DNA from: an uncultured Clostridia bacterium
Lineage (GTDB): Bacteria; Bacillota; Clostridia; Christensenellales; Borkfalkiaceae
Length of the DNA stretch: 34,137 nucleotides
Direction of reading: 5' to 3'
NCBI GenBank assembly: GCA_947632505.1
Contig: CANRPN010000010.1
Location: forward strand, 1 to 34,137
Made by a program: the position numbers and the translations under genes. Below the pieces are notes generated by a model that did no database searches, was not told the DNA's origin, and saw only the letters and a list, made by a program, of their open reading frames with translations. Positions 1 through 34,137 of this stretch are shown here, in pieces (the stretch's first letter is position 1; each line of letters begins with the position of its first letter).

Positions 1-3000
1 ATGGTCGATTTTGTTCATTTACATCTGCATACCGAGTACAGTCTCTTGGACGGCGCCGTCAAGGTGGACGAGCTTGTAGAGCACTGCGAAAAGAACGGCA
101 TTTCCGCTGTGGCGGTGACCGATCACGGCAATATGTACGCCTCTCTTTACTTTGCCGAAGAGTGCAAAAAGCGGGGGATAAAGTACATCATCGGCTGCGA
201 GTTTTATGTGGTTGACGACATGAAGGTCAAAAACAGCCAACATGCCGACCACCTCATTCTGCTCGCCAAAAATAAGGCGGGCTACGTCAACCTTGTGCAA
301 CTCGATTCCGCCGCCTTCGTCGACGGCTTCTACTACCGTCCGCGCATCGACTATCAAATGCTCAAAGAGCACTCCGAAGGGGTGATCTGTCTCACCGCCT
401 GTCTTGCGGGGCGGCTCTCCCGTCTCTTGATGGCGGGCGATTACGACGGGGCCAAACGGTTTGTGCTCTCCATGCGGGACATTTACGGCGAGGATTTTTA
501 CATAGAGATACAAGATCACGGCATTCCCGAACAGAGGGAAATTTTGCCGCTCATGGTGCGGCTCTCGGAGGAGACGGGCATTCCGCTCGTCGCCACCAAC
601 GACGTGCACTATCTCCACAAAGAGGATTGGGAGATGCAGGACGTCCTCATGTGCATTCAGATGAAAAAGACCCTCGACGACCCCTCGCGCATGAAGATGG
701 AGACGCACGAATTTTACATGAAGTCGGGGGACGAAATGGCGGCGCTCTTTCCCACGCTGCCGCAGGCGATCGCCAATACCCGTGTCATAGCGGACAAAGT
801 GTCCGATACCGATACGCCCTTCAACCTGAAAGCCAACGGAACGCCCGTCTACGACAAGTCGCTCATCCCGCTCTATACGGCCGACGACGGCACGCCCTCT
901 CCCGAATTTTTGACGCGGCTCACCTGGGAACGGCTCCCGAGCCGCTATCCCGTCATCACCGACGAGATCAAACAGCGGGTGGAATACGAGCTTTCCATCA
1001 TCATCAAGATGGGCTTTGCCGATTACTTTCTCATCGTTTGGGACTATATAAATTGGTCGCGCGAGCACGACATTCCCGTTGGCCCCGGCCGAGGCTCCGG
1101 CGTGGGGAGCATTGTGGCATATGCGATCGGCATCACCAACGTCGACCCCCTCAGATACGATTTGCTCTTTGAGCGCTTCTTGAACCCCGACCGCGTCTCC
1201 ATGCCCGACTTCGACGTCGATTTTTGCACCGAGCGCAGAGGGGAAACGATCGAGTATGTGCGGCAGCGGTATCATCCCGAGAATGTGGCGCAGATCGTCA
1301 CCTTCGGGACGCTCGCCTCCCGCGCCGTCATCAAGGACGTGGGACGGGTCATGCGGGTGCCTTATTCGGAGACCGACCGCGTCACCAAGCTCATGGACGG
1401 AAAATCGACGATCCGCGAGCTCTTGGGGCTTGACATAGAAAAGTGCAGGCGGAAGGTCGCAGACACGGAGGGCGATGAAGATAAACACGGTGAGGCACTC
1501 AAAAAGCTCGCAGAACAGGAAGGAAAGCGCAATCCCGAATTTATTGAGATTTACGAGACCGACGAAAACCTGAAACGGGTCATCGACATGGGGCTTAAAT
1601 TGGAGGGGATGCCCCGCAACACGTCGATGCATGCGGCGGGCGTTGTCATTTGCCGTAAACGCATCGCCGATAACGTCCCGCTATCCCGCAACGACGAGGA
1701 CATCACCACCCAATTCGATATGAAAGAGGTGGAGTCCATCGGCATGCTCAAAATGGACTTTTTGGCGCTTACCACCCTCACGGACATTAAAAAAACGCTC
1801 GACTACATCTATGAGGACTATGGAAAGAAGATAGAATTTGACCAAAACTGCGACGACGCGGGAGCTTATGCCCTCATCTGCGAGGGGGACACGGACGCCG
1901 TGTTCCAGCTTGAACAAGGGGGGATGAAGCGGTTCATGAAACAGCTCCAACCCAACTGTCTCGAAGATCTGATCGCGGGTATTTCGCTCTACCGTCCGGG
2001 GCCGATGGACTTTATTCCCGCCTATCTGAAAAACAGAAACGACCCCGCGGGCATCACCTATCTCACGCCTCTGCTCAAACCCATCCTCGAAAAGACTTAC
2101 GGCGTCATCATCTACCAGGAGCAGGTCATGCAGATCTTCCAAAATCTCGCGGGCTATTCTCTGGGACAGGCCGACCTCGTGCGCCGCGCCATGGCAAAGA
2201 AACATCTCTCCGAACTCATGGCGCAGAAGGACAAGTTCATCTACGGCGACGTGGACAAGGAGGTGGGCAAGGACAAGGACGGGAACCCTGTTTACGGCAA
2301 TATCACGGGCTGCGTTGCGCACGGCATCTCCCCCGAAATCGCCGCTGAGCTCTTCGGACAGATGGAGAGCTTTGCAAGCTATGCTTTCAACAAATCCCAT
2401 GCGGCGGCATATGCCGTCGTGGCTTACCAGACGGCCTTCCTGAAAAAATATTACCCCAAGGAATTTCTCGCGGGCGTCCTCAACAACCGTATCACCAAGA
2501 TCGATGAAATTGCCAAATACATCGTGTACATGAAGGAGAAGAACATCGCGGTGTATCCGCCCGATGTCAACAAATCCAAGGCGTACTTTTCGGTGGAAGG
2601 CAAGGGCGTGCGGTTCGGGTTGTGTGCGCTGCGCGGCGTTGGGATCGGCGCCATGGAGGAGGTCATCTCCGAGCGCAACCAAAAGGGCGCATTTCGGGAT
2701 TTTTCCGATTTCCTTATGCGCTGCACCAAGTTTGTCAATAAACGTATGGTGGAGGCTTTGATCAACGGCGGCGCGTTTGATTCCTTCGGCAAATATCGCT
2801 CGCAGTACAGCGCCGTCTATGAGGATCTCATGAAGCGTATTGCGGGCATGGACAAGCAGAAGGGGGGCGCGCAGATGTCTCTCTTCGGTGACATCATTGA
2901 AGAAAAGGCGCCCGAGGTCCAATATCCCGATCTTCCCGAGTGGCAGTCCTCAGAGCTTCTTTCCCGTGAAAAAGATATTTTGGGCGTGTACGTCAGCGGA

Positions 3001-3615
3001 CATCCTTTTCAACCCTTTGCGAAACATTTTGCGAATTGTTCCTTCCACTGCGGTATGCTTGCGGATTTCGAAGAGGACGAGGAAACGGGGGACAGGGTCT
3101 ATCATCAGATCAAAAACGGCCAGCCTGCGACGATGGGCGGATTGATCTCCGGCATCAAGAAAATCAACACCAAGGGCGGCGCCGTCATGGCATTCGTCAC
3201 GGTGGAGGACCTCTACGGCAGCATAGACTGTCTTGCCTTTCCAAAAATCTACGAGAAAGCGCGCGGATTTTTGCGGCAAGACGTCGTTGTGAAGATCGCG
3301 GGCAAACTCAGTATCGACCCCGATAAGCTGCCTGTGATCGTGCTCGATTCGATCGAGGAGTTCCATGGGGAGGCGGAGGCGCGCCCCGCGCCCGTGCAAC
3401 CGCAGCAGGAGGGACAGGTGCTTTGGCTGGATGCGCGCGGGTTGACGGAGGAGGACTTCGAGGAACTCTTGGAGATCCTCACGGGCTATGCGGGAAACAC
3501 GGTAACGAAAATTCTGCATGGCGGAAAGCGGTTCGAGTACAGCGTCAATGTCTCGCGTGCTTTTCTTGCGGAAATCAGGACTTTTTTGCCCGAGAGTGGC
3601 ATAAAACTTTTATAA
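1..3615 (+). CDS. dnaE: DNA polymerase III alpha subunit (DnaE type)
   Basis: 1204 aa ORF. N-terminal PHP motif VHLHLHTEYSLLDGAV, polymerase motifs GPGRGSGVGSIVAYAIGIT and MPDFDVDFC, YRPGPMDFIPAYLKNR, C-terminal OB-like segment. The start lies at the first base of the window, so upstream context is not visible. Confidence 0.97.
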   Translation: MVDFVHLHLHTEYSLLDGAVKVDELVEHCEKNGISAVAVTDHGNMYASLYFAEECKKRGIKYIIGCEFYVVDDMKVKNSQHADHLILLAKNKAGYVNLVQLDSAAFVDGFYYRPRIDYQMLKEHSEGVICLTACLAGRLSRLLMAGDYDGAKRFVLSMRDIYGEDFYIEIQDHGIPEQREILPLMVRLSEETGIPLVATNDVHYLHKEDWEMQDVLMCIQMKKTLDDPSRMKMETHEFYMKSGDEMAALFPTLPQAIANTRVIADKVSDTDTPFNLKANGTPVYDKSLIPLYTADDGTPSPEFLTRLTWERLPSRYPVITDEIKQRVEYELSIIIKMGFADYFLIVWDYINWSREHDIPVGPGRGSGVGSIVAYAIGITNVDPLRYDLLFERFLNPDRVSMPDFDVDFCTERRGETIEYVRQRYHPENVAQIVTFGTLASRAVIKDVGRVMRVPYSETDRVTKLMDGKSTIRELLGLDIEKCRRKVADTEGDEDKHGEALKKLAEQEGKRNPEFIEIYETDENLKRVIDMGLKLEGMPRNTSMHAAGVVICRKRIADNVPLSRNDEDITTQFDMKEVESIGMLKMDFLALTTLTDIKKTLDYIYEDYGKKIEFDQNCDDAGAYALICEGDTDAVFQLEQGGMKRFMKQLQPNCLEDLIAGISLYRPGPMDFIPAYLKNRNDPAGITYLTPLLKPILEKTYGVIIYQEQVMQIFQNLAGYSLGQADLVRRAMAKKHLSELMAQKDKFIYGDVDKEVGKDKDGNPVYGNITGCVAHGISPEIAAELFGQMESFASYAFNKSHAAAYAVVAYQTAFLKKYYPKEFLAGVLNNRITKIDEIAKYIVYMKEKNIAVYPPDVNKSKAYFSVEGKGVRFGLCALRGVGIGAMEEVISERNQKGAFRDFSDFLMRCTKFVNKRMVEALINGGAFDSFGKYRSQYSAVYEDLMKRIAGMDKQKGGAQMSLFGDIIEEKAPEVQYPDLPEWQSSELLSREKDILGVYVSGHPFQPFAKHFANCSFHCGMLADFEEDEETGDRVYHQIKNGQPATMGGLISGIKKINTKGGAVMAFVTVEDLYGSIDCLAFPKIYEKARGFLRQDVVVKIAGKLSIDPDKLPVIVLDSIEEFHGEAEARPAPVQPQQEGQVLWLDARGLTEEDFEELLEILTGYAGNTVTKILHGGKRFEYSVNVSRAFLAEIRTFLPESGIKLL

Positions 3616-3633
3616 AAAAAAGCGCCAAACCAC

Positions 3634-3661
3634 TTGATTTTCCGTTTTTTTCTGTTATAAT
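3634..3661 (+). promoter_or_regulatory. Sigma70/SigA-type promoter for pfkA (TTGATT-16 bp-TATAAT)
   Basis: TTGATT at 3634-3639 and TATAAT at 3656-3661, followed by a GAGGA ribosome-binding site and ATG 3694. Confidence 0.7.
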
Positions 3662-3693
3662 GTAGCATGTGGACACAGAGGAGGATAGATGAT

Positions 3694-4656
3694 ATGAGGA
3701 GAATCGGACTTTTGACGAGCGGCGGGGATTCCCCCGGCATGAACGCGGCCATCCGTGCGGTCGTCAGAACGGCGATCTATTACGGCATGGAGGTCTATGG
3801 CATCGAGCGCGGCTATGCGGGGCTCATCGAGGACACGATGATGCCCATGGAAATGCGTTCGGTCTCGGACATTGTACAGCGCGGCGGCACGAAGCTGAGA
3901 ACGGCGAGATGTCTCGAAATGCTCACGGTGGAAGGGCAAAAGCAGGCGGTCGCTACCCTTGAAAAGAGGGGGATCGAGGGCCTTGTCGTCATCGGCGGCG
4001 ACGGCAGTTTCCGTGGCGCGAAATGCCTCACCGAGAATTACGGCATTCCCACGATCGGCATTCCCGGGACGATCGATAACGACCTCGAATATACCGACTA
4101 TACGCTCGGCTTCGATACGGCGGTGAATACCTGTAACGATGTCATCAACAAACTTCGCGACACGATGAACAGCCACGAGCGCATCTCGGTCGTGGAAGTC
4201 ATGGGGCGGCACTGCGGCGACATTGCGCTCTATGTCGGTATCACGTCGGGCGCGGAGATCATCGTGGTCCCCGAGATCGCCTATGACATGGACGACATTG
4301 TCATGCGGATCAACCGTTCGCGGGCAAACGGAAAGCACTCCAACATCATTGTGGTCGCGGAGGGCGCTTGCAGTGCGGACGAATTTGCCAAAAAGCTGCA
4401 AGAGGTCACAACGTACAGCGTGCGTTCCACGACGATCGGGCACATCCAGCGCGGCGGCTCTCCTTCGATGGCGGACAGAATGCTCGCGGCGCAGTTCGGC
4501 AACAAGGCGGTGCGCCTGCTCAAAGACGGCATCGGCAACCGCGTAGTCGGCATTCATAAAAATGAGATCATCGACATGGACATTATCGAAGCGGTCTCCA
4601 TGAAAAAGAAATTCAACTATGAACTCTATGAGACTTTGCAAATGATCTCGATGTAA
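3694..4656 (+). CDS. pfkA: ATP-dependent 6-phosphofructokinase
   Basis: MRRIGLLTSGGDSPGMNAAIRAVVR, GGDGSFRGA, GIPGTIDNDLEYTDYTLGFDTA, EVMGRHCGDIAL. The GGDGS motif indicates the ATP-type enzyme. ATG at 3694 with upstream RBS is preferred to the longer ORF at 3667. Confidence 0.95.
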   Translation: MRRIGLLTSGGDSPGMNAAIRAVVRTAIYYGMEVYGIERGYAGLIEDTMMPMEMRSVSDIVQRGGTKLRTARCLEMLTVEGQKQAVATLEKRGIEGLVVIGGDGSFRGAKCLTENYGIPTIGIPGTIDNDLEYTDYTLGFDTAVNTCNDVINKLRDTMNSHERISVVEVMGRHCGDIALYVGITSGAEIIVVPEIAYDMDDIVMRINRSRANGKHSNIIVVAEGACSADEFAKKLQEVTTYSVRSTTIGHIQRGGSPSMADRMLAAQFGNKAVRLLKDGIGNRVVGIHKNEIIDMDIIEAVSMKKKFNYELYETLQMISM

Positions 4657-4679
4657 GGAAGGGGAATCTTTTACGAAAG

Positions 4680-4704
4680 AAGAGCCTTTGCGGCTCTTTT
4701 TTTG
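4680..4704 (+). terminator. Rho-independent terminator downstream of pfkA
   Basis: AAGAGCC-TTTGC-GGCTCTT stem followed by a T run. Confidence 0.85.
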
Positions 4705-4706
4705 TG

Positions 4707-4740
4707 CCGCCCGCCCCGCGCATATGCGCGGGGCGGGCGG
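4707..4740. repeat. Perfect 34-bp GC-rich palindrome
   Basis: CCGCCCGCCCCGCGCATATGCGCGGGGCGGGCGG is its own reverse complement. It follows the pfkA terminator and has no T run. Confidence 0.9.
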
Positions 4741-4806
4741 GAAGCGAGCAAAAAAGTTCTGAAAGTGAATTATTTCAAAAAGATAAAAAATATTTCCGAG
4801 AACCTA

Positions 4807-4835
4807 TTGAAATTGTAACAAAAAAGTATTATAAT
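4807..4835 (+). promoter_or_regulatory. Promoter for the PfkB-family kinase gene (TTGAAA-17-TATAAT)
   Basis: TTGAAA at 4807-4812 and TATAAT at 4830-4835, spacer 17 bp. Confidence 0.8.
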
Positions 4836-4906
4836 GGAAAAGCCGAATGAAATCGGCTTCGGCGTGTGCGGTACGAAGTAGGAGACCGCCGCGCGGGGGG
4901 AAAAGA

Positions 4907-5830
4907 ATGATTTTAACAGTCTGCATGAGCCCGAGCATCGACGTCACCATCGAATTGGACGCGCTCAACGTGGGGAAAGTGAACATTGTCAGGAACAAAA
5001 CGCTCTCCTTCACGGGCAAGGCGATCAACGTCGCGATCGGGGTTGCGCGCTTGGGCGCCGAGGCGCACACCACGGGCTTCATGTACAACGAAAACCGCGC
5101 CATGTTCGAGCACGCGCTCGATATCGAGGGGGTGCCCTTTACCTTCGTTTGGAACAGCGGTCGGGTCCGCGAAAATTACAAGTGTATCGACAAGAAGAGT
5201 ATGCTCACCGAGATCAACGACATCGGCGGACAGGTAGGGAACGAAAAACTCATAGAACTTTTACAGATGATCCGCAATCTCTCCGCCCGAGCGGAAGTCA
5301 CCGTCATCTCCGGCAGCCTGCCGCGCGGCGTGGATGCAAGCTACTACCGCGAACTCTTCCGCGCGGTCGATCCCCGTTCCAAAAAGATCGTCGACACCGA
5401 GGGCGAGCGTCTGTTTTCGGCGCTGGAAGCGGAGGTCGATCTCGTAAAACCCAATCTCGAAGAGTTGGAAGAGACCTTGGGCAGAGAGTTCAAGGATAAG
5501 GCGGATATGCTTGCGGGTTGCTATGAGCTGCTCGACCGCGGCGCCAAGTGTGTTTTGCTCTCTTTGGGCAAACACGGCGCAGTGATTACGGACGGCATCA
5601 AGAACTATTATTGCAAGAGCATCAATGTGGCGGTCAACTCCACGGTGGGCGCGGGAGACGGCATGGTGGCCGCCGCTGCGGTCAGAATGAAAGAGGGCGC
5701 GGATCTTGTTGAGATCTTGCGCGCAGGCGTTGCGGCGGGTACCGCTACGGTGACGACATTCGGCACCATTTCCTTTACGAAAAACAAATACGAAGAGATC
5801 TATCACAGCGTAAACGTTACGGAGTTCTGA
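4907..5830 (+). CDS. PfkB-family hexose/sugar-phosphate kinase (1-phosphofructokinase-like)
   Basis: MILTVCMSPSIDVTIELDALNVGKVN, TGKAINVAIGVARLGAEA, ISGSLPRGV, KPNLEELEETLGRE, C-terminal STVGAGDGMVAAA. Start chosen at ATG 4907 after a GGGGGG-rich RBS. Confidence 0.85.
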   Translation: MILTVCMSPSIDVTIELDALNVGKVNIVRNKTLSFTGKAINVAIGVARLGAEAHTTGFMYNENRAMFEHALDIEGVPFTFVWNSGRVRENYKCIDKKSMLTEINDIGGQVGNEKLIELLQMIRNLSARAEVTVISGSLPRGVDASYYRELFRAVDPRSKKIVDTEGERLFSALEAEVDLVKPNLEELEETLGREFKDKADMLAGCYELLDRGAKCVLLSLGKHGAVITDGIKNYYCKSINVAVNSTVGAGDGMVAAAAVRMKEGADLVEILRAGVAAGTATVTTFGTISFTKNKYEEIYHSVNVTEF

Positions 5831-5831
5831 A

Positions 5832-6497
5832 ATGCTTGAAATGTCGGTATTACGTTCGGATAAAGAGGTAGAAGCCATCATGAGGATGTCCGAGCGTACG
5901 ATCGAGGCGCTCGGCTATACCGAGCATTCGCGCAGGCATTCCTCTATTGTCAGCAAGTGGTCGGGAGAGCTTCTCCGCGCGCTCGGCAAGGAGGAAGATC
6001 GGGTCCGTCTCGCGGAGATCGCGGGATATTTGCACGACATCGGAAACTGCATCAACCGTCAGGACCACGCCATGAGCGGCGCGGTCCTCGCTTACTCCAT
6101 CGTTACGCGGCTGGGGCTCACGCACGAGCAGGCCGCGGAGGTCATGGCGGCGATCGGCAATCACGACGAGCAGTTTGGTCTGCCCGTCTCGGACATCTCC
6201 GCCGCGCTCATTTTAGCGGACAAGGCGGACGTACACAAGAGCCGTGTCAAGAAGAATATCGAGAATGTATTGCACGCCAATATCCATGACCGCGTGAATC
6301 TCGCTGCCGAGCGCTCCTATCTGGAAGCGGACAGGGAACGGGCGACGATCACGCTGTTCATCGAGATCGATACGGCGATTTGCTCCGTGATGGACTATTT
6401 TGAAATTTACTTTGCGCGCATGCGTCTTTGCCGCCGCGCCGCAGAATTTTTGGGGTGTAAATTTTCCCTTGTCATCAACGGAACGAGCCTGGTTTAG
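5832..6497 (+). CDS. HD-domain phosphohydrolase-like protein
   Basis: HSRRHSSIVSKWSGELLRALG ... EIAGYLHDIGNCINRQDHAMSGA ... AAIGNHDEQFG: HD motif and flanking histidines. Confidence 0.8.
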   Translation: MLEMSVLRSDKEVEAIMRMSERTIEALGYTEHSRRHSSIVSKWSGELLRALGKEEDRVRLAEIAGYLHDIGNCINRQDHAMSGAVLAYSIVTRLGLTHEQAAEVMAAIGNHDEQFGLPVSDISAALILADKADVHKSRVKKNIENVLHANIHDRVNLAAERSYLEADRERATITLFIEIDTAICSVMDYFEIYFARMRLCRRAAEFLGCKFSLVINGTSLV

Positions 6498-6586
6498 AGC
6501 GCCGTGCGCACGTCTCTCGCCTTTCCCGTCCGTGAAAAAACGGCGCACTTTGTTTCACATTAAAAAAATTGAAAACAGAAAAAAAA

Positions 6587-6602
6587 CCACAAGATATAGT
6601 GG
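6587..6602. promoter_or_regulatory. Candidate NrdR box 1
   Basis: CCACAAGATATAGTGG matches the recalled NrdR consensus ACACWATATATWGTGT at 13 of 16 positions by eye. Confidence 0.7.
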
Positions 6603-6617
6603 CAAACAAAAAAATTT

Positions 6618-6633
6618 TTCCAAAATCTTGTGT
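6618..6633. promoter_or_regulatory. Candidate NrdR box 2
   Basis: TTCCAAAATCTTGTGT matches at 11 of 16 positions and starts exactly 31 bp after box 1. Confidence 0.55.
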
Positions 6634-6640
6634 CAAACGC

Positions 6641-6669
6641 TTGACTTATTTTTCAATATGTAGTATGAT
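6641..6669 (+). promoter_or_regulatory. nrdDG promoter (TTGACT-17-TATGAT)
   Basis: TTGACT at 6641-6646 and TATGAT at 6664-6669, spacer 17 bp. Confidence 0.8.
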
Positions 6670-6698
6670 AAAAACGTTCCCCTTGCGGGAACGTTTTT
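6670..6698 (+). promoter_or_regulatory. Terminator-like hairpin at the 5' end of the nrdD leader
   Basis: AAAAACGTTCCC-CTTGC-GGGAACGTTTTT: perfect 12-bp stem with T-rich 3' arm, between the -10 and the nrdD RBS. Confidence 0.75.
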
Positions 6699-6721
6699 CA
6701 CCTGAAAGAGAGGGAGTAGGT

Positions 6722-8890
6722 ATGAAGATCATCAAGAGAAACGGTGCGGAAGAAGCATTCGACGAGGCAAAAGTTATCAGCGCCGTACGCAAAGCCAACA
6801 ATGAAGTTAGCGCGGACAACCGTCTTTCGGAGGCGCAGATCCGGCTTATCGCCGACAAAGTAACGGCGCTTTCGAACGACCTCAACCGCGCAGTCAGCGT
6901 GGAAGAAGTGCAGGACTTCGTCGAGAACCAGATCATGGACCAAAAGGCGTTTGCCGTGGCGCGCAAGTACATCACCTATCGCTACACGCGCGCGCTTATT
7001 CGCCGTTCCAACACCACCGACGGACAGATCCTCAGCCTCATCGAGTGCAACAATGAAGAGGTCAAGCAGGAAAATTCCAACAAGAACCCGACGGTCAATT
7101 CCGTGCAGCGCGATTACATGGCGGGCGAAGTCAGCAAGGACATCACGCGCCGCATTCTTCTCCCGCGCGACATTGTGGAAGCGCACGACGAAGGCATCAT
7201 CCACTTCCACGACGCCGACTATTTTGCCCAGCACATGCACAACTGCGACCTCGTCAACCTCGAAGACATGTTGCAGAACGGTACGGTCATCTCGGGAACG
7301 TTTATCGAGAAGCCGCATTCCTTCTCCACGGCCTGCAACATCGCGACGCAGATCATCGCGCAGGTCGCCTCCAACCAATACGGCGGACAGTCGATCTCTC
7401 TCACCCATCTCGCTCCCTTTGTCGAAGTCAGCCGTCAGAAGATCCGCGCTGCGGTCCGCGAGGAACTTGCGGATGTCGGCGTCATGGAGGATACCGTCAA
7501 TAAAATTGCCGAAAAGCGGCTTTTGGAAGAGATCAAGAAGGGGATCCAGACCATTCAATATCAAGTTGTCACCCTGCTCACCACCAACGGACAGGCCCCC
7601 TTTGTCACCGTGTTCATGTATCTCGGCGAGGCGAGAAACGAGCGCGAACGCGCCGACCTTGCTTTGATCATCGAGGAAACTTTGAATCAGCGGATCCAAG
7701 GCGTCAAGAATGAGGCCGGCGTTTGGGTCACCCCCGCTTTCCCCAAGCTCATCTATGTGCTCGAAGAGGACAATGTTCGGGAGGGGAGCCGCTATTGGTA
7801 CCTCACCGAACTTGCGGCAAAGTGTACCGCAAAGCGCATGGTGCCCGACTACATCTCCGAGAAGAAGATGCTCGAATACAAGATCGACAAGAACGGCGAA
7901 GGCCACTGTTACACTTGCATGGGCTGCCGCTCCTTCCTCACGCCCTATGTGGACGAAAACGGCAAGCCGAAGTACTACGGCAGATTCAACCAAGGCGTTG
8001 TCACGATCAACCTGCCCGATGTTGCGCTCTCCTCGGGCGGCGACATGGAAAAATTCTGGAAGATCTTCGACGCGCGGTTGGAGCTTTGCCACCGCGCCCT
8101 GATGGAGCGTCATAACCGTTTGAAGGGTACGCTTTCGGATGCTGCGCCCATTTTGTGGCAGTATGGTGCGCTCGCCCGTCTCAAAAAGGGTGAAACGATC
8201 GATAAATTGCTCTATGGCGGCTATTCCACGATCTCCCTCGGCTATGCGGGGCTTTATGAGTGCACCAAGTATATGACGGGCAAGTCTCATACCGATCCCG
8301 AAGCGAAGCCGTTTGCGCTCTCCGTGATGCAGCACATGAACGACAAGTGCAAGGAGTGGAAGAAGCTGCACAACATCGATTTCTCTCTCTATGGGACCCC
8401 GCTTGAAAGTACGACCTATAAGTTTGCCAAGGCGCTTCAAAAACGGTTCGGCATCATCGAGGGTGTGACTGATAAGAGCTACATCACGAACAGTTACCAT
8501 GTGCACGTCACCGAGGAGATAGACGCGTTCACCAAACTCAAATTCGAGAGCGAATTTCAGCAGCTTTCGCCCGGCGGCGCCATTTCCTATGTCGAAGTGC
8601 CCAACATGCAGGACAATATTCCCGCGGTGCTGTCGGTCATGCAGTATATTTACGACAACATCATGTATGCCGAGCTCAATACGAAGAGCGATTATTGTCA
8701 GGTTTGCGGATACGATGGCGAGATCCAAATTGTGGAAGAGGACGGAAAGCTCCTTTGGGAGTGCCCGCACTGCCACAACCGCGACCAGAGCAAGATGAAC
8801 GTTGCTCGCCGCACCTGCGGATACATCGGCACCCAATATTGGAATCAAGGCCGTACGCAGGAGATCAAAGACCGCGTGCTGCACCTTTAA
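6722..8890 (+). CDS. nrdD: Anaerobic (class III) ribonucleoside-triphosphate reductase
   Basis: ATP-cone start MKIIKRNGAEEAFDEAKVISAVRKAN, zinc site YCQVCGYDG...CPHCHNRD, glycyl radical region RRTCGYIGTQYWNQGRTQEIKDRVLHL. ATG 6722 with RBS. Confidence 0.96.
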   Translation: MKIIKRNGAEEAFDEAKVISAVRKANNEVSADNRLSEAQIRLIADKVTALSNDLNRAVSVEEVQDFVENQIMDQKAFAVARKYITYRYTRALIRRSNTTDGQILSLIECNNEEVKQENSNKNPTVNSVQRDYMAGEVSKDITRRILLPRDIVEAHDEGIIHFHDADYFAQHMHNCDLVNLEDMLQNGTVISGTFIEKPHSFSTACNIATQIIAQVASNQYGGQSISLTHLAPFVEVSRQKIRAAVREELADVGVMEDTVNKIAEKRLLEEIKKGIQTIQYQVVTLLTTNGQAPFVTVFMYLGEARNERERADLALIIEETLNQRIQGVKNEAGVWVTPAFPKLIYVLEEDNVREGSRYWYLTELAAKCTAKRMVPDYISEKKMLEYKIDKNGEGHCYTCMGCRSFLTPYVDENGKPKYYGRFNQGVVTINLPDVALSSGGDMEKFWKIFDARLELCHRALMERHNRLKGTLSDAAPILWQYGALARLKKGETIDKLLYGGYSTISLGYAGLYECTKYMTGKSHTDPEAKPFALSVMQHMNDKCKEWKKLHNIDFSLYGTPLESTTYKFAKALQKRFGIIEGVTDKSYITNSYHVHVTEEIDAFTKLKFESEFQQLSPGGAISYVEVPNMQDNIPAVLSVMQYIYDNIMYAELNTKSDYCQVCGYDGEIQIVEEDGKLLWECPHCHNRDQSKMNVARRTCGYIGTQYWNQGRTQEIKDRVLHL

Positions 8891-8921
8891 CAGCAAGGGG
8901 CATGCAGAATACCACTTGACT

Positions 8922-9443
8922 ATGAATTATGCCGAAATCAAACCCTATGATATTGCAAACGGAGAGGGAGTGCGTGTCTCCCTCTTTGTTTCGGGTTGCC
9001 GTCGGCATTGCAAGGGCTGTTTCAACGCAGTGGCGTGGGACTTTTGCTACGGCAAGCCTTTTACGGAGGAGACGCAGAATTTTCTTCTCGAAAAACTCTC
9101 GCCTTACTACATTGCGGGGCTGACCCTTCTCGGGGGGGACCCGTTCGAACCCGAAAACCAGCGCGCGCTTCTGCCCTTTGTAAGGCGGGTGCGGGCGCAG
9201 TTTCCCCAAAAAAATATTTGGTGTTACACGGGCTATACTTATGAGAATGGGGGGATCGCCGAAGCGGAAGTTCAGACGGAGTGCACCCGCGAGCTCATCT
9301 CGCTGATCGACGTCTTGGTGGACGGCAGGTTCAAAGAGGAGCTCAAAGACATTCGGTTGAAGTTCCGCGGCTCCTCCAACCAGCGTGTGATCGATGTAAA
9401 ACGCTCGATAGAGAGCGATAGCATAGTATTATGTCTGACATAG
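8922..9443 (+). CDS. nrdG: Anaerobic ribonucleotide reductase activating protein (radical SAM)
   Basis: NYAEIKPYDIANGEGVRVSLFVSGCRRHCKGCFNAVAWDF (CxxxCxxC), LTLLGGDPFEPEN, RVIDVKRSI. Directly downstream of nrdD. Confidence 0.93.
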   Translation: MNYAEIKPYDIANGEGVRVSLFVSGCRRHCKGCFNAVAWDFCYGKPFTEETQNFLLEKLSPYYIAGLTLLGGDPFEPENQRALLPFVRRVRAQFPQKNIWCYTGYTYENGGIAEAEVQTECTRELISLIDVLVDGRFKEELKDIRLKFRGSSNQRVIDVKRSIESDSIVLCLT

Positions 9444-9450
9444 CATTTAT
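9422..9450. repeat. 29-bp quasi-palindromic dispersed element, copy 1
   Basis: CATAGTATTATGTCTGACATAGCATTTAT. The first 22 bases match the consensus. It overlaps the nrdG stop codon. Other copies at 15259 and 29780. Confidence 0.75.
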
Positions 9451-9460
9451 AAAAAGTGGG

Positions 9461-9487
9461 AAAAACGCGGCGGACCCGCGTTTTTAT
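9461..9487 (+). terminator. Rho-independent terminator after nrdG
   Basis: AAAAACGCGG-CGGAC-CCGCGTTTTT stem with U run. Confidence 0.8.
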
Positions 9488-9516
9488 TTGACGAATCGGA
9501 AGAATATGGTTATAAT
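9488..9516 (+). promoter_or_regulatory. Promoter for the M29 aminopeptidase gene (TTGACG-17-TATAAT)
   Basis: TTGACG at 9488-9493 and TATAAT at 9511-9516; RBS AGAAGGAGAG before ATG 9543. Confidence 0.85.
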
Positions 9517-9542
9517 AAGGAAAAAAACAGAAGGAGAGCGCA

Positions 9543-10769
9543 ATGAATAAAATTCAGCTCAGAAGATACGCGAAATTGCTCGCAAGAACGGGCGTCAATG
9601 TAAAAAAAGGACAGTGGGTGATGGTAACTGCCGAACTCGACCAACCGGAATTTGTAGAAATGGTGGTAGAGGAGCTCTATCGTGCCGGCGCAGGCAAGGT
9701 CACGGTGGAATGGTCGCACCAGCCGCTCACCAAACTCAACTACAAGTATATGCAGGAGGAAACTCTTAAAAAGATCGAGAAATGGGAACTTGAAAAGCTC
9801 GAACTTCGCAAAAAAGAGCTTCCCGCCATGCTCTACATCGAGTCGGAAGATCCCGACGGGCTTGCCGGGGTCGATCAAGAGAAGTTCACGGCGGTCCGCA
9901 TGTCCCGCACCAAGGTGGTGAAACCCTATCGCGACGCGATGGAGAACAAGTATCAGTGGTGCATAGCGGCCGTTCCCTCCAAGGCGTGGGCGAAAAAAGT
10001 ATTTCCCGATCTCATGGTAAATACCGCCGTCGAGAAGCTGTGGGATGCCATTCTCGCCGCTTCCCGTGCCGACGGAAGCGATCCCGTGCGCGAGTGGGCG
10101 CGCCATAACGACGAGCTTGCGCAGCGCTGCGATTATCTCAACCGGCTCAAACTTGTTTCGCTCGAATACAAGTCGAAAAACGGTACCGATTTTAAGGTGG
10201 GGCTCATTCCCGAGAGTTCTTTCAAAGGCGGCGGGGAGGAGACGATCGGGGGCGCTTACTTTAATCCCAACATTCCCTCCGAGGAGATTTTTATCTCGCC
10301 CAAGGCCGGCGTAGCGGAGGGCATTGTCTATTCCACCAAGCCGCTTTCCTATCAAGGGGAGCTCATTGAGGACTTTTCGGTGCGTTTCGAGGGCGGAAAG
10401 GTCGTCGAGGTCAAGGCGAAAAAGAACCAGCACCTCCTTGAAAAGATGATCTCGATGGACGAGGGGGCGAAGATGCTCGGCGAATGTGCGCTCATTGCCT
10501 ATGATTCTCCCATCAATAATGCGGGGATCCTCTTCTACAACACGCTTTTCGACGAGAACGCGAGCTGTCATCTGGCGCTCGGGCGGGGATTCAACGAGTG
10601 CGTAAAGGGATTCGAGAGCATGACGAACGAAGAAATTCACGCAAAGGGCATCAACGACAGTATGATCCACGTTGATTTCATGATCGGAAGCGAGGATTTG
10701 GAGGTCGTCGGCGTTACGAAGAACGGCGATCGCGTGCAGATCTTCAAGAACGGGAATTGGGCATTTTAA
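9543..10769 (+). CDS. Aminopeptidase, M29 family (AmpS/PepS-like)
   Basis: 408 aa. RRYAKLLARTGVNVKKGQWVMV, NIPSEEIFISPKAGVAEGIVYSTKPLSYQGELIEDFSVRFEGGKVVEVKAKK, and C-terminal DSMIHVDFMIGSEDLEVVGV are typical of M29. Confidence 0.92.
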   Translation: MNKIQLRRYAKLLARTGVNVKKGQWVMVTAELDQPEFVEMVVEELYRAGAGKVTVEWSHQPLTKLNYKYMQEETLKKIEKWELEKLELRKKELPAMLYIESEDPDGLAGVDQEKFTAVRMSRTKVVKPYRDAMENKYQWCIAAVPSKAWAKKVFPDLMVNTAVEKLWDAILAASRADGSDPVREWARHNDELAQRCDYLNRLKLVSLEYKSKNGTDFKVGLIPESSFKGGGEETIGGAYFNPNIPSEEIFISPKAGVAEGIVYSTKPLSYQGELIEDFSVRFEGGKVVEVKAKKNQHLLEKMISMDEGAKMLGECALIAYDSPINNAGILFYNTLFDENASCHLALGRGFNECVKGFESMTNEEIHAKGINDSMIHVDFMIGSEDLEVVGVTKNGDRVQIFKNGNWAF

Positions 10770-10771
10770 GT

Positions 10772-10821
10772 TCACGCGGTTCTTTTCTCGCTACGCTCGA
10801 AAACAAACGCCGTGAGGAAAC
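10772..10821 (-). repeat. Dispersed hairpin-containing repeat (CACGCG...GCCGTGAGGAAAC), copy A
   Basis: Contains ttctcgctacgctcgaa hairpin and ccgtgaggaaac. The reverse-complement blocks GTTTCCTCACGG and AAGTTAAGAC recur at 34074-34105. Confidence 0.6.
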
Positions 10822-10956
10822 CTGCTTTGCGTCTTAACTTGTTTGTCCTCTCGTTCGTTTCATCGGACACTAAGCCGTAAGAATGCGGCAAATTGAGTGC
10901 GCTGCCGCAGGGGGACCCTGCTCCGCGCAGTAATTGGGGAAATACAAAAAACTGTT

Positions 10957-11045
10957 CCAAAATGTCATGTCGACCGAAGCGGAGACATCTCTGCCGCATG
11001 ATAAAAACACGTTATGCTGAGCGGAACGAAGAGAAGAGGAAACAT
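10957..11045. repeat. Non-coding repeat-like segment (ATGTCgaCCGaagCGGaGACAT hairpin and a related unit)
   Basis: AAAATGTCATGTCGACCGAAGCGGAGACATCTCTGCC, then GTTATGCTGAGCGGAACGAAGAGAAG. Layout resembles TGTCAT...GAGCGAAGCG...ATCTC interspersed repeats. A related AAAATGTCATATCGA occurs at about 33988. Confidence 0.5.
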
Positions 11046-11072
11046 GTTCTAACCGTAACACAAGGAGTTTTT

Positions 11073-12248
11073 ATGATCAAAATTGATATTTTTTCGGGAT
11101 TTTTGGGCGCGGGAAAGACAACGCTCATCAAAAAGCTGCTCAAAGAGGCATACAGCGGCGAAAAAGTGGTTCTTATCGAAAACGAGTTCGGTGAGATCGG
11201 TGTAGACGGCGGATTTTTGAAGGAAACGGGCATCGAGATCACGGAGATGAATTCGGGCTGTATCTGCTGTTCGCTCGTGGGGGACTTTGCAAAGGCGCTC
11301 AAAGAGGTTGCGGCAAAGTTTTCGCCCGACCGCATTGTCATTGAACCTTCGGGCGTAGGGAAGCTCTCGGACGTCATCCGCGCCGTTCAGCGTGCGGATG
11401 TCGAAAATTCTCAGCTCAATGCATTCTGCACGGTTGTGGACGCCAAGAAGTGCAAGCTCTATCTCAAAAATTTCGGCGAATTTTTCCTCGACCAAGTGGA
11501 AAATGCAAGCTGCATCCTGCTCTCGCACACCTCCGATCCGAAAAAGGTAGAGGAGGCGCTTGCTTTGCTCAAAGAGCATACGCAGGCGACGGTCGTCACG
11601 ACCGATTGGGACGAGCTCAAAGGCATGGAGATCCTCGAAGTCATGGAGCGCAAAGACACTTTGAAAGCCGAGCTTGAACGGCTTGCTGCCGAGGCGGAAG
11701 AACACCGCCACGACGACGATGACGACGAACACGAATGTCACCACCATCACCATGACGATGACGATGAGCACGAATGCTGCCATCATCACCACGACGATGA
11801 CGACGACGAACACGAATGTCACCATCACCACGACGACGATGATGACGAGCACGAATGTCACCACGACGACGAACACGAATGCTGCCACCATCACCACGAC
11901 GACGATGACGATGAGCACGAATGCTGCCACCACCACCACGACGAGGAAGGACACGAACACCATCACCACCATCATGCGGACGAAGTATTCACGAGCTGGG
12001 GGGTCGAGACGGCGAAGAAGTTTACAAAAGAGGAGCTTACGGCTGCGCTCGCAGCGCTGGACGGAGGCGAATACGGCCAAATCTTGCGCGCAAAGGGAAT
12101 TGTGGACGGCGAAGACGGTTGGATCTATTTCGACTATGTTCCCGGCGAGGCGGACATCCGCGGCGGCGCGCCTGCTGTCACAGGGCGTCTGTGCGTGATC
12201 GGCTGTAAGCCGAACGAAGAGAAACTCAAAGATCTGTTTTTGAAATAA
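11073..12248 (+). CDS. COG0523 (CobW/ZNG-type) G3E GTPase metallochaperone with long His/Asp/Glu/Cys-rich repeat
   Basis: FSGFLGAGKTTLIKKLLKE (Walker A), ENEFGEIGVDGGFLKETG, NSGCICCSLVGDF (CxCC), and six EHEC-containing His/Asp repeats, then a CobW C-terminal domain. ATG 11073 with AAGGAG RBS. Confidence 0.93.
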   Translation: MIKIDIFSGFLGAGKTTLIKKLLKEAYSGEKVVLIENEFGEIGVDGGFLKETGIEITEMNSGCICCSLVGDFAKALKEVAAKFSPDRIVIEPSGVGKLSDVIRAVQRADVENSQLNAFCTVVDAKKCKLYLKNFGEFFLDQVENASCILLSHTSDPKKVEEALALLKEHTQATVVTTDWDELKGMEILEVMERKDTLKAELERLAAEAEEHRHDDDDDEHECHHHHHDDDDEHECCHHHHDDDDDEHECHHHHDDDDDEHECHHDDEHECCHHHHDDDDDEHECCHHHHDEEGHEHHHHHHADEVFTSWGVETAKKFTKEELTAALAALDGGEYGQILRAKGIVDGEDGWIYFDYVPGEADIRGGAPAVTGRLCVIGCKPNEEKLKDLFLK

Positions 12249-12249
12249 T

Positions 12250-13194
12250 ATGCCTAAGGAAGTTCCCGTCTATCTCTTTCTCGGTTTTTTGGAGTCGGGA
12301 AAGACAAAATTTATCCAGGAGACTATGGAGGATCCGCGCTTCGATTCGGGGGAGCGGACCCTGCTTCTCGTCTGCGAGGAAGGGGAGGAGGAATATGATC
12401 CCTCCCGCTTTGCCGTGGAGGAATTTGCGGTCGAGACGGTGGAGGAAAGCGGCCTTACGGCAGAAAATCTCACGGCCTTGGCAAAAAAGCACCGCATCGA
12501 TCGGGTCGTCGTGGAGTGGAACGGCATGCTTACCCTCGACAAATTTTTCGAGGCGATGCCCGACGGTTGGCTGATCGCTCAGGTGATGACCTTCTTTGAT
12601 TCCAACACCTTCCTATCCTACAACAAGAATATGCGGCAGCTTGTCTTTGACAAGATGCAGTACGCCGATATGGTGGTTTTCAACCGTTTTTCGGACAATT
12701 TCTCGCAGGAGGAATTTCACAAGATCGTCCGTGCGGCCACCCGCCGACCGGGGATCGTCTACGAATATGTGGGGGGAAGGGCGGTCTATGATGAGATCGT
12801 GGACCCGCTTCCCTATGATATCAACGCCAAGATCATTGAGATCGAAGATCGGGATTACGCTTTTTTCTACCGCGATCTCACGGAAGATATGCAAAAATAT
12901 GCGGGGAAGGTCGTGTCGTTCAAAGGCATGGTCGCGCTCGACAAAAAGATGAAATACGGCACGATCGTCGTCGGACGGCATATCATGACCTGTTGCGAGG
13001 CGGACATCACATTCAGCGGACTTGTCGTGAAGCATGCGAGCAACTTGCCGTTCAAAACGCGCGATTGGGTAAAACTGACTGCGCGCATCGACATTGCATA
13101 TGATAAAATTTATCGCCAGGAGGGTCCCGTGCTCAAAGCGGCGGCGCTTGATTTTTGCGATCCGCCCGCGCAGGAGCTCGCAACATTTTACTGA
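12250..13194 (+). CDS. Second COG0523-like GTPase with a C-terminal YcgQ/TIGR03943-like domain
   Basis: VYLFLGFLESGKTKFIQETM (Walker A-like). No CxCC motif. C-terminal GRHIMTCCEADITFSGLVVKHASNLPFKTRDWVKLTARI resembles the TIGR03943/DUF1980 domain. Starts 2 nt after the upstream stop. Confidence 0.75.
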   Translation: MPKEVPVYLFLGFLESGKTKFIQETMEDPRFDSGERTLLLVCEEGEEEYDPSRFAVEEFAVETVEESGLTAENLTALAKKHRIDRVVVEWNGMLTLDKFFEAMPDGWLIAQVMTFFDSNTFLSYNKNMRQLVFDKMQYADMVVFNRFSDNFSQEEFHKIVRAATRRPGIVYEYVGGRAVYDEIVDPLPYDINAKIIEIEDRDYAFFYRDLTEDMQKYAGKVVSFKGMVALDKKMKYGTIVVGRHIMTCCEADITFSGLVVKHASNLPFKTRDWVKLTARIDIAYDKIYRQEGPVLKAAALDFCDPPAQELATFY

Positions 13195-13197
13195 TTT

Positions 13198-14505
13198 ATG
13201 CTTCGGAAAAAGCTGTCACCGTATCTTATCATATTGCTCGGTTTTTTGGGCGTTGTGGCCATCGGGACAGGGCTCTTGCTCCTGCCTGTTTCCACATATA
13301 ACGGAATTTCCTTTGTAGACGCGCTCTTTCTTTCTACAAGTTCGGTCTGCATTACGGGTCTTGCGACCGTCAACCTCTCGGAGACCTTTACGGGATTCGG
13401 ACAGGCAGTCATCTGTATCCTGATCCAGGTAGGCGGGCTGGGGTTTGTCACGATCGGCATGACGGTGATCTCTCTGCTCGGCGGAAAAGTGGGACTTTCC
13501 GGGAAAAGGCTCATCAGTGAAACACTCGGTTCGAGCGGGAAGCTCAATTATAAACGTTTTTTGCTTCGGGCTGTCCTTATTACGGTGATCATGGAAGCGC
13601 TTGGCTTCAACATCAACCTCATCGCGCTGCGGAGCAGCTACTCGGGCGGAAAACTCATTTGGATCTCGCTCTTTCATTCGGTCTCGGCCTTTAACAACGC
13701 CGGGCTTGATCTCTTCGGGAACGGAATGCTGTCCTACGAAAACAACGTTCTTCTCATTCTCAACACTTCGGTGCTCACCATTGTGGGCGGCTTGGGATTC
13801 ATTGTGATCATCGATATGCTGAGCGCAAAACGTTGGAAGCGGTTCTCCGTTCACAGTAAGGTGGTGCTCGTCATTACGCCGATTTTGCTTCTCACGGGAA
13901 CGCTTTGTCTGTGGCTTTCCGAATTGGACAATCCGTTCAGCGACATGGATCTTTTGAACGCCTTTTTCATGAGCACTATGGCGCGGACCTGCGGATTTGC
14001 CACGCAAGATATTTCGCAGTGGAAAGGCGCGTCGCTGTGCGTTCTGAATATGTTGATGTTTATCGGTGCGGGACCTGTTTCCACGGGGGGCGGGATCAAG
14101 TGCACCACGTTTTTTGTGTTTTTTGCGGGACTTTTGGGAATGCTCCGCGGCAAACCTACCATTGTCTTTCACCGCGAAATTTCTCGGGAAACGCTCATCT
14201 ATGCCATGTTTGTTACCTTTGTGGGCTTTCTGTATGCATTCTTTACGGCAACGCTCATTTCGGTATTCGACCCGACTCTGTCCCTTACCTTTATTTTCAC
14301 CGAAACCATTTCCGCCCTCGCCAACGTGGGGCTGTCTGCGGGTATCACGCCGCTGCTCTCCGTGGGGGGCAAATTGCTCTTGTGCCTTGCAATGTATTTG
14401 GGCAGGATCGGCTTTATGACGGCATTGCTCGTATTCAAGCGGCGGTGGAATAGGGGACAAGACGAAAGCGTCCACTATGTACAGGCGGACATTGTGATCG
14501 GATAG
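13198..14505 (+). CDS. ktrB: TrkH/KtrB-family potassium transporter subunit
   Basis: Multi-TM ORF with STSSVCITGLATV, GGLGFVTIGM, FHSVSAFNNAGLDLFGNGM, TMARTCGFATQDI, GPVSTGGGIKCTTF selectivity-filter-like repeats. Followed by a TrkA-N protein. Confidence 0.9.
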   Translation: MLRKKLSPYLIILLGFLGVVAIGTGLLLLPVSTYNGISFVDALFLSTSSVCITGLATVNLSETFTGFGQAVICILIQVGGLGFVTIGMTVISLLGGKVGLSGKRLISETLGSSGKLNYKRFLLRAVLITVIMEALGFNINLIALRSSYSGGKLIWISLFHSVSAFNNAGLDLFGNGMLSYENNVLLILNTSVLTIVGGLGFIVIIDMLSAKRWKRFSVHSKVVLVITPILLLTGTLCLWLSELDNPFSDMDLLNAFFMSTMARTCGFATQDISQWKGASLCVLNMLMFIGAGPVSTGGGIKCTTFFVFFAGLLGMLRGKPTIVFHREISRETLIYAMFVTFVGFLYAFFTATLISVFDPTLSLTFIFTETISALANVGLSAGITPLLSVGGKLLLCLAMYLGRIGFMTALLVFKRRWNRGQDESVHYVQADIVIG

Positions 14506-14529
14506 ACCGGCGAAATATTTTACGAGATC

Positions 14530-14572
14530 CACGCGAGTCTTACTTTTGTAAGAAAATGCCGTGAGAATTTTA
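14530..14572 (+). repeat. Dispersed hairpin repeat (CACGCG...GCCGTGAG), copy C, in the ktrB-ktrA gap
   Basis: CACGCGAG-TCTTAC-TTTT-GTAAGA-AAATGCCGTGAGAA. Same flanks as copy A with a different but perfect inner stem. Confidence 0.45.
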
Positions 14573-14581
14573 GGAGTGATT

Positions 14582-15235
14582 ATGAACAAAGACTTTGCTG
14601 TAATCGGATTGGGCGCCTTCGGGCGCCAGCTCTGCTATGAGCTGGTGGAACAGGGTGCGGAAGTGATCGCGATCGACATCGACGAGGAGCGCGTCAACGA
14701 AGTAGCAGGATATGTGACATTTGCCTACTGTTGCGATTGCACCAAACGCAGCGCGCTGGAACAGCTTCGCCTCAATGAGGTCGATCATGTGATCGTTGCG
14801 ATCGGCGATAAACTTGAATCGGTCATTTTAACGATCATTTTATTGAAGGAGCTCGGGGTCAAAAGGATCACGGCTCGCGCCGAGGACGACAGCGTCAAAC
14901 GCGTGTTGGAGCATTTGGGGGTAGAGGAGGTCATCGACACACGTGAACTCGCCGTGAGCAGCCTCGGTTACCGTCTGCTGAGCCGCAGCGTCACGCAGTA
15001 CGTGGAACTGACGGGCGATCACAGTGTAGCAACTGTCCTCTATGCGGGGAAGGAGCCCTCCGATTCGCTTCAAAACATGAATTTGCGCGGGAAATTCAAT
15101 CTCAACGTTCTGCTCATCCGCCGCGGGAAAAAGGACATTGTGCCCACCAAGGACGATCATTTTGAACCGGGCGATTCGGTAGTGGTGTTCGGTACGAAAA
15201 ACGCCATCCGACGTTTGGACAAAAAAATAAAATAG
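14582..15235 (+). CDS. ktrA: KtrA/TrkA-type regulatory NAD-binding subunit (RCK domain)
   Basis: MNKDFAVIGLGAFGRQLCYELVEQGAEVIAIDIDEERVNEVAGYVTFAYCCDCT. ATG 14582 preceded by TAGGAG. Confidence 0.9.
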   Translation: MNKDFAVIGLGAFGRQLCYELVEQGAEVIAIDIDEERVNEVAGYVTFAYCCDCTKRSALEQLRLNEVDHVIVAIGDKLESVILTIILLKELGVKRITARAEDDSVKRVLEHLGVEEVIDTRELAVSSLGYRLLSRSVTQYVELTGDHSVATVLYAGKEPSDSLQNMNLRGKFNLNVLLIRRGKKDIVPTKDDHFEPGDSVVVFGTKNAIRRLDKKIK

Positions 15236-15258
15236 AATTTCGATTTTTTGCATTTTAA

Positions 15259-15287
15259 CATAGTACTATGTCAGACATAATAGAGCA
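15259..15287. repeat. 29-bp quasi-palindromic dispersed element, copy 2
   Basis: CATAGTACTATGTCAGACATAATAGAGCA. The first 24 bases match the consensus and the methyltransferase ATG (15268) lies inside it. Confidence 0.8.
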
Positions 15288-16152
15288 ATTTCCCGCATTT
15301 TTGCGGGAAATTTTCGCAAAAGAATATCAAACTGACGCCGAGCGGATCTTGTCAGGGCTCGTCCGCCGTCCGACGACCCTTCGTGCGAATGCGCTGAAAA
15401 GCTCGGCAGAGGAGGTCGCATTTGCCTTGGAGGCAGAAGGCGTTTCGTTCGAACGTATTCCGTGGTATACAGATGCTTTTTTGCTGCACGATGTCACGGC
15501 GCGTTCCATGCAAGAGAGCCCGCTCTACTCAGAAGGGAAGATTTATTTGCAAAGTTTGTCCTCCATGCTGCCTCCGCTTTATCTTGCGCCCAAGGCGGGG
15601 GAAAACGTGCTCGACATGACGGCGGCTCCCGGCGGAAAGACCTGTCAGCTTGCGGCGCTCTCGGGCGGCAGGGCGCTCATCACGGCATGCGAAAAGGACA
15701 AAATTCGGTTCGATCGGATGAAATTCAATCTTGCGCGGCAGGGCGCGGGGCGGGTGAACGCCATGCAGATCGACGCTTTGAAACTCGACGGCTTCCTCCG
15801 CTTTGATAAAATTTTGCTCGACGCTCCTTGCAGCGGCAGCGGCACGTTGACCTGCGGCGAGCCGACGAAAATTTCCCCCAAGCTCATTGAAAATTGCGCG
15901 CGCGTGCAGAAGCAGTTGCTCCCAAAGGGGTTGAGTTTACTGAAAAAGGGCGGTGTTTTGCTCTATTCCACCTGTTCCGTCCTCAAAGAGGAGAATGAAG
16001 AGGCGGTAAAATATGCTCTTTCCTTGGGGGCGACCCTTGTTCCGCTGGAACCGTTTTCCGGTCTTCCTTTGCTTGCGGGGCCGGCAGGCACGATCACTGT
16101 GTGCCCGGATGGGAAATATGAGGGATTTTTCCTTGCGATGCTGCAAAAATAA
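15268..16152 (+). CDS. RsmF/RsmB/NSUN-type rRNA cytosine-C5 methyltransferase
   Basis: RRPTTLRANALK, YLQSLSSMLPPLYLAPKAGENVLDMTAAPGGKTCQLAAL, ILLDAPCSGSGTL, LLYSTCSVLKEENEE. Confidence 0.9.
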   Translation: MSDIIEQFPAFLREIFAKEYQTDAERILSGLVRRPTTLRANALKSSAEEVAFALEAEGVSFERIPWYTDAFLLHDVTARSMQESPLYSEGKIYLQSLSSMLPPLYLAPKAGENVLDMTAAPGGKTCQLAALSGGRALITACEKDKIRFDRMKFNLARQGAGRVNAMQIDALKLDGFLRFDKILLDAPCSGSGTLTCGEPTKISPKLIENCARVQKQLLPKGLSLLKKGGVLLYSTCSVLKEENEEAVKYALSLGATLVPLEPFSGLPLLAGPAGTITVCPDGKYEGFFLAMLQK

Positions 16153-16185
16153 AGGGCAGCCGACTTGCGGTCGGCTGCCCTCAAA
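16153..16185. terminator. Hairpin terminator between convergent genes (methyltransferase and degV)
   Basis: AGGGCAGCCGAC-TTGCG-GTCGGCTGCCCT, perfect 12-bp stem between two convergent stop codons. Confidence 0.8.
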
Positions 16186-16196
16186 CGTTATCCGAA

Positions 16197-17066
16197 TTAT
16201 TTTATGATCCTTGCACAGGCGACGGCGAGCGCGCCCGGGCCGATATGGCAGCTCACGGACAGAGAAAGGGGGTCTACATATTTTAAGGGAATGCCGGGGA
16301 AAGCGGCTTTGAGTTCTTTCGCAAAAATATCCGCTTCCTCGTAGTTGGCCGTGTGGGCCACCGCAAGCATCATTTCTCCTTGTTTCACCAAGTCGGCAAA
16401 GCGGGTGGAAAAATCGTGACGGATCGCGTCGATCATCACCGCTTTGGCCTGTTTGAGGGAATGCACCTTTTTGAAAGCGTCGAGCTTTTCCCCTTGGATC
16501 TGCAATACGGGTTTGATTTTGAGGATAGTGCCGATCAGCGCGGCCGCGGGGGTGAGGCGGCCTCCCTTTTTGAGATATTTTAAGGTATCGAGGGAGATGT
16601 AGATGCTGCTGTCGAACTTGGTCCGTGTCAAAATCTCGGCGATCTCCGCGGCGCTCTTTCCCTGCTTTGCGAGGGTCATGGCGTCCTCCACGCTCTGTTT
16701 TTGGGTGATCGAGATCCGCTGGTTGTCTACAACGGCCACTCTTCCGCCAAATTCGTTGGCAATGCTCATCGCGGTATGACAGGACTCAGAAAGCCCGCTG
16801 GACATGGGGATATGCACGATCTCGTCATAGGTTTTCAAGAGTTCTTCCCAAAGTTCCTTGACCGCTTCGGGGGACGGTTGGGAAGTGGAGACGGAAGCCT
16901 CGCCCTTCAAGTGTTCATAGAACTGCGGTTGAGTGAGGTCAATGTCCTCGAAATGTTGTTCCCCGTCGATCAAAAAGGGCATCGAGAGTACGGAAATTCC
17001 CAGTTTCTCCGCTTCTGCCTGTGTGATGCCGCTGTTTGAATCGGTCACGATTCTCACGTTTGCCAT
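16197..17066 (-). CDS. DegV family protein (fatty-acid binding)
   Basis: MANVRIVTDSNSGITQAEAEKLGISVLSMPFLIDGEQHFEDIDL, VSTSQPSPEAVKELWEELLKTYDEIVHIPMSSGLSESCHTA. Start taken at the internal Met 17066. Confidence 0.92.
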   Translation of the reverse strand: MANVRIVTDSNSGITQAEAEKLGISVLSMPFLIDGEQHFEDIDLTQPQFYEHLKGEASVSTSQPSPEAVKELWEELLKTYDEIVHIPMSSGLSESCHTAMSIANEFGGRVAVVDNQRISITQKQSVEDAMTLAKQGKSAAEIAEILTRTKFDSSIYISLDTLKYLKKGGRLTPAAALIGTILKIKPVLQIQGEKLDAFKKVHSLKQAKAVMIDAIRHDFSTRFADLVKQGEMMLAVAHTANYEEADIFAKELKAAFPGIPLKYVDPLSLSVSCHIGPGALAVACARIIK

Positions 17067-17115
17067 ATTTCTTTTACTCTCCAAAAAAGTTCACTTCGTT
17101 AATGAAGTCACTGAG

Positions 17116-17144
17116 ATTATAACAAAAGCGATGAAAAACGTCAA
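17116..17144 (-). promoter_or_regulatory. degV promoter (TTGACG-17-TATAAT on the minus strand)
   Basis: CGTCAA at 17139-17144 and ATTATA at 17116-17121 on the plus strand. Confidence 0.75.
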
Positions 17145-17181
17145 GAAAATCTTTCGGCTTTTCGAAATTTTTTTCGCGTGC

Positions 17182-17210
17182 TTGACAGCTTTCCATATTA
17201 AATGTATAAT
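17182..17210 (+). promoter_or_regulatory. Consensus promoter for nfnAB (TTGACA-17-TATAAT)
   Basis: TTGACA at 17182-17187 and TATAAT at 17205-17210, spacer 17 bp. ATG begins at 17217. Confidence 0.85.
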
Positions 17211-17216
17211 GAAACC

Positions 17217-18050
17217 ATGTTCCGTATCGTAAACAAACAAAAATTGAACGAAACGGTCGTCCGCATGGAGATCGAGGCGCCTCTCGTCGCCCGCAAGGCC
17301 GAGGCGGGGCAGTTCGTCATCCTCCGCGCCGATGAGCGGGGGGAACGCATTCCCCTCACGATCGCGGGATACGACAGGGAAAAGGGGACGATCGAGATCA
17401 TCTTCCAGATCGTCGGCGGGGCGACCCTTTGCCTCAACGCGCGGAAGGCGGGGGAGAGCCTCCCGGATCTCGTCGGGCCGCTGGGGGTTCCGACTGCGCT
17501 TGAAGGGTTGAAGAAGGTCGCGGTCGTCGGCGGGGGAGTCGGATGCGCCATCGCCCTTCCCGTCGCAAGAAAGCTCAAAGAACTCGGCGCAGAGGTCACG
17601 AGCATCGTAGGCTTCCGCGGCCGTGAGCTCGTCATCTTGGAGGAGGAATTTAGGGCATGCAGCGATCGCTTCTTTCTCACGACGGACGACGGCAGCTACG
17701 GGGAAAAGGGCAATGTCTGCGCGCCGCTCAGCCGGCTGCTGCAAGAGGAGACATTCGACGAGGTCATCACGATCGGGCCGCTTGTCATGATGAAATTTGT
17801 TGCTGCGGCGACGAGACCTTACGGGATCAAGACGATTGCGAGCATGGATCCGATCATGATCGACGGCACGGGCATGTGCGGCTGCTGCCGTCTGAGCGTC
17901 GGCGGCGAGACGAAATTTGCCTGTGTGGACGGTCCCGATTTCGATGCGCACCTCGTCGATTTCGACGAAGCGATCCGTCGCTCCCGCATTTATACGGATT
18001 TTGAATCCCGCAAGCGGGAAGAACACTGTAATTTATTGAAACTGAAATGA
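17217..18050 (+). CDS. nfnA: NADH-dependent ferredoxin:NADP+ oxidoreductase alpha subunit (PyrK/sulfide dehydrogenase-like FAD/NAD and [2Fe-2S] protein)
   Basis: AGQFVILRADERGERIPLTIAGYD, VAVVGGGVGCAIALPVARKLKELGAEVTSIVGFR, SMDPIMIDGTGMCGCCRLSVGGETKFACVDGPDFDAHLVDFDEA. ATGA overlap with nfnB. Confidence 0.88.
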   Translation: MFRIVNKQKLNETVVRMEIEAPLVARKAEAGQFVILRADERGERIPLTIAGYDREKGTIEIIFQIVGGATLCLNARKAGESLPDLVGPLGVPTALEGLKKVAVVGGGVGCAIALPVARKLKELGAEVTSIVGFRGRELVILEEEFRACSDRFFLTTDDGSYGEKGNVCAPLSRLLQEETFDEVITIGPLVMMKFVAAATRPYGIKTIASMDPIMIDGTGMCGCCRLSVGGETKFACVDGPDFDAHLVDFDEAIRRSRIYTDFESRKREEHCNLLKLK

Positions 18051-19423
18051 AAAACAATTCAACGACAAAAACGCCCATGCCCGTGCAACCGCCCGAGGAG
18101 CGGATAAAAAACTTCCGCGAAGTGGCGCTCGGTTACTCCGCGGAGCAGGCGCGGCAGGAGGCGGAGCGCTGTCTGCACTGTAAAAACCGCCCCTGTGTGC
18201 AGGGCTGTCCCGTGGGGGTCGCCATTCCCGATTTCATTGCCCTCGTTAAGGAGGGGAATTTCGAGGAGGCGTACGGGGTCATCTCGCGCACTTCGCTGCT
18301 TCCCGCCGTTTGCGGGCGGGTCTGTCCGCAGGAAAACCAATGCGAAAAATTTTGCGTGCGCGGCATCAAGGGGGAATCGGTCGGTATCGGCAGGTTGGAG
18401 CGGTTCGTCGCCGATTTTCACGCAAGCAACGGCCAACCCACTGAGCCGAGTACGGCAAATGGACGGCGCGTGGCGGTCATCGGCTCGGGGCCCGCGGGGC
18501 TCTCGTGTGCGGGGGAGCTCGCAAGGCGGGGGTATGCAGTCACCGTGTTTGAGGCGCTGCATGTCGCGGGCGGGGTGCTCGTCTATGGCATTCCCGAGTT
18601 CCGCCTTCCGAAGGAGATCGTCGCGCGTGAGGTCGCAGGGCTCAAAGCGCTCGGCGTGAACTTCGTCACGAATGCGGTCATCGGCAGGACGCTCACCGTA
18701 GAGGAACTCAAAGCGGAGGGCTTCGAAGCGGTGTTTCTCGGCACGGGCGCAGGACTTCCCAATTTTATGGGGATCAAGGGGGAGAATGCCAAAGGAGTAT
18801 TCTCTGCCAACGAATATCTCACCCGCGTCAATCTCATGAAGGCGTACGAGGAGGGGAGCGAGACGCCCGTGTTTCGCGCAAAGAAAGTCGCGGTCGTGGG
18901 CGGCGGGAATGTCGCCATGGACGCGGCGCGCACGGCGAGACGGCTGGGCGCGGAGGTGACGGTCGTCTATCGCAGATCCCGCGCCGAGCTTCCCGCAAGG
19001 CGGGAGGAGGCGGAGCACGCCGAAGAGGAGGGCGTCCGTTTCCGTCTTCTTACCGGTCCGAAGGAGATCCTGACGGACGCTGAGGAGAATGTCATCGGAA
19101 TGAAGTGCGTGGAGATGGAGCTCGGCGAGCCGGACGGTTCTGGCCGCCGCCGTCCCGTCGACCGGGCGGGCAGCGAATTTGTGCTCGAAGCCGACTGTGT
19201 GATCATGGCGCTCGGCACCTCGCCCAACCCGCTCTTAAAGCGCACGACGGCGGGGCTGGAAACGGGGAAGCGGGGGGAGATCGTCGCCGACGAGAACGGA
19301 AAAACTTCGCTCGAAGGGGTCTTTGCGGGCGGAGACGCAGTCACGGGCTCGGCAACGGTCATTCTCGCAATGGGCGCAGGCAAGCGCGCCGCCCAAGCCA
19401 TGGATGAGTATTTGAACAAATAA
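18047..19423 (+). CDS. nfnB: NfnB / NADPH-dependent glutamate synthase small-chain-like oxidoreductase
   Basis: ERCLHCKNRPCVQGCPVGVAIPDFI, CPQENQCEKFCVRG, VAVIGSGPAGLSCAGELARRGYAVTVFEALHVAGGVLVYGIPEFRLPK, VAVVGGGNVAMDAARTARRLGAEVTVVYRRS. Paired with nfnA. Confidence 0.9.
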   Translation: MKNNSTTKTPMPVQPPEERIKNFREVALGYSAEQARQEAERCLHCKNRPCVQGCPVGVAIPDFIALVKEGNFEEAYGVISRTSLLPAVCGRVCPQENQCEKFCVRGIKGESVGIGRLERFVADFHASNGQPTEPSTANGRRVAVIGSGPAGLSCAGELARRGYAVTVFEALHVAGGVLVYGIPEFRLPKEIVAREVAGLKALGVNFVTNAVIGRTLTVEELKAEGFEAVFLGTGAGLPNFMGIKGENAKGVFSANEYLTRVNLMKAYEEGSETPVFRAKKVAVVGGGNVAMDAARTARRLGAEVTVVYRRSRAELPARREEAEHAEEEGVRFRLLTGPKEILTDAEENVIGMKCVEMELGEPDGSGRRRPVDRAGSEFVLEADCVIMALGTSPNPLLKRTTAGLETGKRGEIVADENGKTSLEGVFAGGDAVTGSATVILAMGAGKRAAQAMDEYLNK

Positions 19424-19428
19424 ATTTT

Positions 19429-19463
19429 GCCCCGCCTCCGCGCCGTAGGCGCGGAGGCGGGGC
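19429..19463. repeat. GC-rich perfect inverted repeat (16-bp arms, GTA loop)
   Basis: GCCCCGCCTCCGCGCC-GTA-GGCGCGGAGGCGGGGC directly after nfnB. No T run. Confidence 0.9.
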
Positions 19464-19498
19464 TTCTAATTGCCGCGCCGCCCGCATACAAATAGAGC

Positions 19499-20215
19499 AT
19501 GAATTTTGTTTATCGTCACAGGGTGGCGTTTGGGGCGCTGGCGCTCATTCTGACGGTCGCTTTCACGCTCGGCGTCTGTTTTTTTGCGCTTGCGGGGACG
19601 ACCGCCGAGGCGAACCGCCTCACAGTCGTGCTCGATGCGGGCCACGGCGGAGTAGACGGCGGGGTCGTCGGCACAAAGACAGGCGTCAAGGAGAGCGACA
19701 TCAACCTCAAAATCACATATTTGGTCAAAGAACGGTTCGAAGAAGCGGGCTTTGCGGTCGTTCTCACCCGCAGGACGGAGGCGGGCCTGTACGGAATGGC
19801 GACAGCGGGCTATAAGAAAAGAGATATGCAGCGTCGTGCGGAGATCATTCAGAGCTCCTCTCCCGCGTTGGTTGTTTCGGTGCACCAGAATTTCTTTTCG
19901 CTCACGTCGCGGCGGGGCGCGCAGGTCTTTTTTAAGGAGAGTTCGGAATCCTCCCAAGCGCTCGCATGCAGCATCCAGGCGGCGCTCAACAGCATGCCGG
20001 AGTGCGTCAAGCGCAGCGATCCGCTGAAAGGAGATTATTTCATCCTCAACTCCTCGCCTGCGCCCGCGGTGATCGTGGAATGCGGATTTTTGTCCAATCC
20101 GGAGGACGAAGCGCTCTTGCTTTCCGAAAATTATCAGCGAAAATTGGCGGAAGCCGTGGTATCGGGAGCGATCGGATTTCTTTCTTCTTCCGCAAATTTG
20201 AGAGATTTCGGTTGA
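19499..20215 (+). CDS. N-acetylmuramoyl-L-alanine amidase (Amidase_3, CwlD-like)
   Basis: N-terminal TM then LTVVLDAGHGGVDGGVVGTKTGVKESDINLKITYLVKERFEEAGFAVVLTRRTE, ALVVSVHQNFF, AVIVECGFLSNPEDEALL. Confidence 0.92.
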   Translation: MNFVYRHRVAFGALALILTVAFTLGVCFFALAGTTAEANRLTVVLDAGHGGVDGGVVGTKTGVKESDINLKITYLVKERFEEAGFAVVLTRRTEAGLYGMATAGYKKRDMQRRAEIIQSSSPALVVSVHQNFFSLTSRRGAQVFFKESSESSQALACSIQAALNSMPECVKRSDPLKGDYFILNSSPAPAVIVECGFLSNPEDEALLLSENYQRKLAEAVVSGAIGFLSSSANLRDFG

Positions 20216-20240
20216 CTTATCGCTTCGCGCATGATATAAT
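20212..20240 (+). promoter_or_regulatory. Promoter for the acyl-ACP thioesterase operon (TTGACT-17-TATAAT)
   Basis: TTGACT at 20212-20217 (overlapping the amidase stop) and TATAAT at 20235-20240. ATG at 20250. Confidence 0.8.
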
Positions 20241-20249
20241 ACCAAGGAT

Positions 20250-20990
20250 ATGAGCGGCTACTGCCATACAAGGAGCTTTGCGCTCCGTTATACCGATTTT
20301 GATTTCCGGGACGAATTGAAGCCGTCCACGCTTCTCGCAATGGCGCAGGAAGTCGCCGCGTCGAGCGCGGACGAGCTCGGCTTCGGTTATGAGGCGCTGA
20401 AAGAAAAGAATTACGGATTTATCACCGTCAATACTTACTGCGAGCTCTTTACTCCCGCCAAGCTCGGCGATGTGCTCACGGTAGAGACGTGGCCTCTTCC
20501 GCCGCGGCATGTCATTTTCGAACGGGACTATCGCATCAAAAATCAAAAAGGGGAAATCATTGCGCTGCTGGCTTCACGCTGGTGTCTCATTGATTTACCC
20601 CGTTTTTCTATGTTGCAGCCAACGGCGCTTGGCGAGGTGCATGAGCGCTGTCCCTACAATCCCGAAAAAATGCTCGAAGTGCCCGATTGGAAAATTCCCA
20701 AGCTCTCGGGCGGAAAGGAGGTCCGCCGCAGGACCGTTACCCAAACCGACTGCGATCATTATCTTCACGCGAACAATACCAGATATGCCGATTTCTTTCT
20801 CGACTGCCTTTCCATGGCAGAGATGCGGCTGGTAAAATTTTTCCAAATCGCCTATAATAAGCAGGCGAAGGAGGGGACCGAGCTCACGTTTTTCCGGAAG
20901 GACGACGGCGGCTGCACCCTGCTGGAAGCGCGCGCAGAGGATGCGATCGTGGCGCAATTCCGCATCGGATTCGGGGAGGAAAGAAGATGA
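20250..20990 (+). CDS. Acyl-ACP thioesterase
   Basis: FALRYTDFDFRDELKPSTLLAMAQEVAASSADELGFGYEAL, TWPLPPRHVIFERDYRI, SRWCLIDLPRFSML, hot-dog repeat with TQTDCDHYLHANNTRYADFFLD. Confidence 0.88.
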   Translation: MSGYCHTRSFALRYTDFDFRDELKPSTLLAMAQEVAASSADELGFGYEALKEKNYGFITVNTYCELFTPAKLGDVLTVETWPLPPRHVIFERDYRIKNQKGEIIALLASRWCLIDLPRFSMLQPTALGEVHERCPYNPEKMLEVPDWKIPKLSGGKEVRRRTVTQTDCDHYLHANNTRYADFFLDCLSMAEMRLVKFFQIAYNKQAKEGTELTFFRKDDGGCTLLEARAEDAIVAQFRIGFGEERR

Positions 20991-21505
20991 GCAAGGGAGT
21001 GAGACCGCGCGTCGATCGCCGCAGCGGACCGGTAAAATTCGTAAAGTTGATGAGGATCCTCTTTCTCCTTCTGACGATCGTCATTGTTCCCGTTGTGATG
21101 ATCCTCACGGCGCTCGCCTGCAATGTGAAGGGGGTGCCGTGCGTCATTCTCTCCGTCATAGTCGCCGCGCTGGTCGTATTTTGGCTCACGGTCTACGGGT
21201 TCTATGCGATGCGGGTCTCTATGGGGACCGTGCTCGGCACGGAGATCACCGATAAGGTAGTTCACCTGCATACCAAGCGCAAAATTTTTACATATGACGT
21301 CAAAATGGGCTGTGTGGCCGTCAAAGTAAGAGGAAACCGCTATGTCTGCACCTTCGAGACGCAGGATTCGCGGGATAAATTCACATTCTACCGGCATGCG
21401 CCGTTCAGTAAATTTTCGGACAGACAGTTTTCCGAGGACGACATCGCGGCTTTCTGCCCCGGATTCGAGGGCGGAGACTATTCCGTGCTGAGAGGAGACA
21501 GATGA
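20987..21505 (+). CDS. Small two-TM protein of unknown function
   Basis: 172 aa, ATGA overlap upstream and ATGA overlap with carA downstream; two N-terminal hydrophobic segments. Confidence 0.75.
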   Translation: MSKGVRPRVDRRSGPVKFVKLMRILFLLLTIVIVPVVMILTALACNVKGVPCVILSVIVAALVVFWLTVYGFYAMRVSMGTVLGTEITDKVVHLHTKRKIFTYDVKMGCVAVKVRGNRYVCTFETQDSRDKFTFYRHAPFSKFSDRQFSEDDIAAFCPGFEGGDYSVLRGDR

Positions 21506-22557
21506 AGAAGAAGGCATACGTCACGCTGGAAAACGGGAAAGTGTTCGAGGGATGGTCTTTCGGCGCCGAGCGGGAGACGGTCGGCGAGCTCGTGTTCACC
21601 ACGGGCATGACGGGCTATCTCGAAACGCTCACCGACCCCAGCTATTTCGGACAGATCGTCACGCAGACCTTTCCGCTCATCGGCAACTACGGGGTCATTC
21701 CCCCCGATTTTGAAAGCCGAAAGAGCTGGGTCACCGCCTACATCGTACGGGAAAAATGCGACGCTCCCTCCAATTTCCGTTCGGAGGGCGCGCTCGAAGG
21801 ATATTTGAAGCAGCAGGGGGTGCCCGCCGTGTACGGCGTGGATACCCGCGAACTCACCCGCACCGTGCGCGAGGCGGGCGTGATGAACGCGGCAATCTCG
21901 TTCAAACCGTTCACCGACTTTGAAGCGCTCAGAGCCTACCGCGTGAAGGATGCGGTCAAGTCGGTCACTTCGGAAGAGATCCGGGAGTACGGGGTACGGG
22001 GAAACACGGAGGTCGTGCTCTATGATTTCGGGGCAAAGGCGAACATCGAGCGGGAGCTTGTGAACAGGGGCTGCCATGTGACGGTGGTGCCTGCGAACTT
22101 TCCCGCGGAGGAGGTCCTTGCGCGCGATCCCGCCGGTATCATGCTTGCGAACGGTCCGGGTGATCCCGCCGAGAACACGGAGATCATCGAAAACATCAAA
22201 AAACTTGCGGGCAGAAAGCCGATTTTCGGCATCTGTCTCGGCCACCAGCTGTTTGCGCTCGCAATGGGCGGGCAGACGCGCAAGATGAAGTACGGCCACC
22301 GCGGCGCCAACCAGCCCGTCAAAGAACTGAAAACGGGGCGGGTGTTCATCACGAGCCAAAACCACGGGTACGAGGTCGTGTCCGAATCGCTCAAATGCGG
22401 CACGCTCTCCTTTGTCAATGCCAACGACGGCACCTGCGAGGGGGTGGACTATCCCGAGCTGGACGCCACAACGGTGCAATTCCATCCCGAGGCTTGCAGC
22501 GGCCCCCGCGACGCCAATTTCCTCTTTGAAAATTTTATTGAGAGGATGAGAAGATAA
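21502..22557 (+). CDS. carA: Carbamoyl-phosphate synthase small subunit
   Basis: AYVTLENGKVFEGWSFG, ETVGELVFTTGMTGYLETLTDPSYFGQIVTQTFPLIGNYGV, GVDTRELTRTVREAG, FGICLGHQLFALAMG, TTVQFHPEACSGPRD. Confidence 0.96.
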   Translation: MKKKAYVTLENGKVFEGWSFGAERETVGELVFTTGMTGYLETLTDPSYFGQIVTQTFPLIGNYGVIPPDFESRKSWVTAYIVREKCDAPSNFRSEGALEGYLKQQGVPAVYGVDTRELTRTVREAGVMNAAISFKPFTDFEALRAYRVKDAVKSVTSEEIREYGVRGNTEVVLYDFGAKANIERELVNRGCHVTVVPANFPAEEVLARDPAGIMLANGPGDPAENTEIIENIKKLAGRKPIFGICLGHQLFALAMGGQTRKMKYGHRGANQPVKELKTGRVFITSQNHGYEVVSESLKCGTLSFVNANDGTCEGVDYPELDATTVQFHPEACSGPRDANFLFENFIERMRR

Positions 22558-22566
22558 AAAAGCAGT

Positions 22567-22605
22567 TCCCGCCCGCCCCCGCGCAGGGCGCGGGGGCGGG
22601 CGGGA
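22567..22605. repeat. GC-rich perfect inverted repeat between carA and carB (18-bp stem, AGG loop)
   Basis: TCCCGCCCGCCCCCGCGC-AGG-GCGCGGGGGCGGGCGGGA. No T run. Ends 22 nt before the carB ATG. Confidence 0.9.
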
Positions 22606-22627
22606 GCGTCGTTTATAAGGAAACAAC

Positions 22628-25600
22628 ATGCCGAAGAGATCAGATATTCAAAAAGTACTTGTCATCGGGTCGGGTCCGATCGTGATCGGGCAAGCGGCGG
22701 AGTTCGACTATGCGGGCGCGCAGGCCTGCCGTGTGCTCAAAGACGCGGGCGTGAACGTCGTTCTTTGCAATTCCAACCCCGCCACGATCATGACGGACAA
22801 GATGCTCGCAGACGAAATTTATCTCGAACCTCTCACCGAGGACAGCTTAAAGCGCATCATTATTAAGGAGAAGCCGGACAGTTTGCTTGCCTCGCTCGGC
22901 GGCCAAACGGGACTCACCATGGGTTGCAAGCTCGCCAAGGACGGCTTTCTCGAAAGTCACGGCGTCAAACTCATCGGTACGAAGCTCGACGCGATCGACC
23001 GCGCCGAGGACCGTGAACTGTTCAAGGAGACGATGCAAAAAATCGGCCAGCCCGTTGTTCCCTCCGACATCGCCTACACGGTGGAGGAATGTGTCGCGAT
23101 CGCGGAGAAGCTCGGCTATCCCGTCATTGTGCGGCCTGCCTTCACGCTCGGCGGCGCGGGCGGCGGCGTCGCTTACAACGAGGAAGAGCTTCGCCTCATC
23201 TCCCACAACGGCTTGATGCTCTCTCCCATCACGCAGGTGCTCATCGAAAAATACATCGGCGGCTGGAAGGAGATCGAATTTGAAGTCCTGCGCGACGGCG
23301 CGGGGAACGTGATCACCGTCTGCTCCATGGAGAATTTCGACCCCGTTGGGGTCCACACGGGGGATTCGATCGTCATCGCGCCCGCGGTCACGCTGTCCGA
23401 CAAGGAATATCAAATGCTTCGGACGGCCTCCCTCAGGATCATCAGCGAGCTGGGGATCGAGGGCGGCTGCAACTGCCAGTTTGCATTGCACCCCACGAGT
23501 TTCGAATATGCGGTCATCGAAGTCAATCCCCGCGTCTCGCGTTCTTCCGCGCTTGCGAGCAAGGCGACGGGCTATCCCATCGCAAAGGTTGCCACGAAAA
23601 TCGCCCTCGGCTATACCCTCGACGAAATCAAAAACGACCTCACGGGCAAGACCTATGCTTGTTTTGAGCCCGCGCTCGACTATGTTGTGGTGAAACTCCC
23701 CAAATGGCCGTTCGATAAGTTCCTCTATGCGGGGCGGAACCTCGGCTCCCGCATGAAGGCGACGGGGGAGGTCATGGCGATCGGCTCCTCCTTTGAGCAG
23801 GCGATCATGAAGGCCGTGCGCGGCGCGGAGATCTCTCTCAATACGTTGAATGCACCCAAGTTTGCACACCTCAACCGCGAAGAGCTGCTCGCCGAACTGC
23901 ACAAGACGACGGATGAGCGTCTCTTTGTGGTCTATGCCGCACTGCATGCGGGCATCACGCCCGATGAAATTTTCGGGATCACCAAGATCGACCGTTGGTT
24001 TCTCTACAAATTGCTCACGCTTGTGGAGTTCGAGCGGCATATCGCAGGCAAAAAACTCACGAAAGAGGACTATCTCACGGGGAAAAAGCTCGGTTTTACC
24101 GACAAAGTGCTCGCAGAAAAGAGCGGCTTTCCCTTGCCGCCGCACCGTCGCGCGGTCTTTAAGATGGTGGATACCTGTGCGGCCGAGTTCGCCGCGCAGA
24201 CCCCGTATTTCTATTCGACTTACGACGAAGCCGAACACGACGAGGCGAAGCCTTTTGTGGCGAACAGCGTTTCCGCAAAGAAAAAGCGGGTGATCGTCAT
24301 CGGTTCGGGGCCCATCCGGATCGGGCAGGGCATCGAGTTCGACTATTCCTCCGTTCACTGCGTGTGGACGCTGAAATCTCTCGGCTTCGAGGTCATCATC
24401 ATCAACAACAATCCCGAGACGGTCTCCACCGACTTCGACACGGCGGACAGGCTTTACTTTGAGCCGCTCACGCCCGAGGACGTGCAGAATGTCATCGATG
24501 TGGAAAAGCCCTACGGCGTCGTCGTCACCTTCGGCGGACAGACGGCGATCAAGCTCTGCGGCTATCTTGCGAAGAAGGGCGTGCGCATTTTGGGCACGAG
24601 CGCAGACAGCGTGGACATGGCGGAGGACCGCGAGCGGTTTGACAGGCTTCTGGAACGCTTTGGCATCGCCCGTCCCAAGGGGCTCACCGTCATGACGAAG
24701 GAGGAAGCGATCCATGCCGCAGAGACCCTCGGCTATCCCGTTCTGCTTCGTCCGAGCTATGTCATCGGCGGGCAGAATATGACGATCGCCTTTACCGAGA
24801 ACGACATTTCCCGCTATATGGACGTCATTCTCGCGCAAAAGATCGAAAATCCCGTGCTCTGCGATAAATATCTCATGGGCACCGAGCTCGAAGTAGACGC
24901 CATTTCCGACGGCGTGGATGTGCTCATCCCGGGCATCATGCAGCACGTGGAGCGTGCGGGCGTGCATTCGGGCGACTCCATTGCAGTGTATCCTCCCTAT
25001 CATCTGAGCGACGCTATGCTCCGCCGCATTGTGGAGGTCTCGACGCAACTTGCTTTGGAACTTAAAACGAAGGGGCTCATCAACATTCAATATCTGATCT
25101 ATCAGAACCAGCTCTATGTCATTGAAGTCAATCCCCGCGCGAGCCGCACCATTCCCTACATCTCCAAAGTGACGGGGGTGCCCATGGTGGAGCTCGCGAC
25201 CAAGATCATGGTGGGGGCAAAGCTGAAAAGGCTGGGCTACGGCACGGGTCTGTATCCCAATTCGCCCTATGTCGCGGTGAAAGTTCCCGTATTCTCCTTC
25301 GAAAAACTCAACGATGTCAATTCCCAGCTCGGGCCTGAGATGAAGTCCACGGGTGAGGTGCTCGGCATCGGCAAGACGATCGAGGAGGCGCTCTTCAAGG
25401 GACTTGTCTCGGCGGGGTTCAAGATGTGCCATCCCTCCAAGGAGAAACCGGTGGGGGTTTATTTTACGATCAACGACCAGGACAAGCCGGAGATCGTCTC
25501 CATCGCCAAAAAATTTGCCGACCTCGGCTGCCGCCTGTATGCGACGGCGGGCACGGCGAAGGTCATTGAAGCGCTCGGCATCGACGTTACCGTGGTTGAA

Positions 25601-26659
25601 AGGCTCAAAGCGACGAAACAAGTCTCGGGGCTCATGGACGAGGGCAAGATCGACTATATCATCTATACGGGCAAGACAGACGTAGATTCGATTGCCGACT
25701 ACATTGAGCTGCACCACCATGCGGTGCTGCTCGGGGTAACGGTGTTGACTTCGCTGGATACGGCGAACGCCCTGTGTGACATTATCGCGAGTAAGTTCAC
25801 CGAATACAACACCGAGCTCGTGGACATCAATCATCTGCGCAAAAGCAAACTTTCGCTTGATTTTGTCAAGATGCAGTCCTGCGGGAATGACTTTATCGTG
25901 CTGGACAATACGGACGGCGCCGTCACCTGTCCCGAGTCCCTTGCCGTCAATTTTGTGGACCGCCATTACGGGATCGGCGGAAACGGGATCGTCCTGTTGG
26001 AGGATTCCTCCTGCGCCGACGCAAGAATGCGGGTATTCAACCAGGACGGCAGCGAGGGGACATCGGCCAATGCCATCTGTTGTGCGGCAAAATACCTCTA
26101 TGACATGCGGCAACCCGCTTCGGATACCATGACGATCGAGACGGCGGGCGGTCCGAGCGAAGTTACCGTCTATTCGTTCGGAGGGGTGGTGTCGTCCGTG
26201 AACGTGGCGCTCGGCGTACCGCATATCTTTCGCCCGAAAAAGGATTCCGCCTTTATACGCGCGCTCGGAGGTACAGAGCACGCCTTTGTGCGGTTGGAGG
26301 GCGAGCACTGTGTGATCTTCGACCAAGCGGTCGACAAACACGACTTGAAAGCGGACGCCCTCCTGCTGGACGACGATAAGGCGTTTGATGTCAAACCCAA
26401 TCTCGAAGTGGTGCGCTTCGTCAACCGCGTCACCATAAAAATGCGCGCGTTTGAGCAGGGCAACGGCGAGGTTTACGCGAGCGGGACGGGCGCGGCCGCG
26501 GCGGTATTTGCCTGCGTGCGCAGAGGTCTATGCGAGTGGGACGCCGACGTCACCGTCAAAGTGAAGGGAGGAGATCTCATTGTCCGTTGCCGTAAGGACG
26601 GCACAGCCGTGCTCACGGGCAGTGTACAGAAAATTTACGAAGGGAGGGTGGAATTTTGA
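22628..26659 (+). CDS. carB: Carbamoyl-phosphate synthase large subunit fused to a C-terminal diaminopimelate epimerase-like domain
   Basis: 1343 aa. Residues 1 to about 1074 are a full CarB: [59 protein letters not shown], MGS-like domain, ending [14 protein letters not shown]. From about residue 1075 (nt 25850) [20 protein letters not shown]...[23 protein letters not shown]...[10 protein letters not shown]...[21 protein letters not shown] is DapF-like. Confidence 0.93.
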   Translation: [1343 protein letters not shown]

Positions 26660-27279
26660 TTCGTGATGCTTATTATGAAGAGAGCGCTTCCTGCCAAAGA
26701 AGCGTCAGAGAGGCGAAGTTCTATACGACTTTCAAGATCGTGGCCATCGTTGCATTTATCATCGCGGGGCTGATCTTGTCCTTTGCATTCGGGTATGTTC
26801 CCTCATTACTTGATTCTACGGTCAACAATGAGACAGGGGAAGTTTACACTCTCGTGCGCGTGTTCTATCTCGTCACCTACTTTGCGACGGTCGCGCTCAT
26901 CGCGGGCGCTGGCGTACTGTTTTGGTTTCTCAAAAACCGCTTCAACGTCAGTTTCGACTATCTCTTTGTGGAAGATGAATTTCGTGTCGCCAAGGTATTC
27001 AACGGGAAAAAACGCAAATTTCTCAAAAATTTTAAGTGCGACCAAATATTGAAGATCGGAAAGTGCGAAAATCCGAGCTTCGAACGTACCTGCGCGGGGC
27101 TTTCCAAGAAGCAGATCGTCTTTCTCACGCCCAATAGGGAGCCCTCCGAGAACAAGAATTTCTATTACATTTTATATAGCTCTTCCATCGAAAAGACGGT
27201 GAATATCGTCGAAGCGCGCGTGGAACTCATTGATTATCTCGTCCGCGCCGCAGGAAGGAGCAAGTGGGATCCGCAATGA
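26656..27279 (+). CDS. Membrane protein of unknown function (possibly DUF6106-like)
   Basis: 207 aa, TTG start overlapping the carB stop; two TM helices, MIRDAYYEESASCQRSVREAKFYTTFK start. The family label is tentative. Confidence 0.7.
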   Translation: MIRDAYYEESASCQRSVREAKFYTTFKIVAIVAFIIAGLILSFAFGYVPSLLDSTVNNETGEVYTLVRVFYLVTYFATVALIAGAGVLFWFLKNRFNVSFDYLFVEDEFRVAKVFNGKKRKFLKNFKCDQILKIGKCENPSFERTCAGLSKKQIVFLTPNREPSENKNFYYILYSSSIEKTVNIVEARVELIDYLVRAAGRSKWDPQ

Positions 27280-28388
27280 TTTACCTTGACAACGCGGCAA
27301 CCACCGAGCCGAACGAAAAGGCGCTCGCCCGCGCGGTGGAATTTACAAAGAAAAATTATCTCAACCCCTCTGCGCTCTACGGAGGGGCGGTTTCTTCGGC
27401 GCTCAAAGAGGCACGGGAAAGCATCGTCTCGAAGATCGCCGATCCCGCGCAGTTCGAGCTCGTCTTTACCTCGGGCGGAACGGAGGCGGATAATCAAGCG
27501 CTCCTCACCTGCGGCAGGCGGAATGTCGTCCTGTCGGCGGGGGAGCATGCGGCGGTGTATGAGGCGGGTGTGCATCTCAAAAACGGAGGAACGGAGCTGC
27601 GTCTCGCGCCGATCGGGAAGGACGGCAGCGCGGATCCCGAAAAATTGCTCGCTTTGGTGGACGACAGGACGAGCCTCGTCTCCGTCGTTCACGTCAACAA
27701 TGAGACGGGCGCTGTCAACGATATTTTTCGGCTCGCCGAACAGGTCAAAAAGAAAAATCCGCGCTGCGTGTTTCACAGCGACGGCGTACAGGCTTTCGGA
27801 AAGCTCCCCGTGCGGCTGACAAAGGATGTCGATCTCTATTCCGTCAGTTCCCACAAGATCGGCGGCTTGAAGGGGACGGGAGCTTTGGTAAAGCGCAAGG
27901 GATTTGCCCTGCAAGCCTTTCTGCACGGCGGCGGGCAGGAGGGGAACCTCAGGAGCGGCACCGAAAATGTGCTCGGCGCCCTGGATTTCGCCTATGCGGC
28001 CGAAGAAAAATTCAAGACGCTGAAAGAGGACTTCGCGCGCTTAGAGGGGTATCGCGAACGGCTTTGGCAGGCCCTCGACAAGGAGATCTATCGGCGGATC
28101 TCTCCTCCGAACGGCTCTCCCTACATTCTCACCGTGGCGGCGCAGGGGCTCAGAGGGGAAATTTTACAGCGGCTCTGTTTGGAGCGTGAGGTCATCGTCG
28201 GAACGGGCAGCGCATGCTCCTCCAAAAAACCGTACAGCCGCGTGATCGAAGCCTGCGGCTACGGAAAGGACCTTTTGAACGGGGTCGTGCGTCTGAGTTT
28301 TTCTCTCCGAACTACGGAAGAAGAGATCGCAGCGGCAGCGCAGGCGCTCAACGCGTCCGCACAAGAACTGAAAATAAGGATCGGATAA
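27276..28388 (+). CDS. Cysteine desulfurase (NifS/IscS class, likely ThiI partner)
   Basis: MIYLDNAATTEPNEKALARAVEF, FTSGGTEADNQAL, VHVNNETGAVNDI, SVSSHKIGGLKGTGAL (PLP Lys), GTGSACSSKKPYS (active Cys). ATG 27276 chosen. Confidence 0.93.
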   Translation: MIYLDNAATTEPNEKALARAVEFTKKNYLNPSALYGGAVSSALKEARESIVSKIADPAQFELVFTSGGTEADNQALLTCGRRNVVLSAGEHAAVYEAGVHLKNGGTELRLAPIGKDGSADPEKLLALVDDRTSLVSVVHVNNETGAVNDIFRLAEQVKKKNPRCVFHSDGVQAFGKLPVRLTKDVDLYSVSSHKIGGLKGTGALVKRKGFALQAFLHGGGQEGNLRSGTENVLGALDFAYAAEEKFKTLKEDFARLEGYRERLWQALDKEIYRRISPPNGSPYILTVAAQGLRGEILQRLCLEREVIVGTGSACSSKKPYSRVIEACGYGKDLLNGVVRLSFSLRTTEEEIAAAAQALNASAQELKIRIG

Positions 28389-29540
28389 ATGGAAAAAGTC
28401 ATTATCATCCGCTATGCGGAAATTCACTTAAAGGGCAAGAACCGCGGCTATTTCGAGCGCACGCTTTGCGTCAATTTGGAGCGTGCTTTGAAAGGGATCC
28501 GCCATGAACTTCACCGCACGAGCGGCAGGTACCTCATCGCGAATTTCGAGGACGCGCAGACCGAGGAAATTTGCGAACGCGTCTCCCGCGTATTCGGCGT
28601 GCATTCTTACTCGGTCGGACTGTGCGTGCCCTATGATACGGACAGTATCTACCGCGCGGCGAAAGAAGTCTGCCCGCGCGAGGGCAGCTTCAAAGTCGTA
28701 ACGCACCGCGCCGAAAAAAAATATCCCATGACGAGCATGGAACTCAGTGCGCACATCGGCGGGCGGCTCTTGGACGATTTTCCCGAACTTCGGGTGGACG
28801 TGCACGACCCGGAACACACCGTCTGTCTCGACATCCGTGAAAACGGAACGGCGCTCGTATTCGGCAAGTTCGAACGGGGCGCGGGCGGCATGCCGGTGGG
28901 GACTTCGGGCAAGGGTCTGCTTCTCATCTCGGGGGGGATCGACTCTCCCGTTGCGGGCTACATGATGGCAAAGCGAGGCATGACGGTGGAGCTCTTGCAC
29001 TTCCACAGCTATCCCTACACCAACGACGGCGCCAAGGAAAAGGTGAAAGAGCTCGCGCGGCTCTTGTCCCGCTACTCCGTTTCGGGGAAACTTACCACTT
29101 TGAACGTGGCGCACATTCAGGAGGAGATCCATGCAAAGTGCGCGGCCGAGCTGAATGTCACCCTGCTCCGTCGGTTCATGTTCCGCTTGGCGGAAAAGGT
29201 GGCGAAGGAGATGAACGCAAAGTGTCTCGTTACGGGCGAGAGCTTGGGGCAAGTCGCGAGCCAGACGATCGAGGGCATTACTTCCTCGAACGCCGTCGTG
29301 TCGCTTCCCGTCCTGCGCCCGCTCATCGGGTTCGATAAGGACGAGATCGTACTTGTCGCAAAAAAGATCGGCACCTTCGAGACCTCGGTCCTTCCCTATG
29401 AGGACTGTTGCACCGTCTTTTTACCCGATTTTCCCGCCATTAAGCCCAAGCTCTCCTTCATCGAAGAGGAGGAGAAAAAGCTCGACGTGGAGGCGCTCAT
29501 GCGCGAGGCGATGGCGAGCAAGGAAGTGTTTTTGCTATAA
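28389..29540 (+). CDS. thiI: tRNA 4-thiouridine synthase ThiI (no rhodanese domain)
   Basis: IIIRYAEIHLKGKNRGYFERTL, THUMP region, GLLLISGGIDSPVAGYMMAKRGMTVELLHFHSYPYT, LVTGESLGQVASQTIEG. Confidence 0.95.
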   Translation: MEKVIIIRYAEIHLKGKNRGYFERTLCVNLERALKGIRHELHRTSGRYLIANFEDAQTEEICERVSRVFGVHSYSVGLCVPYDTDSIYRAAKEVCPREGSFKVVTHRAEKKYPMTSMELSAHIGGRLLDDFPELRVDVHDPEHTVCLDIRENGTALVFGKFERGAGGMPVGTSGKGLLLISGGIDSPVAGYMMAKRGMTVELLHFHSYPYTNDGAKEKVKELARLLSRYSVSGKLTTLNVAHIQEEIHAKCAAELNVTLLRRFMFRLAEKVAKEMNAKCLVTGESLGQVASQTIEGITSSNAVVSLPVLRPLIGFDKDEIVLVAKKIGTFETSVLPYEDCCTVFLPDFPAIKPKLSFIEEEEKKLDVEALMREAMASKEVFLL

Positions 29541-31748
29541 GCTGCCTCGCTTTGGCGGCGCGGCCGTTTCCTTCCACCAATCTTCGGGGAGTTTTTCGCT
29601 TTCCGCAATATAGACAGAGGGGAGGGTCACGGTTTCCCCCGCGATCCCGCAGTAATAGGGAGTGACCGAATAGACATAATTTTTTCCGCCGCAGACAGAG
29701 TTGTCAAACAGCTCTCTGCGGTATTTTCCTTTATAAATGGTGGAAATTTGCGCACCGCATTGTCTTTTTACCTCGTAATCATAGTATTCTGTCTGACATA
29801 GTACTATCCTAACAGAGCCGTTGACAACCGAAATCTCGGGTTTTTGTATTTTCGGGCGGGAGAATTTTTCGCTCGTTGCCTCGGGGAGGGCTCCGCTTCT
29901 GAAAAGCTCTTTGATGGCGAGATACTCCGGTGCGATCGGATCTGCCAAAAGGAGCCGATGATTTTTTTCGTATTCTTCTTTGTCGAGAAGGACGCAGGTC
30001 ACCCCGTCGCAGCGGGAAAAGGGAGCGGGTTTGCGCTCCCGGTAGAGTGTTTTCAGAATTTCAAGCGCGATGTTTGCAGGCAATCCGCCCCCCGTCGCTT
30101 CAACGGGGGAATTGTCGCGGTTTCCGAGCCAGACGCCCACGACGTCCTCCGAGGTGTAGGCGATCGTGTAGGCGTCGGTATTTCCGAGATCGGTCCCGCC
30201 CGTGCCCGTCTTGGCGGCCACCTCAAAGGGGAGCGATTTGAGCTTTTTTGCCGTTCCCTCGCGGGCGGCCGTCATCAGCATGTCGTTGATGAGGTAGGCT
30301 GTGTCCTCCGAAAATACCTGTCTGTCAAGGTTTTTCCCTTGACGGCCATCATAGCTGTAAAGGACTTTTCCTTGACAGTTCTCCACTTTCTCGATATAGT
30401 GAGCGGGGGAATACCTGCCGCCGTTTGCAAAACTTGCATATCCGTCCATCAGCGCGAGCAGAGAATATCCCTCTTTCATGCCGCCCAGCGCAAGTGCAAG
30501 CGTTCTGTCCTCCTTAGGCACAGGCAGATTCATTTTTTCAAGATAACTTGCCGCGCGGTCCACTCCCAGAGAATTGAGCACTTTTACGGCGGGGATATTT
30601 ACGCTGTGGGAAAGCGCGTAGCGCGCGCTCATATAGCCGCCGTATTTTCCGCCGAAGTCGGAGGGAGAATAGCCGCCGAAATCCGTCTTTTCGTCGAGCA
30701 GCGGGGTGGCGGGAGAGATGAGATTTTCTTCGAGTGCGGGGGCGTAGACCGCAAGCGGCTTGATGGTCGAGGCCGGCAGACGTTTGATCATTCCGCAGGT
30801 GGAGGAAAATGCTTTTACGCCGCCGTCCGTGCCCCGCACGGCGATGCAGACGTCCGACTTCGTCTCCTGTTCTTCCAGCGCTTTTTGCAGCGCGGGGTCG
30901 AGGGAAGTATAGACGCGGAGCTTATCCCCGGACTGCGCGTCGGGAAAGAGAACGGAGAGCTCCTCGAACACGGGCGCAAGGTAGGCGCACTCCTTTGGCT
31001 CGTGCGGTTCGGAGGGCAGGGGTTCCGCTTTTGCCGCGCTCGTCTCCTCGGGGGAGAGATACCCCTGTTCCTGCATGAGGGAGAGCACAAAGTTCCGCCG
31101 CGTAAGGCACTTTTCGCTGTCACGGAAAGGGGAATAGCGGTTGGGGGACTTGACAAGGGCGGCGAGCATGGCGCTCTCCGCGGGCGAAAGACGGGAGGCA
31201 GACTTTCCGAAGTAGAATTGCGCGGCGCTCTCCACGCCGAACGCACTGTGTCCGAAGTAGCTCGAATTGAGATACAGCTCCAAAATTTCCGATTTGGAAA
31301 ACCGCTTTTCGAGCGCACGGGCGAGCTTGATCTCTTTGAGTTTGCGTTTGATCGTCTTTTCCCCCGAGAGGTGGGTATTCTTGATGAGCTGCTGGGTGAT
31401 CGTCGAAGCTCCCTCGCGGAAGGAGAAGGAGGAGAGGTTTTTCATCGCCGCCTTGACCATGCGCTTGCCGTCGATCCCGTGATGCGTATAAAAGCGCTTG
31501 TCCTCCACGGCGACAAAGGCATTCGGAAGATAGTCGGGAAATTCCCGAAAGGGGATGACGCTCTGTTGAGCCGTCTCGATCTCATTCCCGTCTTTATCAA
31601 ACACGAGCACGCAATTTTCATGCAGAGCAAGTTTTTGCAGATCAAGTTTTTCGCCTGCCGTCACCGCAAAACAATAGACGAGGACGGCGAGAAGGAGCGT
31701 CAACACGACGCCCGATAAAAGCAGAATAATTTTTACGGCGCGATTCAT
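29535..31748 (-). CDS. Class A penicillin-binding protein (glycosyltransferase 51 + transpeptidase)
   Basis: GT51: AFVAVEDKRFYTHHGIDGKRMVKAAMKN, EGASTITQQLIKNTHL, ARALEKRFSKSEILELYLNSSYFG. Transpeptidase: PASTIKP (SxxK), SHSVN (SxN), AKTGTGGTD (KTGT). Confidence 0.95.
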   Translation of the reverse strand: MNRAVKIILLLSGVVLTLLLAVLVYCFAVTAGEKLDLQKLALHENCVLVFDKDGNEIETAQQSVIPFREFPDYLPNAFVAVEDKRFYTHHGIDGKRMVKAAMKNLSSFSFREGASTITQQLIKNTHLSGEKTIKRKLKEIKLARALEKRFSKSEILELYLNSSYFGHSAFGVESAAQFYFGKSASRLSPAESAMLAALVKSPNRYSPFRDSEKCLTRRNFVLSLMQEQGYLSPEETSAAKAEPLPSEPHEPKECAYLAPVFEELSVLFPDAQSGDKLRVYTSLDPALQKALEEQETKSDVCIAVRGTDGGVKAFSSTCGMIKRLPASTIKPLAVYAPALEENLISPATPLLDEKTDFGGYSPSDFGGKYGGYMSARYALSHSVNIPAVKVLNSLGVDRAASYLEKMNLPVPKEDRTLALALGGMKEGYSLLALMDGYASFANGGRYSPAHYIEKVENCQGKVLYSYDGRQGKNLDRQVFSEDTAYLINDMLMTAAREGTAKKLKSLPFEVAAKTGTGGTDLGNTDAYTIAYTSEDVVGVWLGNRDNSPVEATGGGLPANIALEILKTLYRERKPAPFSRCDGVTCVLLDKEEYEKNHRLLLADPIAPEYLAIKELFRSGALPEATSEKFSRPKIQKPEISVVNGSVRIVLCQTEYYDYEVKRQCGAQISTIYKGKYRRELFDNSVCGGKNYVYSVTPYYCGIAGETVTLPSVYIAESEKLPEDWWKETAAPPKRGSL
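29780..29808. repeat. 29-bp quasi-palindromic dispersed element, copy 3 (best copy), inside the PBP coding region
   Basis: CATAGTATTCTGTCTGACATAGTACTATC, 27 of 29 positions match the consensus CATAGTATTATGTCTGACATAGTACTATG. Confidence 0.8.
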
Positions 31749-31800
31749 CGATTACAGTATCCGTAACTTATGAAAAATTTTGCAAAAGCGCTCGCATTTG

Positions 31801-31829
31801 TTGAAATTTTCGAGCAAATATGTTATAAT
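31801..31829 (+). promoter_or_regulatory. Promoter for the sirtuin gene (TTGAAA-17-TATAAT)
   Basis: TTGAAA at 31801-31806 and TATAAT at 31824-31829. Confidence 0.75.
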
Positions 31830-31870
31830 ACCGAAGGAAAATTTTAGCTAACGGAAAAGGACAAAGAATT

Positions 31871-32572
31871 ATGACGCTGCGGGAAATGATTTCCGAATGT
31901 AATCGGATCGTCTTTTTCGGCGGAGCGGGGGTATCCACGGAGAGCGGGATCCCCGATTTCCGCTCCGAGGATGGGCTGTACCGCCAAAAATACGACGTTT
32001 CGCCCGAGACAATGCTTTCAAGCGACTATTTCTATTCGCATACGGAGGATTTTTACCGCTTTTACCGCGACAAAATGCTCCCTCTCGAAGCGCAGCCCAA
32101 TGCGGCGCACAAAAAGCTCGCCGAGTGGGAGCGGGAGGGCAAGCTCCTCGCGGTCGTCACGCAGAACATCGACGGCCTCCACCAAAAGGCGGGAAGTAAA
32201 CGGGTGTATGAACTTCATGGGAGCGTGCATCGCAACACCTGCCTGAAATGCGGCAAGAAATTTTCGGCGGAGTACATTGCAAGAGGGAAAGGCGTGCCCC
32301 ACTGTGACTGCGGCGGACTCATCAAACCCGATGTCGTGCTTTACGGCGAAATGCTCGACGATGCGACGGTAAACGGCGCTCTGCGCGCCATCCAGCACGC
32401 CGATCTGCTCATCGTGGCGGGCACCTCTCTCACGGTCTATCCCGCGGCGGGATTTGTCGATTACTTCCGCGGCAAATATTTGGTGCTCATCAACCGCGAC
32501 GCGACCCCGCTGGACGGGCGCTGCGACCTCGTTCTGCATGAGAAAGTGGGCGAAGTGCTTGGGAATTTGTAA
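31871..32572 (+). CDS. NAD-dependent protein deacylase, Sir2 family
   Basis: FFGGAGVSTESGIPDFRSEDGLY, TQNIDGLHQKAGSKRVYELHGS, zinc cysteines CLKCGKKF...HCDCGG, VAGTSLTVYPAAG. Confidence 0.95.
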   Translation: MTLREMISECNRIVFFGGAGVSTESGIPDFRSEDGLYRQKYDVSPETMLSSDYFYSHTEDFYRFYRDKMLPLEAQPNAAHKKLAEWEREGKLLAVVTQNIDGLHQKAGSKRVYELHGSVHRNTCLKCGKKFSAEYIARGKGVPHCDCGGLIKPDVVLYGEMLDDATVNGALRAIQHADLLIVAGTSLTVYPAAGFVDYFRGKYLVLINRDATPLDGRCDLVLHEKVGEVLGNL

Positions 32573-32606
32573 ACAGACGCATTGAACCCTTTCGGGAAGC
32601 GTATTT

Positions 32607-32650
32607 GGCTCCTTTTGGCGCCCCTTCGAGGGGGAGCTGTCACGAACGGA
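32607..32650. repeat. Repeat-like inverted segment directly upstream of miaB
   Basis: GGCTCCTTTTGGCGCCCCTTCGAGGGGGAGCTGTCACGAACGGA. CCCC-TTCGA-GGGG hairpin; resembles GGCTCCCT...AGGGAGCTGTCACGAA interspersed repeats of Clostridia. Confidence 0.5.
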
Positions 32651-32663
32651 ATTTCAAAAAATT

Positions 32664-33989
32664 ATGAACTATCACATCGTCACATACGGATGTCAGATGA
32701 ACGTCCATGAATCGGAAAAGATCGCGGGGATCCTGCGCGAAAAGGGCTATGAGACCGAAAGCTCCATTGAGGAGGCGGACATCATTGTATTCAATACCTG
32801 CTGTATCCGTGAAAATGCCGAAAATCATGCCTTCGGCAACATCGGCGCGCTCAAAAAATTAAAACGCGAAAAGAAAAATCTCATTATCGCGGTCGGCGGC
32901 TGTATGGCGCAGGAGGAGGGAAAAGCCAAAATTTTGCGCGAAAAGTTCCCCTTTGTCGATCTTGTATTCGGCACGCACAATTTGAGCGAGCTCGGAGAGC
33001 TCATCGACCGCCGCCGCGCCAAGCGGAAGGCGATCATTTCTCTCAGAGAAGAGCGCGGGGAGACGGAGGATGGGATCGAGCCTGTCCGCACGAGCTACCC
33101 GAACGCATGGGTGAACATCACCTACGGCTGCAACAATTTCTGCTCCTACTGTATCGTGCCCTATGTGCGGGGCAGAGAGCGTTCGAGAAGAGCCGAGGAC
33201 GTGTTAAAAGAGGTGCGCGGCCTCATCGCGGACGGCTTTCGCGAGATCACACTGCTCGGACAGAACGTCAACTCCTACAACAGCGACGGGCAGGGGGGAA
33301 TGAGCTTCCCCGAACTTTTGGACGCCGTCGCTTCCGTGGAGGGGAGATTTCGCGTGCGGTTTATGACGTCGCACCCCAAGGACTTCTCCGAAGAGCTTGC
33401 CCGCGTGATGAAAAAGCACGATAAAATTTGCAATCTGCTCCATTTGCCCGCGCAGTCGGGGAGCGATCGGATTTTACGTTTAATGAATAGACGCTACACC
33501 CGCGAGAAATATTTGTCCGAGATCGAAATGCTCCGCTCGTTCATCCCGGGTTGCCCCGTGACGACAGACCTCATCGTGGGCTTTCCCACCGAGACGGAGG
33601 AGGAGTTCGAGGAGACCCTCTCGCTCGTAAAAGAGGCGGATTTTGCCTCGGCGTTCACCTTTGTCTACTCGCCGCGCACGGGCACCAAAGCGGCGGGCAT
33701 GGAGGGGCAGATCCCCGAGGAAATTTCCAAGGAGCGCATCATGCGGCTCGTGGAGCAAGTCAACGAGAACACGCGCAAGCTCTCCGCGACCTTTGTGGGC
33801 AAAGTTACCGAAATTCTCTGCGAGGACTATGACGAGAAGAAAGGATTGTATCTCGGCCGCAACGAGGCGGGGCGCATGGGCTACTTTGCAAGTGAGAAGA
33901 ATGTGATCGGCGAATTTGTCAAGTTAAAGGTGGAACGCGCCAACGGCGTTTCGCTGTTCGGTGAGCTCGTGGAGGAATGCAAGTTATAA
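32664..33989 (+). CDS. miaB: tRNA-2-methylthio-N6-dimethylallyladenosine synthase
   Basis: YHIVTYGCQMNVHESEKIAGIL, FNTCCIRENAENHAFGNIG, YGCNNFCSYCIVPYVRGRERSR (CxxxCxxC), LPAQSGSDRILRLMNRRYTREKYL, TRAM-like C terminus. Confidence 0.96.
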   Translation: MNYHIVTYGCQMNVHESEKIAGILREKGYETESSIEEADIIVFNTCCIRENAENHAFGNIGALKKLKREKKNLIIAVGGCMAQEEGKAKILREKFPFVDLVFGTHNLSELGELIDRRRAKRKAIISLREERGETEDGIEPVRTSYPNAWVNITYGCNNFCSYCIVPYVRGRERSRRAEDVLKEVRGLIADGFREITLLGQNVNSYNSDGQGGMSFPELLDAVASVEGRFRVRFMTSHPKDFSEELARVMKKHDKICNLLHLPAQSGSDRILRLMNRRYTREKYLSEIEMLRSFIPGCPVTTDLIVGFPTETEEEFEETLSLVKEADFASAFTFVYSPRTGTKAAGMEGQIPEEISKERIMRLVEQVNENTRKLSATFVGKVTEILCEDYDEKKGLYLGRNEAGRMGYFASEKNVIGEFVKLKVERANGVSLFGELVEECKL

Positions 33990-34137
33990 AAATGTCATAT
34001 CGAAGGGCGTTGGCGACCCAATTTGGCAATTACTTTTGCCTTGGTGTAAGACAGGGCGATAAAGAGGAAAAGAAAGTTAAGACAAAGGAAAAAGTTTCCT
34101 CACGGAAAAAGATTTTGCGAAAGCAAAAGATTTTTCG
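33990..34137. repeat. Non-coding mosaic containing copy B of the GTTTCCTCACGG hairpin repeat (truncated by window end)
   Basis: AAAATGTCATATCGA; AAGTTAAGAC (34074-34083), GTTTCCTCACGG (34094-34105), hairpin TTTTGC-GAAA-GCAAAA. The same blocks occur reversed at 10810-10840. Confidence 0.55.

Follow-up and report, generated by a model that had tools for sequence, protein, structure and literature searches.

COG0523 proteins are G3E GTPases, among them YjiA, YeiR, YciC/ZagA, CobW and ZNG1, and are characterized by a Walker A motif, the motifs hhhExxG and GCxCC and a CobW_C domain. About 40% of 887 COG0523 proteins contain a His-rich stretch near the C-terminus with up to 29 His residues, and an NKxD motif at the G4 position is listed as a hallmark of the G3E family (PMC2770081), with [ST]KxD being reported for some COG0523 members (PMC7895991). 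YjiA and YeiR prefer Zn (PMC7895991). CobW2 from Cupriavidus metallidurans, a product of the Zur regulon, has a big internal His-rich region which is predicted to be a random coil; it binds about 7 Zn, was called a zinc-storage protein and is a proposed zinc buffer (PMC11340326). YcgR and YcgQ, also named ScfA and ScfB, consist of an ArsP_1 permease and a DUF1980 protein (TIGR03943), and the ScfAB publication gives no molecular function for them (PMC5584981); a search for publications linking DUF1980, TIGR03943 or YcgQ to zinc yielded no functional paper. Dimerising GTPases with a SIMIBI fold are further represented by HypB and UreG, which act on Ni, and by the SRP-SR pair, with His stretches being present in HypB.

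The window analyzed here, one entire contig of 34,137 nt from an uncultured Clostridia bacterium (assembly of 1.79 Mb in 130 contigs, 88% complete), includes two adjacent genes, A and B, which share features with all of these systems. The features common to COG0523 GTPases are found in A, but its loop is longer than their His-rich stretches (38 His, and up to 74 in relatives), contains a nearly equal amount of acidic residues and in many relatives also Cys, and is built from hypervariable repeats. A also differs from them by S[H/R]T instead of NKxD at G4 and by a constant partner GTPase. The large internal His-rich region is shared with CobW2, whereas no Zur signal was found for A, which is coupled to a GTPase-DUF1980_C partner. 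B has the C-terminal domain PF21537 in common with the DUF1980/YcgQ family; here, however, this domain is fused to a GTPase, and both the permease and the DUF1980 N-terminal domain are absent. Both A and B have the SIMIBI fold and resemble HypB/UreG and SRP-SR, but they are two unlike, co-encoded GTPases of which only A carries CxCC and only B an OB-like domain. What is added to the known systems is a constant two-GTPase module, in which a permease has been exchanged for DUF1980_C and a long loop, and a set of hypervariable loops that form a natural series.

Genes A and B

Gene A starts with the ATG that follows the Shine-Dalgarno sequence (Table 1); the open reading frame start listed at position 10893 is merely the first TTG. 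The preliminary description had placed A in COG0523, which is borne out by its domains, as PF02492 (121 bits) and PF07683 (30 bits) both exceed their cut-offs and GCxCC, Walker A (GxxGxGKT) and Walker B (hhhExxG) are all present. The best Foldseek matches of the A model are YjiA structures (1nij/4ixm). An intact NKxD is not present in A, a deviation which had been overlooked and which is seen in the alignment: across the clade, nearly all orthologues examined have S[H/R/K]x at G4, usually without the D. With the domains and CxCC of COG0523 but without its G4, A is a COG0523 protein with an aberrant base-recognition motif, and the altered G4 predicts a weaker guanine selectivity. A is not assigned to the CobW equivalog of B12 metabolism (NCBIfam TIGR02475), for which it scores 91 bits compared to a cut-off of 332 bits.

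Table 1. Positions of the features discussed. Positions without prefix refer to the window, those with an L prefix to other loci.
Feature	Position	Strand	Evidence
M29 metallo-aminopeptidase gene	9543-10769		
Dispersed-repeat-like intergenic sequence	10960-10992		
Shine-Dalgarno sequence AAGGAG of gene A	11062..11067	+	direct reading of sequence
Gene A, COG0523/CobW-type GTPase, 391 aa	11073..12248	+	PF02492 121.2 bits, PF07683 30.1 bits
Walker A GFLGAGKT of A	11097..11120	+	kept in 163 of 165 aligned rows; two rows truncated or mis-started at that end
GCICC of A, CxCC metal motif of COG0523	11256..11270	+	165 of 165 aligned rows
Walker B EPSG (hhhExxG) of A, IVIEPSG in full	11343..11354	+	alignment
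Degenerate G4 SHTSD of A where NKxD is expected	11523..11537	+	alignment
Metal-binding-type loop of A, aa 210-301, between GTPase domain and CobW_C	11700..11975	+	translation
Imperfect tandem array in loop DNA, as assembled	11708..11960		TRF
CobW_C domain of A, aa 306-389	11988..12239	+	PF07683
Gene B, second SIMIBI-type GTPase domain fused to DUF1980_C, 314 aa	12250..13194	+	PF02492 39 bits, PF21537 73 bits
Walker A GFLESGKT of B	12283..12306	+	alignment
NR at G4 position of B, D not constant	12682..12687	+	alignment
DUF1980_C domain of B, OB-fold-like in model	12823..13164	+	PF21537 73 bits
MTCCEAD motif of B	12985..13005	+	two Cys and Asp invariant in 81 relatives
Predicted lipoprotein with DUF1980_C and CTCGND motif, znuABC locus of window genome	L250:4650-5180	-	Pfam
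Small membrane-type protein, znuABC locus of window genome (contig C97)	L250:5313-5612	-	
Small membrane-type protein, sister znuABC locus	L246:7279-7587	-	
Permease-type loci	L229, L230, L231, L232, L236, L237, L240, L241, L242, L246		
Related permease-type arrangements	L214, L247		

Gene B, which had likewise been missed, starts 1 nt past the stop codon of A. Its diverged cobW-type GTPase domain retains the P-loop and E[Y/W]NG, and CxCC is absent from its alignment. The structural model of B has high confidence (pLDDT 91); Foldseek relates its GTPase domain to the SIMIBI proteins HypB, UreG and Ffh and its second domain to the OB folds of Ten1, RPA14 and AspRS. The invariant residues of the MTCC..D motif are C248, C249 and D252. 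Of the YcgQ architecture B contains PF21537 alone, without the DUF1980 N-terminal domain, and its TIGR03943 score (71.3 bits) lies below the cut-off of 88.8 bits.

Of 101 genomes of the genus, 91 have an A orthologue or relative, as do all 58 genomes with a completeness of 90% or more and little contamination. B follows A in 85 of 85 genus loci, where the two genes lie -7 to +16 nt apart. Among 80 loci from other Clostridia the B GTPase lies beside A in 75 and DUF1980_C in 72, with the remaining loci being mostly cut contigs, and in a sample across the class B is present in each of the 52 genomes whose A match exceeds 236 bits. Only few clients and partners of COG0523 proteins are known; the strictly linked B, with a domain that also occurs in zinc-uptake loci, is a concrete candidate binding partner.

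The M29 metallo-aminopeptidase gene directly upstream of A is kept in 79 of 80 genus loci and perhaps forms one transcription unit with A and B in this genus. It was rejected as a client of A, since it is scarce outside the genus (11 of the 80 loci retrieved from other Clostridia, and five of these 11 appear to belong to the genus as well), and is at most a lineage-specific operon partner. TrkH/TrkA, encoded downstream, were also rejected as parts of the system, being present in about 10 of 53 genus loci. An intergenic sequence resembling a dispersed repeat (TGTCATGTCGACCGAAGCGGAGACATCTC) precedes A in the window and recurs upstream of A in close relatives (L005, L011).

Sister loci and their zinc context

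In sister lineages, a short-loop A is followed by a fusion of a B-like GTPase with an ArsP_1 permease and then by a separate DUF1980 gene. In one of these loci (L246) Pfam places this block in a single run of genes that also includes znuABC (ZnuA, an ABC ATPase and ABC-3), FUR and a further COG0523 gene; in a second one (L242) it adjoins znuABC and FUR, and in a related arrangement (L214) it lies beside ZnuA. The znuABC locus of the window genome itself, located on contig 97, includes a lipoprotein-like DUF1980_C protein (30.3 bits, cut-off 25.9), which suggests an extracytoplasmic zinc role of the OB-like domain. A possible zinc role is also suggested for DUF1980 in YcgQ/ScfB. The sister loci with znuABC and FUR, together with this DUF1980_C protein, place the parts of A, B and DUF1980 in zinc acquisition, and among Zn, Ni and Co the genome context favours Zn for A. 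The zinc link comes from the sister lineages and the separate znu locus; within the fusion clade, neighbour clustering of the fusion-type loci revealed no zinc gene as a recurrent neighbour.

A small protein of about 100 aa and of membrane type adjoins znuABC both in the window genome and in a sister locus. The two copies are homologous (BLASTP 1e-7), match no Pfam family and represent an unnamed protein that is conserved in zinc-uptake operons.

No conserved Zur box was found upstream of A, which sets it apart from the Zur-regulated YciC/ZagA, and nothing conserved was found among AdcR-like palindromes in this region. An Rfam search of the window gave no match. No Fur-family protein was found in the window assembly (88% complete), and the FUR family was detected in just four of 26 searched genus genomes, although the window genome has znuABC.

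The loop length of A differs with the type of its partner. With a B-DUF1980_C partner the loop has a median of 74 aa and a minimum of 40 aa (n = 165), with a GTPase-permease partner a median of 12 aa and a maximum of 35 aa (n = 7), and intermediate loops of 28-46 aa occur in some permease-type or solitary relatives. In a maximum likelihood tree of A the fusion-type proteins form one group (support 97/80) next to the permease-type rows, the only odd row (L100) coming from a truncated contig. The association of loop and architecture is therefore probably one event and not a repeated correlation.

Proposed function of the pair

It appears rather likely that A and B form a cytosolic zinc buffer and chaperone pair derived from a zinc-permease operon. 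A would be a cytosolic COG0523 metallochaperone, whose disordered His/Asp/Glu/Cys loop, by analogy with CobW2, may load and buffer more than one ion of a metal that is most likely Zn(II). By comparison with YjiA, YeiR and CobW (PMC7895991), a nucleotide-switched CxCC site in the core of A would take single ions for transfer. A would work with the co-encoded B, probably as a heterodimer, and the OB domain of B with its MTCC..D motif may receive or check the ion. In the ancestral operon, B would have been fused to an ArsP_1 permease next to a separate DUF1980 gene, in some genomes beside ZnuABC and a Fur-family regulator. The lineage of the window would then have lost the permease, fused DUF1980_C to B and gained the long loop, a direction which we infer together with the rooting, and a membrane-coupled system would thereby have become a soluble pair for buffering and delivery. 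A farther-reaching version is put forward tentatively and appears doubtful as a whole: A and B would be an obligate asymmetric GTPase pair that hands over zinc in a nucleotide-gated heterodimer, a disordered hypervariable reservoir would have replaced the membrane permease, and this soluble module would be widespread in gut Clostridia. No description of such a module was found in the literature searched.

That the metal of the pair is instead Ni(II) or Co(II), as for HypB/UreG or CobW, appears unlikely. M29 aminopeptidases include Co-activated enzymes, and the almost constant position of such a gene upstream of A in the genus would fit with this idea, but clustering of the fusion-type loci shows no recurrent neighbour of note besides A and B. 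Precedents exist for Ni binding by His-rich stretches, in HypB, and for Co acquisition, by CobW (PMC2770081, PMC7895991); the ZnuA, ABC-3 and FUR proteins of the sister operons and the DUF1980_C protein in the znu locus of the window genome, however, argue for zinc.

Similarly improbable is a purely passive storage loop of the kind suggested for CobW2 (PMC11340326), for which nucleotide use and B would be irrelevant. The degenerate G4 of A would be consistent with such a role. A passive sink would, however, need neither the almost invariant P-loop, GCICC and ExxG of A nor the strict pairing with B, and is disfavoured by both.

Composition and turnover of the loop

In the window genome, the loop of A comprises 92 residues, of which 38 are His, 27 Asp, 16 Glu and 9 Cys, besides one Arg and one Gly. 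With just two residues other than H, D, E or C it is plainly not a product of chance, and with pLDDT values below 50 over residues 220-300 it is predicted to be disordered. The preliminary description had counted 38 His, 9 Cys and six EHEC motifs by eye, all of which the translation reproduces exactly, and its boundaries (11695-11980) deviate by no more than 5 nt. The near-repetitive DNA it had described is indeed an imperfect tandem array (TRF periods of 39, 66 and 81 nt among others), whose copies differ by 51 synonymous and 38 nonsynonymous codon changes, a mixture which speaks against a recent expansion of perfect triplets. Multi-site metal binding or buffering by the loop is plausible considering its composition, its disorder in the model and the precedent of CobW2, and the idea of a metal buffer is thus a reasonable one that already has a precedent.

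The loop had been treated as a feature of a single protein, but a long loop marks one whole clade. An insertion rich in H, D and E, with or without C, is found at the identical site in 85 of 85 usable genus loci, where it comprises 40-118 aa with 16-50 His and 0-11 Cys; in other Clostridia, named isolates included, its length is 45-174 aa and its His number reaches 74 (n = 75). The description of the loop as long therefore holds in so far as it lies at the long end of the genus, but it is not extreme, as six of the 85 genus loops are longer, nine have more His and seven more Cys, and 35 of the 75 loops from other Clostridia exceed it in His. The EHEC unit with its Cys is likewise correct for the window genome but not conserved, as the unit differs between species (EHEC-HHHH-DDDDD; ECDDPDCECHHHH; HEEECRHEH or HEEECRHEHH; EHEHHHHDDDD; EHEHHHHDDDDD).

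Loop turnover was compared between species, each of which is represented by a single genome in the collections. The preliminary description had suggested that copy number may vary between strains; between species it varies strongly, and the loops of species with 87-93% identity in the remaining domains are already separated by 13-37 gap positions. The composition is nevertheless kept: the genus loops have a His fraction of 0.42 ± 0.04 and an acid fraction of 0.44 ± 0.07, and their His number scales with loop length (r = 0.88). Loops without any Cys exist (eight of 85 in the genus, 10 of 75 elsewhere), so that Cys is optional and His and acid are the constant feature. As composition is kept and synonymous codons are mixed (CAT about 54%, GAT 39%, GAG 55%), we read this pattern as selection on loop composition (about 42% His and 44% acid) and not on sequence, under which the tandem repeats would turn over freely. 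The genus thereby offers dozens of loop variants with constant composition and varied length and Cys content, with which the relation of His-loop size to metal capacity and zinc hierarchy would be directly measurable.

Neutral low-complexity DNA, expanded by slippage in a tolerant linker, could also give rise to imperfect tandem repeats and their rapid turnover in copy number. This origin is very improbable, however, as every genus loop consists of H, D, E and C to 80% or more (median 93%) despite differing units, as synonymous codons are mixed with all repeats in frame, and as short-loop relatives show that expansion of the linker is not obligatory. An assembly artefact, conceivable for a repeat in a metagenome-assembled genome of 130 contigs and 88% completeness, can practically be dismissed, as such loops occur in 85 independently assembled members of the genus and in the isolates Butyrivibrio hungatei DSM 14810 (L167), Evtepia gabavorous (L119), Faecalibacterium prausnitzii (L158) and Eubacterium pyruvativorans (L161).

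Within the loops of 26 of 85 genus loci and 16 of 75 other loci a motif of the form C[D/N][D/E]PxCxC (e.g., ECDDPDCECHHHH) recurs, which is possibly a discrete Cys metal site that predates the surrounding repeats.
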